The notes beneath the pieces are model-generated. The model was not told the DNA's origin. It was given only the letters and a program-made list of their open reading frames with translations, and searched no databases. 64,000 bases of DNA from Streptomyces sp. PCS3-D2 (GTDB lineage Bacteria > Actinomycetota > Actinomycetes > Streptomycetales > Streptomycetaceae), in assembly GCF_000612545.2 (NCBI RefSeq), contig NZ_CP097800.1, positions 6,874,001 to 6,938,000 on the forward strand, read 5' to 3'. Position numbers and translations under genes: made by a program. Shown piece by piece: positions 1-64,000 of the stretch. How positions within the stretch are numbered: the stretch's first letter is position 1; each line of letters begins with the position of its first letter.

Positions 1-2
1 CC

Positions 3-338
3 CTGGTCGCCCTGCTGCGCGCCCAGGGGGTTCCGGCCGGGCTGTGCTACCAGCGCCTCGCCGACGACGACGGCTCCAACCCCCTCGTCCACGGGCTGAT
101 CGCGCTGCGTCTGCCCGGCAGCGACCGCTGGAGCCGCCTCGATCCGCGTGGCAACAGGCCCGGGGTCGACGCCCGCTTCGACCTCGCCGAGGAGCGCCTG
201 GCCTTCCCCGTCCGCCCGGAACTGGGCGAGGTCGACTACCCCGGGCTGTACGCGGCCCCGCACCCGGCCGTACTGGCGGCCCTCCAGGATTCCGCGGACC
301 GGCAGGAACTGTGGCGGAAGCTGCCGACGGCGCTCTGA
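3..338 (+). CDS. Transglutaminase-like protein, C-terminal part (truncated by window edge)
   Basis: The reading frame enters open from the left edge and gives 111 residues to a TGA. Visible pieces fit the end of a transglutaminase-like (papain-fold) domain. GVPAGLCYQRL sits where these proteins place the segment after the catalytic Cys. HGLIAL supplies the usual His, and the LDPRG stretch supplies the Asp. The catalytic Cys itself would lie just upstream, outside the window. Proteins of this group in Streptomyces are small intracellular cysteine-peptidase-like enzymes of unknown substrate. The family call is moderate because less than half of the domain is seen. Confidence 0.6.
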   Translation: MVALLRAQGVPAGLCYQRLADDDGSNPLVHGLIALRLPGSDRWSRLDPRGNRPGVDARFDLAEERLAFPVRPELGEVDYPGLYAAPHPAVLAALQDSADRQELWRKLPTAL

Positions 339-356
339 GACGCCTCCGCGGACGGC

Positions 357-374
357 CCCCGGGAGAACCCGGGG
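357..374. terminator. GC hairpin downstream of the transglutaminase-like gene
   Basis: CCCCGGG, loop AGAA, CCCGGGG: a perfect 7-bp stem 19 bases after the stop codon. There is no U-run, as is usual in high-GC actinomycetes. It lies between two convergent genes and could serve both. Confidence 0.35.
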
Positions 375-450
375 TGCGCCCGTCCCCCGCGGCGCCGAGC
401 ACGCGGCTACAGGGCCCTCGGACGGGGCCGCCCGGGCGCGGGAGGGGCCC

Positions 451-1173
451 TCAGCCGGCTTCGCGCACCTGCGCGGCGGTCGGCGCCGTACCGCCGAGGT
501 GGGCCGGCAGCCACCAGGAGTCCTCGGGGCTCCGGGGCTTCTCCGGGTAGGCGCGCTGGGCGGCGTCCAGCAGTTCCTGGACGCGCTCGCGCAGCCGCCG
601 CGTGATCGCCCCGGCGTACTGGTCGGTGGGAGCCTCGATCGGCTCGCCCACCCGCAGCGTCACCGGGATGTGGCTGCGCTTGAGGTTCTTCGGACGTCCC
701 TTGGTCCACAGCCGCTGCGTGCCCCACAGCGCCACCGGGATCAGCGGGACGCCGGCCTCCTGCGCCATGCGGGCCGCACCCGACTTGAAGCTCTTCAGGG
801 TGAAGGACTGGGAGATCGTCGCCTCGGGGAAGACCCCGATGATCTCGCCGGAGCGCAGCGACTCCAGGGCGTGCTGGTACGCCGTCTCGCCCTGTTTGCG
901 GTCCACCGGGATGTGCTTCATCGCGCGCATCAGCGGACCGGACACCTTGTGGCGGAACACCGACTCCTTCGCCATGAAGCGCACCAGGCGCTTCTGCGGC
1001 CGCGCCGTCAGGCCGGCGAAGATGAAGTCGAGGTAGCCGATGTGGTTCGACACCAGGACCGCACCGCCCTTGCGGGGGATGTTCTCGGTGCCCTTCATGT
1101 CGATGCGGATGTCGAGCGCGCGGAACAACCCGTGCGCGGCGCCGATCACCGGAGGGTAGACGAGCTCAGCCAT
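451..1173 (-). CDS. Lysophospholipid acyltransferase (1-acylglycerol-3-phosphate acyltransferase family)
   Basis: The 240-residue product has the PlsC-type acyltransferase blocks. NHIGYLD (His44, Asp49) is the catalytic NHx4D motif. FPEATIS at about 115 is the variant of FPEGTRS that binds the glycerol phosphate. A Lys-Ser-Gly segment follows at about 130, and VPLIPVALWG is the later conserved block. The enzyme would acylate lysophosphatidic acid or a related lysolipid at the membrane. The start at MAELVYPP is chosen because the upstream in-frame extension has no family similarity and begins inside the promoter region. There is no strong Shine-Dalgarno site. It stands alone and converges with the gene at the left edge. 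Confidence 0.88.
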   Translation of the reverse strand: MAELVYPPVIGAAHGLFRALDIRIDMKGTENIPRKGGAVLVSNHIGYLDFIFAGLTARPQKRLVRFMAKESVFRHKVSGPLMRAMKHIPVDRKQGETAYQHALESLRSGEIIGVFPEATISQSFTLKSFKSGAARMAQEAGVPLIPVALWGTQRLWTKGRPKNLKRSHIPVTLRVGEPIEAPTDQYAGAITRRLRERVQELLDAAQRAYPEKPRSPEDSWWLPAHLGGTAPTAAQVREAG

Positions 1174-1337
1174 GGGGAGACCCGCTTTCTGTCTGGGGAG
1201 GTGCTCCCGGCCGGAAGTTACGGAAGCGTAGGTACGCGACCCTTGGGGATGGTGCCCCAAACGAGGGCCGCTGGCCAGTCCAGGCGTCCGCGCCCGGGGA
1301 GATTCTCGTCACGCCGGGAATTCCGCGGGGCCGCCGG

Positions 1338-1763
1338 GTGTCCCCATCCACGTACGAGCGTACGACGATCATGTGCGTGGACGAAGACGGTGGTGTGACG
1401 GGAGTGCGGGTGCTCGGCAGGGAAGAGGGGCGCAACGGCGCGGGCGGGGCGGTGCCCGCGCGCCTGGGCGCCGCGGAACTGGGTGCGCGACCGGGGCGCC
1501 GGGCCACCCTGGTGCAGTTCTCCAGCGCCTTCTGCCAGCCGTGCCGGGCCACGCGGCGGATCCTCGCCGAGGTGGCGGAGATGGTCGAGGGAGTCGCGCA
1601 CATCGAGATCGACGCCGAAGAGCGGCTCGACCTGGTGCGGGCCCTGGGGGTCGAGAAGACCCCGACCGTGCTCGTACTCGACGCCGCCGGACGTATCGTG
1701 CGTCGGGCGGCCGGGATGCCGCGCAAGGTGGACGTGATCGCCGCACTGGGCGCGGCCGTATGA
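1338..1763 (+). CDS. Thioredoxin-fold protein with CQPC active site
   Basis: A thioredoxin-family oxidoreductase of about 141 residues from GTG 1338. The active site is FCQPCR (Cys66 and Cys69 in this numbering), and the cis-proline follows in EKTPTVLVLD. The CQPC pair differs from the CGPC of canonical thioredoxin. A roughly 50-residue N-terminal extension without obvious fold precedes the beta-strand LVQFSSAFC. The start is uncertain: GTG 1338 and ATG 1371 are both possible and neither has a good ribosome-binding site. No partner reductase is adjacent. It may act in general disulfide reduction, but the substrate is unknown. Confidence 0.8.
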   Translation: MSPSTYERTTIMCVDEDGGVTGVRVLGREEGRNGAGGAVPARLGAAELGARPGRRATLVQFSSAFCQPCRATRRILAEVAEMVEGVAHIEIDAEERLDLVRALGVEKTPTVLVLDAAGRIVRRAAGMPRKVDVIAALGAAV

Positions 1764-1906
1764 CGCGCGGTGCGGCCGGCGGTGGGAGCGGGTCGGGGCC
1801 GGGGGTGCCGGAGGCGCCGGTGCACACGCCCGCACACCGCGTGACGCGCCTGACATCTGCCCGATCCCGCTTGACTGGGTCCACGGGAGATCGCCAGGCT
1901 GGCGGT

Positions 1907-1987
1907 ATGCGGTATGAACTCCTGCTCTACGGACGGTTCCATGTGGACCTCGTCCGATACGCGAGCGCGCTCTGTCCGGATCGCTGA
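1907..1987 (+). CDS. Putative leader peptide (26 aa, HVDL family) upstream of flavin reductase
   Basis: The 26-codon ORF contains HVDLVRYASALC, matching the HVDLCRxAS(A)LC core of short leader peptides that precede sulfur-assimilation genes in Streptomyces. Those peptides are thought to sense cysteine supply through translation of a Cys codon near their end. Here the single Cys codon (TGT) is fourth from the stop. The ORF ends 59 bases before the flavin reductase start, and a GGCGG run lies just before its ATG. Known of the family: cis-acting attenuation-type control. Inferred here: the downstream reductase is induced when sulfur or cysteine is scarce. No clear terminator/antiterminator pair is visible in the 59-base gap. 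Confidence 0.72.
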   Translation: MRYELLLYGRFHVDLVRYASALCPDR

Positions 1988-2046
1988 ACGCCCCGTCCCC
2001 GATCCCGACCGTGCCCGCGTGTCCTGCGGCAGAAGGCAGAACCCTG

Positions 2047-2577
2047 ATGAGTGTTCCGACGGCCCCGACGGCTGCTTCCCTCCTTTCCGGCGCCGGCCGT
2101 CCCGGCTCGCCCGAGCTCCTGCGCTCCGTTTTCCGGCAGCACGCCGCCGGGGTCGCCGTGATCACCGCCCAGGACGGCGGCCGGCCGGTGGGCTTCACCG
2201 CCACCTCGCTGAACTCCGTCTCGGCGGACCCGCCGCTGCTGTCCTTCACGATCGGCACCGGGGCCTCGACCTGGCCCGCGGTGCGCGACAGCGAGCACCT
2301 CGGCGTCCACATACTCGGCGAGCACCAAAGGGAGCTGGCGGGCCTGTTCGCGCGGAGCGGAGCCGACCGTTTCGGTCAGGACACCGGCTGGGCCGTCGGC
2401 CCGCACGGGGTTCCGGTCCTGGACGGCGTGCTGGCGTGGCTGGTCTGCCGGGTGGTGGCGCGGGTGCCCGCGGGGGAGCACCGTGTGGTCATCGCCCAGG
2501 CGGTCGTGGGGGACCCGGCCGGGGAAGGCCGTCCGCTGCTGTACCACCAGGGGCGCTTCAACGCGCTGCGCGACTGA
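2047..2577 (+). CDS. Flavin reductase family protein (FMN-binding split barrel)
   Basis: A 176-residue flavin-reductase-like domain. It shows FRQHAAGVAVITA, then the flavin-binding block VGFTATSLNSVSADPPLLSF, then GVHILGEHQRELAGLFAR. Such proteins supply reduced FMN to two-component monooxygenases, including sulfonate and other organosulfur desulfonases. No monooxygenase lies beside it, so the partner must be elsewhere. The ATG at 2047 follows AAGGCAG at a suitable distance. The leader peptide just upstream points to control by sulfur status, which would fit a role in releasing sulfur from organic sources. That role is inference; the reductase fold is clear. Confidence 0.88.
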   Translation: MSVPTAPTAASLLSGAGRPGSPELLRSVFRQHAAGVAVITAQDGGRPVGFTATSLNSVSADPPLLSFTIGTGASTWPAVRDSEHLGVHILGEHQRELAGLFARSGADRFGQDTGWAVGPHGVPVLDGVLAWLVCRVVARVPAGEHRVVIAQAVVGDPAGEGRPLLYHQGRFNALRD

Positions 2578-2678
2578 ATCGTCCCTGCTGGGGCGGGTCG
2601 GGCGGCGTTGGGCAGATCACAGTTCGCCGACCTTGCGACTTGGTGGGACCCACGGTGTACTGACGAGTAACATTCCCT

Positions 2679-2699
2679 TCGGGGCGCGGGCCGCCCCGA
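2679..2699 (+). terminator. 8-bp hairpin between flavin reductase and etfBA
   Basis: TCGGGGCG, loop CGGGC, CGCCCCGA: a perfect stem about 100 bases after the flavin reductase stop and 79 before etfB. It could end the upstream transcript. With no U-run, a role as an RNA element of the etf leader cannot be excluded. Confidence 0.35.
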
Positions 2700-2723
2700 T
2701 CGGGATCCGCCCGACAAGGCGCC

Positions 2724-2738
2724 TATGCTGCCTGCATA
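2724..2738. promoter_or_regulatory. Short inverted repeat in the etfBA promoter region
   Basis: TATGC-TGCCT-GCATA is a perfect 5-bp inverted repeat 40 bases upstream of the etfB start. TATGCT also resembles a -10 box, but no convincing -35 lies at the right spacing. It may be an operator or core-promoter element. The evidence is positional only. Confidence 0.25.
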
Positions 2739-2777
2739 AGGCGGTACACGAAAAGACGATGCGGTAGGAGAGCCGGC

Positions 2778-3566
2778 GTGAGCCTGAGGATCGTTGTCTG
2801 TGTGAAGTACGTGCCCGACGCCACTGGCGACCGGCAGTTCACCGAGGACTTGACCGTCAACCGTGACGACGTCGACGGCCTGCTGTCGGAGCTCGACGAG
2901 TACGCCGTCGAGCAGGCGCTGCAGATCTCCGAGAACTCGGACGACGACGTCGAGATCACCGTCCTGACGGTGGGCCCCGAGGATGCCAAGGACGCGCTGC
3001 GCAAGGCGCTGTCGATGGGCGCCGACAAGGCCGTCCACGTCGAGGACGACGATCTGCACGGCACGGACGTCATGGGCACCTCGCTGGTGCTCGCCAAGGC
3101 CATCGAGAAGGCCGGCTACGACCTGGTCGTCACGGGCATGGCGTCGACCGACGGCACCATGGGTGTCCTCCCGGCGATCCTGGCCGAGCGCCTGGGCGTC
3201 CCGCAGGTCACCCTGCTCTCCGAGGTCAAGGTCGAGGGCGGCACCGTGACCGGCCGCCGTGACGGCGACACCGCCAGCGAGCAGCTGGAGGCCTCCCTCC
3301 CGGCGCTCGTCTCGGTGACGGACCAGTCGGGCGAGGCCCGCTACCCGTCCTTCAAGGGCATCATGGCCGCGAAGAAGAAGCCGGTCGAGTCCTGGGACCT
3401 CGAGGACCTGGAGATCGAGGCCGACGAGGTCGGTCTCGAAGGCTCCTGGACCGCGGTCGACTCCGCCGCGCAGCGCCCGGCCCGCACCGCCGGCACGATC
3501 GTCAAGGACGAGGGCGAGGGCGGCAAGCAGCTGGCCGAGTTCCTGGCCGGCCAGAAGTTCATCTAA
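2778..3566 (+). CDS. etfB: Electron transfer flavoprotein beta subunit
   Basis: The 262-residue product matches EtfB throughout. The N-terminus is IVVCVKYVPD. AMP-binding-domain segments include VTGMASTDGTMGVLPAILAE. The family signature lies near the C-terminal third, ARYPSFKGIMAAKKKPVESW. With EtfA it forms the heterodimeric FAD/AMP protein that takes electrons from acyl-CoA and other dehydrogenases and passes them to an ETF-quinone oxidoreductase. GTG 2778 is the start, with GGAG in TAGGAGAGCC ahead of it. The gene is followed 59 bases later by etfA in the standard beta-alpha order. Confidence 0.97.
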   Translation: MSLRIVVCVKYVPDATGDRQFTEDLTVNRDDVDGLLSELDEYAVEQALQISENSDDDVEITVLTVGPEDAKDALRKALSMGADKAVHVEDDDLHGTDVMGTSLVLAKAIEKAGYDLVVTGMASTDGTMGVLPAILAERLGVPQVTLLSEVKVEGGTVTGRRDGDTASEQLEASLPALVSVTDQSGEARYPSFKGIMAAKKKPVESWDLEDLEIEADEVGLEGSWTAVDSAAQRPARTAGTIVKDEGEGGKQLAEFLAGQKFI

Positions 3567-3625
3567 GGGCTTCGGCCACCCCTCGCTAGCCCCCAGACAC
3601 CTCGCAATCGCAGGAGAGCAGTCCC

Positions 3626-4588
3626 ATGGCTGAAGTTCTCGTCTACGTCGACCACGTGGACGGCGCCGTCCGCAAGCCCACCCTCGAACTGCTGACGCTG
3701 GCCCGCCGCATCGGCGAGCCCGTCGCCGTCGCCCTGGGCGCCGGTGCCGACGCCACCGCCGCGGTGCTCGCCGAGCACGGCGCGGTCAAGGTCCTCACCG
3801 CCGACGCCCCCGAGTTCACCGAGTACCTCGTCGTGCCGAAGGTGGACGCGCTCCAGGCCGCGTACGAGGCCGTTTCCCCGGCCGCCGTGCTCGTCCCGTC
3901 CTCCGCCGAGGGCAAGGAGATCGCCGCGCGCCTCGCCGTGCGCATCGGCTCCGGCATCATCACGGACGCCGTGGACCTGGAGGCGGGTGACGAGGGTCCG
4001 GTCGCGACGCAGTCCGCCTTCGCGGCGTCGTTCACCACCAAGTCCCGCGTCTCCAAGGGCACCCCGGTCATCACCGTGAAGCCGAACTCGGCCGCCGTCG
4101 AGGCCGCCCCGGCCGCGGGCGCCGTCGAGGCGCTCGCCGTCACCTTCGGCACCCTGGCCACCGGCACCAAGGTCACCGGCCGCACCCCGCGCGAATCGAC
4201 CGGCCGTCCCGAGCTGACCGAGGCCGCGATCGTCGTCTCCGGCGGCCGCGGCGTCAACGGCGCCGAGAACTTCGGCATCATCGAGGAGCTCGCGGACTCC
4301 CTCGGCGCGGCCGTCGGCGCCTCGCGCGCCGCCGTCGATGCCGGTTGGTACCCGCACACCAACCAGGTCGGCCAGACCGGTAAGTCGGTCTCCCCGCAGC
4401 TCTACATCGCCTCCGGCATTTCGGGCGCGATCCAGCACCGGGCCGGCATGCAGACCTCGAAGACCATCGTGGCCATCAACAAGGACGCCGAGGCCCCGAT
4501 CTTCGACCTCGTCGACTACGGCGTGGTCGGCGACCTCTTCACGGTCGTCCCGCAGCTGACCGCGGAGATCAAGGCTCGCCAGAGCTGA
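3626..4588 (+). CDS. etfA: Electron transfer flavoprotein alpha subunit
   Basis: The 320-residue product carries the FAD-binding C-terminal domain of Etf[35 protein letters not shown], and the signature [17 protein letters not shown] followed by TIVAINKD and [14 protein letters not shown]. It pairs with the beta subunit just upstream. The ATG is preceded by AGGAGAGCAGTCCC. Length is normal and all key blocks are present, so the complex should be functional. Likely electron donors are the many acyl-CoA dehydrogenases of Streptomyces, none of which is encoded in this window. Confidence 0.97.
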
Positions 4589-4625
4589 CCGGCTGACCTG
4601 CGTTTCTCTTCGCAGCATCGCTTCT

Positions 4626-4662
4626 TCGGGGCCGTGTGGTGATTCTCACCACGCGGCCCCGA
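4626..4662 (+). terminator. Terminator hairpin after etfA
   Basis: A 17-bp stem (TCGGGGCCGTGTGGTGA and TCACCACGCGGCCCCGA) with one G-T wobble and a three-base loop, 37 bases after etfA. It is followed by GTCGTTTG. This is a strong intrinsic-type terminator for the etfBA transcript. Confidence 0.75.
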
Positions 4663-4770
4663 GTCGTTTGCCCGGGACGGCGGAGGGACCATTGACGGAG
4701 CGGAACCACGTGACTAAATTCTGCTATGCGGATCTAGGCTTCCGTGAAGCGGAAAAGAGGAGAGTGCACG

Positions 4771-6069
4771 ATGGGTCAGCAGGAGAAGGTGGCGACGAGC
4801 CTCGCAGGCGCGGTCAGCGAGGGCATCAGCGCCTCCCTCGCGCCGGTGGACGCGGAGCTCGCGCGCCACTACCCGGGCGACCCCGGCACCCGGCAGCCCA
4901 TCCACACCGTCTACGTGCCCGGTGACGTCTTCGCCGCCGACACCATCCGCTCCTGGGGCGACCAGGCCCTCGCCGCGCTCGACGAGCATGCTCCCGACGC
5001 CGCGACCTTCGCCGCGGTGCTCGGCATCTCCGACGAGCTGGCCGTACCGGTCTACGAACGCGTCCGCGCCAAGCTCCTGCGCGAGCCCGTCGAGGACCTC
5101 CGGGTCGACTTCGAGGACGGCTTCGGCGTCCGCTCCGACGAGGAGGAGGACCAGGCCGCGGCCCGTGCCGCCCGCCTCGTCTCGGAGGCCTTCGCCAACG
5201 GAACGAACGCGCCGTACATGGGCATCCGTATGAAGTGCATGGAAGCGAACGTCCGCGACCGTGGCATCCGCACCACCGACATCTTCCTCTCCGGTCTGCT
5301 GGAGCACGGCGGCCTGCCCGAGGGCCTCGTCCTGACGCTGCCGAAGGTCACCTACGCCGAGCAGGTCAGTGCCTTCGTCAAGCTGCTGGAGGCCTTCGAG
5401 GCCACCCGCGGCCTGCGCCCGGGCCGGATCGGCTTCGAGATACAGATCGAGACCAGCCAGTCCATCCTGGCCTCCGACGGCACCGCCACGGTCGCCCGGA
5501 TGATCGAGGCCGCGAAGGGCCGCGCCACCGGCCTGCACTACGGCACCTTCGACTACAGCGCCTGTGTCGGCGTCTCCGCCGCTTACCAGGCCAGCGACCA
5601 CCCGGCCGCCGACCACGCGAAGGCGATCATGCAGGTCGCGGCGGCCGGTACCGGCGTGCGCGTGTCCGACGGCTCCACCAACGTGCTGCCGATCGGCACC
5701 ACCGAGAAGGTCCACGAGGGCTGGAGGCTCCACTACGGGCTGACCCGCCGCGCCCTGGCCCGCGCCTACTACCAGGGCTGGGACATGCACCCGGCGCACC
5801 TGCCGACCCGCTACGCGGCCGTCTTCACCTTCTACCGCGAGGGCCTGCAGGCCGCCGCCGCGCGCCTGAAGGCGTACGTGGCCAGGATCGAGGGCGACGT
5901 GATGGACGAGCCCGCGACCGCCAAGGCCCTGGCCGGCTACCTGGTCCGCGGCCTCGACTGCGGCGCGGTGGGCTCCGACGAGGTCACCGCCCTGACCGGC
6001 CTCACCCGCGCCGAGCTCGACGCCTTCGCCATACCCCGCCGCTCGGCCACCCTGACCGCCACCGCCTGA
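4771..6069 (+). CDS. DUF6986 family aldolase/citrate-lyase-like enzyme
   Basis: 432 residues. The strongest features are VDFEDGFGVRSDEEED (about 110-125) and GFEIQIETSQSIL (about 220-232). These resemble the acidic metal-binding loops of the HpcH/HpaI-CitE TIM-barrel superfamily. THYGTFDYS-like LHYGTFDYSACVGVS and the later WDMHPAHLPTRYAA support this. Relatives are annotated as DUF6986 or loosely as phosphoenolpyruvate kinase. The reaction is not established here; cleavage or formation of a C-C bond next to a keto acid, with a divalent metal, is the reasonable guess. ATG 4771 is chosen over an upstream GTG because AAGAGGAGAG lies seven bases ahead. Confidence 0.75.
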   Translation: MGQQEKVATSLAGAVSEGISASLAPVDAELARHYPGDPGTRQPIHTVYVPGDVFAADTIRSWGDQALAALDEHAPDAATFAAVLGISDELAVPVYERVRAKLLREPVEDLRVDFEDGFGVRSDEEEDQAAARAARLVSEAFANGTNAPYMGIRMKCMEANVRDRGIRTTDIFLSGLLEHGGLPEGLVLTLPKVTYAEQVSAFVKLLEAFEATRGLRPGRIGFEIQIETSQSILASDGTATVARMIEAAKGRATGLHYGTFDYSACVGVSAAYQASDHPAADHAKAIMQVAAAGTGVRVSDGSTNVLPIGTTEKVHEGWRLHYGLTRRALARAYYQGWDMHPAHLPTRYAAVFTFYREGLQAAAARLKAYVARIEGDVMDEPATAKALAGYLVRGLDCGAVGSDEVTALTGLTRAELDAFAIPRRSATLTATA

Positions 6070-6075
6070 CCAGCA

Positions 6076-6117
6076 CGGGCGCCCCGCCCCCGGACCGCTC
6101 CGGGGGCGGGGCGCCCG
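6076..6117. terminator. Strong bidirectional terminator (19-bp perfect stem)
   Basis: The arms 6077-6094 (GGGCGCCCCGCCCCCGGA) and 6099-6116 are perfect reverse complements around a four-base loop. One further C-G pair extends the stem. It lies between convergent genes, 7 bases after one stop and 40 from the other, so it probably ends both transcripts. Confidence 0.85.
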
Positions 6118-6157
6118 CGCCGCGCCGCGTGCCACGGGGGCCGGGGCCGGTGGGACG

Positions 6158-7195
6158 TCAGTCCGCCGGCGGGAGTTCTCCCGAGCCGCGGGGGATGAGA
6201 CGGGTGGTCAGTTCCGTGCGGACCGGCGGCAGACCGGTGCCCGACAGGCGCTGGAAGAGGCGGTCCGTGGCCACCCGGCCGAGGGCCGCAGGATCCTGCG
6301 CGACCACCGTGACGCCCGGGCGCAACAGGTCCGCCAGCTCGAAGTCGTCGAAGCCGACCAGCGCCACCGGGCGTTCCAGGGGAGCCAGGACCCGTACCAC
6401 GGTGACCGTCACCCGGTTGTTGCCGGCGAAGACGGCGGTCACCGGCTCCGGACCCGTGAGCATCGACCGCGCCGCCGCCGCGACCCGGCCGGGAGCCGTC
6501 GAGCCGAGCGACACCCAGGATCCGGCCACGGGGAGGCCCGCCTCCGCCATGGCGGCGTGGTAGCCGCGCAACCGCTCCGCCGCCGTGTGGATATGGGGGT
6601 GGTCACCGAGGAAGCCGATTCTGCGGTGGCCGCCCGCGATCAGGTGCGCGACACCGCCGCGCGCCCCGCCGTAGTTGTCCGACAGCACGACGTCGGTGTC
6701 GATCCCACCGGCCGGCCGGTCCACGAACACCGTGGCGACACCGGCCCGCATCTCCGGCTCCAAGTAACGGTGGTCGTTCCCGGCCGGGATCACGATCAGG
6801 CCGTCCACCCGGCGGGCGCACAGCGCGAGCGCCAACTCCCGCTCCCGGTCCGGGTCCTGCGCACTGGAGCCGTTGACGAGCAGCGCCCCGTGCGCGCGGG
6901 CGACTTCCTCAACGGCCCGGTTCAGCGGACCGTAGAAGGGATCGGCCAGGTCTTCCAGGACCAGACCGACGGTGGCGGTACGGCCCTTGCGGAGCACCCG
7001 CGCGCTGTCGTTGCGGCGGAATCCCAGGGCCTCGATGGCCTCCTGGACCCGCTTCTCCGTCTCGGGGGTGACGCCGGGCTCGCTGTTGACCACCCGGGAC
7101 ACCGTCTTCAGGCCGACACCCGCCCTGGCGGCCACGTCCTTCATGGTCGGCCGGCTGCCGTAGCGGGGGTCGGACGGGCGGCGGTTGTGGGGCAC
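6158..7195 (-). CDS. LacI family transcriptional regulator
   Basis: 345 residues with the classic two parts. The N-terminal LacI helix-turn-helix and hinge (about 17-65) read TMKDVAARAGVGLKTVSRVV then TPETEKRVQEAIEALGF. A periplasmic-binding-protein-like ligand domain follows, with VGLVLEDLADPFY, DGLIVIPA, VVLSDNYGGARGGVAHLI and ALVGFDDFELAD. The gene usually represses sugar genes and itself. The inducer cannot be read. GTG 7195 is preceded by GGAGG. It diverges from the TmrB/NUDIX fusion, but no clear LacI-type palindrome stands out in the 146-base gap, so control of that neighbour is only possible. Confidence 0.93.
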   Translation of the reverse strand: MPHNRRPSDPRYGSRPTMKDVAARAGVGLKTVSRVVNSEPGVTPETEKRVQEAIEALGFRRNDSARVLRKGRTATVGLVLEDLADPFYGPLNRAVEEVARAHGALLVNGSSAQDPDRERELALALCARRVDGLIVIPAGNDHRYLEPEMRAGVATVFVDRPAGGIDTDVVLSDNYGGARGGVAHLIAGGHRRIGFLGDHPHIHTAAERLRGYHAAMAEAGLPVAGSWVSLGSTAPGRVAAAARSMLTGPEPVTAVFAGNNRVTVTVVRVLAPLERPVALVGFDDFELADLLRPGVTVVAQDPAALGRVATDRLFQRLSGTGLPPVRTELTTRLIPRGSGELPPAD

Positions 7196-7341
7196 TGTCG
7201 CGATTCCTCCCTAGCTGCCCGGGCGGGCGCGCGGGCCGTGACCTCGAGGATAAGCACTCGGCCGATAGTGAGGTTTCCGTGACAGGGTGGGGCGGGCAAG
7301 CCACTGGGGGCTCCGGACGAGCCATGGGGAGAGGGGTAGAC

Positions 7342-8379
7342 GTGATTGTCTGGATCAACGGTACGTTCGGCGCCGGGAAGACCAGCACGGCCCGTGAACT
7401 GACCGGAATCCTCCCGGACAGCACGCTGTTCGACCCGGAGCTCATCGGTGACGCGCTGCGGCTGCTGCTTCCGCCCAAACGGCTGGCCGAGGTGACCGAC
7501 TACCAGGACCTGCCCAGCTGGCGGCGGCTGGTGGTGGAAACGGCCGCGGCGATGCTGGCCGAGGTGGGCGGGGTGCTCGTGGTCCCGATGGCGCTGTTGC
7601 ACCAGGAGTACCGGGACGAGATCTTCGGCGGGCTGGCAGCCCGGCGGATACCGGTACGGCATGTGCTGCTCGCGCCTGCTGAAACGATCCTGCGCAAGCG
7701 CATCGAGACCCGCACGGAACCGGGGGCCCCCGAGGACGTGGACATCCGGGTCCGACAGTGGGCCTACGACCACATCCCCGCCTACCAGGAGGCCCTCGGT
7801 TGGCTCACCGGCGACGCGCACGTCATCGACAACGGTCCCCTGACCGTGCGGGAGACCGCCGAGCGCATCGCCGAAGCCGTCCGCTCCGAGACCGCCCGGG
7901 TCTGCGACATCGTGCAGACCCCGGAGCCCACGCGGGAGACCGTGGCGGCCGGGGTGCTGCTCTTCGACGAGCGCGACCGGGTACTGCTGGTGGATCCGAC
8001 GTACAAGGCCGGCTGGGAGTTCCCGGGAGGCGTCGTGGAGGCGGGCGAGGCACCCGCCCGCGCCGGGGTACGGGAGGTCGCCGAGGAGTTGGGTCTCGTA
8101 CTGGACCGGGCGCCGGGGCTCCTCGTCGTCGACTGGGAACGCCCGCAGCCCCCCGGCTACGGAGGGCTGCGCCTGCTCTTCGACGGCGGCCGCCTCGCGG
8201 AAGAAGCGGCGGCTCGCCTCCGCCTGCCCGGTCCCGAACTGCGGGCCTGGCGCTTCGTGACCGAGACGGAGGCCGCGGAGCTGCTGCCGCAGCACCGCTA
8301 CGAACGCCTGCGCTGGGCCCTGCGCGCCCGGGAACGGGCCCGCCCCCTGTACCTGGAGGCGGGCGTCCCCACCGGCTGA
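7342..8379 (+). CDS. TmrB-like P-loop ATPase fused to a NUDIX hydrolase
   Basis: 345 residues, two domains. Residues 1-190 resemble TmrB (tunicamycin-resistance ATP-binding protein). The product begins MIVWINGTFGAGKTSTA, with the Walker A motif at 7-14, directly at the N-terminus as in TmrB. Residues about 205-345 form a NUDIX domain whose box GGVVEAGEAPARAGVREVAEE (about 226-246) keeps every catalytic Glu. GTG 7342 is chosen because GGGGAGAGGGG precedes it and it matches the usual TmrB start; upstream ATGs would add an unrelated tail. The fusion might phosphorylate and then hydrolyse, or detoxify, a nucleotide-like compound. The substrate is unknown. Confidence 0.82.
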   Translation: MIVWINGTFGAGKTSTARELTGILPDSTLFDPELIGDALRLLLPPKRLAEVTDYQDLPSWRRLVVETAAAMLAEVGGVLVVPMALLHQEYRDEIFGGLAARRIPVRHVLLAPAETILRKRIETRTEPGAPEDVDIRVRQWAYDHIPAYQEALGWLTGDAHVIDNGPLTVRETAERIAEAVRSETARVCDIVQTPEPTRETVAAGVLLFDERDRVLLVDPTYKAGWEFPGGVVEAGEAPARAGVREVAEELGLVLDRAPGLLVVDWERPQPPGYGGLRLLFDGGRLAEEAAARLRLPGPELRAWRFVTETEAAELLPQHRYERLRWALRARERARPLYLEAGVPTG

Positions 8380-8457
8380 GGCAGCCCGTCTTCCGCGGGC
8401 TCGGTCGGCCGCCCGCGTGCCCCGTGCCGTCGCCGCTCACTCGCCCCGGGCCGGGGC

Positions 8458-9150
8458 TCAGGCGGCTCCGGCCGCAGCATCGGCCAGGACGGAGGCGGTG
8501 TCCACCGTCAGGGGGTCCCCGTGGCCGAAGCAGCCGACCGACGGCGCGAGCCCGGCCAATCGCCGGAAGGACTCCACGGCCTGGCCACGGTCGACGTTGA
8601 ACACCCCCAACATCGGCGGACCGACGGCGGCGATGCAGTCCCCCGCGAACAGCACGCCGTGGCGCGGCAGGTGGATGCCGATGCTGCCGTCGGTGTGGCC
8701 CGGGGCGTGCACCACGTACGCCCCGTCCCCGAACTCCAGCGCGTCCCCGTCCTCCAACTCCCGGTCGACCCGTGTGGGCGGGGCCTCGGGGACGGTCAGA
8801 CCGTGCTCGTACAACGGGATCTCCCACTCCAGCAGCACCGGTTCGGGGACGGGCCGCTCACCCCGGACCACCGGAGCGTCCAGCCGGTGCGCGAACACCG
8901 ACGCCCCCCAGCGGGCCGCGAGTTCACCGGCCGCGCCCACGTGGTCGCGGTGGCAGTGCGTCAACACGATCCGCCGCAGGTGCTCGGGCAGCAGCCCGAG
9001 CGAACGTATCGCCCCCTCGATCTCCGCCGCGGATCCGGCGTGACCCGCGTCGACGAGGGTCAGCGCCTCGCCGTCCCGCCAGAGATAGGCCTGACCGATG
9101 GGGAAGCGGAGCATGTGGAGCCGGTTCGGGAGTACGTCGACAAGGTCCAT
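8458..9150 (-). CDS. Metallo-beta-lactamase-fold hydrolase
   Basis: 230 residues with the complete MBL metal ligands. These are THCHRDH (His65, His67, Asp69, His70), APGHTDGS, FAGDCI and a terminal FGHGDP His. The layout (short protein, single domain, GLFR-like loops such as HAPGHTDGSIGIHL) fits the glyoxalase-II/general MBL hydrolase group. Hydrolysis of a thioester or lactone is typical, but the substrate cannot be read. The gene stands alone and converges on the TmrB/NUDIX gene; about 80 bases separate the two stops. Confidence 0.88.
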   Translation of the reverse strand: MDLVDVLPNRLHMLRFPIGQAYLWRDGEALTLVDAGHAGSAAEIEGAIRSLGLLPEHLRRIVLTHCHRDHVGAAGELAARWGASVFAHRLDAPVVRGERPVPEPVLLEWEIPLYEHGLTVPEAPPTRVDRELEDGDALEFGDGAYVVHAPGHTDGSIGIHLPRHGVLFAGDCIAAVGPPMLGVFNVDRGQAVESFRRLAGLAPSVGCFGHGDPLTVDTASVLADAAAGAA

Positions 9151-9246
9151 GCCGTGACCGTACGGGCGCCCCGCCGCCCCGGGCAGGCGGCTTCACCATG
9201 AGCGAAGTACGCCCGGGGCGGAACGCGGCGGCCGGCACCGCCCGGA

Positions 9247-10611
9247 TCAGGCGCGCCTGGACTCCGCGTAGTTGACGAGGAAGAGGGCCTCGGCCACCGA
9301 CAGGCGCTCCAACTCCTCCGGCGACACGCTTTCGTTGACCGCGTGGATCTGCGCCTCCGGCTCGCTCAGCCCGATCAGCAGCATCTCCGCCCGCGGGTAC
9401 AACGACGTCAGCGTGTTGCACAGCGGAATCGACCCGCCCATGCCGCTGATCTGCATCTCCTGGCCGGGGTAGGCGGCCTCCAGGGCCGTGCGCATCGACG
9501 CGTACGCCGGGCTGCCGGTGTCCGCCCGGAAAGGCTGGCCCTGCCCGACGACCTCCAGTTCGAGGCGGGCCTTCCACGGCGTGTGCGCCTCGAGATGGGC
9601 CTGGAGCAGCTTGATGGCCTGCGCGGTGTCCACGCCCGGCGGCACGCGCAGGCTGATCAGGGCGCCCGCGCTCGCGTGCACCGAGGGCGTCGCGCCGACG
9701 ACCGGCGGGCAGTCGATGCCGAGGACGGTGACGGCCGGGCGGGCCCACAACCGGTCGGCGACGGTGCCCTCGCCGATCAGCTCGACACCCTCCAGGACCT
9801 TCGCGTCGGCGCGGAAGTCCGCCTCCGGGTACTGCAGGCCCTCCCACACCGCGTCCGAGGCGAGGCCGTCCACGGTCGTCGATCCGTCCGCGGCGCGCAG
9901 CGAGTCGAGCACCCGGATCAGCGCGGCCAGCGCGTCGGGCGCGGCGCCGCCGAACATGCCGGAGTGCAGGTTGCCGCCCAGCGTGTCGATCTTCACCTTG
10001 AGCAGGCACATGCCGCGCAGGGTGGCGGTCACGGTCGGCAGGCCGAGACGGAAGTTGCCCGCGTCGCCGATGACGATGGCGTCGGCGGTCAGCAGCTCGG
10101 GGTGGGCCTGCGCGTACTGCTGGAGGCCGCCCGTCCCCTGCTCCTCGGAGCCCTCGACGATGACCTTCACACCGACCGGCACACCGCCGTTGGCCTTCAG
10201 GGCGCGCAGCGCGAGCAGGTGCATGATGAACCCGCCCTTGCAGTCGGCCGCACCGCGCCCATACCAGCGGCCCTCGCGCTCGGTCAGTTCGAAGGCCGGG
10301 GAGATCCAGGCGGCGTCGTCCAACGGGGGCTGCACGTCGTAGTGGGCGTAGAGCAGGACCGTCGGCGCGCCCTCGGGACCCGGCAGGAAGCCGTACACCG
10401 ACTGGGTGCCGTCAGGGGTGTCGAGCAGCGCCACGTCCCCGAAGCCCTCGGCGCGCAGGGCGTCGGCGACCCAGTTCGCCGCGGCCTCGCTCTCGCTTTG
10501 CGGGAACTGCGCCCAATCCGCCACCGACTGGAAGGCCACCAGCTCGGTCAGCTCCCGCTTCGCGCGGGGCATCAGCGAGGCGATGGTCTCGGCGATCGGA
10601 TTCTGGGACAT
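9247..10611 (-). CDS. M20 family dipeptidase (zinc metallopeptidase)
   Basis: 454 residues with the M20 di-zinc signature. LLYAHYDVQPP gives the first His (90) and Asp (92). GRGAADCKGG gives the bridging Asp (123). IVEGSEEQGTGG holds the general-base Glu pair (about 156-157). A dimerisation domain follows in the middle, and the last His lies near NESVSPEEL. It resembles bacterial CNDP/PepV-type dipeptidases that cleave dipeptides, possibly beta-alanyl ones. ATG 10611 has AAAGGAG eight bases ahead; the much longer open frame upstream is not coding. It diverges from the flavoprotein gene. Confidence 0.92.
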   Translation of the reverse strand: MSQNPIAETIASLMPRAKRELTELVAFQSVADWAQFPQSESEAAANWVADALRAEGFGDVALLDTPDGTQSVYGFLPGPEGAPTVLLYAHYDVQPPLDDAAWISPAFELTEREGRWYGRGAADCKGGFIMHLLALRALKANGGVPVGVKVIVEGSEEQGTGGLQQYAQAHPELLTADAIVIGDAGNFRLGLPTVTATLRGMCLLKVKIDTLGGNLHSGMFGGAAPDALAALIRVLDSLRAADGSTTVDGLASDAVWEGLQYPEADFRADAKVLEGVELIGEGTVADRLWARPAVTVLGIDCPPVVGATPSVHASAGALISLRVPPGVDTAQAIKLLQAHLEAHTPWKARLELEVVGQGQPFRADTGSPAYASMRTALEAAYPGQEMQISGMGGSIPLCNTLTSLYPRAEMLLIGLSEPEAQIHAVNESVSPEELERLSVAEALFLVNYAESRRA

Positions 10612-10794
10612 GGGCACGCTCCTTTTGGGTGCGACGTTGTATCCGTGTACGCGTCCCGCGCAGGTGCGGGGCGTGCGTATGCCGGGTACGGCAAAAGACA
10701 GTCCCGATCCTCGCACAGCGGGGGTGGGGCGGCGTCTCGCCGTAGGATTTCCCCGGCATCGGAGCAACCGGGTGATCAGGAGCAGCAACACATC

Positions 10795-12153
10795 GTGAGC
10801 AGCGACGACGACGTACGCGACGCAGGTGCGGAGCAAGGCGCAGGCATGGGCGCGGACGCGGACGCAGACGCAGGCGCAGGCGTGGGCACGAGCAAGGGCG
10901 CGGGCCCGGCCGGGCAGGGGGCGGACGACGAGGTGGCCGGGGCATCCGGCGAGGTGTGGGACGTGGTCGTGGTGGGCGCGGGGCCGGCCGGTTCCTCGGC
11001 CGCGTACGCGGCAGCCACGGCGGGGCGCCGCGTCCTGCTGCTGGAGAAGGCCGTACTGCCCCGGTACAAGACGTGCGGCGGGGGCATCATCGGCCCCTCG
11101 CGCGACGCGCTCCCGCCGGGCTTCGTCCTGCCCCTCAAGGACCGTATCCACGCGGTCACCTTCTCGATGGACGGCAAGCTGGCCCGCACCCGGCGCTCGA
11201 AGCACATGCTGTTCGGGCTCATCAACCGGCCCGAGTTCGACGCCGGCCTGGTCGCGGAGGCGGAGAAGGCGGGCGCCACCGTCCGTACGGGAACCGCCGT
11301 GACCCGCGTGGAGCAGCACGGGGCGGCCGTGCCCGACCGGCGGACCGTCGCGGTGGTGCTGGCCGACGGGGAGACCGTCCTGGCGCGTGCCGTGGTCGGT
11401 GCGGACGGCAGCGCGAGCCGGATCGGCGCGCACGTGGGTGTCGAGATGGACCAGGTGGACCTCGGCCTGGAGGCGGAGATCCCCGTCCCCGCGACGGTGG
11501 CGGAGGACTGGAAGGGACGGGTGCTGATCGACTGGGGCCCGCTGCCCGGCAGTTACGGCTGGGTCTTCCCCAAGGGGGACACCCTCACCGTCGGGGTGAT
11601 CTCGGCCAAGGGCGAAGGGGCCGCGACCAAGCGGTACCTGGACGACTTCATCGCCCGGCTCGGACTCGCCGGCTTCGAACCGGCCGTCTCCTCCGGGCAT
11701 CTGACCCGGTGTCGCAAGCCGGACTCGCCGCTCTCCCGCGGTCGGGTCCTGGTGGCCGGTGACGCGGCCGGACTGTTGGAGCCGTGGACCCGTGAGGGCA
11801 TCTCCTTCGCGCTGCGCTCGGGGCGGCTCGCGGGGGAGTGGGCCGTGAAGATCGCCGAGGCGCAGGACGCGGTGGACGCCCGCCGCCAGGCCCTCAACTA
11901 CGCCTTCGCGGTGAAGGCGGGGCTGGGGGCAGAGATGGGGGTCGGCAAGCGGATGCTGACCGTCTTCGAGGCCCGGCCGGGGTTGCTGCACGCTGCGATC
12001 ACCGGGTTCCGTCCGGCGTGGCGGGCCTTCGCCCGCATCACGCGCGGCGCGACGACCCTGGCCGACATGGTGCGTACCTCTCCGCTGGCGCGCAGGGCCC
12101 TGCACGCGCTGGACGCGCGGCAGGCAGCGGCCCGGACCGGCAACCGCGCGTAG
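10795..12153 (+). CDS. Geranylgeranyl reductase family FAD-dependent oxidoreductase
   Basis: 452 residues. The Rossmann FAD motif VVVVGAGPAGSSAA begins at about 57. CGGGIIGPSRDALP and the later motifs VVGADGSASRI and VLVAGDAAGLLEPWTREGI follow as in GGR-type flavoproteins. Members saturate double bonds of isoprenoid chains such as menaquinone side chains or archaeal-type lipids. In actinomycetes the target is often menaquinone. The first 50 residues are an unusual Ala/Gly/Asp-rich, probably disordered tail (GADADADAGAGVG). GTG 10795 is supported by CAGGAGC upstream; a downstream start that removes part of the tail cannot be excluded. Confidence 0.87.
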   Translation: MSSDDDVRDAGAEQGAGMGADADADAGAGVGTSKGAGPAGQGADDEVAGASGEVWDVVVVGAGPAGSSAAYAAATAGRRVLLLEKAVLPRYKTCGGGIIGPSRDALPPGFVLPLKDRIHAVTFSMDGKLARTRRSKHMLFGLINRPEFDAGLVAEAEKAGATVRTGTAVTRVEQHGAAVPDRRTVAVVLADGETVLARAVVGADGSASRIGAHVGVEMDQVDLGLEAEIPVPATVAEDWKGRVLIDWGPLPGSYGWVFPKGDTLTVGVISAKGEGAATKRYLDDFIARLGLAGFEPAVSSGHLTRCRKPDSPLSRGRVLVAGDAAGLLEPWTREGISFALRSGRLAGEWAVKIAEAQDAVDARRQALNYAFAVKAGLGAEMGVGKRMLTVFEARPGLLHAAITGFRPAWRAFARITRGATTLADMVRTSPLARRALHALDARQAAARTGNRA

Positions 12154-12467
12154 GCCCGGTCCGCCCGCGGATTCCGCCGGCGGACGGTGCCGGGCACCAG
12201 GTGCGCCGTCCGGCCGGCGTTGCGCCCGCCAGGTGGCGCGTCCCGCGTGTGGCGCGGGCCTGGGGGCCGGCGCCGCACGGTGCTTCCCCCGGCCCTGCGG
12301 GGCATGGCGTCCGGATCCGGGCGGACATGCCCCGGGCCGGGCGCCGGATCCGGGGGTGGGAGAGCAGTCGTTGCCGGACTGACGGCTGACGGCTGAGGGC
12401 TGTGCGCCGCCCGGCCACCTGCGTCCGGCGCCGGGCTCCGAGGCCCCCGAGGCCGGCCCGCGCGGTT
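12154..12467. other. Gene-free stretch between two convergent genes
   Basis: 314 bases with no convincing coding frame. It holds an inverted repeat, GTCCGCC (12159-12165) with GGCGGAC (12179-12185), right after the flavoprotein stop, which could terminate transcription. Near 12378-12400 there are short ACGGCTG repeats. Several GCCGG/CCGGC palindromes are consistent with bidirectional termination. Confidence 0.4.
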
Positions 12468-12932
12468 TCAGCTCGATGCCGGGACGATCCGGAAGACGGG
12501 GTGGTCGCCGGCGACCGCCTGGAGCTCCGCGTCCGACGCCTTCGCGTCGACGCCGCGGAAGAACCGGTCTACCTCCCAGCCCCACTTCTCCAGGTAGGCG
12601 CGCAGGATCGCGGCCTTCTCCACCGGGTCGGTGATCTCGACGACGGTGAACGCACGTACCTTGCGCCCCACTCGCAGCTCACCCCCGCCCGCGGCCCTCA
12701 TGTTGCGGACCCACTGGGAGTGACCGCGGGCCGAGACGAGGTACTCCCCGCCCGCGTAGCGGTGCGGATTGACCGGGATGCGCTGCATCTTGCACGACGT
12801 ACGCCCGCGCACGGAGAGCTCGGCGCTGCCGGCCAGGCTGATACCGAAGCGGGCCAGCTTCCCCAGGAGGGAGTTGAAGCGGGCGGCGAAAGGGCCGGCC
12901 TGGGCGTAGTACGGGGTGCTGGGCGCGTTCAC
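12468..12932 (-). CDS. Ddn-like nitroreductase family deazaflavin (F420)-dependent oxidoreductase
   Basis: 154 residues. The fold is the split-barrel of the Ddn/Rv3547 group. It shows the N-terminal helix before the barrel, RGRTSCKMQRIPVNPHRY, then GEYLVSARGHSQWVRNMRAAGGGELRVGRK, and a Trp-rich C-terminus. These small proteins bind the deazaflavin F420 and reduce menaquinone, nitro groups or other substrates. GTG 12932 has GGAGG upstream. The gene diverges from a TetR gene across a segment carrying a long perfect inverted repeat, so that regulator probably controls it. Substrate unknown; a detoxification role is likely. Confidence 0.87.
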   Translation of the reverse strand: MNAPSTPYYAQAGPFAARFNSLLGKLARFGISLAGSAELSVRGRTSCKMQRIPVNPHRYAGGEYLVSARGHSQWVRNMRAAGGGELRVGRKVRAFTVVEITDPVEKAAILRAYLEKWGWEVDRFFRGVDAKASDAELQAVAGDHPVFRIVPASS

Positions 12933-12975
12933 GGGGACCTCCGGCCGTCTTCGGCATCGCCGTCTTCTGCGTTAC

Positions 12976-13041
12976 GAGAGCACTGCTCTTGCTGAGCCAG
13001 TGTGCATCGGATCGGTGCACCAGAGCAAGAGCAGTGCTCTC
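12976..13041. promoter_or_regulatory. Probable TetR operator: 18-bp perfect inverted repeat in the divergent promoter region
   Basis: GAGAGCACTGCTCTTGCT (12976-12993) and AGCAAGAGCAGTGCTCTC (13024-13041) are perfect reverse complements 30 bases apart. Each arm contains its own near-palindrome AGAGCA-C/G-TGCTCT, a typical TetR half-site pair. A further inner repeat GTGCA...TGCAC lies at 13002-13020, and AGTGCTC recurs near 13070. Position between the Ddn-like gene and the TetR gene suggests control of both. Confidence 0.7.
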
Positions 13042-13100
13042 TCGGTGGAGCAGTGGACTGATTCCTGGGCAGTGCTCCGCCGCGTGGCACACTGGCTCCC

Positions 13101-13799
13101 ATGAACACCGTGCGAGGGGCCAGGGAACGGGCCCGCATCGAGGTCGCCGCCGCCATCAAGGACGAGGCGCGCCGCCGGCTCGCGGCCGAGGGGGCCGCCA
13201 AACTGTCCCTCCGCGCCGTCGCCCGCGAGCTCGGCATGGTCTCCTCCGCGCTCTACCGCTATTTCCCGAGCCGCGACGAGTTGCTGACCGCGCTCATCAT
13301 CGACGCGTACGACAGCCTCGGTTCGGCCGCCGAGGCAGCCGATGCCCGCGCCCTCGCCGCCGGCGCCGCGCCCCGCGGCCGTTGGATCGCCGTGTGCGAG
13401 GCCGTCCGCGCGTGGGCCCTGGAGCGTCCCCACGAATACGCCCTCGTCTACGGCTCCCCGGTACCCGGCTACAGCGCCCCCGCCGATACCGTCGGACCCG
13501 CCTCCCGGGTCGGCAACGTCCTGATCGGCGTCGTCCGAGCCGCCTACGAGGGGCGCGGTCTCGCCCTCCCTCCGCTGCCGCCCGCCCTCGGCCCCGAAGC
13601 GGCCCGGATGGCCGCCGACTTCGCCGAGGGCCTGCCCCCGGAGGTCGTCGCCGCCCTTGTCGCCGCCTGGGCGCAGCTGGCCGGGCTCGTGTCCTTCGAG
13701 CTGTTCGGCCAGTTCAACGGCGTCGTCGAGGAACGGTCCGCCTTCTTCAGGCACGCGGCCGGCCAACTGGCGCACGGGGTCGGTCTTCCGGTCGTATGA
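13101..13799 (+). CDS. TetR/AcrR family transcriptional regulator
   Basis: 232 residues. The N-terminal TetR helix-turn-helix reads RRLAAEGAAKLSLRAVAREL then MVSSALYRYFPSRDELLTAL (about 26-70). The C-terminal domain resembles the WHG-type ligand domain (TetR_C_33), with RWIAVCEAVRAWALERPHEYALVYGSPV and a late WAQLAGLVSFELFGQF. It probably represses itself and the divergent Ddn-like oxidoreductase through the inverted repeats in the 168-base gap. The inducer is unknown; the pairing suggests a compound reduced by the F420 enzyme. Confidence 0.92.
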   Translation: MNTVRGARERARIEVAAAIKDEARRRLAAEGAAKLSLRAVARELGMVSSALYRYFPSRDELLTALIIDAYDSLGSAAEAADARALAAGAAPRGRWIAVCEAVRAWALERPHEYALVYGSPVPGYSAPADTVGPASRVGNVLIGVVRAAYEGRGLALPPLPPALGPEAARMAADFAEGLPPEVVAALVAAWAQLAGLVSFELFGQFNGVVEERSAFFRHAAGQLAHGVGLPVV

Positions 13800-13963
13800 C
13801 AGCAGGGCGTGCGAGGAGTGTGCTCCCGCGGGAATTCACGTGATGGGGCGATGGCTCGCTCGCCTGTTCCTCGGGCCAATGCGGGAGGTTCAGCCTTGAA
13901 CGACGGGCCGCCCGTCTAGTGTTCGTCGAGTCCCCCGCAGAGCCTCCACCGGAGGAAACGTTC

Positions 13964-14914
13964 ATGCCTCGCGCCGAGAAGGCCCTGTACGCCGTCCTGG
14001 CCACCCTCCTCCTGGCCGCGCCGGCGCCGTCCGTCGGCGCGCCGCCGCGCGAAGCACCCGCCGGGCCCGCCGCCGCCCCGGCGCCCGGTCCGCCTCCCAC
14101 ACCCCGGATGCCCGGTGTGCGGGGCCTGGAGATCGCCGTCCCCGCGTACGTGATGGCGGACGACCGGATGCTGGCCGACCTCACCGCCACCGCCCCGGCC
14201 CCGTCCGTGGTCGTCCTGAACCCGGGCAACGGCGACGCCCCCTTCGGTGCTCCCTGGAGGGCCCGCGCCGACGCGCTCCGTGCCCGCACCACCTCCACCG
14301 GCGAGCGGACCAAGGTGCTCGGGTACGTCCACACCGACCACGGCAACCGCGAGATCGCCGCCGTCAAGGCCTCCGTCGACAACTACCTCAAGACGCCCGA
14401 CGGCCGTCTCCACGTCGACGGCATCTTCTTCGACGTCGTCAGCCGCGACTGCGGACCCGGCAACGCAACCCGCGACCACTATGCCGAGCTGCGCCGCTAC
14501 GTCCAGGACACCATGAACGCCGCGGACCCGGACGTCCCCGACCTGGTGGTCAACAACCCCGGCACGGCCATAGCCGACTGCTACCTGGAGCCCGCCCACC
14601 GCACCGCCGACGTCTTCGTCACCTACGAGGACACCTACGCCGCCTACACCGCAGCCGGATGGCTCGGCGGCAACGTCTTCGACCACGACTCCGGCTACCG
14701 TCCCGGCACCGAACTCGACCCGAGCGGAACGGCCTTCTGGCACCTGGTCCACGGTGTCCCGGGCGACGCCGCGATGCGCGCCACCCTCCGCACGGCCTTC
14801 GGCCGCGGCGCGGGCTACGCCTACGCGACCGACACGGTCATGCCCAACCCCTGGAACGCGGGCCCGACCTGGCAGTACGGCGCGCAGACCGGCTACGCGG
14901 CCACCCTCGGCTAG
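13964..14914 (+). CDS. Secreted spherulin-4-like protein (putative polysaccharide hydrolase)
   Basis: 316 residues. A signal peptide is clear (LYAVLATLLLAAPAPSVGA, cleavage near 30), then a Pro/Ala linker. The mature part shows the spherulin-4/Ega3-like TIM-barrel pattern: IAVPAYV, SVVVLNPGNGD, KVLGYVHTDHGNR, VDGIFFDVVSRDCG and LVVNNPG. Acidic residues in FFDVV and HTDHG are where the catalytic groups of related alpha-galactosaminidases (GH114/GH135) lie. It may cut a galactosamine-type exopolysaccharide or biofilm polymer outside the cell. GGAGGAAACG sits seven bases before ATG 13964. No partner gene is adjacent. Confidence 0.82.
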   Translation: MPRAEKALYAVLATLLLAAPAPSVGAPPREAPAGPAAAPAPGPPPTPRMPGVRGLEIAVPAYVMADDRMLADLTATAPAPSVVVLNPGNGDAPFGAPWRARADALRARTTSTGERTKVLGYVHTDHGNREIAAVKASVDNYLKTPDGRLHVDGIFFDVVSRDCGPGNATRDHYAELRRYVQDTMNAADPDVPDLVVNNPGTAIADCYLEPAHRTADVFVTYEDTYAAYTAAGWLGGNVFDHDSGYRPGTELDPSGTAFWHLVHGVPGDAAMRATLRTAFGRGAGYAYATDTVMPNPWNAGPTWQYGAQTGYAATLG

Positions 14915-14963
14915 GACGTCCCGCCGCCGCCGCGGCGGCCGGCGCGGTCGCCCGCGGCCGGGG

Positions 14964-15489
14964 TCAGCGGTAGTCGTCCGGGTGGCCCTGCATCCAGGTG
15001 TTGATCTTGTCGCGCGTGCCGATCAGCAGCGTCTGGTGCGCCTTGAGGTTCCCGAAAGTCCGGTCGCCGCCGAGCTCCGCATCGAGCTTCGCGATCAGCG
15101 CGATCGGTTCGGGGAAGTGCCCGGGGCCCTTTGGGTCCGCCTTCATCGCCGCGTCCAGGCGGTGGAGTTCGTCGTGGACCCGCCCGAGGAAGTAGGCGCA
15201 GTCGGCCGGCGTGCACGCGTCGTTCAGCGTCGCCTGGAGCCCGGCGAAGGCGTCCCGGACCTTCTCCGGCGGGGTCCCGGTAAGGGTGGAGGCGCCCGGT
15301 CCGCCGCTCGCCGGGGGCGCGGACGGGACGGGGGCGTCGCGGCGGCGGAGGCCGACTCCGCCGGGGGCGCCGTGGATACCGGAGGCGTGTTCGGCGTGGC
15401 TGGCGTAGCCGGATCCGCGTCGCAGGAGACCGCGAACCTGCCAGGAACACCGCGGCCACCGCCGCGCCGCGCCATGTGGAACCGAACAT
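14964..15489 (-). pseudogene. Secreted hypothetical protein gene split over three frames (frameshifted, or sequence errors)
   Basis: Coding character moves between frames. From ATG 15489 the first frame gives a good signal-peptide start, MFGSTWRGAAVAAVFLAG, then turns Arg-rich. The second frame then gives VSCDADPATPATPNTPPV and STAPPAESASAAATPP, a plausible lipoprotein or exported linker. The third frame gives STLTGTPPEKVRDAFAGLQA, then YFLGRVHDELHRLDAAMK and RDKINTWMQGHPDDYR to the stop at 14964. No start codon serves the third frame nearby. Two indels would restore one exported protein of about 175 residues. Product unrecognised. A recent pseudogene or an assembly error are equally possible. 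Confidence 0.55.
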
Positions 15490-15536
15490 CCGCCACCCCC
15501 GTGATCGTCGAGGAAGTGACCATAACCGCTCGTCCG

Positions 15537-15572
15537 GGAGGCCGGGCGGGAGGCCGGGCGGGAGGCCGGGAG
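15537..15572. repeat. Three tandem 12-bp copies (GGAGGCCGGGCG)
   Basis: Two exact copies and a third with one change (…GGGAG) lie between the broken secreted-protein gene and the maleylpyruvate isomerase-like gene. No function is evident; a slippage-prone minisatellite. Confidence 0.75.
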
Positions 15573-15613
15573 GAGACGCCGGCCGGCGCCCGGCCGCCCG
15601 CTCCGGCCGCCGG

Positions 15614-16357
15614 TCAGATTCCGGCCGTCTCCGTCCACAGCGCGGCCAGCGACAGGTCGCCCGTCACCCCAGGACCCGCCAGGGGCAGCCGGTTCCACAG
15701 TGCCGCGTACAGCCAGGCGGCCTCGCCGGTCACCTCGCAGTCGACCGGATCGCCCAGGTCGCCCGGCACCGTGCGCGGCGGTGCCGGAGACAGGTGCACG
15801 GTCCACACCGCGCCCGTGTCCGCGGCCCGGATCCGCACGGTCCGCGGCTCCGGGGTCCGCACCCGGCTGCGCGGCCGCGCGTGGAAGCCGGTGAGCAGTT
15901 CCTCCACCCCGTCCTCCGCGAACTCCGGCGCCGGCGGCGAGAAGGCGACCCCCAGCGCGCTCTCCGCGTCCAGCCGGTGCACGGTGGTCTCATGGGCCTG
16001 ACGCCGGGCCCAGAACGCCAGCGGCGAGGGCGGAGCGGTCGGCAGGAAGGTCCAGCACTGCACGTCGGCCGGGGCGTCGGTCAAGGTCCGCACCAGGTCG
16101 GCGTGGCCCTCCCGGAACCAGGCCAGGAGCTCGCCGCCGACCAGTTCCGGTGCTTGCGGCAGGCCCATCGGCTCCAGCTGCCGCTCCGCGACGTACCCCG
16201 TCGCCCAGCGGTGCACCGCTCCGGTGTGCCGCAGCAGGTCGGTGACGTGCCAGCCCGGACAGGAGGGGACGAGGGCGTCCGTACCGGCCCGTTCGGCCGC
16301 TTCGGCGAGCAGCTCGCCCTCCCGGGCGAGGGTCTTCACGTATTCAGTGATCTCCAT
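15614..16357 (-). CDS. Maleylpyruvate isomerase N-terminal (mycothiol-dependent) family protein
   Basis: 247 residues. The N-terminal DinB-like four-helix part carries the conserved start LAREGELLAEAAE, then VPSCPGWHVTDLLRHTGAVHRW (about 31-52), whose His residues bind metal with RRQAHETTVHRLDAE (about 130-145). A C-terminal sterol-carrier-like domain follows. Members use mycothiol as cofactor or detoxify electrophiles; the specific reaction is unknown. ATG 16357 begins MEITEYVKTLA and fits family starts. It diverges from the AlkB gene with only 38 bases between starts, so the two may share a regulatory region. Confidence 0.87.
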   Translation of the reverse strand: MEITEYVKTLAREGELLAEAAERAGTDALVPSCPGWHVTDLLRHTGAVHRWATGYVAERQLEPMGLPQAPELVGGELLAWFREGHADLVRTLTDAPADVQCWTFLPTAPPSPLAFWARRQAHETTVHRLDAESALGVAFSPPAPEFAEDGVEELLTGFHARPRSRVRTPEPRTVRIRAADTGAVWTVHLSPAPPRTVPGDLGDPVDCEVTGEAAWLYAALWNRLPLAGPGVTGDLSLAALWTETAGI

Positions 16358-16395
16358 ACCGGGAGTCTCGCAGCCCCGGCACCGACAATGGAGGG

Positions 16396-17052
16396 GTGGA
16401 CGGGGAACTCTTTCCGCGCGAGCGGACCGTGATCGCCCCCGGCGCGGTGCACGTGCCCGACTGGCTCGGCACCGGCCGGCAGGACGAGCTGCTGGCGGCC
16501 TGCCGCGAGTGGGCCCGCCCGCCGGCCGGCCTGCGCACGGTACGCACCCCGGGCGGCGGGGCGATGACCGCCCGGCAGGTGTGCCTGGGCCTGCACTGGT
16601 ACCCGTACGGTTACGCCCGTACCGCCGTCGACGGCGACGGCGCACCGGTCAAGCCGATGCCGGACTGGCTCGCCGACCTCGGTCGGCAGGCGGTGGCCGC
16701 CGCCTACGGGGTGGCGCCCGACCCGGGTGCGGCCGCCTACGACATCGCGCTGATCAACTTCTACCGCGGGGACTCCCGCATGGGCATGCACCGCGACGCG
16801 GAGGAGAAGTCCCCGGCGCCGGTGGTCTCCCTCAGCCTCGGCGACAGCTGCCTCTTCCGCTTCGGGAACACCGGTACCCGCGGGCGTCCGTACCGGGACG
16901 TCGAGCTGCGCAGCGGGGACCTGTTCGTCTTCGGCGGCCCCAGCCGGTCGGCCTACCACGGGGTGCCGAAGGTGCTGCCGGGCACGGGTCCGCGGACGCT
17001 GGGGCTGACCGGGCGGCTCAACATCACGCTGCGGGTCGGCGGGCTCGGCTGA
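16396..17052 (+). CDS. alkB: AlkB-type Fe(II)/2-oxoglutarate-dependent dealkylase
   Basis: 218 residues with all AlkB landmarks. The iron ligands are MHRDAEE (His132, Asp134) and AYHGV (His188). The 2-oxoglutarate-binding block is RLNITLR (Arg207, Asn209, Arg213). The nucleotide-recognition lid has LHWYPYGYARTAVDG, and LINFYRGDSRMGMHRD is highly characteristic. The enzyme oxidatively removes methyl groups from 1-methyladenine and 3-methylcytosine in DNA or RNA. The start is GTG 16396. No ada or alkA is adjacent, so it is not in an obvious adaptive-response operon. Confidence 0.93.
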   Translation: MDGELFPRERTVIAPGAVHVPDWLGTGRQDELLAACREWARPPAGLRTVRTPGGGAMTARQVCLGLHWYPYGYARTAVDGDGAPVKPMPDWLADLGRQAVAAAYGVAPDPGAAAYDIALINFYRGDSRMGMHRDAEEKSPAPVVSLSLGDSCLFRFGNTGTRGRPYRDVELRSGDLFVFGGPSRSAYHGVPKVLPGTGPRTLGLTGRLNITLRVGGLG

Positions 17053-17095
17053 GGGGCGGCGTCCGGCGCCCTCCGATCATGCGAGGATCGATGCC

Positions 17096-18364
17096 ATGAA
17101 CGGCAACGGGGCCCCGCAGAGGGTGGGGGACGCGACCACGCCATCGGTGTCGAGCGCGGGGGCGCGGACCAGGCTGGAACGGGGTCGCGGCGCGCTCGGT
17201 CCGGCGCTGGAGCTCGTCCACACCGGTCGCGCCCCCACCCGTGCGGTCCTGACGGCCGAGCTGGGGGTCACCCGCGCCACCGCAGGCGCGGTCGCGGCCG
17301 AGCTGGAGGCGCTCGGGCTGATCCGGGTCGATTCCCGCCCCGGGGCCTCGGGCGGTACGGGCGGCGGCCAGGGCCGTCCCTCGCACCGGCTCTCGGTGGC
17401 CGAGGACGGCCCGGTGGCGCTCGCCGCCCAGGTGCACTCGGACGGCTTCCGGGCCGCCCTGGTCGGGCTCGGTGGCCGGATCGTGGCCACCGCACCGGGC
17501 AAGGTCACCGTCTCCGCGGATCCGGCGCAGGTGCTCGGCGCGGTCGTCCAGGCAGGCGCGGAACTGCTCGCGGACAGCGGCCGCCGCTGCGTCGGCGCAG
17601 GGCTGGCGGTCCCGTCGGCCGTCGCCGAGCCGGACGGCACGGCTCTGAACCCGCTGCACCTGGCCTGGCCGGCCGGTTCCCCGGTACGGGACATCTTCGC
17701 GGAGTGCGTGAAGGCCGCCGGGATCGACGGCCCGGCTCTCACCGGGAACGACGTCAACCTCGCGGCGCTCGCCGAGCACCGGCACGGCGCCGGGCGCAGC
17801 GCACAGCACCTGCTGTGCGTGGCCACCGGGCACCGCGGCGTCGGCGGCGCCCTGGTGTTGGACGGCCGCCTGCACAGCGGCAGTTCGGGGCTGGCCCTGG
17901 AGGTCGGCCACCTCACCGTGAATCCCGAGGGGCGGGCCTGCCACTGCGGCGGCCGCGGCTGCCTGGACGTGGAGGCGGACCCGCTGGCCTTCCTGACCGC
18001 GGCGGGCCGCAGCCCCGGCCCCGAGGTGTCGCTGCTGCAGCAGGCCCGTGACCTGCTGCGCGAGGAACCCGAGGAACCGGCGGTACGTGCGGCCGTGCAG
18101 GAGCTGATCGACCGGCTCGGCCTGGGCCTCGCGGGGCTGGTGAACATCCTGAACCCGGACCGGATCATCCTGGGCGGGCTGCACCGGGAACTGCTCCACG
18201 CGGACCCGGAGCGGCTCCGCGCGGTCGTCGCGGACCGCAGTCTGTGGGGACGCAGCGGTGGTGTGCCGATCCTGCCGTGCACGCTGGACCACAACAGCCT
18301 GGTCGGCGCGGCGGAACTGGCCTGGCAGCCGGTGCTCGACGACCCCCTGGGAGCCCTCGCCTAG
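17096..18364 (+). CDS. ROK family transcriptional regulator
   Basis: 422 residues. The N-terminal winged helix (about 35-75) reads LELVHTGRAPTRAVLTAELG then VTRATAGAVAAELEALGLI. The ROK sugar-kinase-like domain follows, with GNDVNLAALAEHRHGAG and the zinc motif HLTVNPEGRACHCGGRGCLD. The latter keeps the CxCGxxGC ligands of NagC/Mlc-type regulators. A Gly-rich insertion RPGASGGTGGGQGRPSH joins the domains. These proteins respond to phosphosugars or sugars and repress uptake or catabolic genes. No sugar genes are adjacent, so targets are probably remote. Confidence 0.9.
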   Translation: MNGNGAPQRVGDATTPSVSSAGARTRLERGRGALGPALELVHTGRAPTRAVLTAELGVTRATAGAVAAELEALGLIRVDSRPGASGGTGGGQGRPSHRLSVAEDGPVALAAQVHSDGFRAALVGLGGRIVATAPGKVTVSADPAQVLGAVVQAGAELLADSGRRCVGAGLAVPSAVAEPDGTALNPLHLAWPAGSPVRDIFAECVKAAGIDGPALTGNDVNLAALAEHRHGAGRSAQHLLCVATGHRGVGGALVLDGRLHSGSSGLALEVGHLTVNPEGRACHCGGRGCLDVEADPLAFLTAAGRSPGPEVSLLQQARDLLREEPEEPAVRAAVQELIDRLGLGLAGLVNILNPDRIILGGLHRELLHADPERLRAVVADRSLWGRSGGVPILPCTLDHNSLVGAAELAWQPVLDDPLGALA

Positions 18365-18403
18365 GACATCACGGCCCGGGAGCGCTCCCGTCGGGGAAGA
18401 CGG

Positions 18404-18952
18404 TCAGCCGGGGTGCACGGCCACCGGTGAGGGCACCGCCAGCGCCGCCGGGGCGGAGCCGGGATCGAGGGCCACGACCAGCGTGCGCGCGGGCTCCCGT
18501 ACCGGCCTGGCCGCGATCGAGACCGGGCGCTGCGGTGCCACCGCCGCGGGCGCCGCCGTCAGGGAGAACCAGACCACCTTGCCCGGTCTGTCGGGCCGTT
18601 CACGGACCCCCCAGGCCTGGCTGAGGGCCGCCACGAGGGCGAGCCCGCGTCCGCAGGTCTCCAGCGGTCCGGCCTGCGCCGGGCGCAGCACGGGAAGCCG
18701 CGGATCGCTGTCGATGACCGAGACCGTGAGCCGGCCGAGCCGCAACTCGATCTCGACGACGCAGGTCTTGTCCGGCTGTGCGTGGCGATGGACGTTGCTC
18801 AACAGCTCCGTCACGCCGAGCGTGGCGACGTCGATGAGCGGATCGAGCTGCCAGTGGCGCAGCTGGGCCGAGACGATTCTGCGGATCTGGCCGATCCGCG
18901 ACGGCAAGGCCTGCAGTTCGACGACGCAGTGCCTGCGGGAATGACTGATCAC
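18404..18952 (-). CDS. Anti-sigma-like ATP-binding protein (HATPase_c_2, RsbW/SpoIIAB type)
   Basis: 182 residues. The GHKL-type kinase core is visible. [15 protein letters not shown] is the N box, [11 protein letters not shown] the G1-like box, and [19 protein letters not shown] the G2 region. A C-terminal tail of about 50 residues is Pro/Ala-rich. Streptomyces has dozens of such small ATPases that bind anti-anti-sigma factors or sigma factors; no partner is adjacent. GTG 18952 has GGGGAG upstream. It diverges from the desulfhydrase-like gene. Confidence 0.88.
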
Positions 18953-19151
18953 GGCTGCGACTCCCCGACATGAGTGTTACGGGTGCTGCACCCTCGGTAA
19001 TCCTCCACCAGGGTCACCCACGGTGCCGCGCAGTGCAACCGAACGCGATCGAAAGCGATCCGCATGGATACCCAAAGTGACTATTTGTGCAGGTGGGAGA
19101 GGTACATTGCGAAAGGAGAAGGCGAAGCGGAACCATGAAGGAGCACGGCGC

Positions 19152-20324
19152 ATGAGCACCACCGGCACCACCGACATCACAGGCAACCCCGGCACCGGGA
19201 CCGGCACCGGGGCGGCCGCCACGACCGTCGACGTCGACCGCAGTGACGCGGACTACCGCGCCTGGCTCAAAGAGGCCGTGCGCAAGGTTCAGGCCGACGC
19301 GAACCGCTCGGCGGACACGCACCTGCTGAAGTTCCCGCTGCCCGAGGCATGGGGCATCGACCTCTACCTCAAGGACGAGTCCACGCACCCGACGGGCTCC
19401 CTCAAACACCGCCTCGCGCGCTCGCTGTTCCTCTACGCCCTGTGCAACGGCTGGGTACGGCCGGGCCGCCCCGTCATCGAGGCCTCGTCCGGCTCGACCG
19501 CCGTTTCCGAGGCGTACTTCGCCAAACTGATCGGCGTCCCGTTCATCGCCGTCATGCCGCGCACGACCAGCCCGGAGAAGTGCCGCCTGATCGAATTCCA
19601 CGGCGGCGCATGCCACTTCGTGGACGACCCGATGAAGATGTACGAGGAATCGGTGGAGCTCGCCGCCCGCACCGGCGGGCACTACATGGACCAGTTCACC
19701 TACGCGGAGCGGGCCACCGACTGGCGCGGGAACAACAACATCGCCGAGTCCATGTACCAGCAGCTCAGGCTGGAGCGCTTCCCCGAGCCCGCCTGGATCG
19801 TCGCGACCGCCGGCACCGGCGGCACCTCGGCCACCATCGCGCGCTACGTGCACTACATGCAGCACGACACCCGCATCTGTGTCCCGGACCCGGAGAACTC
19901 CTGCTTCTTCGAGGGCTGGACCCGCAACGACCCGGACGCCAGGAGCGATTGCGGCTCGCGCATCGAGGGCATCGGCCGCCCGAGAATGGAGCCGAGCTTC
20001 GTACCCGGCGCCATCGACCGGATGATGAAGGTCCCGGACGCGGCGAGCGTCGCCGCCTGCCGCGCGCTGGAGACGGCCATAGGGCGCAAGGCGGGCGGCT
20101 CGACCGGCACCGGCCTCTGGAGCGCCCTGAAGATCGTTTCGGAGATGGTGGCGGAGGGCCGTACCGGAAGCGTCGTCACGCTCCTGTGCGACCCGGGCGA
20201 CCGCTACCTCGACAAGTACTACTCCGACGCATGGGTGGCGGCGCAGGGGCTCGACCTCGCCCCCTACGCCGAGACCCTCGACACACTGCTGACGACCGGC
20301 GTCTGGCGCGAACCGGCCGCCTGA
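19152..20324 (+). CDS. PLP-dependent cysteine synthase/desulfhydrase family enzyme (Cds1-like)
   Basis: 390 residues of the fold-type II PLP family. [17 protein letters not shown] holds the PLP-binding Lys. [21 protein letters not shown] is the substrate/phosphate loop. [19 protein letters not shown] binds the PLP phosphate, and [14 protein letters not shown] follows. The overall pattern, including [15 protein letters not shown], is closest to mycobacterial Cds1, an L-cysteine desulfhydrase that makes pyruvate, ammonia and sulfide. Synthase activity cannot be excluded. The N-terminus has a Gly/Thr-rich tail. ATG 19152 follows AAGGAG. Its last 61 bases overlap tail-to-tail with the HxlR gene. 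Confidence 0.87.
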
Positions 20325-20812
20325 GACCCCCACGGGGCGTCCTGGGCGCTGCCCCACTCCCACATGCTGTGCACCACCGGTTCCAGGGCGCGGCCCCGGC
20401 CGGTGAGGACGTAGCGGACCCGGGGAGGCCAGCCGGGGATGCGGTGGCGCTCGATGACGCCCACCCGGGTCAACTGGGCCAGCCGGTCCGAGAGGACCTT
20501 GTCCGACAGCGCGGGCAGGGCGGCGGACAGCTCGGAGTACGTGGCCCGGCCGCGGCGCAGGAACTCCCGCAGGACCAGGGGCGTCCACCGGCCGGCCAGC
20601 GCGGCGAGGGTGACGTCGACCGGGCAGTGTGGCGCACCGGCCGGCGGGACGAGGGTGCCGTCCGGGCAGTCCGCCAGCGCGCCCTGCGCCGGGAAGCCGT
20701 CCGCCGCCGGGCCGTCCGCTGCCGGGCTGTCCGCTGCCGGGCTGTCCGCAGACGGGCAGCGCCGGCCGTCCAGGGCGTCCTCCGGCGCGTGTCCAACCGT
20801 TTGGTGAGTCAC
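20264..20812 (-). CDS. HxlR family transcriptional regulator with repetitive N-terminal tail
   Basis: 182 residues. The winged helix (about 62-155) is clear. [60 protein letters not shown] and [17 protein letters not shown] are typical of HxlR/YodB regulators. The Cys at the domain start is the redox-sensing position in several members. The first 45 residues are a low-complexity tail made of repeated [10 protein letters not shown] units encoded by a 15-bp repeat. The 3' end overlaps the Cds1-like gene by 61 bases, and it diverges from an MBL hydrolase that it may control. Confidence 0.88.
20691..20750. repeat. Four tandem 15-bp units within the HxlR gene
   Basis: Units of the form GCCGGGCTGTCCGCT repeat in frame, three clear (20706-20750) and one degenerate (20691-20705). 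They encode the five-residue repeats AD(S/G)PA of the HxlR N-terminal tail. Copy number may vary between strains. Confidence 0.75.
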
Positions 20813-20871
20813 GAAAGCCCCTCATAGCGTCCATGGCGAACAGCCCGCCCGCATACCTTCAGGGGGCCCTT

Positions 20872-21756
20872 GTGCGCATCCATCATCTCAACTGCGGTTC
20901 ACTCCGGACGATTCCACCGCTCGGGACACCGCTCGGGACACCGCACCCGGCCGGCGCCGCGCACCGAGCGCTGCCCGCCGTCTGCCACTGCCTGGTCATC
21001 GAGACGGACACCGACGGACCGGTCCTGGTCGACACCGGGCTCGGCACCGCCGACCTGCGGCAGCCCGACCGGGCGCTGGGCGCGGACTGGGTGGCCTACG
21101 CCGAGCCCGTGCTGGATCCGCGGGAAACCGCACTGCACCAGCTCGCCCGCCTCGGGTACGAGCCGCGGGACGTGCGGCACATCGTCGTCACCCACCTGCA
21201 CCGGGACCACACGGGAGGGCTGGCGGACTTCCCCCACGCGCGGGTGCACGTGCACCCCGACGAGTACCGGGCCGTCACCGACCCGGCGGCCGTGCACCAC
21301 CGGCACAGCCTCGACCGCTTCATGTCCGAGCACCGGGCGCACGGCCCGCTGCTGACCCCGGCGACCGCGGACGGACGCACGACATGGTTCGGCTTCCCGG
21401 GTGTGGCGCGACCGCAGGGTATGGGGTGCGCGTTGTTGCTGGTGCCGCTGCCCGGTCACTCGGCCGGACACGCGGGCGTGGCGGTCCGCGACGACGACGG
21501 CCGGTGGCTGCTGCACGCGGGCGACGCGTACACCCATCACGCGGAACTCGAACAGACCCCGCCGCTCGCCCACCCCGTCTTCGAACCGGTCCAGCAGGGC
21601 GCGCAGACGGACGCCGCGGCGCGCATCGCGACCCGCGACCGGCTGCGCGACCTCGTCCGCGACCACGGCGACGAGGTCACCGTCTTCAGCGCCCACGACC
21701 CGTGGGAGTACGCCCGTCTCGCCGCCGTCACCGGCCGCTCCAACGACGGGCGCTGA
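20872..21756 (+). CDS. Metallo-beta-lactamase-fold hydrolase
   Basis: 294 residues. The metal site is complete: VVTHLHRDHTGGLADF, PLPGHSAGHAG, LLHAGDAY and a late His in FSAHDP. The N-terminus RIHHLNCGSLRTIPP matches a common actinomycete MBL group. GTG 20872 is preferred to ATG 20833 because AGGGGG lies just ahead and family members start at this point. Substrate is unknown; thioester or lactone hydrolysis is typical. It diverges from the HxlR gene, and its 3' end overlaps the SRPBCC gene tail-to-tail by 29 bases. Confidence 0.87.
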   Translation: MRIHHLNCGSLRTIPPLGTPLGTPHPAGAAHRALPAVCHCLVIETDTDGPVLVDTGLGTADLRQPDRALGADWVAYAEPVLDPRETALHQLARLGYEPRDVRHIVVTHLHRDHTGGLADFPHARVHVHPDEYRAVTDPAAVHHRHSLDRFMSEHRAHGPLLTPATADGRTTWFGFPGVARPQGMGCALLLVPLPGHSAGHAGVAVRDDDGRWLLHAGDAYTHHAELEQTPPLAHPVFEPVQQGAQTDAAARIATRDRLRDLVRDHGDEVTVFSAHDPWEYARLAAVTGRSNDGR

Positions 21757-22216
21757 GGCGGGCGTCCAGGGTGCGCACCGCCGTCCGGAACGAGTGGCCC
21801 AGGCCCGGGCGGGCGGCGGTCAGGGCCAGCCGGAACACGGTCGGACCGTCCGCGGCGAAGGTCCAGCGGACGTGCGTGCCCGAGCCGGCCGGAGCAAGCC
21901 GCCACTCCTCCAGCAGGGCACGGACGCCGGGGGCGTTGGTCGTGTCGACCCGGTACGCGTAACGCCGTTCGGGCTCCGCAGCCATGATCGTCTCCTGCAT
22001 GCGCACCCCTCCCAGCAGCCTGATCTCGCGGCCCGCTCCGCCGCGCGCGGGGCGGGCCAGCGTCACCGCCCTGAACCAGTGCGGCCAGTCGGCCACTTCG
22101 CGGGCGAGCGCCCGGTACACGGCTTCGGGCGGCGCCGCGGCCTCGGCGGCGAACACCAGCCGGACGGGCGCGTCGTCGATGAAGTCCAGCTCCACCGGGC
22201 GGAGTCGGCGATCCAT
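21728..22216 (-). CDS. SRPBCC (START-like) family protein
   Basis: 162 residues. The helix-grip fold of polyketide cyclase/START-like proteins is suggested by AAEAAAPPEAVYRALAREVAD, then WPHWFRAVTLARPARGG, and by alternating strands to a long C-terminal helix (PGLGHSFRTAVRTLDARL). Such proteins bind hydrophobic ligands; no catalytic motif can be named. ATG 22216 has GGAGG nine bases ahead. The start faces the large membrane-hydrolase gene across 246 bases in which I see no clear operator. Confidence 0.78.
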   Translation of the reverse strand: MDRRLRPVELDFIDDAPVRLVFAAEAAAPPEAVYRALAREVADWPHWFRAVTLARPARGGAGREIRLLGGVRMQETIMAAEPERRYAYRVDTTNAPGVRALLEEWRLAPAGSGTHVRWTFAADGPTVFRLALTAARPGLGHSFRTAVRTLDARLSARRWSGR

Positions 22217-22462
22217 GGGCGATACCTCCGGGAGCGGTGATCGGGACGGACGTGCGCGTCACCATAGCCGTGCGTCCACGAGATGTCCGCTGCGATCCGC
22301 CCACGATGTCTCCGCTCGCTGTCTTGCCCGATTTCCCCGTGACTGCCCCGCGTTCTCCCCGCATTCCCCTCGCACGGCGGTTCCCCCGTACGGGGCCTGG
22401 GCAGGACCCCCGCCGCGCGGGATCCTGGAGCGGCCGCAGCCCCCCCGCGAGCGGAGGCCTCC

Positions 22463-24856
22463 GTGCCCGACCGCCCCCAGCCCGACCCGCCTCCCGCCCT
22501 CGAACTCCTCGTCCATGGTGTCGCCGGAGCATCCCCGGCCGAACTGCTCGGCGACCCGCGCACCGTCCGCGTCACGGGCGACTCCACCGCGGCCGTGTTC
22601 CGCCGCGCCGAGGACGCCGATGCCGAAGCCCACCCCGAGCGGTACGCGGGACTGCCCGTCCCCGAGGCCTACTGCTGGTCCCGGCTCACCTCCGGCAACG
22701 GAGCCCGCGCCCTGTGGCTGCTGCTCCTGCCCTTCATGGTCGTCAACCTCGCCCACTGGGCCCGGCCGGCCGGGCCCGCCGACGCCCCCGCGCCGCGCGC
22801 GGTGCGCACCTACGGAGTCCTCGTACGGATCCTTGCGCTCAGCCTGACCGTCCTGCTGATCGCGGCCGCCTGCGAGGTCGCGCTCGACCTCGCCGCCTGG
22901 CAGTGCGCGGGCTCCGCGACCTGCACCGCGCCCGACTCCCGGCTCGGCTTCCTCGCCCCCGACGGCGGCGGCTGGTGGTCGCAGCCCGGGCGCCGCCTCG
23001 CCCTCGGCGCGCTGGTCCCCACCGCGCTGACCGGACTGCTCTGGTTCCTGTCGAACCGCACCTGGAGCGCCTACGAATCCCAGCCGCCGCCCGCCGGGGC
23101 CGCCGACCCGGACACCGCCTCCGACACCGCGCCCGCGCTCGGCCGCCCCGGATTCTGGTACGGGCGCCGTATCGTCGCCCGGCTGCGAGCCGCGCACACC
23201 GCGGCCGGGCTGCTCACCGTCGCGGTGGCCGTCTCCGCACCCACCGCCGCCCAGGACCGCCGGACCGCGGTGACCTCCCCCGCCCTCGAACTCCTCGGCT
23301 GGATCACCCAGACCCTCCTCGCGGCCGGGGCCGTCACCGTCGCCTGGGTCGTCTGCCGGCGCGGACGCACCGAAGCCCGCCCCGACCACCGCCTCGACCG
23401 GGCCGCCGTCAGCCTGCTCCCCGGCGCCGCCCTCGCCCTGCTCACCGCCGTCCTCCTGCACGCCTGCTGGTCACGCCCGGGCTGGACCTCCACCGGGCGA
23501 CTCCCGGGCGACTTCGCCTTCGGGGTCATCATGCTCGGCCAGGGCCTGTGCGTGCTCGCCCTCGCCTCCGTCGCCCGCCACCTGCACCGCAGGGCCCACG
23601 ATCCGGCGGCCGCCCTGCGCGGATTGGGCGGCCCCGCCGTCGCCATGCTCGGCTGCGCCCTCGGCGGTGTGATGTCCGGCGGGGTCGCCCAGCGGGTCGC
23701 CGACTGGATGGACGGCGGGGCCACCCCCGGGATGCCGGGCGCACCGCTGGCCGGGCCCCCCGTCCTGCTTTCCTGGCAGGCCGCCGTCCTGCCGCCGCTG
23801 CTCCTCGTACTGGCGCTGCTCGCCGCCTGGTTCGCCGTGCGCGCGACCCGCGCCCGGCGCCGCCTCGCCACCGCCATCGCCGCCGAATACCCGGGAGAGA
23901 GTCCGGACGAGGCGCGCAGCCGGCGCATCGCCGGGGCGCGGACGACCGCCGCACTCACCGACTCCGCGCCCTGGTTCGTCGGCGCCGTCTCCGGGATCAC
24001 CCTGGTGCTCGGCGCGGGAGCCCTGGCCGGAGCCTGGCTCACCGGACGGGTCCCGGGTGAAGCCGCCCGCGGGGGCCCGCCGCTACTGGACGCCGCCGCC
24101 CGCGCCGCCCAGGACGCCGGGTCCTGGCTCATCGGCCTCGGTATCGCGCTCTTCGCGGCCTGGGGGCGACGCGCCTACCGGGACCCGGCCGCCCGGCGGA
24201 CCATAGGGATCCTGTGGGACGTCGGTACTTTCTGGCCGCGCGCGGCCCACCCCTTCGCACCTCCGTGCTACGCCGAACGGGCCGTCCCGGACCTGACCTG
24301 GCGGATGGCCGGCTGGACCGGCCGCACCGGCGGGCGGCTGGTGATCTCCGGCCACTCGCAGGGCAGCGTGCTCGCCGCAGCGGCCGTCTGGCAGCTGCCG
24401 CCCTCCGTCCGCCGACGCGTCGCGCTGCTCACCTACGGCTCCCCGCTCGCCCGCCTCTACGGCCGCTGGTTCCCCGCCTACTTCGGCTCCGGACAGCTCA
24501 CCGCGCTGCACCGCGACATCGACTGCTGGCGCAACCTCTGGCGGGCCACCGACCCCATCGGCGGGCCCGCGCTCCCCGGCCCGGACTCGCCGGAGGTGGA
24601 CCGCGGCCCGCTCGCCGACCCGCTCGCCTACGGGCGCAGCGCCCGCCACCCGCTGCCCGCACCGATCCTCGGGCACGCCGACTACCAGGCGGACCCGGCC
24701 TTCGCCGCCGAACGCGCCGCTCTGCTCACCCGGCTGGAGGGGCCGGTCCGGGCCGCGGAGCCCCGCCCGGCGCCGGCCGGGGGAGTACCGGACCAGCGCC
24801 CCGGGGTCAGCAAGGGGCGGGCAGCGTCGGCAGATCCGCCGGGAACAGCAGGGTGA
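22463..24856 (+). CDS. Large integral membrane protein with C-terminal alpha/beta-hydrolase motif
   Basis: 797 residues. The N-terminal segment LELLVHGVAGASPAELLGDP resembles the first strand and oxyanion loop of lipase-like hydrolases. Roughly eight to ten hydrophobic helices follow (for example about 90-110, 125-150, 280-300, 320-345, 450-475, 510-535). Near 629-634 the nucleophile elbow VISGHSQGSVLAAAA appears. The split of hydrolase halves around a membrane region is unusual. It may be a membrane-bound lipase or thioesterase; the substrate is unknown. GTG 22463 has GGAGG six bases ahead. The 3' end overlaps the beta-helix/AAA gene by 50 bases. Confidence 0.75.
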   Translation: MPDRPQPDPPPALELLVHGVAGASPAELLGDPRTVRVTGDSTAAVFRRAEDADAEAHPERYAGLPVPEAYCWSRLTSGNGARALWLLLLPFMVVNLAHWARPAGPADAPAPRAVRTYGVLVRILALSLTVLLIAAACEVALDLAAWQCAGSATCTAPDSRLGFLAPDGGGWWSQPGRRLALGALVPTALTGLLWFLSNRTWSAYESQPPPAGAADPDTASDTAPALGRPGFWYGRRIVARLRAAHTAAGLLTVAVAVSAPTAAQDRRTAVTSPALELLGWITQTLLAAGAVTVAWVVCRRGRTEARPDHRLDRAAVSLLPGAALALLTAVLLHACWSRPGWTSTGRLPGDFAFGVIMLGQGLCVLALASVARHLHRRAHDPAAALRGLGGPAVAMLGCALGGVMSGGVAQRVADWMDGGATPGMPGAPLAGPPVLLSWQAAVLPPLLLVLALLAAWFAVRATRARRRLATAIAAEYPGESPDEARSRRIAGARTTAALTDSAPWFVGAVSGITLVLGAGALAGAWLTGRVPGEAARGGPPLLDAAARAAQDAGSWLIGLGIALFAAWGRRAYRDPAARRTIGILWDVGTFWPRAAHPFAPPCYAERAVPDLTWRMAGWTGRTGGRLVISGHSQGSVLAAAAVWQLPPSVRRRVALLTYGSPLARLYGRWFPAYFGSGQLTALHRDIDCWRNLWRATDPIGGPALPGPDSPEVDRGPLADPLAYGRSARHPLPAPILGHADYQADPAFAAERAALLTRLEGPVRAAEPRPAPAGGVPDQRPGVSKGRAASADPPGTAG

Positions 24857-27263
24857 GCTCGTCCGTGTCCGGCTCTGACAGCTGGGCCACCCGCCCCGCG
24901 TGCCGCTCCACCATCGACTCGAAGGTCTGGCGCGCGGTGCGGCCGTTTCCGAAGGCCGGACCCTTGGGCAGCGCCGTGAAGTACGCCAGCAGCGCCTCGG
25001 CCGTGCCCTCCCCGAGACGGTACTCGTGCTCCTCCGCCTGCTGTTCCACGATCCGTAGCAGTTCCCCCGGGCCGTAGTCGCCGAAGGCGATGGTCCGCGA
25101 GAACCGTGAGGCCACGCCCGGGTTCACGGTCAGGAAGCGTTCCATCTCCGCCGTGTACCCGGCGACGATCACCACCACCGCGTCCCGGTGATCCTCCATC
25201 AGCTTCACGAGTGTGTCGATCGCCTCGCGCCCGAAGTCCCGCCCCGAGTCCTCCGGGGCCAGCGCGTACGCCTCGTCGATGAACAGCACCCCGCCGCGCG
25301 CCCGCTCGAAGGCCTCCTGCGTGCGGATCGCCGTGGATCCGATGTGCTCGCCCACCAGGTCCACGCGGGACACTTCGACCAGGTGCCCGAGTTCCAGCAC
25401 CCCGAGGGAGGCGAGGATCTCGCCGTACAGCCGGGCGACCGTGGTCTTCCCGGTGCCGGGGGAGCCGGTGAAGACCAGATGGCGCCGCACCGAGGCGGCC
25501 TTGAGGCCCGCCTGCTGCCGCCGGCGGCCCACCTCGATCATGTCGGTGAGCGCCCGCACCTCGCGTTTGACGCTGTCCAGGCCCACGAGCCCGTCGAGCT
25601 GCCCCAACACTGCGTCGGACGGCCGCGCTGCGGCCTCCGGAGCCCCGGCCCGCTCCGGGTCCGCGGGCCGAGGAACGGACGCCCGGGCCGCCGGTGCCGG
25701 CTGCGCCAGTGGGCTGCGCGCCGCGGCCTGCGGGCGGGCTCCGGTCTGCACCCCGGCGAGGCCGCCCGCGGCGGGCTGGGCCGTTTGCCGAGGGCCCGAT
25801 CCGTCGCCGGTGCACTCATCGGCGACGGGCCCGTCCTCCGCGAACTCGTAGCCGCCGCGGGCACAGCGCTCCGTGTGGCAGCGTTTCAGCGTGGTGCGGC
25901 AGCCGTCGAGGACGTGGAAGCCGAAACCGGAACTGTCCGTCACCCGGCAGGCCGTGAAGGTGCCGCGGCCGCCCGCCGACACGTAGAAGCCGGCTTCGGC
26001 CGGTGAGGTGACCGTGCAGCGCTCCAGGGCCGGGTCGGCGCCCTTGGTGACGATCACACCGGTCTGCACGGCGTCGACGGTGCAGCCGGCGAGGGTGCCG
26101 CCGCTGCCGTGGTCGCGGAACCAGGCCCCGGTGCCCGCCTCGCGGATGCGGCAGTCGTCGAGCCGCGCCGTGGCCCCGTCGCTCACCGAGACCGCGGTGT
26201 TGCGGACCTGGGACAGATCGCTGTCGGTGACCTCGACGGCCGACCCTCGGTCCAGTACGAAGAGCGCGTCGGGCACGTCGTGCACCCGGCAGGAGTCCAG
26301 CGAGGCGGAGGCCCCGTCGCTGACCCACACCGCCGGATAGTCGCCCGTGCTGTCGTGGATCTCGCAGGACTCGGCGTCCACCCGGGTGCCCGGGTCCCAC
26401 ACGGACAGGCCGTTGCGCCCGAACCGGCGCACCGAGGTGCGGCTGAGGGTGAGCACCGAACGCGACCGGAGGTCGACCGCGTTCTCCGGGATGTCGTGGA
26501 TATCGCACCCGGCCAGGGCGAGCACGGCATCGGTGTCGAGCGTGACCCCGTCGGCCGAGGTGCGGTGCACCGCACAGTCGGTGAGGCGGGCGGCGGCCCG
26601 TGCGGCGATCTGCACCCCGGCCCCCCGTACTTCGTACACCTCGCAGCCCAGCGCCTCCAGGCCCGAGCCCTCGCCGGTGACGGCGATGCCCGCGCCCGTG
26701 GAGTGGTGGATGCGGCAGCGCTCCAGCCGGGGCCGGCCGCCGCCGCGGACGGAGAACCCGGTCTGTCCCGAGGCCAGGACCTCGCACTCCTCGAACACCC
26801 CGCCACCGCCGTCCAGTACGGCGATGCCTACGCCGGCCGGGTTCTCCACGGTGCAGCGGCGCACCAGCGGCCGGGCGCCGGGGCCGCGCACCTCGATACC
26901 GGCCGCCGAGTGCGTGCTCACGCGCAGGTCGCTCAGCTCGGGGGAGCCGTCCTCGATCAGCAGCGCCGGGGCCGCCCGGTCCTGGCCCTCCAGATACAGG
27001 TCCTGCACCACGGCCGAGGCGCGCAGGGTCAGCGCGACGCCGTCGAGCGGCGCGATCCGCACCGATCCCGACCCGTCCTCGGGCCCGCGCAGGGTGACCG
27101 CGTGCTGCAGCACCAGGTTCTCCCGGTAGGTGCCCGGGGCGATGGACAGCACGTCCCCGTCGCCCGCGACGGCGAGCGCGGCGGCCAGCGTCGGATATTC
27201 ACCGGAGCGGCGCCGCCACCGCGAAGAGCCGCCGTGCGTCACCTGGACCGTGCCCTGAACCAT
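24807..27263 (-). CDS. Right-handed parallel beta-helix protein fused to a CbxX/EccA-type AAA+ ATPase
   Basis: 818 residues, three parts. Residues about 20-500 form a pectin-lyase-like beta-helix with about twenty turns, many of the form …LERCRIHHSTGAGIAVTGEGS. A Pro/Ala/Gln-rich linker spans about 500-560. Residues about 565-818 are an AAA+ module: LDGLVGLDSVKREVRALTDM, Walker A FTGSPGTGKTTVARLYG (about 597-608), Walker B VLFIDEAYAL (about 660), then sensor and arginine-finger segments as in CbbX/SpoVK/EccA. No signal peptide is seen, so it is probably cytoplasmic. The beta-helix may be a recognition scaffold that the ATPase remodels around. ATG 27263 begins MVQGTVQVTHGG. Confidence 0.85.
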   Translation of the reverse strand: MVQGTVQVTHGGSSRWRRRSGEYPTLAAALAVAGDGDVLSIAPGTYRENLVLQHAVTLRGPEDGSGSVRIAPLDGVALTLRASAVVQDLYLEGQDRAAPALLIEDGSPELSDLRVSTHSAAGIEVRGPGARPLVRRCTVENPAGVGIAVLDGGGGVFEECEVLASGQTGFSVRGGGRPRLERCRIHHSTGAGIAVTGEGSGLEALGCEVYEVRGAGVQIAARAAARLTDCAVHRTSADGVTLDTDAVLALAGCDIHDIPENAVDLRSRSVLTLSRTSVRRFGRNGLSVWDPGTRVDAESCEIHDSTGDYPAVWVSDGASASLDSCRVHDVPDALFVLDRGSAVEVTDSDLSQVRNTAVSVSDGATARLDDCRIREAGTGAWFRDHGSGGTLAGCTVDAVQTGVIVTKGADPALERCTVTSPAEAGFYVSAGGRGTFTACRVTDSSGFGFHVLDGCRTTLKRCHTERCARGGYEFAEDGPVADECTGDGSGPRQTAQPAAGGLAGVQTGARPQAAARSPLAQPAPAARASVPRPADPERAGAPEAAARPSDAVLGQLDGLVGLDSVKREVRALTDMIEVGRRRQQAGLKAASVRRHLVFTGSPGTGKTTVARLYGEILASLGVLELGHLVEVSRVDLVGEHIGSTAIRTQEAFERARGGVLFIDEAYALAPEDSGRDFGREAIDTLVKLMEDHRDAVVVIVAGYTAEMERFLTVNPGVASRFSRTIAFGDYGPGELLRIVEQQAEEHEYRLGEGTAEALLAYFTALPKGPAFGNGRTARQTFESMVERHAGRVAQLSEPDTDELTLLFPADLPTLPAPC

Positions 27264-27387
27264 GGTGCTGTCGTGCCCCCACCCTCGTGCTCGCGCTGCC
27301 GATGCGGCCGGAGCCGCTGATGTCCGAGGCCACTTGACCGGTCCGGCCGCTCCACCGTAGCGCGCGCGGAGCGGAAGGGCCGCCAGG

Positions 27388-27999
27388 TCAGCCACCGGCG
27401 TCCGCCCTGCCCCAGTCCGGCCCGACGGCCGCCCATGCCCGGTCCAGATGTGTGTACCGACGGTGCATGAGCCGTCGTACGACCAGGCGGCGGACCGTCA
27501 CGGCCATGACGGCCACCCCGGCCGCGGCGGCCAGACCCGCCGTCCCCGCGTGGAAGGAGGCGGCCGATGGGTCGAGCGGCTGTCCCACCAGGCGACCCCG
27601 TGCGTCGGTCCATATGCGGAACCGGTCCCCGGGGCGCGGCGGTTCCTCCGCGGCCGGCACCGTGCCCTGGTGGCTGCTGCCGTCGGGCGCGGTCCACGCG
27701 GCCACGATCTGCGTGCGCCGGGGGGCGGTCCGCTGTGCCGAGGAGTCGGCGGACACCTCCCCGGCCTGCTCCGGGGCGGGCCGGACGACCACAGCCGGGA
27801 CGAGATGACGCTCCTGCCGCTGCTCGTGCGCGGCCCGCTGCAGCGTGGCGTCCACGCGCAGGCCCGCCACCCAGCCGATGGCCGGAGCCACCACCACGAC
27901 GCACACGAGCGCTGCGAACGCCACCCATGCCTCGAAGAGATCGGTCGGCCGGCGCAGCGGATTGCGCCGCCAGCGCCACACTCCCATCGCTGTCTTCAC
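27388..27999 (-). CDS. Rv1733c-like two-helix membrane protein
   Basis: 203 residues. The N-terminal helix LFEAWVAFAALVCVVVVAPAI and the C-terminal helix AGLAAAAGVAVMAVTVRRLV flank a soluble loop of about 100 residues containing ADSSAQRTAPRRTQIVAAW and GDRFRIWTDARGRL. This arrangement is typical of the actinomycete Rv1733c membrane family; its function is unknown. GTG 27999 is preferred over an upstream ATG because AGGGGGAGCC precedes it and members usually begin just before the RWRRNPLRRPTD stretch. It lies downstream of, and on the same strand as, the MOSC gene. Confidence 0.82.
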   Translation of the reverse strand: MKTAMGVWRWRRNPLRRPTDLFEAWVAFAALVCVVVVAPAIGWVAGLRVDATLQRAAHEQRQERHLVPAVVVRPAPEQAGEVSADSSAQRTAPRRTQIVAAWTAPDGSSHQGTVPAAEEPPRPGDRFRIWTDARGRLVGQPLDPSAASFHAGTAGLAAAAGVAVMAVTVRRLVVRRLMHRRYTHLDRAWAAVGPDWGRADAGG

Positions 28000-28451
28000 G
28001 GTCAGGCTCCCCCTGCCGACGGGTGTCCTGCCGGCCGCGGCGGGCGCGCGGCGCACGGCGCCCCGCCCCGCCGCGCCGTCCTCGTCCGGCGACGCTCCAG
28101 GCCGCCTGCCCCGTCCGCCCCGCGATGCTTCTCCTCGGCCCCGCGGGGCTGGTCAGACCCCATGGCGCCGTGCGCCGCTCCCTGATACGCCCTGATCGAC
28201 AAGACACCCCCCTAGCGCCAGTCTCCGTCTGTGCGCGCCCACGCCCTCCGCCTGCCCCGGGGGACGCGTTCCGGGACGCACGAGACATGTGCCACCCGAT
28301 CCGGACCGGTCTTCCGGTGTCACTGCCCGAGCGGGTGCCCACCTGTTCTGACTGCTCCAACGGCCTGGTCGCGCCGGTTGGTTCCAGCTCGGCGAAGGAG
28401 CCCCCCGAAGGTGTCATTCCGGTGGTTCGGGCGTCACCCGCGGGCGGCCCG
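28000..28451. other. Gene-free stretch upstream of the Rv1733c-like gene
   Basis: 452 bases with no frame of convincing codon usage and no family match. It should hold the promoter of the Rv1733c-like gene and the 3' end of the MOSC transcript. I see no strong hairpin and no clear -35/-10 pair. Confidence 0.4.
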
Positions 28452-29276
28452 TCAGGCCAGGACGCGGACCTCGTCGCCCACATGGAGGGTGCCCGGCCGC
28501 AGCGGCACCAGCAGCCGCCCGAAAGCCAGCGACCTGCCGATCCGCCGGTGCCTGCCCAGGGTCTTCAACGGCTCTCTGCCCCGCTCGGCCGTCCGCTGGT
28601 CGGTGGTGGTGACGACACACCGGCCGCATTCGCGCGCCCCCCGGAACAGCGCGTCCCCGATGGCGATGCGCTGCCAGTCGTCCTCCGCCCAGGCCTGGGC
28701 CCCCGAGACCACCACGTTGGGACGGAAGCGGTCCATGGGCAGCGGGCCCTCATCGGGATGGTCCCCCCGCGCGATGAGCGCGTTGAGGGCGTCCAGCGAG
28801 GCGAGTGTGGTGAGCAGCAGCGGATAGCCGTCGGCCAGGCTCACCGTCTCACCCGGGAGTGCGTAGTCCGGATCCACCGGACGCCGTACGGCCGGGTCGT
28901 CCAGGTGCACCAGCCGGACCGGTACCCCGAGATACATGCTGAACCAGTCGGCCGCGGCCCCCGCCGCGACCACGGTCTCGACCTTCTTCCCGAACAGCGA
29001 CACCGGCTCCAGTGGACCCGGCTCGGGCACCTCCACGACCAGCTCCGTCATGGCCGGAGCGGCCACCGCGATCCGGCCGCCGCCCAGCGGTCGTGCGGAA
29101 GCCAGGGCCAGCCGGGGATGGCGGCGTTGGGTGACGACCGTCCCCTCGGGGTCGATCAGGGCCCACCGCCGGTCCCCGGACAGACCCCAGGGCTCCACGG
29201 CCGCCTCGTCGGGTGAGGTGCCGGCTACCGACTTGACGGGGTGGACGTGGAGCGCCTGGACGTGCAACTTCGACAT
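28452..29276 (-). CDS. MOSC domain protein (MOSC N-terminal beta barrel plus MOSC)
   Basis: 274 residues. The N-terminal barrel starts VQALHVHPVKSVAGTSPDEA and has GLSGDRRWALIDPEG. The MOSC domain (about 130-270) includes RFRPNVVVSGAQAWAEDDW and the invariant Cys in ARECGRCVVTTTDQRT. In MOCO sulfurases and mARC-type enzymes this Cys coordinates molybdenum or carries the transferred sulfur. The protein probably handles molybdenum cofactor or reduces N-hydroxylated compounds. ATG 29276 begins MSKLHVQALHV. No molybdenum cofactor genes are adjacent. Confidence 0.92.
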   Translation of the reverse strand: MSKLHVQALHVHPVKSVAGTSPDEAAVEPWGLSGDRRWALIDPEGTVVTQRRHPRLALASARPLGGGRIAVAAPAMTELVVEVPEPGPLEPVSLFGKKVETVVAAGAAADWFSMYLGVPVRLVHLDDPAVRRPVDPDYALPGETVSLADGYPLLLTTLASLDALNALIARGDHPDEGPLPMDRFRPNVVVSGAQAWAEDDWQRIAIGDALFRGARECGRCVVTTTDQRTAERGREPLKTLGRHRRIGRSLAFGRLLVPLRPGTLHVGDEVRVLA

Positions 29277-29328
29277 GAGGGCATACTGTCAGCCCGCTCC
29301 GCCGTCCCGGCGCCCGAGAGGGGCCCGG

Positions 29329-29835
29329 TCAGTAGCCGCGGCCCTGGTAGGGGCGGCCGTAGGGGTCCTCGTACGAGGATCCCGCGGCCGGAGCCGACAC
29401 CTGCATGGGCCGCGGCGCGGCCGGGCGCATCGCCTCGTAGCCGGTGGCCATGGCCGCCGGGCGGGGCTGCTGGGGCTGGGGCTGCGACACGAACCCAGCC
29501 CGGGCCGCGACCGGCTGCTGCTGCGGAATGTAGGGAGCGGGTGCGTTCTGCAGCGGCATCGGCTGCGGAGCGGCCTGCTGTTGGTAGGGGTACCCGTATG
29601 ACGGAGCCTGCTGCTGAGGGGTGGCAGCCGGCAGTGCGGGCAGGGCCGACGGCAGGGCCGGCAGGTATCCGCCGCTCGAATAACCCGCGCTCGGGGACTC
29701 GTAGGCGGCCGGGACGCGGATCGGGGCGATCTGCGGAGTGCCCCGTTCTGCGACGAGAGAGTCGTAGATGGGGGTGTCCGGGAAGGAGGGCGCGGAGTAG
29801 TAACCGCCGCCATAAGTGGAGCGGGGGGAGGTCAT
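29329..29835 (-). CDS. DUF6643 family Pro/Gln/Tyr-rich protein
   Basis: 168 residues. The N-terminus MTSPRSTYGGGYYSAPSFPD, followed by IYDSLVAERGTPQIAPIRVP, is strongly conserved among Streptomyces DUF6643 proteins. The rest is low complexity, rich in Gln, Pro, Ala and Tyr, with no membrane segment or signal peptide. It is probably disordered and may phase-separate or bind partners. Function unknown. I see no Shine-Dalgarno site before ATG 29835, so a leaderless or weakly translated transcript is possible. An inverted repeat lies about 60 bases upstream. Confidence 0.82.
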   Translation of the reverse strand: MTSPRSTYGGGYYSAPSFPDTPIYDSLVAERGTPQIAPIRVPAAYESPSAGYSSGGYLPALPSALPALPAATPQQQAPSYGYPYQQQAAPQPMPLQNAPAPYIPQQQPVAARAGFVSQPQPQQPRPAAMATGYEAMRPAAPRPMQVSAPAAGSSYEDPYGRPYQGRGY

Positions 29836-29895
29836 GAGACATAAGTTAAGCCCACGAATTCGCGGGGTCTATAGCGAGGTGCCGTCAACACCGCG

Positions 29896-29919
29896 CTGAC
29901 CTGCATATTCGCAGGTCAG
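29896..29919. promoter_or_regulatory. Perfect 9-bp inverted repeat upstream of the DUF6643 gene
   Basis: CTGACCTGC-ATATTC-GCAGGTCAG. The six-base AT-rich loop and position 61 bases upstream of the start codon fit an operator or a transcript hairpin. It could instead end the glycosyltransferase transcript, which runs toward it. Confidence 0.5.
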
Positions 29920-30083
29920 AGCCACAGCTTTCACTTGACGTTCACGTGCGCGATTTGGTCACTTCCATCCCACCTTGGTCTAACTCGTACCCAACGGTTG
30001 CGCGTTGCACCGACTTCTTGCTGACGCAGCGTCACAATGCGGTGACCTCGGATGACGCCCGGTCAGGGTGGTGGTTCGCCGGG

Positions 30084-31256
30084 TCAGGCGTCGCTCGGGC
30101 GGGCGTAGGTGCGGCCCTTCCACGACGCGCCCCGCCCGCGGTAGTGCTGGACGGCCGAGTCGACGGTCATCAGGAGGTACAGCAGCGCCGTGAACGGAAG
30201 CAGCGGCGCGAGCGCCGCGGACTGGCGGTAGTGGCGCAGCATCGGCACGTACGTGCCGGCCATCAGGAGCCAGGCGAGACCGCCGGCCCACGCGGTGGCG
30301 GGGCGTCCGGTCGCGAGGCCCGCCAGGAGGGCGGCCGGGGGCACCAGGTAGACGAGCACCAGTCCGGCGACCGTCCCCGCCAGCAGCAGGGGCTGATGGC
30401 GCAGTTGCGCGTACGCGCTGCGCGAGACCATCCGCCACAGGTCCGCGAGCGCGGGGTAGGGGCGGATGCTGTCCACCCGCTCCGCGAGCCCCAGCCAGAT
30501 ACGGCCGCCTGAATCCTGGACCGCGCGGGCCAGCGAGACGTCGTCGATGACGGCCTGGCGGATCCGGTCGGGGACCCCCGCCCGCACGGCGGCCCGGGTC
30601 CGCAGCAGTACGCAGCCGCCCGCGGCCGCGGCGGTGCGCGCGCCGGGCCGGTTGATCCGGCGGAACGGGTAGAGCTGTGCGAAGAAGTACACGAAGGCCG
30701 GTACGACCAGGCGCTCCCACATGCCGCAGACGCGCAGCCGGGCCATCTGCGAGACGAGGTCGAGGTCGGCGGAGACCGCGGCGGAGACCAACGCGCGCAG
30801 ACTGTCCGGTTCGTGTGCGATGTCGGCATCGGTGAGCAGGAGGAACTCGGGCTCGCCGGCCTGCGCGGCCCGGGCGAGCGAGATGCCGTGGCGCAGCGCC
30901 CACAGCTTGCCGGTCCAGCCCGGGGCGGGATCGCCGGGGGAGGCGACGGTGAGCGGGAGGCCGGGCCGTTCGGTGGCCAGACGGACGGCGAGGGCGCCGG
31001 TGCCGTCGGTGCTGCCGTCGTCGACCAGGACGATCTCGGCCGCACCGGGATAGTCCTGCGCGAGGAGCGAGGGCAGGCTCAGCGGCAGCACCCCGGCCTC
31101 GTCCCGGGCGGGTACGACGATGGCGACGGACGGCCAGTGCGCGGGGGCGCTGCGCGGGGGCAGCCGGACGTCGGTGCGCCAGAACATGCCTTGGGCGAGG
31201 GTGAGCCACAGCCATGCGGCGAGCGAGGCGAAGGACGCGGCGGTGAGGAGGCCCAT
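30084..31256 (-). CDS. HpnB-like membrane glycosyltransferase, family 2
   Basis: 390 residues. An N-terminal helix (about 3-22) is followed by a GT-A domain: VAIVVPARDEAGVLPLSLPS, IVLVDDGSTDGTGA, LLLTDADIAHEP (the DxD-like motif) and VIDDVSLARAVQDSG. Three C-terminal helices lie at about 285-380. This layout matches the hopene-associated glycosyltransferase HpnB group. No squalene-hopene cyclase or other hpn gene is nearby, so hopanoid work is only suggested. ATG 31256 begins MGLLTAASFASL; the open frame upstream is not coding. Confidence 0.82.
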   Translation of the reverse strand: MGLLTAASFASLAAWLWLTLAQGMFWRTDVRLPPRSAPAHWPSVAIVVPARDEAGVLPLSLPSLLAQDYPGAAEIVLVDDGSTDGTGALAVRLATERPGLPLTVASPGDPAPGWTGKLWALRHGISLARAAQAGEPEFLLLTDADIAHEPDSLRALVSAAVSADLDLVSQMARLRVCGMWERLVVPAFVYFFAQLYPFRRINRPGARTAAAAGGCVLLRTRAAVRAGVPDRIRQAVIDDVSLARAVQDSGGRIWLGLAERVDSIRPYPALADLWRMVSRSAYAQLRHQPLLLAGTVAGLVLVYLVPPAALLAGLATGRPATAWAGGLAWLLMAGTYVPMLRHYRQSAALAPLLPFTALLYLLMTVDSAVQHYRGRGASWKGRTYARPSDA

Positions 31257-31645
31257 GGCGGCAGTGTGCCGCGCAGCCGGGCCGCTGTCCCGCACCCGGC
31301 CTCCCGGTGCGGCGCCCCTCGCGCGGGGTCTGGCCGGGGCGGGGTGCGGTGGCGCCCCGGCTCCGGGGCATCTCCCGGTCGGCGGTCGCAGGTGGATGCG
31401 GCCGTGCGTGGGCGCACCGGCGAAGGCCGGGACCCGGTGGGTGCGGCCGTGTTCGGCACCGGGGTGCCCTCCGGGGCGCGAGGAGGGCGGGCGGACGCGC
31501 CGGAGCCCCGCGTGCGGGCCGGGCACAGGGCGGTTTGGCGGCCCGCGCCCGGGCGGAGACGGACGCGACGGTTCCCGGCCGTGCGGCGGCGTGGATATGG
31601 GCGGTGCCGGGGTCGGTCGGGGGCGGTGTCGACTAAGGTGGCCGG
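31257..31645. other. Gene-free stretch between divergent genes
   Basis: 389 bases between the starts of the glycosyltransferase and the racemase homologue. Both promoters should lie here. No frame has convincing codon usage and I see no long inverted repeat. Confidence 0.4.
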
Positions 31646-32437
31646 GTGAAGATCGCGCTCATGGACTCCGGAATCGGCCTCCTCGCCGCGGCCGCCGCGG
31701 TGCGGCGGCTGCGGCCGGACGCGGATCTGGTCCTCTCCTCCGACCCCGACGGGATGCCCTGGGGTCCGCGGACCCCCGACGACCTTGCCGGGCGCGCGCT
31801 GGCCGTGGCCCGGGCCGCCGCCGCGCACCGCCCCGACGCGCTGATCGTGGCCTGCAACACCGCCACCGTGCACGCCCTGGAGGCCGTCCGGGCGGAGCTG
31901 GAGCCTGCCATCCCGGTCATCGGGACCGTGCCGGCGATCAAGCCCGCCGCCGCGGCCGGCGGGCGGATCGCCATCTGGGCCACCCCCGCCACCACCGGCA
32001 GCCCTTACCAGCGCGGGCTGATCCGCGACTTCGCCACCGGCGCCCGCGTCACCGAGGTGCCCTGCCCCGGGCTCGCCGACGCCGTCGAGGCGGCCGACGA
32101 CGCCGCAGTGACCGCGGCCGTCGCCGCGGCCGCCGCGCTGACCCCGGACGATGTCACCGACGTGGTGCTCGGCTGTACCCACTACGAACTGACCGAGGCC
32201 CCGATCCGGGCCGCCCTCGCCGCGCGGACCGGGGGAGCGGAGCTGGTCTATCACGGCTCCGCCGAGCCCGTCGCCGTCCAGGCGCTGCGCCGGCTCGGAG
32301 CCGTCGCCGAGCCCGGCCTGCCCCGCACGGGCGGCCTGACCGTCCTGCACAGCGGCCGCGAGGCGGCTCTGCCCGCCGCCGCGTTCGCGTATGCGGAGGG
32401 CCGCCTGCTGTCCGGTCAGGGCGCCCCCGTCGGCTGA
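31646..32437 (+). CDS. Aspartate/glutamate racemase family protein (MurI-like paralogue)
   Basis: 263 residues. Both catalytic cysteines are present, in IVACNTATVHALE (Cys70) and VVLGCTHYELTE (Cys177). The N-terminus IALMDSGIGLLAA matches the substrate-binding loop of glutamate racemase, though MurI usually reads FDSGxGGL. VIGTVPAIKPAA also fits. Likely reaction: cofactor-independent racemisation of an acidic amino acid. As Streptomyces carries a housekeeping murI elsewhere, this is probably a paralogue with a different substrate. The start ATG 31646 has only a weak GGCCGGG upstream. Confidence 0.85.
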   Translation: MKIALMDSGIGLLAAAAAVRRLRPDADLVLSSDPDGMPWGPRTPDDLAGRALAVARAAAAHRPDALIVACNTATVHALEAVRAELEPAIPVIGTVPAIKPAAAAGGRIAIWATPATTGSPYQRGLIRDFATGARVTEVPCPGLADAVEAADDAAVTAAVAAAAALTPDDVTDVVLGCTHYELTEAPIRAALAARTGGAELVYHGSAEPVAVQALRRLGAVAEPGLPRTGGLTVLHSGREAALPAAAFAYAEGRLLSGQGAPVG

Positions 32438-32474
32438 CCTTCCGCGGGGTGTCCGCCGGAGCGTGCCCGCTGGC

Positions 32475-32494
32475 CGGCCGGGCCCGCCCGGCCG
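32475..32494. terminator. GC hairpin between convergent genes
   Basis: CGGCCGGG-CCCG-CCCGGCCG, a perfect 8-bp stem 38 bases after the racemase stop. It could terminate that gene or the ADP-ribosylglycohydrolase arriving from the other side. Confidence 0.5.
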
Positions 32495-32601
32495 TGGTGG
32501 AGGAGCCGGAAGTGGCGCCCTCCCGCCGTCGGGGGAACCCTCGTGGTGGTCACCAGCGACCGGCGGACGCGCGCGGGATGGTGCGGCCGCCGTCCGGAAC
32601 G

Positions 32602-33531
32602 TCAGCGGGAGCCGGCCGTCGCGAGCCGCCGGGCCAACGCGCGCAGGTCCTCCGCGTCCAGAACCCGCTCGCCGAACCCGGGCAGCGGTACGTGGAGTGG
32701 GGCCGTCCAGTGTGCGGGCACCGCTTCCTGCCCGTAGCGTGCTCCGGCCAGCGCGCCCGTCACCGCGGCGACCGTGTCGGTGTCCCCGCCCAGGTCCACC
32801 GCCGCCCGCACGGCCTCCGCGAACCCGGTGGTGGTCCGCAGCGCCCACACCGCCGAGCCGAGGCAGGGCCACACCGCCCCGTTGAACTCGGTGGCCAGGC
32901 CGGGGTGCCAGTCGGGCGCGAGGACCCGGCCGTACCGTTCGCGGTGGTCCGGGTGCACCGCGCCGAGCGCGTCCGGGACGGTGGCGAGCGGATCGGCGCC
33001 GTCCAGGGCGACGCGGACGAGCTCGTGCAGGATGGCGGTCCCCTCCCAAGCGGCCCGGTCGCCGTGGGTCAGTGCGGCGATCCGCCGCCCGGCGTCCATG
33101 GTCGCCTCCCGTCCCCCCGCGGCGAAGTACACCGCCGAAGTGGCGGCCCGCATCAGGGATCCGTTCCCGGCGGCCCGGGCGTTGACCTGGAAGTGCAGGG
33201 CCGCCGCCAGGTCCCAGGGCTCGCCGTTGGTGAGCACGTCCTCGGTCTGGAGGCCGATGTCCTTGGGTTGGCCGGCCGCCCACCGCTGGAACCGGGCGAA
33301 GACATCGGAGAGTTCGAGGCCGTCGTGCTCCAGCAGCGACTCCGCGACCAGGACAGCCATCTGGGTGTCGTCCGTCGCCTCGCCCGGATCCCAGCCGCTT
33401 CCCCCGCACATCTCCCGGCCCCGCGCGCTCAACTGCCCCGCCGGCCCGAACTCGTACGGTGCGCCGAGTGCGTCACCCGCGGCCGACCCGAGCACGGCCC
33501 CCACGGCCCGGTCGAGCCGGGCGGACGCCAT
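32602..33531 (-). CDS. ADP-ribosylglycohydrolase family protein
   Basis: 309 residues with all metal-site blocks of DraG/ARH enzymes: GAVLGSAAGDALGAPYEF, GEATDDTQMAVL, ARAAGNGSLMRAA, and LGGDTDTVAAVTGALAGARYG. Two magnesium ions would be held by the Thr-Asp-Asp and Asp-Thr-Asp groups. It would remove ADP-ribose from proteins, nucleic acids or small molecules. ATG 33531 overlaps the stop of the upstream TetR gene as ATGA, so translation is coupled. The pair suggests regulated reversal of an ADP-ribosylation event, or self-protection. Confidence 0.93.
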   Translation of the reverse strand: MASARLDRAVGAVLGSAAGDALGAPYEFGPAGQLSARGREMCGGSGWDPGEATDDTQMAVLVAESLLEHDGLELSDVFARFQRWAAGQPKDIGLQTEDVLTNGEPWDLAAALHFQVNARAAGNGSLMRAATSAVYFAAGGREATMDAGRRIAALTHGDRAAWEGTAILHELVRVALDGADPLATVPDALGAVHPDHRERYGRVLAPDWHPGLATEFNGAVWPCLGSAVWALRTTTGFAEAVRAAVDLGGDTDTVAAVTGALAGARYGQEAVPAHWTAPLHVPLPGFGERVLDAEDLRALARRLATAGSR

Positions 33532-34121
33532 CACCGCGCCTCCTCGGCGCATACGGCGGCCAGCACGCGACGGGCGAAGCCGGTCAGGTCGTCCAGGCCG
33601 GCGGCGGCCAGGGTGGCCGGGGCTCCGGCCAGGAGGTGGGGGATGGCCCCGTGCAGGGCGAGGGTCAGGGCCCGGGCCCGCTCCGGCCCATCCGGGAGCC
33701 CGGCCGTGCGCAGCAGGTGCGCGTGTGCGGCGAAGTCCTCCGCCGCGATGGGGTCCAGCAGTGCGGCCAGCCACGGCCGCCGCGCCCCCTCGGTCCGGAG
33801 CTCCAGGTACGCCAGCGCACCGGGGCGGCCCGGCCCCGCCACGTCCCGCAAGCGCCGGGCCAGCAGTGCCGCGAGCTGCTCGGCGTCGGCCGGCCCCGGG
33901 CCGGTCCCCGCCGGCGGCGCGGCGGACGCCCGATGCCGCTCCGAACAGTGCTCGGCGACCGCCCGCAGCAGGGCCTCGCGGGTGGGGAAGTAGTTCTTGG
34001 CCGTGCCCGTCGGCACGGCGGCTGCCGCATCGACGGCCCGGTGGGTCAGCCCGCGACCGCCCGACTCCGCCAGCACGGCGACGGCCGCGTCCCGCAGCCG
34101 GTCCCTACGGTCCGGATTCAC
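33531..34121 (-). CDS. TetR family transcriptional regulator coupled to ADP-ribosylglycohydrolase
   Basis: 196 residues. The helix-turn-helix (about 5-50) reads RDRLRDAAVAVLAESGGRGL then THRAVDAAAAVPTGTAKNYF. The C-terminal ligand domain resembles TetR_C groups with AYLELRTEGARRPWLAALLD. The start is taken as GTG 34121 (MNPDRRDRLRD); an ATG 39 bases upstream is an alternative. Its stop overlaps the next gene's start in ATGA. Autorepression of the two-gene unit is likely, but no clear long palindrome precedes it apart from GTGGTACCAC at about 34159-34168. Confidence 0.88.
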   Translation of the reverse strand: MNPDRRDRLRDAAVAVLAESGGRGLTHRAVDAAAAVPTGTAKNYFPTREALLRAVAEHCSERHRASAAPPAGTGPGPADAEQLAALLARRLRDVAGPGRPGALAYLELRTEGARRPWLAALLDPIAAEDFAAHAHLLRTAGLPDGPERARALTLALHGAIPHLLAGAPATLAAAGLDDLTGFARRVLAAVCAEEAR

Positions 34122-34455
34122 GGCGCCAGGATAGCCATGTCGCCTGCTACCGCACATGTGGTACCACGGGCGTGGTGGTCGTGGCCGTCGTGGCCGTCGT
34201 GCCCGTCGTCGCCGGTGAGGCCGGTGCGGGCCGGGACGGCGGCCCGTCCTGCAGGCGAGACCACGAACCGCCCCGTCACCCCGAACGGCCACGCGGCGGG
34301 GCGGCGCCCGACGCCCCGGACCCGGCGCCCGCTCTGCGGGACGTCCTTCCGCCATCCTCCCCGGCCGAGCCCCCGCCCGTGGTGCGCGCGTCGCGACGCG
34401 CTCCGCGGCGACCGGCGGCCGTAGGGTCGGATTCCGCACCGAGGGAGGACACCTG
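34122..34455. other. Gene-free stretch with a 9-bp tandem repeat
   Basis: 334 bases between divergent genes. At 34178-34213 four 9-bp units, GTCGTGGCC twice then GTCGTGCCC and GTCGTCGCC, run head to tail. GTGGTACCAC, a 10-bp perfect palindrome at about 34159-34168, lies close to the TetR start and could be part of an operator. No gene is seen. Confidence 0.5.
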
Positions 34456-35079
34456 ATGCGACGCGTGACCTATGCGATGGGCGTCTCGCTCGACGGCTAC
34501 ATCGTCGGGCCGGACGGTGACTTCGACTGGACCGAACCGGACGAGGAGGTCTTCCGCTTCTGGATCGACGAGACCCGCGAGGTCGGCGTCCACCTCCTGG
34601 GGCGGCGGCTGTACGAGACGATGCTCTACTGGGAGACCGCCGACCAGGACCCCTCGCTCGACGCCGCGTCACTCGAATGGATCTCGGTCTGGAATCCGCT
34701 CCCGAAGGTGGTGTTCTCCAGTACCCTCTCGGCGGTACAAGGCAACGCCCGCCTGGCCTCGGGCGGCCTGGCGGAAGAGATCGGGCGACTGCGGGCCGCG
34801 CCGGGGGGCGGTGACATCGCGATCGGCGGCGCCACGCTCGCCTCCGAGGCAGCCGCCCTGGACCTGATCGACGAGTACCGGATGGTGGTCCATCCCGTGC
34901 TCGTCGGCAGTGGTATCCCCTTCTTCCCCCGGCACGGGCGCCGGGTGGACCTCGAACTTCTGGAGACCCGCACCTTCAGCTCCAAGGTCGTCCACCTCCG
35001 CTATCGCGTGACACGCCGGCCCGTGCGTCCGCCCGGCCCCCCGGCGACGGGCGGTGGTGTCCGCGCGGAACCTGGGTAG
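34456..35079 (+). CDS. Dihydrofolate reductase family protein (RibD C-terminal domain)
   Basis: 207 residues. The RibD_C/DHFR-like fold shows VTYAMGVSLDGYIVGPDGDFDW (about 4-25), then LLGRRLYETMLYW, PKVVFSSTL, GGDIAIGGATLASEA and HPVLVGSGIPFFP. Members use NADPH; actual substrates are mostly unknown and these are rarely true folate enzymes. A Pro/Gly-rich tail follows the domain. ATG 34456 has GAGGGAGGACACC ahead. The next gene begins 10 bases after its stop, suggesting one transcript. Confidence 0.9.
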   Translation: MRRVTYAMGVSLDGYIVGPDGDFDWTEPDEEVFRFWIDETREVGVHLLGRRLYETMLYWETADQDPSLDAASLEWISVWNPLPKVVFSSTLSAVQGNARLASGGLAEEIGRLRAAPGGGDIAIGGATLASEAAALDLIDEYRMVVHPVLVGSGIPFFPRHGRRVDLELLETRTFSSKVVHLRYRVTRRPVRPPGPPATGGGVRAEPG

Positions 35080-35089
35080 GCTGCTCCGT

Positions 35090-35605
35090 ATGACGGGTCA
35101 CCCTCCTGGTCCGCTCTGGACGGGCCGGGCCTCCAACCCCATGCAGTGGCTGCTCGCGGCGGTCGGAGCCGCCTGCGTGGCACTCGGCGTCGAGCTGGCC
35201 GTCGACAACGCCTGGACCTCCGGCTTCGTCCCCCTGCTCATGGCGGTGACCGGCTGCCTGGCCGCCGGACTGCTCATGGTCTACGGCACGGTCGCCTTCG
35301 TGCACGTCGCCGTCACCATCGATGCCCGAAGCCTCTACGTGCGCTGCGGCCACATCGGGCTCCCCCGCCGCAGGATCGATCTCGCGGACGTGGCCTCGGC
35401 CGAGTTCCTCCCCCGGATCACCCCGCAGAACTGGGGCGGCTGGGGGTACCGCTGGCGCCCGGAGAAGGGCACCGCGGTGATCGTCCGGCGCGGCGAGGGC
35501 TTCGAACTGAGGCTCGTCGACGGCAAGCTCTTCACGGTCACCGTCGACGACGCCGAGAACGCCGTCCGCGTCATCCGCGCCCATCTGCGCAGTCTCGCCG
35601 GCTGA
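35090..35605 (+). CDS. Two-helix membrane protein with PH-like C-terminal domain (DUF3093-like)
   Basis: 171 residues. Two hydrophobic helices lie at about 18-38 and 46-68. A soluble part follows with RRRIDLADVASAEFLPRITP, NWGGWGYRWRPEKGTAVIVR and RLVDGKLFTVTVDDAENAVR. The WGGWGYR…GTAV pattern resembles DUF3093 proteins; that assignment is tentative. It probably sits in the cytoplasmic membrane with the C-terminal domain inside. Function unknown. It starts 10 bases after the DHFR-like gene and is probably co-transcribed. Confidence 0.7.
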   Translation: MTGHPPGPLWTGRASNPMQWLLAAVGAACVALGVELAVDNAWTSGFVPLLMAVTGCLAAGLLMVYGTVAFVHVAVTIDARSLYVRCGHIGLPRRRIDLADVASAEFLPRITPQNWGGWGYRWRPEKGTAVIVRRGEGFELRLVDGKLFTVTVDDAENAVRVIRAHLRSLAG

Positions 35606-35666
35606 TACCGCCGGCGGACCGAGGCGCCTGCCCGATCCGAAGCCGCGGGGACGTACACTCCGCCAG

Positions 35667-37319
35667 ATGAGCAGCAGTGTGACGCGCGAGGCCGCCTCGA
35701 ACGAGCCCCCGCAGCCCGCCGGCGGACCGGCCGAGCCCAGGACGCCGTCCGTGACGCCCCCCGCCGACGGGTCCGCGCCGGCCATCACGGCCGCACCGCA
35801 GCGCCGGGGCGCCGCGCCGGTCCGGGCCGCGCTCGCGGCGCTGTCCGGCGTCCTGCTGTACCTCAGCTTCCCGCCCCGCCCGCTGTGGTGGCTGGCCCCG
35901 CTCGCCCTTGCCCTGCTCGCGGGCTGCCTGCACGGGCGCCGCCCGCGGGCCGGCTTCGGACTCGGCACCCTCGCCGGCCTCGGCTACCTGCTGCCGCTCC
36001 TCGTCTGGACCGGTGAGGAGGTCGGCCCGGTGCCCTGGCTCGCGCTGGCCTTCCTCGAAGCCCTGTTCATCGGCCTGACCGGTCTGGGCATCGCCCTCGT
36101 CGGCCGGCTCCCGGCCTGGCCGGTCTTCGCCGCCGCCGTCTGGGTCGCGGGCGAGGCCCTGCGTGCCCGAGTCCCCTTCGGCGGGTTCCCCTGGGGCAAG
36201 CTCGCCTTCGGACAGGCAGACGGCGTCTTCACCCCGCTCGCCGCACTGGGCGGCACACCGCTGCTCTCCTTCGGCGTGGCCCTCTGCGGATTCGGCCTCT
36301 ACGCGGCCGTGCGCCTCGTCCGGCGCCACCCCGGCCGCACCACCGCCGCGCTGACTGCCCTCACCGTCGCCGCCCCCGTCGCCGCGGCCCTCGCCGCCCG
36401 GCCGCTGGTCTCGGACGCCGCCGAGGACGGCTCCGTCGTCGCCGCGGTTATCCAGGGCAACGTGCCCCGCCTCGGTCTCGACTTCAACTCCCAGCGCCGG
36501 GCCGTCCTCGACAACCACGTCAAGCGGACCATCCAGCTCGCCGAGGACGTCGAGGCCGGCCGGGTGCCCAGGCCCGACTTCGTGGTCTGGCCCGAGAACT
36601 CCTCCGATCTCGACCCCTACGCCGAGCCGGACGCCCACGCCGTCATCGACCGGGCGGTCAAGGCCATCGGCGTGCCCGTGGCCATCGGTGCGGTCGTCGC
36701 CCCGGAGACCGGCCCGCTGCGCAACACGATGATCCTCTGGGACCCCGTCGCGGGCCCCACGGAGACCTACGACAAGCGCAAGATCCAGCCCTTCGGCGAG
36801 CGCATCCCGATGCGCTCCTTCGTCCGGCTCTTCAGCTCCGACGTGGACCGGGTACGCCGCGACTTCGGCCCCGGCACGGAGCCCGGCGTCTTCGACATGG
36901 CCGGCAGCGGCGTGGGCATGGTCACCTGCTTCGAGGCCGCCTTCGACGACGCCGTCCGCTCGACCGTCCGGGACGGTGCCCAGGTGATCGCCGTACCGAG
37001 CAACAACGCCACCTTCGGCCGCACGCAGATGACCTACCAGCAGCTCGCCATGGACCGGGTCCGCGCCGTCGAGCACAGCCGCACCGTCCTCGTCCCCGTG
37101 ACCAGCGGCGTCAGCGCCGTCATCCGCCCGGACGGTCGGATCGTCTCGCAGACGCAGATGTTCACCGCGGACGCGCTCGTCGCCGAGATCCCGCTGCGCT
37201 CGACCCGCACTCCGGCCACCGTGCTCGGGCCGCTCCCCGAGTACGCCCTGCTGCTGCTCGCCGCGGGCGGGTTCGGCGCACTCGCCACCCGCCGGATCCG
37301 CGCCGGCCGCGCCGCATGA
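35667..37319 (+). CDS. lnt: Apolipoprotein N-acyltransferase
   Basis: 550 residues. About six to seven N-terminal helices (about 50-240) precede a nitrilase-like domain. The catalytic triad is visible: Glu in VWPENSSDLDPY (about 310), Lys in TYDKRKIQPFGERIP (about 370) and Cys in MVTCFEAAFDDAVR (about 420). A final helix lies near 530. The enzyme adds the third acyl chain to the N-terminal Cys of lipoproteins at the outer face of the membrane. Streptomyces usually carries two Lnt homologues; this is one. A Pro/Ala-rich cytoplasmic N-tail of about 45 residues is present. Confidence 0.93.
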   Translation: MSSSVTREAASNEPPQPAGGPAEPRTPSVTPPADGSAPAITAAPQRRGAAPVRAALAALSGVLLYLSFPPRPLWWLAPLALALLAGCLHGRRPRAGFGLGTLAGLGYLLPLLVWTGEEVGPVPWLALAFLEALFIGLTGLGIALVGRLPAWPVFAAAVWVAGEALRARVPFGGFPWGKLAFGQADGVFTPLAALGGTPLLSFGVALCGFGLYAAVRLVRRHPGRTTAALTALTVAAPVAAALAARPLVSDAAEDGSVVAAVIQGNVPRLGLDFNSQRRAVLDNHVKRTIQLAEDVEAGRVPRPDFVVWPENSSDLDPYAEPDAHAVIDRAVKAIGVPVAIGAVVAPETGPLRNTMILWDPVAGPTETYDKRKIQPFGERIPMRSFVRLFSSDVDRVRRDFGPGTEPGVFDMAGSGVGMVTCFEAAFDDAVRSTVRDGAQVIAVPSNNATFGRTQMTYQQLAMDRVRAVEHSRTVLVPVTSGVSAVIRPDGRIVSQTQMFTADALVAEIPLRSTRTPATVLGPLPEYALLLLAAGGFGALATRRIRAGRAA

Positions 37320-37354
37320 GACGTGGAGAGTCCCCGGCCTCGTAGGGTCGAGGG

Positions 37355-37852
37355 ATGACCACACCTGATTTCATCCGGCGGATCCGCGAGTCCGCCGGGC
37401 ACCAGCTGCTGCTCCTGCCCGGGGTCACGGCCATCGTCTTCGACGACCGGGGCAGGGTCCTGCTCGGCCGCCGCTCCGACACCGGGCGCTGGTCCGTGGT
37501 CGGCGGCATCGCCGAGCCGGGCGAGCAGCCCGCCGAGACCGCCGTGCGCGAGGTGTACGAGGAGACGGCCGTGCGCTGCGTCCCCGAGCGCGTGGTCCTC
37601 GTCCAGATGCTCGACCGGATGACCTACCCCAATGGCGACGTCTGCCAGTTCCAGGACATCACCTTCCGCTGCCGTGCCACCGGCGGCGAGGCGCGGGCCA
37701 ACGACCACGAGTCCCTCGAAGTGGGCTGGTTCGACGTGGACGCGCTGCCCCCGCTGGAGGCCTTCGCGCTGGACCGGATCCACCGGTCCTTGCGCGAGGA
37801 GCCCACCTGGTTCGAGGTCCCGGCCGGGACCGCGGACCGGGGCGCGCTGTGA
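37355..37852 (+). CDS. NUDIX hydrolase
   Basis: 165 residues. The NUDIX box GGIAEPGEQPAETAVREVYEE runs at about 49-69 and keeps the catalytic Glu pattern; the Gly near the end of the consensus is replaced by Val (EETAV). VTAIVFDDRGRVLLGRRSDT and the Trp-rich strand RWSVVGG precede it. It would hydrolyse a nucleoside diphosphate linked to another group; substrate unknown. ATG 37355 follows the lnt stop by 35 bases, so co-transcription is possible. Confidence 0.9.
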   Translation: MTTPDFIRRIRESAGHQLLLLPGVTAIVFDDRGRVLLGRRSDTGRWSVVGGIAEPGEQPAETAVREVYEETAVRCVPERVVLVQMLDRMTYPNGDVCQFQDITFRCRATGGEARANDHESLEVGWFDVDALPPLEAFALDRIHRSLREEPTWFEVPAGTADRGAL

Positions 37853-37958
37853 TGATCATGACGGTCGCCCCGGGCGGACCCCGCGCGGCTGGCCTGTAGG
37901 GTTCCGCTGACCTGGCGGTCTGCAGCGGACCGTCACGCATTCGGGGAGCGGTCGAGGG

Positions 37959-39179
37959 ATGAGCGTGCGAGCAGCGGAGGCGGCAACGGCCGGGATACCG
38001 GCGGCGGGCGGGCGCGCGAGCGCCGCGGCACCGCCCGCCGGAACCCCCGGCCCGCGGCTCGCGGCGCTCGACGGGATCAGGGCCCTCGCCGCGCTCTCCG
38101 TGCTCTTCTACCACTACGCGGCTCTGGACAGCGCCTGGGGGAAGCCGGCCGCGGACGTCTTCCCGGCTGCGCACGCGCTGGCCGTCTACGGCTGGCTCGG
38201 CGTCGAGATCTTCTTCCTGGTCAGCGGTTTCGTCATCTGCATGAGCGCCTGGGGCCGCACCGTGGGCGACTTCGCGGTCTCGCGGGTCTCCCGGCTCTTC
38301 CCCGCCTACTGGGCGGCCGTCGTCTTCACCTCACTCGTCCTGTTCACCTGGCCGGAGGTGCGCGGGGTCGGTTCGTTGAGCGACGTGGTGGTGAACCTCT
38401 CGATGCTGCAGGGCGGGATCGGGGTCCCCCACGTGGACGACGCGTACTGGACGCTCTTCGTCGAGCTCAAGTTCTACGTGCTGTTCGCCGTCGTCGTCGT
38501 GCGCGGGGTGACCTACCGCAACTGTGTCCTCTTCTGCGGGGTCTGGACCTTCGCCGGCGTCGTGGCCCCGGCCGTCGACAACGGCCTGCTGTCCTTCTTC
38601 GCGGTGCCGTCCGCGTCCCCCTACTTCATCGCGGGCATCGCCTTCTACCTGATGCGCCGTTTCCGGCCGAACGCCGTCCTGTGGGCCGTGGTCGGCGTGC
38701 AGTTCCTCCTGGCCCAGCACCACGTGCACGCCCGCATGATCTCCAGCCTGGGCAGGGACGCCGCCGAGCAGACGCCCGCCTGGCCGGCCCACGTGGTGAT
38801 CGCCCTGGGATTCGCCGTCATGGCGGCCGTCGCGCTCGGTGGCCTCGACCGTGTCCGGTGGTCCTGGCTCCGGCACGCCGGAGCGGTCACGTACCCGCTG
38901 TACTTGATCCACATGATGGCCGGGCTGACCCTCATCCACCACTTCCGCCGCGACGTCGCGCCCGTGCCGCTGGCGATCGGCGTCACGGCCCTCATGGTGG
39001 TCCTCGCCTGGCTGGTCCACCGCCTTGTCGAACGCCCGTTGGGCCGACGGTTGCGGGACGGCCTGCGGCGCGGGTTGCAGGACATCCGCCGCGGGACCCC
39101 GCGCCGTGCCGGGCTCGGCCGGATTCCCGCCCAGCCCTGCGCACCCGGAGCGGAACGCGTCCCGGCCTGCCGTTCCTGA
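37959..39179 (+). CDS. Acyltransferase 3 family membrane protein
   Basis: 406 residues with about ten hydrophobic helices. The first carries the signature AALDGIRALAALSVLFYHY, whose His is catalytic in the family. WLGVEIFFLVSGFVI and ISRVSRLFPAYW-like VSRVSRLFPAYWAAVV follow in the expected order. Members O-acetylate or acylate sugars of cell-wall polymers, glycans or antibiotics. The acceptor is unknown. An Ala/Gly-rich N-tail of 30 residues and a basic C-tail lie in the cytoplasm. GGGGAG lies 16 bases before ATG 37959. Confidence 0.92.
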   Translation: MSVRAAEAATAGIPAAGGRASAAAPPAGTPGPRLAALDGIRALAALSVLFYHYAALDSAWGKPAADVFPAAHALAVYGWLGVEIFFLVSGFVICMSAWGRTVGDFAVSRVSRLFPAYWAAVVFTSLVLFTWPEVRGVGSLSDVVVNLSMLQGGIGVPHVDDAYWTLFVELKFYVLFAVVVVRGVTYRNCVLFCGVWTFAGVVAPAVDNGLLSFFAVPSASPYFIAGIAFYLMRRFRPNAVLWAVVGVQFLLAQHHVHARMISSLGRDAAEQTPAWPAHVVIALGFAVMAAVALGGLDRVRWSWLRHAGAVTYPLYLIHMMAGLTLIHHFRRDVAPVPLAIGVTALMVVLAWLVHRLVERPLGRRLRDGLRRGLQDIRRGTPRRAGLGRIPAQPCAPGAERVPACRS

Positions 39180-39215
39180 CGCACCTCCGGCACGATCCCG
39201 CGGCCGGTACCGCCC

Positions 39216-39992
39216 TCAGCCGTGGACCGCGGCCTCCCGGTACAGCGCCACCGCCTGGTCGCCCATCACCGCGCTGTAGGAGATCTCCGGTACGGTCCCG
39301 CCGGCCTCGTGGCCCCCCAGCACCCCGGCCAGGGCACCGTCCACCAGCCAGGGGCTGCCGCTGGTGCCGCCGCTGAGGTCGGGGCAGCCGATCCGGCGCT
39401 GGGTCGGCGACAGTAGGCCGGTGCTGTTGGCGCAGCGCAGTGGGGCCTCCAGCGTCCGCGGGTATCCGATGACCGTCACCCTGGCCCCGGGGGGCTGCTC
39501 GGCCGCGACCGGGAAGCCGCCCACGAGCTCCTCGACGCGGCCCGTCCGCCCGCTGTCCACCGGGGCCACCGTCGCGAAGGCGATGTCGGCGTCCGGGTCC
39601 TGCCCGTCGGTCCACTCCGGTGCCACGTACACGCCGGTGAGTCGCCACAGACCGTACGGCGCCCTTCCGTCCCGGTAGCCCGGCGCGAAGACGGTCGTGG
39701 ACGGGCTCTCCAGGCAGTGCGCGGCGGTGGCGATCACATCGCGGTCCTCGCTGCGCACCACGGCCGCGGTGCAGAAGTGGCCGCCGTCCAACCCGTCCGC
39801 GAACAGCGCGCCCACCCGGTCGGCCTCGGCGCCGGACGGAGCCCACGCGGTGACGCCCAGCGGGGGTCCGGCCATGGTGCCGGGCAGGTCCACGCCGAGC
39901 AGCGCGGCCATCGCGGTCAGTGCGAGCAGGATCCGTGATGCCCGCCGCGCACGGGAGCGCCGGGCCGTTCGGGGGAGCGCTTCGTGGATCAT
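39216..39992 (-). CDS. Secreted trypsin-like serine protease
   Basis: 258 residues. A twin-Arg-containing basic N-terminus precedes the hydrophobic signal segment ILLALTAMAALLGVDLPGTMA, so export by Sec is likely. The chymotrypsin-fold triad is present: His in VIATAAHCLESP, Asp in DADIAFATVAP and Ser in DLSGGTSGSPWLVDG. Two Cys pairs could form disulfides. It lies alone between a membrane acyltransferase and a GT39-like gene. ATG 39992 is preferred over the GTG three codons earlier because CAGGG is better spaced from it. Confidence 0.9.
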   Translation of the reverse strand: MIHEALPRTARRSRARRASRILLALTAMAALLGVDLPGTMAGPPLGVTAWAPSGAEADRVGALFADGLDGGHFCTAAVVRSEDRDVIATAAHCLESPSTTVFAPGYRDGRAPYGLWRLTGVYVAPEWTDGQDPDADIAFATVAPVDSGRTGRVEELVGGFPVAAEQPPGARVTVIGYPRTLEAPLRCANSTGLLSPTQRRIGCPDLSGGTSGSPWLVDGALAGVLGGHEAGGTVPEISYSAVMGDQAVALYREAAVHG

Positions 39993-40142
39993 GCATGCCA
40001 CCCTGCCCGCCGAACCTATGACCGGAGGGCGGAGTTCCGTATGAATTCGCTGTGAATCCTGTGAAGCTGTTGTGAAGGCCGGCCCATGCTGGGACGAGGC
40101 CGTCCCGAACGGGACAGTGCCGGACGAGCCGCGCGGGCGGGA

Positions 40143-41600
40143 TCAGCCCCGGCGCTCGTACACCGTCACGCGGCGCCCCCGCACCTGCCGGTCCTCCACT
40201 GCCGTGAACCGCTCGCGCAGCACCGCGGCCTTCGCCTTGTCCCGTGCCGCCGACGGAGCCTTCGCGACCTTCGCCGAGTCCGTCACCAGCAGCACCCGCC
40301 GCTGCTCCAGCAGCGCCCCACGGATCCGCTCCGGCTGGGCCTCCTCGCCCTTGAGGGTGGCCGAGTCCACCGGGCTCTCGGCCAGCGCCAGGTCGGTCAG
40401 GCCCGAGAAGGCGTCCGGGGCGACCAGCGCCGTGTCCCGCCGCGCGGCCGGCACGAACAGCACGGCGTCCCCGTCCCTCTTCAGCCGGGCCACCTCGCCG
40501 GCCACCGCCAGCACGTCGTCGACCCGGCTGGCCGGATCCCGCTTGCCCAGCTCCACCGGCAGCAGGGCCAGTACCGAGACGCCGACCACCCCCGGGACCA
40601 GCAGGGCCGAGGCCTTCGGGAACCGGGGCGCGCAGGCCCGCACGGCAGCCCCCAGAGCCGCACCGATCAGCAGCGCCAGCCCCACCATGCTGAACAGCAC
40701 GTAGCGGTCCAGGAACAGCGGCTGGACCAGCGACAGTCCGATCAGCCCGACCTGGGGTACCGCCAGCAGCGGCAGCCCCACCGCCGCCGCCGAGAGCCGG
40801 GACCGGTCCGGCCGGTCCGCCCAGGCCCCCAGTGCGCCGATCGCCAGGAGGATCCCCGGGCCGATCAGCATGTGCCAGGTCAGCGGCGGTATCCAGGACA
40901 CCTGGTCGGACTGGCCCCGGCTGAACAGGATCAGCGGCAGCGCCCCCGCCACCGCCCCGGATCCGTACGCCGCCCAGCGCAGCCACACCCCGCGCCCCGC
41001 CCGCACCCACCACAGGGTCGCCGCGTGCGCGGGCAGGACCAACAGCGACAGCCAGTTCAGCAGCGCGCACACCAGCACGACCGCCCCGTACGCAGCCCAG
41101 CGCGGCCACGTCCGGCGCCCGATGCGGTCCTCCAGCAGCGACACCAGCAGCAGTGCCGACAGCCCGGCCCCCGCCGCGACCAGTGCGTAGGGCCTGCCCT
41201 CCTGGAGGTAGAACTGAACAGCCGGCAGCAGTCCGAGCGCCAGGGCGCCCCCGAGCCCCGCCCAGAAACCCGCCAGGCGCCGCCCGATCACGGCCACGCA
41301 CACCGCGGCGCACGCGACCGCCAACACGGACGGCAGCCGCAGGGTCGTCGTACTCGCCCCGAACACCTCGAAGAGGCAGTGCATCAAGAGGTAGTAGAGC
41401 CCGTGGACGGCGTCGACGTTCCCGAGCATCCGCCAGATCTCCCCCGCCGACCGTCCGGCCACCTGCCAGGTCGCCGCCTCGTCGCGCCACACGCTGTCCT
41501 GCCGGGAGAGCCCCCACAGGCCGAGCACCAGGGTCCAGAAGAAGGGGACGAGACAGAGGAGGAGGGGCCCGCGCCGGGCCGCGGGTATGTGGCAATGCAT
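40143..41600 (-). CDS. GT39-type membrane glycosyltransferase (mannosyltransferase-like)
   Basis: 485 residues with about eleven hydrophobic helices. The first extracytoplasmic loop carries SVWRDEAATW, the acidic motif that binds the polyprenyl-phosphate sugar in GT-C enzymes such as protein O-mannosyltransferase and ArnT. FYLQEGRPYAL and LFLDRYVLFSMVG are also typical. A soluble C-terminal part of about 110 residues follows. The acceptor is unknown: cell-wall glycan, lipid or protein. GAGGAA precedes ATG 41600. It diverges from the three-gene NSPAIG operon across 475 bases. Confidence 0.85.
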   Translation of the reverse strand: MHCHIPAARRGPLLLCLVPFFWTLVLGLWGLSRQDSVWRDEAATWQVAGRSAGEIWRMLGNVDAVHGLYYLLMHCLFEVFGASTTTLRLPSVLAVACAAVCVAVIGRRLAGFWAGLGGALALGLLPAVQFYLQEGRPYALVAAGAGLSALLLVSLLEDRIGRRTWPRWAAYGAVVLVCALLNWLSLLVLPAHAATLWWVRAGRGVWLRWAAYGSGAVAGALPLILFSRGQSDQVSWIPPLTWHMLIGPGILLAIGALGAWADRPDRSRLSAAAVGLPLLAVPQVGLIGLSLVQPLFLDRYVLFSMVGLALLIGAALGAAVRACAPRFPKASALLVPGVVGVSVLALLPVELGKRDPASRVDDVLAVAGEVARLKRDGDAVLFVPAARRDTALVAPDAFSGLTDLALAESPVDSATLKGEEAQPERIRGALLEQRRVLLVTDSAKVAKAPSAARDKAKAAVLRERFTAVEDRQVRGRRVTVYERRG

Positions 41601-42075
41601 GAAGGTGCTGGATTCCTCGCTCTGGCGTTCGGCGGAAGTCACCAGTCTAGGGACGCCACGGAGGCTCCCCCGACCGCCTGTTGCGCACCGCGGAGCGAGC
41701 TCGCCGGCACCGCCCGCCGCCCGCCTCGCGGCAGGGAGCATCAGGCGATGCCCGGCCCGACGTGCACCGGTTCCCGAACGCCGCGCTCGCCGGGCGTCCC
41801 CGGACCTCCGCCGCTGCGGCCGACTCCGCCAAACGCGGGACACGTGACGTTATTTCCTGAAAGGATCGAGCCATCGCGGGCTTCGCTTCAAGGGCCCCGC
41901 GGACTTCATGAGCGTGCGACACGCATCCTGGCGGACCCGTACCCCGGCCGACCGATCGCACACCCCGGGACATGGTTCACCTCGCGTAGGTGGCGCCAAC
42001 TGGCAGTGCGGGAACGCATGGGCAGGTGCTGTCCGGCCGGACTCCGGCGGAGAAAGCGAAGAAACGGGAGGAACC
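41601..42075. other. Gene-free stretch upstream of the NSPAIG operon
   Basis: 475 bases between divergent genes. It contains AT-richer DNA at about 41836-41870 (GTGACGTTATTTCCTGAAAGG), the inverted repeat CACCT-CGCGT-AGGTG at 41978-41992 and the palindrome TGGCGCCA just after. These are candidate control sites for the operon starting at 42076. No gene with convincing coding character is present. Confidence 0.45.
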
Positions 42076-42513
42076 ATGTCCGAACTGGTGGCGACCGCCG
42101 CTGTGATCGCGCCCTTCGTCAGCGCGGCCGCGGCATCCATGGCCCATGCCCTGGTCGATTCCGCACAGACCAGGCTCGCGGACGGCGCGGTCGAGCGGGG
42201 GCGGCAGCTCCTGGACAGAGCACTGCACCGCGGCGACGACCAGCTCACCGGCCGTGACAGCGACGCCGTCCGGGCGATCGAGGCCCTCTCCCGGGACGAA
42301 CGCGAGCTCCTGGAAGGGGCGATCGGCCGGTGGCTGGGAGACGGCACCGATCTGAGCGCCCGAGCCCTGGAGCGGCAGATCAGCGAGGCCGGCCCCGCGG
42401 CCAAGCGGTTCCACGTCGCCACCTACGGGAACAACTCGCCGGCGATCGGCGAGGCGGCCGAGGTCACCTTCACCTTCAACACCGCGCCGGACCCGGGCAG
42501 CGCCGGAAAGTGA
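42076..42513 (+). CDS. Bell/HeLo-like helical protein with C-terminal amyloid-type motif (candidate cell-death effector)
   Basis: 145 residues. The N-terminus is a hydrophobic helix (ELVATAAVIAPFVSAAAASM), followed by amphipathic helices to about 108. The last 35 residues switch to a short beta-prone segment, HVATYGNNSPAIGEAAEV then TFTFN (about 113-135). This layout, a small helical bundle with a membrane-prone first helix and a C-terminal G-[ND]-N-S-P-A-I-G motif, resembles Bell-domain effectors that carry BASS or RHIM-like prion motifs. GGGAGGAACC precedes ATG 42076. The next gene overlaps it (GTGA) and carries the same motif. Effector function is inference; no catalytic site is seen. Confidence 0.6.
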   Translation: MSELVATAAVIAPFVSAAAASMAHALVDSAQTRLADGAVERGRQLLDRALHRGDDQLTGRDSDAVRAIEALSRDERELLEGAIGRWLGDGTDLSARALERQISEAGPAAKRFHVATYGNNSPAIGEAAEVTFTFNTAPDPGSAGK

Positions 42514-43250
42514 GCGGCAACCCGGCGGGACGGCACAGCGCTCAGACCCGAGGAGACAACTCACCGGCGATCGGCTTCGTCGGCAAGCTGTTCCTCAGCG
42601 TCCTCGTCGGTGACGTCGTCGAGTTCGCCGACCGGGCGAAGCGCTGGGGCGGCTGGAACTGGCCGCCGTTCCTGCTCGTCGTCATGCTCGACGGCTACGC
42701 CCTGATCAGCGCCCCCGCCGGTCCACCGCACCAGTTCCTCTCCGTGTATCTCGCGATCGCCGGTTCGCTCGTCCTGGCGCTCGCCCGGCTGGCCCACCCC
42801 AGGAGCGACAGTCCGGCCCGGCACTGGCGCGTGCTCATCTCGGCCGCCGCCGTGATGCTCGCGGTCGCCGCCACGGTCGGCATGGACCACCTCTCCGATC
42901 ACGGCGAGAAGGACGTCACCGGCCGCACCAGTCTGACACCGCCCGGCGAGGTCACGCCGGGCTCCGAACTGACGCTCGTCGTCGCGGGCCCCACCGACCG
43001 CGCCCACCTGCGGCTGAAACTCACGATCTCCGACGCCCATCCGGATCGGGGGTTCTGCGATCCGGAGACCCACTACGCCGCTCAGCTCCGTGACCGTGCC
43101 GCCACCCGGGTCAAGGAGATGCGCAGCGGCCGGACGGCCGACTTCCCGCTGGGTGGTCTCCAAGGCCGGATCGAAGTGCAGATCACCCTGTGGGCCGAAG
43201 AGGGGTGCCGGATGAACGTGTCCGTCGCCGAAGCCGTCCTGCACGACTGA
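42510..43250 (+). CDS. Three-helix membrane protein with N-terminal NSPAIG motif and extracellular domain
   Basis: 246 residues, start GTG 42510 overlapping the upstream stop (GTGA), so translation is coupled. Residues 14-22 read RGDNSPAIG, nearly identical to the motif ending the upstream protein. Helices lie at about 52-69, 75-95 and 107-124. The basic loop ARLAHPRSDSPARHWR between helices 2 and 3 places the N-terminus inside and the C-terminal domain (about 130-246) outside. That domain is beta-rich (ELTLVVAGPTDRAHLRLKLT) with two Cys that could pair. It looks like a membrane adaptor joining an external sensor to the cytoplasmic motif protein. No known family recognised. Confidence 0.6.
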   Translation: MSGNPAGRHSAQTRGDNSPAIGFVGKLFLSVLVGDVVEFADRAKRWGGWNWPPFLLVVMLDGYALISAPAGPPHQFLSVYLAIAGSLVLALARLAHPRSDSPARHWRVLISAAAVMLAVAATVGMDHLSDHGEKDVTGRTSLTPPGEVTPGSELTLVVAGPTDRAHLRLKLTISDAHPDRGFCDPETHYAAQLRDRAATRVKEMRSGRTADFPLGGLQGRIEVQITLWAEEGCRMNVSVAEAVLHD

Positions 43251-43259
43251 GAGGATCCC

Positions 43260-44171
43260 GTGCCCGCCACGTCCCCGAAGCCACCCCCGTCCCTCCGGCA
43301 GCCCGGCCGGATCGGCAGGTCGGCCGCCGTCCTGGCCCTGCTGCTGAGCCTCGCCTCGTGCTCCTCCGAGGAACCCGAACCGGAATTCCTCGGCATGCCG
43401 CGCATCACGGTCGCCACACACAACGACCTGCCAGGCATGTCGTACTCCGAGAACTACGACCGCTCCGGACTGGACTTCCTCGTCTTCCAGCACGTCAAGG
43501 AGGAACTCCACCCCGTCCCCTTCACCGATCCCTTGGACGTCGCCTCGGGTGGCAGGGTCACCCAACTCCGTGAGGAAAGGGCCGACATGGTCATCGCCTC
43601 GTTCTCCATCACGGCGGAGCGGATGAAGCTGATCGATTTCGTCGGGCCCTATCTCAAGACCAGGCAGGGGTTTCTCGTCGGTCCTGACAGTGCCCACGTA
43701 CAACACCTCTCCGATCTCAGCGGCATGAGGATCTGCACCTGGGAAGGGACCACCTCGAAGGAAGCACTGGACGACATCGAGAACACCGTCCACGCCGAAC
43801 CGGTCGTCCTCACCGACGCCTCGGACTGCATCGAGCAACTCCTCGCCCACGAGGTACAGGCGGTCTCCACCGATCAGACGATCCTCTACGGCTTCGCCCG
43901 GCACTACGAGGACGACGGGCTGCGCGTCGTCCCCGACGCGACCATCGGGACGCCGCAGCACTACGGGATCGGCCTGCCGAAGGGGCACCGGAAGGACTGC
44001 CGGAAGCTCAAGGACTGGCTGAAGGAATATGTCGGCACCAGCACCTGGACCCGGGACGTGGAGACCTCCCTGCCCGCTCTCACCGCTGCGGACACGGGCT
44101 GGATCAGCAAGCACAAGCCGAGCGAAGCGGAGATCGAAGCACGCACGTGCCGCGACGGCATCAGCCCCTGA
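43260..44171 (+). CDS. Solute-binding lipoprotein (SBP_bac_3, amino-acid type) without transporter genes
   Basis: 303 residues. The lipobox LLSLASC places the lipidated Cys at 34, so the protein is anchored outside the membrane. The mature part follows the family 3 pattern: PRITVATHNDLPGMSY, LREERADMVIASFSITAERM, KLIDFVGPYLKTRQGFLV, LSDLSGMRICTWEGTTSKEA, and a C-terminal PKGHRKDCRKLKDWLKEYVG. ABC permease and ATPase genes are absent; instead it follows the three-helix protein by 9 bases. It is therefore likely a ligand sensor working with that protein. GAGAGGATCCC precedes GTG 43260. The 3' end overlaps the amidase by 11 bases. Confidence 0.82.
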   Translation: MPATSPKPPPSLRQPGRIGRSAAVLALLLSLASCSSEEPEPEFLGMPRITVATHNDLPGMSYSENYDRSGLDFLVFQHVKEELHPVPFTDPLDVASGGRVTQLREERADMVIASFSITAERMKLIDFVGPYLKTRQGFLVGPDSAHVQHLSDLSGMRICTWEGTTSKEALDDIENTVHAEPVVLTDASDCIEQLLAHEVQAVSTDQTILYGFARHYEDDGLRVVPDATIGTPQHYGIGLPKGHRKDCRKLKDWLKEYVGTSTWTRDVETSLPALTAADTGWISKHKPSEAEIEARTCRDGISP

Positions 44172-45654
44172 GCGGCCGGGCGCGATCGCGTCCTGGCAGC
44201 TGCCGGTGGACCGCGCGGGCCCGTTCCCCGGCCCGGGCTCCCACGCGGGGGTCGACCGGCGCGAGAACTCCGAGCCGGTCCTCGACCGCCTGGGCCGCGT
44301 CCAGGCACAGGTCCTCCCGGAACGCGCGCCCGACGATCTGCACTCCGCAGGGGAGCCCGTCGGCCGTCCCGGTCGGCACGGCCACACCGGGTACGCCCAC
44401 GAAGCTGGTCACCGTGCACAGGCGCATTCCCGACGCGACACGGTCCCTGCCTGACCTGTCGCGCGATTCCAGCCCCGGCTCGACCGGCGGCTCGGTGAAG
44501 ACCGGGCCGAGCAACAGCGGGTACTCGTCGAGGAATTCGGCCCAGGAACGGCGGATGTTCAGCCAGGTGCCCATCAGCTTCATGAGCTCCTCCGCGCTTG
44601 CGGGCGGGGTCTGCTCCATCGCCATCGCGATATAGCGGTCCCCGCCCGTGCCGAGCAGTCCGCGCACCACCGGCCAGCTCGGGGCGAACTCGGTCACGGT
44701 GATCCGGCCGTACGCCTCCAGCGCCTCCGCCATCCGCGGTACGTCCGGTACCTCGCGCACGTCGTATCCGGCGTTGCGGAGCGCATCGGCCGCGGACGCG
44801 ACGGCTCCGCGAATCGCGGGGTGGACGCCGTGCCCGCCGGGGTCCGCCACGACCGCGACCTTCACACCTCCGGGGAGCGGTTCGCCGTAGGCGGGCACCG
44901 GCACGGCCCGCGGGTCTCGCGGATCGGTCCCGGCCAGCGCCTCGAATGCCAGCCGCAGATCGCCCACGCTCCGGGCCAGTGGGCCGTCGGTCACCAGCAT
45001 CTGGGACGCCGGGCCCGGGTCGTCCGGGCCGAGAACACGATGGTCGGCGGGAAACCGGCCCGCGGACGGCTTCAGCCCGGCCACACCGCAGAACTGGGCC
45101 GGTATGCGCACCGATCCGCCGGAGTCGTTGCCGAGGCCGAGCGCTGCCATGCCCGTGGCGACGGCCACCGCGTCGCCCCCGCTGGAGCCGCCCGGGGTCC
45201 GGCTGCTGTCCCACGGGTTGACCGTGTCACCGAACAGCTCGCTGCGCGTGTGCATCCCCGCCAGGATCAGGGTGGGGATGTTGCTGTGCCCGATGGGGAT
45301 GGCTCCGGCCGCGCGCAGCCGTGCCACCGGGGGTGCGTCGGCCGGCGCCACCGCATGACGGAAGCGCTCCGCGCCGAACGTGGTCGGCACGCCTTCGACG
45401 GCTGTGCTCTCCTTCACCGTGAAGGGCACCCCCGCGAGGGGCCCCAGCGCTTCACCGGCGGCTCGTCGGCGGTCCGTCTGTGCCGCGGCCTCACGCGCCC
45501 GCTCCGCCAGGAGCTGCGTCACCGCGTTCACCTGAGGGTTGACCTCGGCGATGCGGTGCAGGTGGCTGTCGACCAGTTCCACGGCCGAGACTTCTGCGCT
45601 GCGTACGGCCTCCGCCTGCGCGGCGGCCGACATCTTCCACAGGGCGTCCTGCAT
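44161..45654 (-). CDS. Amidase signature family enzyme
   Basis: 497 residues. The Ser-cisSer-Lys triad is present: Lys81 in VPFTVKESTAVEG, cis-Ser157 in SRTPGGSSGGDAVAV, and nucleophile Ser181 in GNDSGGSVRIPAQFCG. The enzyme hydrolyses amides; substrate unknown. It is a lone enzyme, not the GatA subunit, since gatB and gatC are not beside it. ATG 45654 has GAGGAAGG ahead and starts MQDALWKMSAAAQ; longer open frames upstream are not coding. It diverges from a TetR gene over a gap with two matching palindromes, so repression by that regulator is very likely. Confidence 0.92.
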   Translation of the reverse strand: MQDALWKMSAAAQAEAVRSAEVSAVELVDSHLHRIAEVNPQVNAVTQLLAERAREAAAQTDRRRAAGEALGPLAGVPFTVKESTAVEGVPTTFGAERFRHAVAPADAPPVARLRAAGAIPIGHSNIPTLILAGMHTRSELFGDTVNPWDSSRTPGGSSGGDAVAVATGMAALGLGNDSGGSVRIPAQFCGVAGLKPSAGRFPADHRVLGPDDPGPASQMLVTDGPLARSVGDLRLAFEALAGTDPRDPRAVPVPAYGEPLPGGVKVAVVADPGGHGVHPAIRGAVASAADALRNAGYDVREVPDVPRMAEALEAYGRITVTEFAPSWPVVRGLLGTGGDRYIAMAMEQTPPASAEELMKLMGTWLNIRRSWAEFLDEYPLLLGPVFTEPPVEPGLESRDRSGRDRVASGMRLCTVTSFVGVPGVAVPTGTADGLPCGVQIVGRAFREDLCLDAAQAVEDRLGVLAPVDPRVGARAGERARAVHRQLPGRDRARPLRG

Positions 45655-45679
45655 GGCTGCACCTTCCTCGTCCACGTAC

Positions 45680-45729
45680 CAATGCGTATGCATCGGAACG
45701 ATATCCCGGGAACCGATGCGCTCGCATCG
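45680..45729. promoter_or_regulatory. Two TetR-type operator palindromes between amidase and its regulator
   Basis: CGATGCG-CT-CGCATCG (45714-45729) is a perfect 7+7 palindrome. CAATGCG-TA-TGCATCG (45680-45695) is a second copy with one changed pair per arm. Both lie in the 126-base divergent gap, 34 bases apart centre to centre. They probably bind the TetR protein and repress both genes. Confidence 0.72.
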
Positions 45730-45780
45730 AATAAACTTCGCCTCGAAGCGGAGCGCGGTTGAATCGAAAGGCGGTCGGAC

Positions 45781-46383
45781 ATGCCCAGACAGGTGGACCA
45801 CGGGAGTCGACGCCGCCTCATCGCCGAGGCGGTGTGCCACCTCGCCGACGAGCGCGGACTGGAGGGCGTGACCCTCCGCGACGTCGCCGCCCGCGCCCAG
45901 GTGTCGATGGGCGCGGTGCAGCGGTGCTTCCGCACCAAGGAAGAGATGCTCGTGTTCGCTCTCGGCCACATCGGCGAGCGAATCGGCGAGCGGGTACGGG
46001 CGCGCCTCCTCGGGAGCCCGGCCCAGTCGGCCGGCACCGCCCTGGGCCACGCGGCCACCGAGCTCTCACTGCTCCGGGAAGAGCACCGGGCCGAGGCCAG
46101 GGTCTGGCTCGCCTTCGTCGCCCAGGCGGCTGTCAGCGAGTCGCTGGCCGGGATATTGAAGGCGAACTACGCAACCCTGCACGAGGCGTTCACCCGCCTG
46201 ATCTCGGAAGCCGTCGAGGGTTCCGGACGCGCCGACGGCGCCGTGCGCCTCGATCCCCACGTCGAGGCCCGCACCCTCCTCGCCCTCGCGGACGGCCTCA
46301 CCGCGCACGTCCTCATCGGCCACCTCACCCCGCACGAAGCGCACGACGTCCTCCACGCGCACCTGGCCCGCCTGTGGGAGTAA
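45781..46383 (+). CDS. TetR family transcriptional regulator
   Basis: 200 residues. The helix-turn-helix (about 10-55) is GSRRRLIAEAVCHLADERGL then EGVTLRDVAARAQVSMGAVQ. The C-terminal ligand domain resembles TetR_C_6 (BetI-like), with SLLREEHRAEARVWLAFVAQ and HVEARTLLALADGLTAHVLI. It diverges from the amidase; the palindromes 51-101 bases ahead of its start are probable operators for both. An amide or its hydrolysis product is a sensible inducer. ATG 45781 has only a weak AAAGGCGG upstream. Confidence 0.92.
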   Translation: MPRQVDHGSRRRLIAEAVCHLADERGLEGVTLRDVAARAQVSMGAVQRCFRTKEEMLVFALGHIGERIGERVRARLLGSPAQSAGTALGHAATELSLLREEHRAEARVWLAFVAQAAVSESLAGILKANYATLHEAFTRLISEAVEGSGRADGAVRLDPHVEARTLLALADGLTAHVLIGHLTPHEAHDVLHAHLARLWE

Positions 46384-46548
46384 CCGGTCGTCGGCGGACC
46401 CTGCATCCGTCCTGTGCTCCCGCCGCCGAGCAGGCGGACACCTACGGCGGCCACGGCAGCGTCGGAGCACCGTCCGGGTCCATGCCGTGCGGACATGGCC
46501 TTTTCCCGACCCGTGCCGCGGGCCAACCTCACCAGCGGTGTGGGAGTG

Positions 46549-49434
46549 TCATTCGACTCGGGGTAGGACGCGCGCGCGGAGTCCGCCGCGGGCCCGGCCC
46601 GACGACGCGGGCCGGGACCGCGGCGGGCGCTCTTCGCCCCGGGCCGCCAGCCAGCGCTGGAGCTCCGCGTGCCGGAACTGCCACGAGACGCCGTGGACGC
46701 GCAGCACTCCCGCCCGGTGTCCCCAGTCGAGGAACGCCGCGACCTTCCAGGGAAGCAGGCCGCGCCGCTTCATCATCGTCATGGCGATGACGTACCGCAG
46801 CCAGCCGATCAGTCCCACGGCGAAGGCCGCGAAGAAGCCCACGGCGGCCCCGAAGGCCGCACCCGACAGGGGCGCGTAGTCGACCAGCCAGAAGACGACC
46901 GCGCCCGTCGCCGCTCCCGCCAGCAGTCCCAGAACGTCCCACAGCCAGTAGTAGGCCGGGAAGAAGTTGCCGCTCAGGGTACGGTCCAGTCCGACCTTGG
47001 CCTCCATGCCATACCCCAGAACCACCAGGATCACCGACCCGACGACGAGTCCCGCGAGCGGGCCGAAGAGCAGGAACGTGCCCAGGCCAAAGGCCAGGCC
47101 GATGGCTCCGCCGATCTCCAGGCCCGACAGGATGCTCAGCGGCAGGCGGGACCGTTTGGGACCCGTGAAGCGTTCACGCAGGCCTCGCGTACGGCGCTTG
47201 ACCACCGGCACCCACGTCCGCGGCGCCATCCCTGTCGCGGCGGCTGCCACGATGACGACGACGCTGAAGACGGCGGCCGCACACACTCTGCGGCCTGTCG
47301 TGCCCGACAGATCGGCCGTCCCGTCGATCAGGCGCCCCGCCGTGGCCACGGCGTTGCCGGGCCCCCCGACGGCAGCCAGCACACAGGCCACGCAGAAGAA
47401 GAGCACGATCCCCACGTGCGCCACCGCCTGCACCGCGCGTACCCGCCTCTCGCCCGCGATGACCCACATGCGGCTGAGGGTGAGGTCCTCGGACGTGTGA
47501 CGGCCGAGGTGCCGGGCCAGCACCGCCAGCCACCGCACGGCCGTCGGCGCGTCCGGCGGACGGGGTTCGGCCACCACGGCGTCCGAGCACGCGGCCGGGA
47601 CGAAGGCTGCCAGGAGCCGCTCGTGCAGTGCCTCGTCCGCGCCGTCGCCCGTGCGCACCAGGGCGCTGACCAGTTCCGGGACCGGCACCTGGGGGCGAGG
47701 CCCTGCGACCGCCTTGACCGCCAGTACGAGCTTCCAGGGGGAGTCCAGGCGGCGGGCCGCGGTGCTTCCCTCATCGAGCCGCAGATCGGCGCGCAGCGCC
47801 TCCCACTCCTCGCCGGCCGGGTAGCCCGGGATCCCGTCGGTCAGTGCGCCCACGATCTCCGGAACGGACAGTCGCTGCATCTCCACCACGCATGCCGAGG
47901 ACGGACCGGGCCGCAACTCATCGTCCCCCGTACCGAGCATAGTGACAACCACGGGGGCGGGTCGGCCGCTGGCGGCTGTCAGATAGCGGTCGATGGCCGC
48001 CACGAGGTATCCCGCAGGCCCGTCCGCCTCGGCCTCGCGGGGTGTGTGCACCTCGTCCAGTCCGTCGAGGACCGGAAGGAGCCAACGCCCCTCGACCAGC
48101 TCCCTCGCGGTCTGTGCGTCGTCGCACAGCTTCTGCCCGAGTAACTGGCCGACGAGCCAACCCTCGAAGTGCCGTACGAGACGGTCGTAGCCGGCCTGCG
48201 AGCCGTCGGGCCTGGACTCGACGGGTGGGGTACGCCAGTTGACGAGGGTCAGCAGCACGGGCACCGGCTCGTCCTTCGCACGGCTCTCGAGGAGTTCGGT
48301 CGCGAGGTGTACGGCGAGCACGGTCTTCCCCGACCCGGCGGGCCCCCGGACGACGAGGCGGCCGTCCGGGATCGCGTCGTAGAAGTGCCGCACGGTCGCG
48401 TACGCCGCCCGGTTGGGGACACCCGCGCGCACGTCCACGGTGGTGTAGCCGACGTTGATGGCGTGCAGTCCCGCATGGGCCCCGATGCCGGATTTGGACA
48501 GCGCGAACCGTCCGACGTGGCGGGTGGACCTCTCGTGCAGGCGGCCGAGCGCATCCTGCAAATGGGCGGGGGCGACGGGCAGCACCCGGCGTTCCCGGAG
48601 CAGTGCGCTGCCGAGATCCCGTTCGGAGCCCGCGAAGCTGCGGTTGCGGATGCTCACGGGCGTCTGCGTGATGTCCGTGGCCCGAGCGGGGTCGGAGAAG
48701 TACCCGTCGACCCGCCGGGTGAGTTCCTCCACGTCCGGCGGGAGAATGCGCGGGCGGGAGCGGAGATGGCGGAGCACCTGCTGGGCGAACTCGGTCGTGC
48801 CGCCCCCAGAGTCGTTGATGGCTCCCTGCCCGTCGCGGCTGGCGAACAGGACGTACTGGTCCACCTCCTTGTCGGACAGCTCGCCCTGCGGGAAGAGCCG
48901 GGGCACCGGTTCCCGTTCCCGCCGCTTCAAGTACCAGCCGCAGGTGTCGACGATGAAGATCTGCCGGGTCAGTTCGAGGTGGTCCTCGTCCTCGCAGGCC
49001 AGGTAACGGCGCAGGTCGTCGAAGAGCATGCTCTGCGGGTCGCGCTCGGTCGACTCGGAGAGGACGAGGTGGCGCTTCATGGTCGAGGGCGCGATCACAC
49101 CGTGGCCGCCCCAGTACGTGAAAAGCAGCCGGTGGGCCCGGTCGAGTCCGGTGAACGTCTTCCGCACGAGGTCGGCGGTGGCCGGAACGACGGACAGGCC
49201 CAGGCCGGCTGCCCGTGCGGCTGCCTCCGAGGCGAAGTCGCGGGTCGGGGCGAGCAGCAGGGTGATGTTCTCCGCGGGGACGCCACAAGCCCGCAGCCAC
49301 TCCGCGAAGCACAGCGCGTCCCGGGCCGGCCCGGGAAGTTCGCCGTACGCGTCACCGTCCGCGTAGACCTCGATGCCGACAAGAGCGGCCGCGACCCCTG
49401 CGGGATCCACCGGCCCCCCGTTCAACCGATCCAT
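46549..49434 (-). CDS. Caspase-NACHT-transmembrane STAND protein (bacterial NLR-like)
   Basis: 961 residues. The N-terminal caspase-like domain (about 15-260) has the dyad His111 in TYWGGHGV and Cys165 in FIVDTCGWYL. A NACHT/STAND NTPase follows with Walker A VVRGPAGSGKTVLAV (about 362-375) and Walker B LLPVLDGLDEVHTP (about 452-465). Six hydrophobic helices lie at about 671-690, 717-734, 773-790, 791-808, 828-850 and 857-880. A C-terminal tail, LLPWKVAAFLDWGHRAGVLR and SWQFRHAELQRWLA, recurs in Streptomyces NACHT proteins. Such proteins act as switches where ligand sensing triggers oligomerisation and effector proteolysis. Its start overlaps the hydrolase stop by 13 bases. Trigger and protease targets are unknown. 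Confidence 0.85.
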   Translation of the reverse strand: MDRLNGGPVDPAGVAAALVGIEVYADGDAYGELPGPARDALCFAEWLRACGVPAENITLLLAPTRDFASEAAARAAGLGLSVVPATADLVRKTFTGLDRAHRLLFTYWGGHGVIAPSTMKRHLVLSESTERDPQSMLFDDLRRYLACEDEDHLELTRQIFIVDTCGWYLKRREREPVPRLFPQGELSDKEVDQYVLFASRDGQGAINDSGGGTTEFAQQVLRHLRSRPRILPPDVEELTRRVDGYFSDPARATDITQTPVSIRNRSFAGSERDLGSALLRERRVLPVAPAHLQDALGRLHERSTRHVGRFALSKSGIGAHAGLHAINVGYTTVDVRAGVPNRAAYATVRHFYDAIPDGRLVVRGPAGSGKTVLAVHLATELLESRAKDEPVPVLLTLVNWRTPPVESRPDGSQAGYDRLVRHFEGWLVGQLLGQKLCDDAQTARELVEGRWLLPVLDGLDEVHTPREAEADGPAGYLVAAIDRYLTAASGRPAPVVVTMLGTGDDELRPGPSSACVVEMQRLSVPEIVGALTDGIPGYPAGEEWEALRADLRLDEGSTAARRLDSPWKLVLAVKAVAGPRPQVPVPELVSALVRTGDGADEALHERLLAAFVPAACSDAVVAEPRPPDAPTAVRWLAVLARHLGRHTSEDLTLSRMWVIAGERRVRAVQAVAHVGIVLFFCVACVLAAVGGPGNAVATAGRLIDGTADLSGTTGRRVCAAAVFSVVVIVAAAATGMAPRTWVPVVKRRTRGLRERFTGPKRSRLPLSILSGLEIGGAIGLAFGLGTFLLFGPLAGLVVGSVILVVLGYGMEAKVGLDRTLSGNFFPAYYWLWDVLGLLAGAATGAVVFWLVDYAPLSGAAFGAAVGFFAAFAVGLIGWLRYVIAMTMMKRRGLLPWKVAAFLDWGHRAGVLRVHGVSWQFRHAELQRWLAARGEERPPRSRPASSGRARGGLRARVLPRVE

Positions 49435-50603
49435 GCGGTGACCGCCTCCCACATCGCATCGTTGTCCCAGTAGGCGCTGTGCGACTCGACGAACGGCTGC
49501 TCGTTGTCGACCTGCAGGTCCTGAACCCGCCTCCCGAACACCGGCTGGGCGGGATACGAGAGGAAGTCCCTGCGGTCGAACACGTTCAGCCAGCGCTCGG
49601 GGAAATGCGCGGGAAATTCCACCTCCCGTACGAACGGCAGGCAGGCGAGGGCATCGAGCTCGTAGAGGTGCGAGGCCTGGCTCCCCACGGTGACGAGCTG
49701 GTCGACCTTCGCCGTTCCCTCCGTCGCCGCCGCATTGGCGAGCAGCTCCACGCAGGCGATGCCGCCGAGGCTGTGCCCGATCAGCGTGACCGCGTCGCCG
49801 GGGGCCGAGGCCACCACCGCGGCTATCTCCTCGCGCATGCCCCTGCCGTGCACCTGGTAGCGGAGGATGTCTCCGGTGAGAGGGGCCGCCCCGTCGCTCA
49901 TGGCACCGCGGTGCTGCCGGCCGTACCACGTCGCGATCGGCGCGGCGAGGGAAACGGCGACCCTTCTGAAGGGCTTCTCGGCACCCCGGTCCTGGGCGGA
50001 AAGATCCCCGACCACATGCGAGTGCAAGGTGTCGCGGACCTGTCCGACCGGAGTCGTCCTTCCGTCGCGCTCGGCGGCCGCGAGAGTGTGAGCGACCAAC
50101 GCGATGGCGACCGCCGCCCGGTGCTGGACACCGGACCGGTCGACGGTCTTGGCGGCCCAACGGAGTTCCGCAGTGCGGCGCAGGTCCTCGAGGGCCAGTT
50201 CGAAGTAGGAGTCGAGTCCGGCGTCGCGAAGGGCGGCGGCCGTCCGGGGCCTCGGCCGGTAGCCGTTGACCGTGGCCAGGAAGGCCCGTTCGTCGCGAGC
50301 GGTGGCGTCGGGGGCGAGACGCAGGAGCCGCAGGTCGTACCAGGGGTCCAGGTAGAGGACGGCCCAGTGGCCCAGTCGCGCGTCCTCGGCGCTCTCCTTC
50401 TCGCCTCCGTGCGTGCGGTGGTAGTCGGGAATCGACAGCCCGCCGAGATTCAGGCGCACTCCGTGCGTGTCGCCCCAGTACACGCCTCGGACGTCCAAGT
50501 CGGGAGCCCTGACCTGTAATTTGCCTCTGATCCTCGTCAGGGTTTCGGAGAACTTCTTCGCGCGCACTCCCGTGCCGTGTACGAAGACCACGGATCGGTA
50601 CAC
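49422..50603 (-). CDS. Alpha/beta-hydrolase (lipase-like), first gene of the caspase-NACHT operon
   Basis: 393 residues. SVVFVHGTGVRAKKF gives the oxyanion strand, VTLIGHSLGGIACVELL the nucleophile elbow (Ser278), and FDRRDFLSYPA and VESHSAYWDN the likely Asp and His (about 343-346 and 375). The long middle part (about 60-250) is a helical lid without known match. It could cleave lipids, esters or thioesters. GTG 50603 with GAGGTGG ahead is the best start; longer frames upstream lack homology. Its last 13 bases overlap the caspase-NACHT start, so the two are made together. It may be an effector, or a substrate activated by the caspase (inference). Confidence 0.82.
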   Translation of the reverse strand: MYRSVVFVHGTGVRAKKFSETLTRIRGKLQVRAPDLDVRGVYWGDTHGVRLNLGGLSIPDYHRTHGGEKESAEDARLGHWAVLYLDPWYDLRLLRLAPDATARDERAFLATVNGYRPRPRTAAALRDAGLDSYFELALEDLRRTAELRWAAKTVDRSGVQHRAAVAIALVAHTLAAAERDGRTTPVGQVRDTLHSHVVGDLSAQDRGAEKPFRRVAVSLAAPIATWYGRQHRGAMSDGAAPLTGDILRYQVHGRGMREEIAAVVASAPGDAVTLIGHSLGGIACVELLANAAATEGTAKVDQLVTVGSQASHLYELDALACLPFVREVEFPAHFPERWLNVFDRRDFLSYPAQPVFGRRVQDLQVDNEQPFVESHSAYWDNDAMWEAVTAWIG

Positions 50604-51186
50604 CCCGCCACCTCTGTCCTTGGGGCCAAGCCGGGACACGATGAGAGCCCGATCCCCCCGGGGTCCGGGCATGGCCGGCTTCGAGGAGCCATTTCTTAGC
50701 ACACCCCGTGCCCCGGCACACAAAGCCCGAGGTACCGGCACCCGAGGTACCGGCACCTTGCGGGACAGCGCCGTCCACCCGGCCGTCGCCGGCGGGATCG
50801 TGCAGGGGATCCCACCGCTGCGGCGCACCGCGCAACGATGTTCCGCCGGATCAGCGCTGCTGGACCCACCGGGTGATCCACCGATCGCGGAGGCACCGAC
50901 AGGCGCTCGCTGCTCCGCGGACGATGCCGTGTGCGGCCGTGCGGGTCAGCGACCGCAGTGTTCGACGGTGCTGGGCGAGGCTGCGATGCACCCGCCGCTG
51001 CTCATGCTCCCCTGTGGTGAACATCCTCATGGCCCTCTCCCTCGTGCCTTTCCTGTCCGACACCGGCAAGAGAGCCTGGAGCGGCTGTGGTTCAGTGCGT
51101 GCGCATTCCACCGAAGGGGACGTCAAGCCAGGTGGGACCTGGTGGAATATCCTTCAGCGGAGTTCGGACCGAACGGGGAGAGCGCC
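50604..51186. other. Gene-poor stretch upstream of the hydrolase/caspase operon
   Basis: 583 bases with no convincing gene. It contains a perfect direct repeat of 15 bases (CCCGAGGTACCGGCA at 50726-50740 and 50741-50755). Two palindromes lie near the right end: CCAGGT-GGG-ACCTGG (51128-51142) and GTTCGGACCGAAC (51162-51174). The last two sit just before a small ORF and could be operators or remains of one. The operon promoter must lie in the left part. Confidence 0.45.
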
Positions 51187-51285
51187 GTGGGGGACACGAC
51201 GGCTCGTGAACGTCTCGCCGCGGAACTGCGACATCTGGTTGCCGCCGCGGGCCTGTCCCTTGCAGGGATCGAGGGAGAGCGTTGA
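51187..51285 (+). CDS. Small ORF, possible N-terminal remnant of a helix-turn-helix gene
   Basis: 32 codons from GTG 51187 with a good GGGGAGAG site. The product MGDTTARERLAAELRHLVAA, ending AGLSLAGIEGER, matches the first two helices of XRE-type regulators common next to Streptomyces STAND genes. The third helix and the rest of the domain are missing. No other frame continues it well. It may be a truncated regulator left from rearrangement, or a real micro-protein. I lean to a remnant. Confidence 0.35.
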   Translation: MGDTTARERLAAELRHLVAAAGLSLAGIEGER

Positions 51286-51589
51286 TGACCATGCGGGACA
51301 GGTTCATGACCCTTCCGGGGCCGGCCATCCTGCTCACCGCGATGGCCTTCCTCGACCACGCGCTGGTGCGGGCCGGCCGTGCCGGTCTGCACCCCTGGCG
51401 GCGGAACCGGCGCCAGGGCGGATCTCCGCCACGTGCTTCGAGTAACTGCACGCCAGTTTCTCGCCCGGCAAGCAGAACGAACTGACGGAGCGCCAGAGCG
51501 CCCTCGTGCTGCGCGACGACGAGGAGGACGGTGCTCCCCGCGCACCCGCGTGGACCTCGACGGCGGTCTCGTCGTCATCCGCGTGCCTG
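51286..51589. other. Probably decayed coding DNA
   Basis: 304 bases where coding-like composition appears in more than one frame in short runs, for instance TLPGPAILLTAMAFLDHALV near 51310-51370 and RVDLDGGLVVIRVPATG near 51549-51600. None forms a complete gene, and none was matched to a family. Confidence 0.35.
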
Positions 51590-52201
51590 CTACGGGGCGC
51601 AGCGGTACGTGAAGTTCACCGAGGCCGTGCGCTGCCCGGGCGACAGCAGCTGGAGCTCGGCCTTGGCCTGGTAGGTGCCCGCGCCCCGGAACGTCCACAG
51701 CAGGTGCAGCCTGGCCTCGCGCTGCCCGCGTGGAACCCGTTCCGTCAGTTTCTCGGACTTGGTGCCGTCGCTGCGGACCCAGCGGTAGGCGAGCGTTCCC
51801 GGGCGGCCGTCGGTGGCCACGACGGCCACCACGTCGGCGGTCCCGTCGCAGCCGGGACCGGCCGGATCGGTGCTCACGGCCACGTCGCGGACCTCGATCC
51901 CGGGCCCGAACCGCTGCCACCCGAGGTACGCCAGGACCGCGGCCAGCACGGTTGCGGCGAGTGCGTACCGGCGCAGCCCCGCACCCCGTCGCCGCCGGGG
52001 TGCGGCGGCCACGGCCACGGCCGCGTCCAGCGGGAACGGCGCGGGCATGGCCGCCGTGACCCCGGGCCCGAAGCGGAGTACGGACCCCTCGACGCGGTCG
52101 GGCGCCACCGGCTCCGGCGCACCGGGCGGTCCGCTGAACCAGTGGCTGCCCAGGACGGTCGCGCTGTAGTCGTCGCCCTCGGGGGCGCGGGAACCGCTCA
52201 T
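51590..52201 (-). CDS. Single-helix membrane protein co-transcribed with the Ser/Thr kinase
   Basis: 203 residues. A cytoplasmic N-terminal part of about 75 residues is followed by the helix GLRRYALAATVLAAVLAYLGW (about 74-94) and an external domain of about 105 residues with two Cys. DVVAVVATDGRPGTLAYRWV and TYQAKAELQLLSPGQRTASV suggest an Ig-like beta-sandwich similar to the C-terminal domain of the kinase. Its start overlaps the kinase stop as ATGA, so translation is coupled. It is probably an accessory or substrate of that kinase; no family name is recognised. Confidence 0.75.
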   Translation of the reverse strand: MSGSRAPEGDDYSATVLGSHWFSGPPGAPEPVAPDRVEGSVLRFGPGVTAAMPAPFPLDAAVAVAAAPRRRRGAGLRRYALAATVLAAVLAYLGWQRFGPGIEVRDVAVSTDPAGPGCDGTADVVAVVATDGRPGTLAYRWVRSDGTKSEKLTERVPRGQREARLHLLWTFRGAGTYQAKAELQLLSPGQRTASVNFTYRCAP

Positions 52202-53847
52202 CGTGGCACCTCCACGCAGCGGGCCAGGTACTGCGAGGCCGACGCGGACTTGTTCCCGGCGGTGGGCTTGGTGGTCACCCGGACCCCGCCGTAGCAGCCG
52301 CGGTCACGGCTGAAGGTGTGCGACCTGGTCGCGGTGGCGGTCGAACCGCCCTCGACCGTGAACGACTCGCTGCCGTCGGGCACGGAGAAGGAACCCTGAG
52401 AGCCGCCGAGGAACCACTCCACCACCACGGTCACCGGCCCGGTGCCCTGGGAGGAGACCGTGATGCCCGCATCGCCGTGGTAGACGCCGGTCTTGAGGGA
52501 CACGGAGACGTTCGTGACCCGCAGGGTCGGCGTCGGCGTGGGCCGGGGCGTGGGGGACCAGCTCACCGTCGGCCGCCCGGTCGTGGGACTCGGCGACAGC
52601 GACAGCGACGGCGACGGCGACGGCCAGGTCGAGGCGGACGGGGAAGCGGACGGGGAAGCGGACGGCGAGGGGCTCGGCGAGGCCGAAGCGCTCGGACTCG
52701 GCGACGGCGACGGCGAGGCCGAAGCGGACGCGGACGCGTCGGGGGTGGGGGAGGCCGACCCGGGAGGGGCCGCGCTCGTCGTGGCGAAGGCGCTCAGCGC
52801 CGACGCCCCGCCCGGGGCGGCGCCGCTCGCGTCCGTCGTCAGCACCAGCACCGCCCCCAGGACCAGGGACACCCCCGCCGCGATCCAGCCGCGCTTGCCG
52901 GGAGCCCAGCCCGAGCCGCTCTCCACCTTCGTCGTCGCCACGGCGGTGGTGCCCGCCGCCGACCCGCCCGCCGAAGGGAACAGCAGCGGCAGCAGCGCGG
53001 CCAGCGCCGCCAGCTTGCGCTGACCGCGTTCCTCCCAATCGGGCCCGTACGCGGCCAGCGCCACGTCCTCCAGTTCGGCCACGAACGCTTCGGCGTTCTC
53101 CGGCCGCTGCTCGGGCGCCTTGGCGAGACCGCGCCGGATCAGCGGACGCACGGGCTCCGGGGCCTCGGTCTCCGGCACCGGCGCCTCGATGTGCTGGACC
53201 GCGAGCTCGGCGAAGTTCTGCCCGTCGTAGGGCTTGCGCCCGGTGAGGCACTCGAAGAACGTCGCCGTGGCCGCGTACACGTCGGCGGCGGGCGACGCGG
53301 GCCGGCCCTGCCACTGCTCGGGCGCCATGTAGGCGGGAGTGCCGGCGACACCGGGGGTGCTGCCGCGGTTCGCCGCGATCCCGAAGTCCACCAGCTTCGA
53401 CGAGCCGTCGGCCGCGACCAGCACGTTCTCCGGCTTGTAGTCCCGGTGCACGACGCCCGTCCGGTGCGCCGACGCCAGGCCCAGCAGGGACCCCTTGAGG
53501 ACCACCAGCGCGGCCTCGGCGTCGGCCTGGCCGGACTGCTTGAGCAGCGCGCGCAGCGAGACGCCGTCCACCAGCTCCATCACGATGGCGGCGCCGCCGG
53601 GCGCCTCCACGTACTCGTACAGGCGCACCACGTACGGAGACTCCAGCCCGCCGAGCAGCCGGGCCTCGGCGCGGAACTCCCCGACGAAGGCGGGGTCCTC
53701 GCGCAGCCGGTCGCTGAGGTACTTGACGGCGACCGCCGTGCCCGTGGCGTCGTGGACGGCGAGCACCACCCGGCCGCTGCCGCCCGAGCCGAGCTCGCGG
53801 ACCTCGGTGTAACCGGGGACAGACCATGCCGCCCGCGTGTCGTTCAT
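52198..53847 (-). CDS. Eukaryotic-type serine/threonine protein kinase with extracellular beta domain
   Basis: 549 residues. The kinase domain (about 12-275) has the Gly loop ELGSGGSGRVVLAV, Lys in AVAVKYLSD, catalytic loop VVHRDYKPENVL (Tyr replaces the usual Leu), DFGIAANRG and GTPAYMAPEQW. One helix, GWIAAGVSLVLGAVLVLTT (about 340-360), crosses the membrane. A Ser/Pro/Ala repeat spacer (about 385-440) leads to an external beta domain with RVTNVSVSLKTGVYHGDAGI. AGGAACG precedes ATG 53847. It could phosphorylate the FHA proteins encoded a few kb on. The ligand is unknown. The repeat-coding DNA (about 52570-52760) is itself low complexity. Confidence 0.95.
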   Translation of the reverse strand: MNDTRAAWSVPGYTEVRELGSGGSGRVVLAVHDATGTAVAVKYLSDRLREDPAFVGEFRAEARLLGGLESPYVVRLYEYVEAPGGAAIVMELVDGVSLRALLKQSGQADAEAALVVLKGSLLGLASAHRTGVVHRDYKPENVLVAADGSSKLVDFGIAANRGSTPGVAGTPAYMAPEQWQGRPASPAADVYAATATFFECLTGRKPYDGQNFAELAVQHIEAPVPETEAPEPVRPLIRRGLAKAPEQRPENAEAFVAELEDVALAAYGPDWEERGQRKLAALAALLPLLFPSAGGSAAGTTAVATTKVESGSGWAPGKRGWIAAGVSLVLGAVLVLTTDASGAAPGGASALSAFATTSAAPPGSASPTPDASASASASPSPSPSPSASASPSPSPSASPSASPSASTWPSPSPSLSLSPSPTTGRPTVSWSPTPRPTPTPTLRVTNVSVSLKTGVYHGDAGITVSSQGTGPVTVVVEWFLGGSQGSFSVPDGSESFTVEGGSTATATRSHTFSRDRGCYGGVRVTTKPTAGNKSASASQYLARCVEVPR

Positions 53848-53982
53848 CGTTCCTGCCCCCTGCCTGCTGCCTCTGCCTGCTGCCTGCCGTGCGACGCCGG
53901 ATCCGCCCATGTCACCGGCCGGCCCGGACTCCCCATGGGACGTGTTTCGGGCCACGGCCGGTTCCCGACGGTGTGCGGTGCC

Positions 53983-55233
53983 TCAGGCCGCGGTCGACTC
54001 CGCGCCGATCATGGCGTGCAGCCGGTCCGCGGCCGCCCGCCCGAAGGCCGGGTCGTTGATGTGCGTGTCGTAGTCGTAGAGCCGTACGGCACTGCCCCGC
54101 AAGCCCTCGCGCAGTGCCGAGAACAGTGCCCCGTCCGCGCGGGGGTCATGGTACGGGCCGCCCGGCGCGCCGAGTGTGGACAGTCCGCGGAGCGGGACGC
54201 AGACGGCCGTGTGCCCGGTCGCCGCGCGGAGTTTGGCGGCGACCCGGCGGCCGAGCTCCGCGCACTCGGCCTCGCTGGTGCGGATCACCGTGATCGACGG
54301 GTTGTGGACGTGGACGCCCCGGTCCAGGACCCGCTGGGGCAGGGACTCCAGCGGGCCGAACTTCACCATGTCCAGCGCGCCCAGGCTCACCACCTGGGGC
54401 ACGCCCGCCCGGCCTGCCGCGCTGAGCCGGTCGGGACCCGCGGTCAGCACGCCCCCGCACAGGTCGTCGGCGAGTTCGCTGAGGGTCAGGTCGAGCACCC
54501 CGGCGAAGACCCCCTGGGCCGCCAGGCTCTCCAGCGTCCGGCCTCCGGTACCGGTCACGTGGAAGACGAGCACCTCGTAGCCGAGTTCGGTCAGTCGCTC
54601 GCGCGCCGCGTCCACGCCGGACGTGGTCACACCAGCCATGCTCGCCGCGACCAGCGGACGGGGGCCCGCCCCCAGCCGCGCCGGGCGCTCCGCCGAGCCG
54701 CGGGCGAAGGATCCGGCCATCCCGGCGATGGCCGCCACGGCGTTCGCCAGGATCGGTGCGGAGACGCTGTTGATCCCCGCGATGTCCACCACGCTGTACA
54801 TCATCGTGATGTCCGAGGTGCCCACGTACGGGGCGGTGTCCCCGGACGCCATGGACGAGACCATCAGTTTCGGGACGCCCAGCGGCAGCGCGCGCATCGC
54901 CCGGGTGGCGATGGAGGTACCGCCGCTGCCGCCGATCGCCAGGACTCCGTGCAGCCGGCCCTCGGCGTGCAGGCGCAGCAGGGTGGCCTCGGCGCCCCGG
55001 GCCATCGTGGTCACGGCCGCGCCCCGGTCGGCGGCCGATCGCAGGAGGGACAGTTCGGTTCCCGCGGCCCGGGCCACGGCGGCGCGCGGTACGTCCGCGG
55101 CGACCCGGGGTTCACCCATGATCCCCGTGTCGACGAGCACCACTTCGACGCCGGCCCGCAGCAGCCGCTCGCGCAGCCAGCCGTACTCCACACCCTTGGT
55201 GTCCAGGGTTCCCACCAGCACGACGTTCGTCAT
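53983..55233 (-). CDS. Tm-1-like ATP-binding (UPF0261) family protein
   Basis: 416 residues, full length for the family. Typical stretches are VVLVGTLDTKGVEYGWLRER, LAIGGSGGTSIATRAMRALP, GVPKLMVSSMASGDTAPYVG, IAGINSVSAPILANAVAAIA, and the C-terminal half LVAASMAGVTTSGVDAARER, VFHVTGTGGRTLESL and DYDTHINDPAFGRAAADRL. Plant Tm-1 binds viral replication proteins, but the bacterial role is unknown; ATP binding and a lyase-like or transferase reaction have been proposed for relatives. ATG 55233 lacks a strong ribosome site. It stands alone. Confidence 0.9.
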   Translation of the reverse strand: MTNVVLVGTLDTKGVEYGWLRERLLRAGVEVVLVDTGIMGEPRVAADVPRAAVARAAGTELSLLRSAADRGAAVTTMARGAEATLLRLHAEGRLHGVLAIGGSGGTSIATRAMRALPLGVPKLMVSSMASGDTAPYVGTSDITMMYSVVDIAGINSVSAPILANAVAAIAGMAGSFARGSAERPARLGAGPRPLVAASMAGVTTSGVDAARERLTELGYEVLVFHVTGTGGRTLESLAAQGVFAGVLDLTLSELADDLCGGVLTAGPDRLSAAGRAGVPQVVSLGALDMVKFGPLESLPQRVLDRGVHVHNPSITVIRTSEAECAELGRRVAAKLRAATGHTAVCVPLRGLSTLGAPGGPYHDPRADGALFSALREGLRGSAVRLYDYDTHINDPAFGRAAADRLHAMIGAESTAA

Positions 55234-55281
55234 AGCTGCAATGTCCAGGCATGCGGGAACGTTGGCAAGTACGAGCTCTGG

Positions 55282-55782
55282 TCAAGCCTTCAGCAGCGCC
55301 AACAGTCTTTCCAGGAAGGGGAGCTGCGCAGGGATCAGCATGCTCTGCGCCATCTCGGGAGTGCACCAGGCGACCCGGTCCAGCTCCGGGAACTCCTGGA
55401 CGTTCCCCGAACGCGGGGGCCACTCCAGGGTGAAGGTCCCCGGCACCATGAGCGCCGGATCGAGGTCCGCCTCCACCGCCCAGATGGTCACCAGCTTCCC
55501 GCTGGAGAGCCGTACCTCGCCCAGCGGCAGGTACTCGCCCTCCGGCGGGGGCAGGCCGATCTCTTCGGTGAACTCCCGGCGGGCGGCGTCGCGCGGGGTC
55601 TCCTCCGGCCCGTACTCGCCCTTGGGGATGGCCCAGTCCCCGGAGGTCCTCCCCGACCACAACGGGCCGCCCATGTGCCCGAGCAGGACCTCGACCCCGG
55701 GCCCCGGCCGCGAGGGCGCCCGCGCCCCCGCCCCGTCCGTCCGCCGGAAGAGGAGCAGTCCGGCGCTGCGCTTGTTCGTCAT
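55282..55782 (-). CDS. NUDIX hydrolase
   Basis: 166 residues from ATG 55782 (an ATG four codons earlier is also possible). The NUDIX box GEYGPEETPRDAARREFTEE continues IGL and is canonical. RSAGLLLFRRTDG and WAIPKGE precede it, and the Trp-rich end EFPELDRVAWCTPEMAQ fits diadenosine polyphosphate or 8-oxo-dGTP hydrolase-like subgroups. Substrate unknown. It ends 49 bases before the Tm-1-like gene start on the same strand, so co-transcription is possible. Confidence 0.9.
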   Translation of the reverse strand: MTNKRSAGLLLFRRTDGAGARAPSRPGPGVEVLLGHMGGPLWSGRTSGDWAIPKGEYGPEETPRDAARREFTEEIGLPPPEGEYLPLGEVRLSSGKLVTIWAVEADLDPALMVPGTFTLEWPPRSGNVQEFPELDRVAWCTPEMAQSMLIPAQLPFLERLLALLKA

Positions 55783-55812
55783 GGGCCCATACATGCCCCG
55801 TACCGGCGCGGG

Positions 55813-55864
55813 TCAGTGGTCGTGCACCGGTCAGTGGTCGTGCACCGGTCAGTGGTCGTGCGGG
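55813..55864. repeat. 18-bp tandem repeat carrying stop codons at the 3' end of the CDF gene
   Basis: TCAGTGGTCGTGCACCGG occurs at 55813-55830 and 55831-55848, and its first 13 bases open a third copy at 55849. On the minus strand each copy encodes …HDH-stop. The annotated stop is in the first copy met by the ribosome; the other two repeat the same ending downstream. Confidence 0.85.
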
Positions 55865-56856
55865 CCCTCCCGGTGGACCGGTCCGTGCGCGTCCGCGCAG
55901 TGCGGGTCGTAGGCGGCCTCGCCCCGCCGGCCGACCGAGAGGAGGGAGTCCTGCACGTGGTCCACCTGCAGCGTGGTGTGGGTGATCCCGTACTCCTCGT
56001 CCAGTAGCCGCTCCAGCTCCCGGCGTACGGCGTGGCAGTCGCCCGCCGGTTCGACCAGTACGTGTGCGGAGAGCGCGGCCTGTCCCGAGGTGATCGTCCA
56101 GATGTGCAGGTCGTGCACCTCGGCGACCGGCGGGTGCCCGACGAGGCGGTCGCCGACCGCGTCCGGGTCCACATGGGCGGGCGCGGCCTCCAGGAAGATC
56201 CGCCCGGAGTCGCGGACCAGTCCGTAGCCCGCCCTGACCATCAGGGCCACGACCACGAGCGTGGCGATCGCGTCGGCCTGCCGGAACCCGGTCGTCATGA
56301 CGACCAGACCGGCGACGGCCGTTCCGATGAAGGCGAACAGGTCGTTCAGGACGTGCTGGTAGGCGCCCTCCACCGCCAGCGACGAGCGGTTCGCCCGGGA
56401 GATGCACCAGGCCGCGGCCACGTTGACGACGATGCCCGCCAGGGCCGTCACCAGGACCAGCCCGCCCTCCACCGGCGGCGGGTCCATCAGCCTGCGCACC
56501 GCCTCGTACGCCAGCCAGGCGGCCAGCAGCAGCAGCGTCAGGCCGTTGGCCTGGGCGGACAGTATCTCCGCCCGCTTGAGGCCGTACGTGAAACCGCCGC
56601 GGGCCGGGCGGGCGGCCAGCCGCATGGCGATCAGCGCGAGGACGATCGAGACGGCGTCCGTCAGCATGTGGGCCGCGTCGGAGATCAGAGCCAGCGAGTG
56701 CGCCATGACGCCGATGACCACCTCGACGGCCATGAACCCGCCGATCAGGCCGAGCGCGATGGCCAGCCAGCGGCGGTCGGCGTCGGCGGACACGCCGTGG
56801 CTGTGGCCGCCGGGCCCGTGGCCGTGGTCGTCGTGCCCGTGGTCGTGCCCGGTCAT
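55849..56856 (-). CDS. Cation diffusion facilitator (zinc/cobalt exporter)
   Basis: 335 residues. A His-rich N-terminus (GHDHGHDDHGHGPGGHSHG) precedes six helices at about 35-200. The two metal-site HxxxD motifs are in SDAAHMLTDAVS and QHVLNDLFAFIG. A cytoplasmic C-terminal domain has VHDLHIWTITSGQAALSAHV and ITHTTLQVDHV, as in CzcD/ZitB. It exports Zn(II), Co(II) or Cd(II) in exchange for protons. ATG 56856 follows AAGGGGATGCC. No metal-responsive regulator gene lies next to it. The 3' end is in a tandem repeat. Confidence 0.95.
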   Translation of the reverse strand: MTGHDHGHDDHGHGPGGHSHGVSADADRRWLAIALGLIGGFMAVEVVIGVMAHSLALISDAAHMLTDAVSIVLALIAMRLAARPARGGFTYGLKRAEILSAQANGLTLLLLAAWLAYEAVRRLMDPPPVEGGLVLVTALAGIVVNVAAAWCISRANRSSLAVEGAYQHVLNDLFAFIGTAVAGLVVMTTGFRQADAIATLVVVALMVRAGYGLVRDSGRIFLEAAPAHVDPDAVGDRLVGHPPVAEVHDLHIWTITSGQAALSAHVLVEPAGDCHAVRRELERLLDEEYGITHTTLQVDHVQDSLLSVGRRGEAAYDPHCADAHGPVHREGPHDH

Positions 56857-57035
56857 GGCATCCCCTTCGCGTCGCGGCAGCCGTTTGTTCGGTTCCCGTC
56901 GCGTGAAGTGAAGCGCACCCGGACGTGATGGGCAAAGGCTGCAACGGGGACCGTTGTCATTCCCCATAAGAGGCCCCTGACCTGCGGTTTCATCCGGCCG
57001 CTGCCAGGGTGGCGTGATCGTGGGAAAATCTGCTC

Positions 57036-59411
57036 ATGGTCCAGCGCCCCGGTGTGCCGACCGCGCCCGAGCTCGTCCTGGAAACCGCCACGGGCTCCAC
57101 AGCGATGAGCCCGGGCCGGACCTACCACGTCGGCAGGGACCCGCTCTGCGAGATCTGCTTCGAGGACGCCCGCGTCTCCTGGCACCACGCGGTCCTGCGC
57201 CCCGACGGCGACCACTGGACGGTGGAGGACGAGGACAGCACCAACGGCACCTGGGCCGACGGCCACCGCATCCACGAGTGGAGCGTCGGCGTCGGCAGCG
57301 AACTGCGCTTCGGCGACGCACGGGACGGCCCGCGGGCCGTCCTCACCGCGCCCCGGCCCCCCGGTGCCGGAGCCCGGCCTTCCAGGGTCTCCAACCCGTC
57401 GATGACCACCACCTTCCGCCGGCCGAGCGCCGTCCTGCCGCTGCCCGCCCGCACCACCGTGCGCATCGGGCGCGCCACCGACAACGACCTCGTCATCGAC
57501 GAGCTCGACGTGTCACGCCGACACGCCGAGCTGCGGGCCCTCCCCGACGGCGGCTACGAGATCGCCGACCTCGGCAGCCACAACGGCACCTACCTCAACG
57601 GCGCCCCGGTCACGGGCGCAGCCCCCCTCGCCGAGGGAGACATCGTCGGCATCGGCCACCTGGCCTTCTGCCTCGTCGGCGACCGGCTCCAGGAGTACGA
57701 GGACACGGGCGAGGTCACCCTGGACGTGCAGGGCCTCACCGTCGCCGTCGACCGAGGTCGCAAGACCCTCCTCGACGGGGTCTCCTTCCCCGTGGGCGCC
57801 AAATGCCTGCTCGCCGTCATCGGTCCCAGCGGAGCCGGCAAGTCCACCCTGCTCGGCGCCCTCACCGGCCTGCGCCCCGCCGACCGGGGCGCCGTCCTCT
57901 ACGACGGCCGCGACCTGTACCGCGACTACGCCGAACTGCGCAGCCGCATCGGACTCGTGCCCCAGGACGACATCCTGCACTCCCAGCTCACCGTCCGGCG
58001 CGCCCTCTCCTACGCCGCCGAACTACGCTTCCCACAGGACACCGCGAAGGCCGAACGCCGGCGGCGGGTCGACGAGGTGATCGGCGAACTCGGCCTCGAA
58101 CAGCGCGCCGACCAGCCCATCCACAGCCTCTCCGGCGGCCAGCGCAAACGCGTGTCCGTCGCCCTAGAACTGCTCACCAAACCCTCCCTGCTCTTCCTGG
58201 ACGAGCCCACCTCCGGCCTCGACCCGGGCATGGACCGCTCGGTGATGCACATGCTGCGCGGCCTCGCCGACGACGGCCGCACCGTCATCGTGGTCACCCA
58301 CAGCGTCCTCAGCCTCGACGTCTGCGACCGGCTGCTGGTCCTCGCCCCGGGCGGCCGCATCGCCTACTACGGGCCGCCCGCGGCGACGCTCGGCTTCTTC
58401 GGCTTCTCGCAGTGGCCCGAGGCATTCGAGGCCTTCGAGAACCAGCGCGGCCGCGACTGGGCGGGGGAGTACGCGGCCTCGACGGCCCACCGCACCTACG
58501 TCCTGGGCGGGGCCCGCCAGCCCTGGCACGGCGGGGACGACCGGGCGGCCGCCGGGGCCGCCCCAGCGGCCGGCTTCGTCCCCGCGCCTCCCAAGGCGCA
58601 GAGCTGGGGATCCCAGCTGTCCACCCTCGTACGGCGCTACGCGGCCGCACTCGCCGCGGACCGGACCTTCCTCGCCATCATGATCGCGCTGCCCTTCGTC
58701 ATGGGGGCCATGGCCCGCGCCCTGGCCGGCAGCAGGCTCACCCAGGAGACCGCGATCAACGCCCTGCTCATCCTGTCCGTCGGCGGCGTCCTCACCGGGG
58801 CCGCCAACGCCGTGCGCGAACTGGTCAAGGAGCGGGTCATCTATCGGCGGGAGCGGGCCGTGGGGCTCTCCCGCTCCGCCTACCTGATGTCCAAGGTCGT
58901 GGTGTTGGGCGCGGTCACCGTCGCCCAGGCGGTGGTCCTCACCCTGGTGGCACTCTACGGAGTGGACCTGAACGCACCGGGCGGCCGCGGCGTGCTCCTG
59001 AATCCTCTCCTCGAGATCACCATCGCCGTGGCGCTGCTGGCGTTCAGCGCGATGATGCTCGGCCTACTGGTCTCCGCCCTGGTCCGCAAGGAGGAGGTCA
59101 CCATGCCGCTGCTGGTCCTCCTGGCCATCGTGCAGGTGGTCTTCTGCGGGGCGCTGCTGGAGCTGGACGGCGTGCCCGTCATCGAGCAGCTGGCCTGGCT
59201 GGTCCCCTCGCGCTGGGCCCTCGGTGCCATGGCGGGCACCATCGACCTCGGTGCGATCGTGCCCGGCCCGCTCACCGACGACCCGCTGTTCGCGCACAGT
59301 CCCGGGGTGTGGCTGCTGAACCTGGGCATGCTGGTGGTCCTGTCCGTCCTCTTCGGAGTGCTGGTGGCGAGGCTGCTGCGCCGGCACGAGCCCGCGATCA
59401 TGCGGAAGTAG
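57036..59411 (+). CDS. ABC transporter with two FHA domains (ATPase and permease fused)
   Basis: 791 residues. FHA domain 1 (about 27-95) has YHVGRDPLCEICFEDARVSW then HHAV; FHA domain 2 (about 140-205) has VRIGRATDNDLVIDELDVSR then RHAEL. The ATPase (about 225-450) has GPSGAGKST, LSGGQRKRVSVALEL, LLFLDEPTSGLDPG and the late switch His in VVTHS. An ABC-2 type permease with six helices (about 530-785) ends the protein. This is the layout of Mycobacterium Rv1747, which is bound and phosphorylated by Ser/Thr kinases and exports a cell-envelope component. A similar role is inferred. The cargo is unknown. Confidence 0.94.
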   Translation: MVQRPGVPTAPELVLETATGSTAMSPGRTYHVGRDPLCEICFEDARVSWHHAVLRPDGDHWTVEDEDSTNGTWADGHRIHEWSVGVGSELRFGDARDGPRAVLTAPRPPGAGARPSRVSNPSMTTTFRRPSAVLPLPARTTVRIGRATDNDLVIDELDVSRRHAELRALPDGGYEIADLGSHNGTYLNGAPVTGAAPLAEGDIVGIGHLAFCLVGDRLQEYEDTGEVTLDVQGLTVAVDRGRKTLLDGVSFPVGAKCLLAVIGPSGAGKSTLLGALTGLRPADRGAVLYDGRDLYRDYAELRSRIGLVPQDDILHSQLTVRRALSYAAELRFPQDTAKAERRRRVDEVIGELGLEQRADQPIHSLSGGQRKRVSVALELLTKPSLLFLDEPTSGLDPGMDRSVMHMLRGLADDGRTVIVVTHSVLSLDVCDRLLVLAPGGRIAYYGPPAATLGFFGFSQWPEAFEAFENQRGRDWAGEYAASTAHRTYVLGGARQPWHGGDDRAAAGAAPAAGFVPAPPKAQSWGSQLSTLVRRYAAALAADRTFLAIMIALPFVMGAMARALAGSRLTQETAINALLILSVGGVLTGAANAVRELVKERVIYRRERAVGLSRSAYLMSKVVVLGAVTVAQAVVLTLVALYGVDLNAPGGRGVLLNPLLEITIAVALLAFSAMMLGLLVSALVRKEEVTMPLLVLLAIVQVVFCGALLELDGVPVIEQLAWLVPSRWALGAMAGTIDLGAIVPGPLTDDPLFAHSPGVWLLNLGMLVVLSVLFGVLVARLLRRHEPAIMRK

Positions 59412-59416
59412 GCCTC

Positions 59417-60082
59417 ATGAGCAGCTCCATGGATTCCGGGACCTCCGTGGCGGACTTCCGGCCCACCCACGTGGTGCCGCCGCCGGGTCTGCCCGCCTGG
59501 GAGGCCCCCGACGTATCCCGGCCGACCGCGGCCCTGGACGCCTTCCTGCCGGTGCAGCTGCTGTCCCGGCGCGGGGAGTGGGGGGAGATCCTGTGCGCCA
59601 ACGGATGGAGCGCCTGGGTCGACGGGCGGCTCCTCCTGGCGGTTCCGCAGCCGCCGCCGACCACGGGGGAGGGGCCGTCCGTACGTGCCGAGCACCCGAG
59701 GCCGCTGCTGCAGCGCGGCGCCGACGCCCTGGAGCGCTACCGGCACGCCGTGGACGAGCTGGCCTCCGGCCGCGCCGACACCGACGCCTTCCGGCGCTCC
59801 CTGCGCGGGCTGCGGGCGGGTGTGGTCCTCGACGGGGAGTCGGTGTGGCTCTACGACGAGAACGCGGGGCGGTGGATGTACGGCGACGGGACCCGCCTGG
59901 CGACCTACGCGGTGACCGAGGGGCCGGGGACCACCCGGGGGCACCCGTCGACGGCGGATCATGACGGCGCCGGTGCGGCCCGACCGGGGCCGGCCGCGCC
60001 GCCCGAGGGCCCCCCGGCGGGCCGGCCCGCCGGGGCCACCCCGACCCGGATCGTGGACGCGGGCGATTCCGCACCGGAGTGA
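59417..60082 (+). CDS. Hypothetical protein, co-transcribed with the FHA-ABC transporter
   Basis: 221 residues, starting 5 bases after the transporter stop (ATG 59417; ATG 59429 is also possible). The segment LSRRGEWGEILCANGWSAWV followed by DGRLLL looks like an SH3-like beta-barrel. A helical part (ADALERYRHAVDELASGRAD) and ESVWLYDENAGRWMYGDGTR follow. The last 50 residues are Pro/Gly/Ala-rich. No signal peptide or membrane helix. It probably works with the FHA transporter, possibly as a phospho-Thr partner through its Thr/Ser-rich tails. No named family recognised. Confidence 0.75.
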   Translation: MSSSMDSGTSVADFRPTHVVPPPGLPAWEAPDVSRPTAALDAFLPVQLLSRRGEWGEILCANGWSAWVDGRLLLAVPQPPPTTGEGPSVRAEHPRPLLQRGADALERYRHAVDELASGRADTDAFRRSLRGLRAGVVLDGESVWLYDENAGRWMYGDGTRLATYAVTEGPGTTRGHPSTADHDGAGAARPGPAAPPEGPPAGRPAGATPTRIVDAGDSAPE

Positions 60083-60087
60083 AGGAC

Positions 60088-60117
60088 GGGCTCGGGCACC
60101 GAGGGCTCGGGCACCGA
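60088..60117. repeat. Direct repeat of 15 bp, two exact copies
   Basis: GGGCTCGGGCACCGA at 60088-60102 and 60103-60117, just after the stop of the SH3-like gene and before a palindromic hairpin. No function is evident. Confidence 0.7.
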
Positions 60118-60126
60118 AGCGGAGTT

Positions 60127-60150
60127 CCGCCGCGGGGCGCCCCGCGGCGG
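60127..60150. terminator. Perfect 24-bp palindrome between convergent genes
   Basis: CCGCCGCGGGGC followed directly by GCCCCGCGGCGG. It lies 45 bases after one stop and 29 before the other, so it is probably a bidirectional terminator. Confidence 0.65.
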
Positions 60151-60178
60151 ACACCGGGCCGGGGGTGCGTCCGCCCGG

Positions 60179-61462
60179 TCAGGCGTGTGTCGCGGCGGGG
60201 GCGTCCACCTGCCCGCGGCGATGCAGCGGGCGGGCCAGGACGCCACCGAGGAAGCCCGCCACCGCCCCCCACAGGAGGCCGAGGCCGACCGTGCGCCACA
60301 GCACGGGGTCCAGCACGATCTTCCCGCCGAGGGCGTCCACCTCGCCGATGCCCAGCAGCGACAGCCCGTACTCGGCCCCGACCCGGGCCAGCAGGCAGAC
60401 CGTCAGGGTGGCCAGGGCGAGGGCCGCCCCCAGATGCAGGGCGTGCTGCCAGGGCCGGACATGCGCCGGGGAGCGCACGGCCGCCAGCACGCCCGCGCCG
60501 AGCAGCAGTACGGCGGCCACCACCACCAGCCACCACGCCCGCGGGTCCCGGGCCGCGAAGGACGCCACATCGACGGGGGCTCCGTCGGCATCGCGCAGCA
60601 CCTCGTCCACGAGCGGCGGCATCGGCAGCCCGAAGGCCCCTTCCACCCGGGATTCCCAGGCTCCGCCGAAGCCCAGGGTGAGGGCGATCCAGACGAGGTT
60701 CGGCAGGGCCAGCAGGAGTACGGCAAGGGTCCGGCCGGCGTTGCCCTGGGTCGCGGCCGCCACCAGGCCGACCGCGACGCCGATCACGACGTAGGTGAGG
60801 AGCAGCAGGGTGGTGGCGAAAGCGGCCGGACGCACCGCGGTGTGGAAGCGGACCAGTGCCGCCGGAAGCGGTGCGCGGCGCGACACGAGCAGGGCGATGA
60901 GCAACAGGCCCAGGATCCAGAGCAGTCCGAACAGCAGTGTGGCGGGCAGGTCGGCGCGGAAGCCCACCGTCGGCGCGGAGTCGAGGAGTTCGCCGATCAC
61001 CCCGAGGGTGGAGTCGCCGGTGGAGATGCCGAAGTCCTGCCGGGCCAGGGCCGTCGCGCCGGTCAGGGCGAGCAGCCACAGCACCACCAACGGAACCGCG
61101 CGGCCGAGGAGTTCCCGGGGCCCGGCCACGGCCCGGTTGTGCAGTGGGCGCAGGAAGCAGTAGCCGGCCGCGAGAGCGCCGGCCAGGCTCACCGAGAGCG
61201 GAAGCACCGACAGGCTCACGTCTGCGCCGGCCAGCAGCCCGGCGTCACCAGAGACCTCCACTGCGCCGCCGGCCCCCATCACGACGACGGCGGCGAGCAC
61301 GTGCGGGAACGCCCCTTCCGGCAGGCCCCCGGCCCCGGCGCACGCCAAGCCCGCCGCGGCGATCGCGACCATCGCCGCGAAGCCGGCCAGGACGGCGACG
61401 AGTGCGTCGCGCCACGCCCGCGCGGAGCCCCCGGACGATGCCGATCTCGCTGTCTGGCTCAC
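60179..61462 (-). CDS. Streptophobe family multi-pass membrane protein
   Basis: 427 residues with about ten to twelve hydrophobic helices, for example DALVAVLAGFAAMVAIAAAG, HVLAAVVVMGAGGAVEVS and AFATTLLLLTYVVIGVAVG. The alternation of helices with Ser/Gly-rich loops, and VSLSVLPLSVSLAGALAAGY, match the Streptomyces-specific streptophobe family, whose function is unknown. The start is uncertain: GTG 61462 gives a sensible N-terminus (SQTARSASSGG) but its GCAGG site abuts the codon; an extension of up to 35 residues is open. It diverges from the DUF6777 gene with 93 bases between. Confidence 0.78.
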   Translation of the reverse strand: MSQTARSASSGGSARAWRDALVAVLAGFAAMVAIAAAGLACAGAGGLPEGAFPHVLAAVVVMGAGGAVEVSGDAGLLAGADVSLSVLPLSVSLAGALAAGYCFLRPLHNRAVAGPRELLGRAVPLVVLWLLALTGATALARQDFGISTGDSTLGVIGELLDSAPTVGFRADLPATLLFGLLWILGLLLIALLVSRRAPLPAALVRFHTAVRPAAFATTLLLLTYVVIGVAVGLVAAATQGNAGRTLAVLLLALPNLVWIALTLGFGGAWESRVEGAFGLPMPPLVDEVLRDADGAPVDVASFAARDPRAWWLVVVAAVLLLGAGVLAAVRSPAHVRPWQHALHLGAALALATLTVCLLARVGAEYGLSLLGIGEVDALGGKIVLDPVLWRTVGLGLLWGAVAGFLGGVLARPLHRRGQVDAPAATHA

Positions 61463-61555
61463 CCTGCAACCGTGGCACTCCCGGCTTGCGGGCACCACCC
61501 GGACGGCGCACACAATGGTCCGATGGGAACTCCCTCCTCCTGGGAAGAAGAGCCC

Positions 61556-63016
61556 GTGAGCACACAATCCTCCGGCGGGCAGCCGTCGTCAGAGCGACCC
61601 ACCGGGCCTCCTTCCGGGCCGCTGTCGGGCGGTCAGCAGGTGCCGCCGCCCCCGCCGCCGACCGGGCCGCCTAGCGGTCCCGGCGGTCCCGGAGGTTCCG
61701 GAACTCCGGGGCCGGACAAGGGCCCTTGGTGGCGGTCCGTCCCACGCCTCGTCACCGCGCTCGTCGCCGTGGTCGCGGCCGTGACCCTGGCGGTGGTGCT
61801 GACCCGGCCCGACGGCGCACCGAGCGCCGGGGCCGAGGTGTTCCTCCAGCCGGCCGCCGCGGCCGGCCCCGACCCCTTCACCGAGTCCACCGTGGTGAAG
61901 GAGGACGCGCCGCCTCCGGTGAGCCCGGCGCCGTCCCCCACCACGACCGGCTCCGCCCCCGCCCCCGACGGCACCACCACGGGCACCAGGAGCGTCAGCG
62001 GATCCGCCCCCGGCGTGTACGGGGGCACTCAGGACGTGGCGAGCTGCGACGTCGAGAAGCAGATCACCGTGCTGGCCGCGGAGCCCGCCAAGAACGAGGC
62101 CTTCGCATCCACGCTCGGCATCCAACCGGCTGCCGTTCCCGGGTACCTGCGCTCGCTGACCCCGGTGCAGCTGCGGCTGGACACCCGGGTCACGAACCAC
62201 GGCTTCCAGAACGGCAAGGTCACCAGCTACCAGGCCGTGCTCCAGGCCGGGACGGCCGTGCTCGTGGACGACCGGGGCGTGCCGCGGGTGCGCTGCGCCT
62301 GTGGGAATCCGCTCGGTCCGCCGGTGCCGCTCAAGGCCGCCCCGAAGCGCTATGGGCAGACGTGGCCCTCGTACCAGCCGGCGAAGGTGGTCGTCATCGC
62401 GCCGGCCGTGCAGCCCATGAAGAAGATCGTCATCTACGACCACCAGAACCGGCACTGGTTGGAGCGCGACAAGGGCCCGCACCAGGACAGGAAGCCGGAC
62501 CGGCCGATCCCGCCGCCCGTGGTCCCGACGCCGCCGACCTCGCCGAGCCCCACGGTCACCCCGACGCACACCGGCTCGAAGCCGCCGGGACCACCGTCGA
62601 CGTCGCCCACGCCCACGGGCTCGACGACCCCGACGCCCACGCCCACGACGACGCCCACGCCGACCCCGACGACGACGCCCACGCCGACGCCGACATCGCC
62701 CACGTCGCCCCCGGTTTCGCCGTCGCCCTCGACGACCCCGTCCCCGACGCCGACGCCTTCGGCCTCACCGTCCGCCTCCCCGTCGCAGTCGCCGTCCGGA
62801 TCGCCGCCGGTCTCGCCGACGCCCCCGGCGTCGGGTTCCCCCTCACCGACGGTCGCCTCGTCACCGTCCTCGGCCGAGCCACCCTCGGGATCCCCGTCGG
62901 AACCTCCCTCGCCGCCGGGTCCGGGGACCTCGGCGGCGTCGCCCTCGACCAAGCCGTCACCGTCGCCCTCTGAGGCGCGCCCACCGCAGCCCGAGGCCCC
63001 GCCGTCTGCGGAGTAG
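61556..63016 (+). CDS. DUF6777 family single-pass protein with long Pro/Thr/Ser-rich tail
   Basis: 486 residues. A Gly/Pro-rich cytoplasmic tail leads to the helix LVTALVAVVAAVTLAVVL (about 62-80). The extracytoplasmic domain (about 90-310) starts GAEVFLQPAAAAGPDPFTES and has GTRSVSGSAPGVYGGTQDVA, four Cys (including the pair VRCACGNPLGPP) and WPSYQPAKVVVIAPAVQP. The last 160 residues are almost all Pro, Thr and Ser, as in wall-spanning stalks. Function unknown; placement suggests a cell-surface protein. GTG 61556 with GGAAGAAGAG upstream is preferred; ATG 61523 is an alternative. Confidence 0.82.
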   Translation: MSTQSSGGQPSSERPTGPPSGPLSGGQQVPPPPPPTGPPSGPGGPGGSGTPGPDKGPWWRSVPRLVTALVAVVAAVTLAVVLTRPDGAPSAGAEVFLQPAAAAGPDPFTESTVVKEDAPPPVSPAPSPTTTGSAPAPDGTTTGTRSVSGSAPGVYGGTQDVASCDVEKQITVLAAEPAKNEAFASTLGIQPAAVPGYLRSLTPVQLRLDTRVTNHGFQNGKVTSYQAVLQAGTAVLVDDRGVPRVRCACGNPLGPPVPLKAAPKRYGQTWPSYQPAKVVVIAPAVQPMKKIVIYDHQNRHWLERDKGPHQDRKPDRPIPPPVVPTPPTSPSPTVTPTHTGSKPPGPPSTSPTPTGSTTPTPTPTTTPTPTPTTTPTPTPTSPTSPPVSPSPSTTPSPTPTPSASPSASPSQSPSGSPPVSPTPPASGSPSPTVASSPSSAEPPSGSPSEPPSPPGPGTSAASPSTKPSPSPSEARPPQPEAPPSAE

Positions 63017-63635
63017 CGCCGCGAGGGCGGGGGCGGGAACGACGGCGGAGGCAACGGCGGGAACCGGTAGCCGGCCCCGGCGAGCCCGGCCGGTCCGCTC
63101 CGGACAAGGCCGTTGAAAACGGGTGAGAGCCGCCCGCCCCCGACCACCGTGTTCGGAAGGCCCTGTTGGTCCACGACGCTGACGAACGGGCTTCCAAGAC
63201 GCGCGTGTCCGGGCCGTGGCGCGGGCCGGCCCGGCGAAGCCGGGCTCCGCGGTGCGCGAGACGTTGCGAGGATGCGGCAGCGCTCGAAATGGATGGCCCT
63301 TGCAGGGGAATTGTTCGCCATTCCGGACGGATTGAGGGCCTGCCCGAGATGCCGATCGGATGGACGGTGACTAATATCATCCGTAGGTAACTGTGGCAAC
63401 CGCGGGATGCACACCCTCTGCCCGCGGTGACAACGCCAGAGCGCGCGGCGTGCGACATACATCGCACCGGCCCACGAGGTCCACGGTCCGAAGAGGCCGT
63501 GTTGACGGGGGATGCGCGCAATCCGACACATCTGTACGGCCACAGGTGCAGCCGTGTACAGCCCGTGCTGAGGAGGAAGAGCAAATTTTCGTGCCATAGC
63601 AATGTGTGCCATAGCAACGAGAAGGGTTCTCAACC
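63017..63635. other. Gene-free stretch upstream of the small secreted peptide gene
   Basis: 619 bases without a convincing gene. Base composition is less GC-rich from about 63260 on than in the coding regions, as expected for control DNA. Close to the next gene two copies of GTGCCATAGCAA occur at 63591-63602 and 63606-63617, 15 bases apart, between an AGGAGGAAG run (63571-63579) and the start codon. These could be a regulatory repeat. No clear -35/-10 pair was identified. Confidence 0.45.
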
Positions 63636-63878
63636 ATGCGAGCAACGAGAGTCAAGCGTCTCTTCGCGGCGTCCGCCATCGGCGTTCTGATGGCCGGCGG
63701 AGCCCTGGGAGCCGCAGGCACCGCCTCGGCGGCGACCCCCACCCAGCCCGTCTCCTACGTGAGCGGCGGCGGAGGCTGGGACCACGACAGGGGCGGCCAC
63801 CACGGCTGGTACGACGACGATGACGACGACGACTACCGCGGCGGAGGCTACGGCCACGGCTACGGCCACGACTGCTGA
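63636..63878 (+). CDS. Small secreted Gly/His/Asp-rich peptide
   Basis: 80 residues. A signal peptide (KRLFAASAIGVLMAGGALGA, then AGTASA) should be cleaved near residue 33. The mature 47 residues are rich in Gly, His, Tyr and Asp: WDHDRGGHHGWYDDDDDDDY then GHGYGHGYGHDC. The seven-Asp run and repeated His suggest binding of metal ions or Ca(II), and the Gly-Tyr/Gly-His repeats suggest a surface or matrix role. No chaplin or rodlin domain is seen. A single terminal Cys could allow dimers. AGAAGGG precedes ATG 63636. Function unknown. Confidence 0.75.
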   Translation: MRATRVKRLFAASAIGVLMAGGALGAAGTASAATPTQPVSYVSGGGGWDHDRGGHHGWYDDDDDDDYRGGGYGHGYGHDC

Positions 63879-63890
63879 CACCATCGCACG

Positions 63891-63919
63891 CTGTGCGGCC
63901 CGTACGACGGGCCGCACAG
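63891..63919 (+). terminator. Terminator hairpin after the small secreted peptide gene
   Basis: CTGTGCGGCCCGT-ACG-ACGGGCCGCACAG, a perfect 13-bp stem with a three-base loop, 12 bases after the stop codon. No U-run follows, which is common in Streptomyces. Confidence 0.85.
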
Positions 63920-64000
63920 TGCCGTGTCCGGCCACGGCGCCCCGCCGCCGTGCGTCCCACGGGGACACCGGCGGAGGACAGTGAGACCCTGGCTGCATGG

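Follow-up and report, generated by a model that had tools for sequence, protein, structure and literature searches.

A Streptomyces operon with a paired, covarying motif as a candidate NLR-independent relative of Bell/BASS signalosomes

Results and Discussion

An operon of three genes in Streptomyces sp. PCS3-D2 (NZ_CP097800.1) is probably an NLR-free relative of the Bell/BASS signalosomes, in which an external ligand would lead to motif-templated activation of a Bell-type effector. The sequence-only reading of this DNA had proposed a sensor, an adaptor and an effector encoded side by side, and that interpretation was supported in part, by conserved synteny, by covariation of a motif present in the first two proteins, and by homology of the first protein to Bell-type proteins.

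Organization and distribution of the operon

Coordinates are positions within the window, which is the whole 64,000-nt stretch that was analysed (6,874,001 to 6,938,000 of the contig), and all features described lie on its plus strand. Gene 1 (42076..42513, ATG start, 145 aa) encodes a Bell-type protein with a hydrophobic N-terminal segment and a C-terminal motif, gene 2 (42510..43250, GTG start, 246 aa) a candidate membrane receptor or transmitter, and gene 3 (43260..44171, GTG start, 303 aa) an amino-acid-type solute-binding lipoprotein of the SBP_bac_3 type. The tight packing read from the letters held on rechecking of the coordinates, with a 4-nt overlap (GTGA) between genes 1 and 2 and a gap of 9 nt between genes 2 and 3. 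The operon ends with gene 3, after which comes a gene on the opposite strand. An amidase and a hydrophobic protein, the latter without a Pfam match at E 0.001, are encoded in its neighbourhood in the window.

The complete operon was found in Streptomyces and in at least two further genera of its family. Synteny, which had been named as a check on the original proposal, was present: a relative of gene 3 was located beside gene 2 in all 29 fetched loci, and a match to the gene 1 profile was located upstream in 24 of them. The 4-nt overlap of genes 1 and 2 was kept in 28 of 35 operons. Presence in the genus was patchy, at 36 of 393 genomes. Single-sequence searching with gene 2 recovered little, namely 2 of 61 genomes, one of which was the window's own, and three loci, so profiles were needed to recover relatives. 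The class-wide search was positive in 13 of 296; outside the family it yielded a single credible relative (G802, locus L075), which lacks gene 1, and there were three further weak matches with E values of 1.6e-4 to 4.2e-4. The weak matches L076 (G390) and L077 (G488), with no solute-binding protein gene adjoining, were dropped. Relatives of gene 2 were found neither in plasmids at E 1e-3 nor in viral contigs.

Homology of gene 1 to Bell-type proteins

Both features first noted in gene 1, a hydrophobic N-terminus and a C-terminal GNNSPAIG, are present; residues 4-22 have a mean Kyte-Doolittle value of 1.90 and zero charged residues. The window protein had no match in Pfam or NCBIfam, the 34 gene 1 relatives gave scattered weak matches only (one or two members each), and PDB searches with genes 1 and 2 returned nothing convincing. 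With its motif region left out, the gene 1 domain matched all 17 Bell-type proteins, with E values no worse than 1.4e-7, and the best control, a shuffle or another gene, reached E 0.35. Comparison with Bell proteins placed the N-terminal domain of gene 1 as homologous to NLR-side Bell-type proteins. These homologues are small proteins adjoining NB-ARC/NACHT receptor genes, with motifs common to both, as in the published Bell/BASS arrangement, and "Bell-type" is used here in the sense of homology to them.

A large same-strand neighbour was present at 15 of 20 fetched loci of the NLR-side proteins, and six of the seven large neighbours scanned had an NB-ARC/NACHT match at E < 1e-3. Motifs of these NLR-side pairs scored higher when matched than when swapped in 88 of 105 comparisons. 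Two gene 1 calls, L048 and L057, have no hydrophobic N-terminus, perhaps from a wrong choice of start. A tree of gene 1 and NLR-side Bell proteins needed one label change, with low support (83/33); because of this support, and because the NLR-side rows were fetched with the gene 1 profile, the tree is mute on how often the receptor was swapped.

Gene 2 and gene 3

The GDNSPAIG reported near the N-terminus of gene 2 is real, and the three membrane helices reported with it are a prediction by eye with which a hydropathy scan agrees in part. Predicted segment 1 (residues 52-68, 42663..42713) was assigned on visual inspection of the sequence and of the family alignment, and predicted segments 2 (residues 76-94, 42735..42791) and 3 (residues 108-126, 42831..42887) were marked by the scan. 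In the window protein the simple scan marked residues 19-37, 76-94 and 108-126 and missed 52-68; in 28 relatives it marked three segments in 12, two in nine, four in three and one in four. The protein would have its N-terminus inside and its C-terminus outside, the latter forming a predicted external domain (42888..43247) with two conserved cysteines, Cys183 (43056-43058, at least 90% conserved in 27 sequences) and Cys233 (43206-43208, invariant in the same number). All 28 relatives have two cysteines C-terminal to the final segment that the scan marked. Searches of gene 2 against Pfam and NCBIfam gave sub-threshold matches only, and no NTPase domain (NB-ARC/NACHT) was found in it with these databases.

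Gene 3 matched SBP_bac_3 at E 1.8e-14, and its best match among solved structures was GlnH of M. tuberculosis (E 1.3e-20). A lipobox, LASC, is located at 43350..43361. Arg121 (43620..43622) is Arg in 52 and Lys in 2 of 56 relatives, duplicates included, and stands where amino-acid solute-binding proteins have the Arg that binds the ligand carboxylate; Asp205 (43872..43874), Asp in 55 of the 56 on the same count, stands where they have the Asp that binds the amino group. No permease or ATPase gene of an amino-acid ABC importer adjoined gene 3 among the window neighbours scanned, in keeping with its earlier description as an amino-acid-type lipoprotein without transporter genes.

The paired motif and its covariation

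The effector-side core GNNSPAIG of gene 1 (42427..42450) and the receptor-side core GDNSPAIG of gene 2 (42552..42575) occupy separate DNA and are therefore not a single overlap read twice; six of seven core residues are identical between them. A degenerate NSPAIG pattern had three exact matches in the 7.6-Mb genome, two of which were these copies, and the reversed pattern had none. The second half of the motif in gene 1, EVTFTFN, is without a clear copy in gene 2. A core of the V-Q-V/I-G type, as in RHIM, BASS3 and PP motifs, was absent by eye from the window motif; VQIG/IQIG was present in one NLR-side pair (L109). The motif first noticed in the window is genuinely shared. Within the family, however, the motif spans about 20-25 residues and changes fast, and NSPAIG is the form that it takes in a single clade.

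Covariation of the motif between genes 1 and 2, also named beforehand as a check, was found in 28 non-redundant operons. The C-terminal motif of gene 1 scored higher with the N-terminal motif of its own gene 2 than with a swapped one in 372 of 378 operon pairs (2 lower, 4 equal), counts that are not independent because the operons have common ancestry. Four control regions were near parity (200/159, 154/202, 151/204 and 213/149 higher/lower of 378). The summed score of own motif pairs was 1569, compared with a permuted mean of 815 and maximum of 1084 over 20,000 permutations; the own partner ranked first in only 15 of 28 operons. The effect was weaker among operon pairs at 50% identity or more (26 of 30), and nine unfiltered close pairs were negative (L006, L007 and L010 with L012 or L013; L014 with L015 and L016; L023 with L029). 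The motif differs strongly between subfamilies and changes in both partners together. In S. pacificus a parallel change of P to Q affects both motifs alike, and in L063 the sequence TSYGDRTINGGTFGD occurs in both proteins, with 20 of 24 motif residues identical. Part of this concerted change could have come from short gene conversion, not selection.

The motif was detected in the gene 2 tail of 1 of 12 receptors without gene 1, compared with 21 of 30 with it; at the 95% shuffle level the counts were 3 of 12 and 24 of 30 (Fisher 0.0014). These figures are from shorter termini; on longer ones, Gly/Pro-rich tails put the 99% shuffle level at 58, and several gene 2 tails were miscut. Seven loci, L039, L047 (partly masked), L061, L064, L065, L073 and L074, were set aside as intermediate. 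In two of them, L061 and L064, the receptor motif is retained beside a gene 1 shortened through internal deletion, and these loci had motif scores of 46 and 48 in the first, longer-termini test; counting them as lacking gene 1 would weaken the contrast. L039 has a motif-like gene 2 tail, yet no adjoining gene 1, and L071, the sole motif-positive locus of the 12, has a Pro/Asp-rich match by eye.

A motif profile built from 14 NLR-side Bell proteins, as a substitute for BASS1-10, found 10 of the 56 operon termini with E < 0.01 and 0 of 560 shuffles. The end of gene 1 in the window was not matched at this threshold, and misses on the gene 2 side tell little because the cuts were poorly placed in several of its tails.

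Variant arrangements

At L074 a trypsin-like protease with EAD2 is encoded directly upstream of genes 2 and 3, in the effector position; by Pfam, EAD was present there in the protease only, and comparison of the protease with the receptor revealed no common sequence. In addition, a plasmid protein has a solute-binding domain fused to caspase-nSTAND1 (caspase-nSTAND1-TM-SBP) and adjoins an EACC1 protein.

Proposed mechanism and alternatives

In the proposed mechanism, the gene 3 lipoprotein would bind a small ligand, probably an amino acid or amino-acid derivative, outside the membrane, and in its ligand-bound or ligand-free form would touch the two-cysteine domain that gene 2 is predicted to expose there. 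Clustering or rearrangement of gene 2 would then gather several of its N-terminal tails in the cytoplasm into an ordered assembly, probably a beta-arch of amyloid nature, that could template the matching C-terminal motif of the Bell-type effector. The hydrophobic N-terminal segment of gene 1 would then act at the membrane, damaging it, and the cell would be killed or arrested.

Among alternatives, nutrient sensing in the manner of GlnH-GlnX-PknG, with gene 3 sensing amino acids, gene 2 transmitting and gene 1 serving as a small motif-docked regulator without amyloid or cell death, is favoured by the closeness of gene 3 to M. tuberculosis GlnH and by a PADLOC search in which none of the three genes had a match at E 0.01. 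It is nevertheless unlikely, since no kinase gene, PknG included, was found among the window neighbours scanned, the CHASE3/four-helix domains of GlnX were not matched by gene 2, homologues of gene 1 adjoin NLR genes, both variant arrangements couple such a receptor or solute-binding protein to protease-type effectors, and the patchy presence in the genus is unlike that of a core nutrient sensor. The paired motif and gene order would be equally expected if gene 2 instead kept gene 1 inactive at the membrane, the motif being a lock rather than a seed and ligand binding or loss (nutrient exhaustion) freeing gene 1. The shortened gene 1 of L061 and L064 beside a motif-keeping receptor fits an inhibitor that outlived its effector. 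This inverse logic is also given a low probability: homologous Bell/NLR pairs are interpreted, in the relevant parts of PMC7889193 and PMC9815663, as template and templated partner, a GFP-BASS3 fusion gives foci when expressed in a fungus (same sources), and the Gly/Asn-rich, beta-prone motifs would fit assembly.

An orphan amino-acid-binding lipoprotein beside two unrelated small genes, with a motif likeness due to chance or neutral tandem copying, would suit the short window core with its single difference in seven residues. It is very improbable in view of the covariation in diverged operons with controls near parity, the long, largely identical motif of L063, and the constant adjacency of genes 2 and 3 in the fetched loci. 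Templated activation of the Bell-type effector is retained as the preferred reading. A wider proposal is made tentatively, at somewhat less than even probability: that multicellular bacteria have cell-surface death receptors in which a lipoprotein-caught ligand acts through a membrane protein on a Bell-type killer by prion-like templating without an NLR, that receptors, motifs and effectors (Bell, trypsin-EAD2, caspase-STAND) are swapped as modules, and that each motif pair evolves as a channel of its own, kept apart from the NLR/Bell channels of such bacteria.

Comparison with known systems

A review of amyloid signalling asks, in the portion concerned (PMC7889193), whether NLR-independent signalling amyloids exist in fungi and bacteria, and describes searches so far as biased to NLR/executor architectures. 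The present family is a concrete candidate for such signalling. If the proposal is true, it would give bacterial regulated cell death a defined external input, and would provide dozens of paired motifs for measuring the evolution of specificity between prion-like channels.

The proposed logic, in which a motif on the receptor templates an effector at the membrane, is like that of fungal HET-S/HELLP and animal RHIM signalling, in which receptor, motif and effector all differ from those here; a sequence relation is not claimed. The EACC1 two-gene conflict systems (Kaur et al. 2020, PMC7159879), which the relevant section describes as having TM helices and an extracellular PBP domain, are a parallel in placing a periplasmic-binding-protein domain outside the cell. 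Those have fused parts and EACC1, whereas the present operon encodes its parts as three separate proteins linked through a paired motif, and none of genes 1 to 3 has an EACC1 match.

GlnH-GlnX-PknG of mycobacteria and corynebacteria, as described in the parts of PMC6069109 and PMC9769921 that treat it, is an experimentally supported precedent for signalling from a solute-binding protein to a membrane protein, and it likewise combines a GlnH-like lipoprotein with a membrane transmitter from the same operon and with an output inside the cell. In the same accounts, the receptor GlnX of C. glutamicum has 501 aa and is entirely helical, with two periplasmic domains and four helices in the membrane; gene 2, in contrast, has 246 aa, three predicted segments and a two-cysteine external domain, and a Bell-type protein takes the place of the kinase as output.

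The closest likeness is to the Bell/BASS-NLR signalosomes, as portrayed in the pertinent parts of PMC7889193, PMC8086366, PMC12261475 and PMC9815663. The operon has in common with them a small protein with a hydrophobic N-terminus and a C-terminal motif, a related and covarying motif at the N-terminus of an adjacently encoded partner, and homology of the effector domain to its NLR-side counterparts. It differs in that the partner is not an NB-ARC/NACHT protein with a nucleotide switch but a membrane protein with an external binding lipoprotein, through which the input would be extracellular.

Operon and distribution

The operon at 42076..44171 of the window encodes, in this order, a 145-aa small suspected effector with a C-terminal motif (gene 1), a 246-aa membrane receptor with an N-terminal motif (gene 2), and a 303-aa solute-binding lipoprotein (gene 3). 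The positions of the three genes, the GTGA overlap of genes 1 and 2, and the 9-base gap between genes 2 and 3 reported in the sequence-only reading were all located in the sequence, and the motif shared by genes 1 and 2 was found to be real, its core occupying two separate DNA stretches. A degenerate pattern for the core occurred three times genome-wide, including once in each of these two genes. Searches of Pfam and NCBIfam gave no family match for gene 1 and sub-threshold matches throughout for gene 2; gene 3 was borne out as an amino-acid-type binding protein (SBP_bac_3, E 1.8e-14), with M. tuberculosis GlnH as its best match among solved structures. A further conflict-type gene lies nearby at 46549-49434 (minus strand) and encodes a 961-aa NACHT protein (NACHT E 1.9e-6), the N-terminus of which resembles a caspase-type peptidase by eye, without a Pfam match, and which has hydrophobic segments at its C-terminal end.

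A profile built from five gene 2 proteins detected relatives of gene 2 in 36 of the 393 genomes searched within the genus, the window's own among them. Homologous operons, the search for which had been proposed as a check, were recovered: a gene 3 relative adjoined gene 2 in all 29 fetched loci, and a gene 1 relative was identified upstream by profile in 24 of these, beyond which one diverged gene 1 (L035/L054) was recognised on reading the locus. The 4-nt overlap of genes 1 and 2 recurred in 28 of 35 operons. A wider gene 2 profile gave matches, weak ones counted, in 31 of 200 family genomes and 4 of 17 genera, and operons containing gene 1 were present in two further genera of this family (g18, locus L060; g27, loci L063, L067, and L069). 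Class-wide, 13 of 296 genomes matched gene 2: nine from the window's own genus and four from elsewhere, three of these last weakly. The system is patchy, and its gene 1-bearing form was seen only in this family within the genomes searched.

Covariation of the shared motif

The pairing of the gene 1 and gene 2 motifs is the strongest part of the proposed mechanism: the two stay alike while both change. Covariation had been suggested as a test of the operon, and both motifs did change alike across related operons. The cores are GNNSPAIG (gene 1) and GDNSPAIG (gene 2) in the window and GNNSQAIG and GDSSQAIG in S. pacificus, where the P to Q replacement is a single-base change in each gene; the Ser codons of the two S. 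pacificus genes (TCG/TCA) still differ, which makes a long conversion tract improbable. Other operons have HGPNSPAIG (L059), GFGYVH (L049), or HTGSG (L054) in both proteins alike, GRHAVAVGQ and GRWVTAVGQ (genome G032), or motifs identical at 20 of 24 residues (L063).

For scoring, 28 of 37 operons were kept (gene 2 identity below 75%). The summed score of each gene 1 C-terminus against its own gene 2 N-terminus was 1569, compared with a mean of 815 and a maximum not above 1084 in 20,000 permutations of partners. If one ancient copying had been followed by independent divergence, the matched scores of two operons and those with partners swapped between them would be equal on average; matched scores were higher in 372 of 378 operon pairs (2 lower, 4 equal), in which the operons are related and the events hence not independent. 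Four control regions gave 200/159, 154/202, 151/204, and 213/149 pairs higher/lower of 378. At gene 2 identities of at least 50%, matched scores were higher in 26 of 30 pairs (1 lower, 3 equal); without the identity filter, nine close pairs were negative. With two operons added regardless of identity, matched scores were higher in 427 of 435 pairs (3 lower). The own partner ranked first overall in only 15 of 28 operons because sister operons have motifs in common. This pairing suggests direct contact or shared assembly of the two proteins.

The receptor motif was also scored against the gene 1 motifs of the operons, the own partner being excluded for loci with gene 1. At the 99% shuffle level it was present in 1 of 12 receptors from loci lacking gene 1 versus 21 of 30 with it (Fisher 4e-4), and at the 95% level in 3 of 12 versus 24 of 30, seven intermediate loci (L039, L047, L061, L064, L065, L073, and L074) standing outside these counts. 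Two of these, from two genomes of another genus (L061:3580-3780 and L064:4900-5050), have lost an internal part of gene 1, and the adjoining receptor keeps its motif; genes 2 and 3 remain open. The receptor at L039:5896-6729 (genome G377) has the tail NSVSGGQQQGGVTQAHTVNN and no adjoining gene 1; in L045, a similar locus, gene 1 occupies the corresponding place, and the L039 receptor may have a partner elsewhere in the genome. At L065:4345-5515 the gene before the gene 2-gene 3 pair encodes a small hydrophobic protein other than gene 1 that ends in a Gly/Ser-rich tail and may represent a further type of effector.

Relationship of gene 1 to Bell-type proteins

A gene 1 profile built from 34 proteins gave matches at E <= 0.01 in 84 of 393 genomes. 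In 20 loci hand-picked for inspection, mostly second-tier matches, a gene 1-like gene was followed by a same-strand gene of more than 400 codons in 15. Elsewhere in this set, L108 had no gene 1-like gene called, the following gene in L111 was on the opposite strand, the one in L124 encoded a protein of 350 aa that gave no hit in Pfam at E 0.001, and L125 and L126 were two further complete operons. A second gene 1-like protein at L124:4432-4959 (G199 contig 17) has a motif nearly that of L058 from the same genome and no adjoining receptor gene; it is a possible second effector for one receptor.

Six of seven large neighbours scanned had NB-ARC or NACHT at E < 1e-3 (three above the Pfam cut-off), and that in L109 had TPR repeats only. 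Bell-type proteins and these NLR-side neighbours share motifs, e.g. ITASGERSIAAQHIRTAITGD/IEASGGRAIGAQRIRDAYTGD, and as a positive control for the method their matched scores exceeded swapped scores in 88 of 105 pairs (15 lower, 2 equal). With its motif region removed, the gene 1 domain matched 17 of 17 Bell-type proteins (L125 and L126 excluded) at E 1.4e-7 or better, compared with E 0.35 for the best shuffled or unrelated gene; these 17 were picked by the gene 1 profile, and the test speaks to domain homology and not to frequency. A profile of the motifs of 14 NLR-side Bells matched 10 of 56 operon termini and 0 of 560 shuffles at E < 0.01, and gave no match to the window's gene 1 end at that threshold. 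The arrangement at the NLR-side loci is that described for Bell/BASS pairs (PMC7889193, PMC9815663). Gene 1 is classed here as a predicted Bell-type protein by arrangement and homology.

Receptor and sensor

Relatives of gene 2 have hydrophobic segments and a predicted external domain with two conserved cysteines. Among 28 relatives put through a hydropathy scan, 12 showed three segments, 9 showed two, 3 showed four, and 4 showed one; a single segment may be the true number in the two shortest proteins (L067 and L069). The loop between segments 2 and 3 was net positive (+2 to +12) in the 12 three-segment proteins, and a positively charged inner loop, together with one or three helices, would place the motif inside and the domain outside.

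Two positions of gene 3, which we take to have the ligand-site roles known from amino-acid binding proteins, were conserved among 56 relatives (duplicates included), with Arg in 52 and Lys in 2 at one and Asp in 55 at the other, which makes an amino-acid-like ligand probable. Of the 56 proteins, 41 contained a simple lipobox pattern; several misses were shortened starts or variant boxes, and gene 3 of L014-L016 has a membrane anchor in which no lipobox Cys is clear.

Comparison with known systems

At least three arrangements connect binding proteins of this kind with effectors of the cell-death type: the present operon; locus L074, where a trypsin-like protease with EAD2 (Trypsin_2 3.9e-8, EAD2 8.5e-6, both exceeding the Pfam cut-off) lies directly upstream of genes 2 and 3; and a single caspase-nSTAND1-TM-SBP_bac_3 protein (L131:1191-4292) on the Streptomyces plasmid NZ_CP108083.1. 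The long N-terminal region of the L074 gene 2 had no Pfam match above cut-off. An EACC1 protein adjoins the plasmid fusion, and EACC1 systems with TM helices plus a PBP domain are mentioned by Kaur et al. 2020 (PMC7159879). Two other proteins encoded on plasmids, 625 and 631 aa long (L132:2319-4196 and L133:2283-4178), have SBP_bac_3 toward the C-terminus, the former with an N-terminal DNA-binding-like region and a membrane helix by eye.

A GFP fusion of BASS3 forms foci in a fungal host (PMC7889193, PMC9815663), and by this analogy amyloid is the likely form of the gene 1/gene 2 motif assembly. The literature searched, which took in few subscription journals, yielded no account of a Bell or BASS pair that involves a membrane receptor or binding protein. 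The effector type and the pairing logic are common to Bell/BASS systems and this operon, and are known; the receptor and the side of the membrane from which the input would come differ, and are what appears new.
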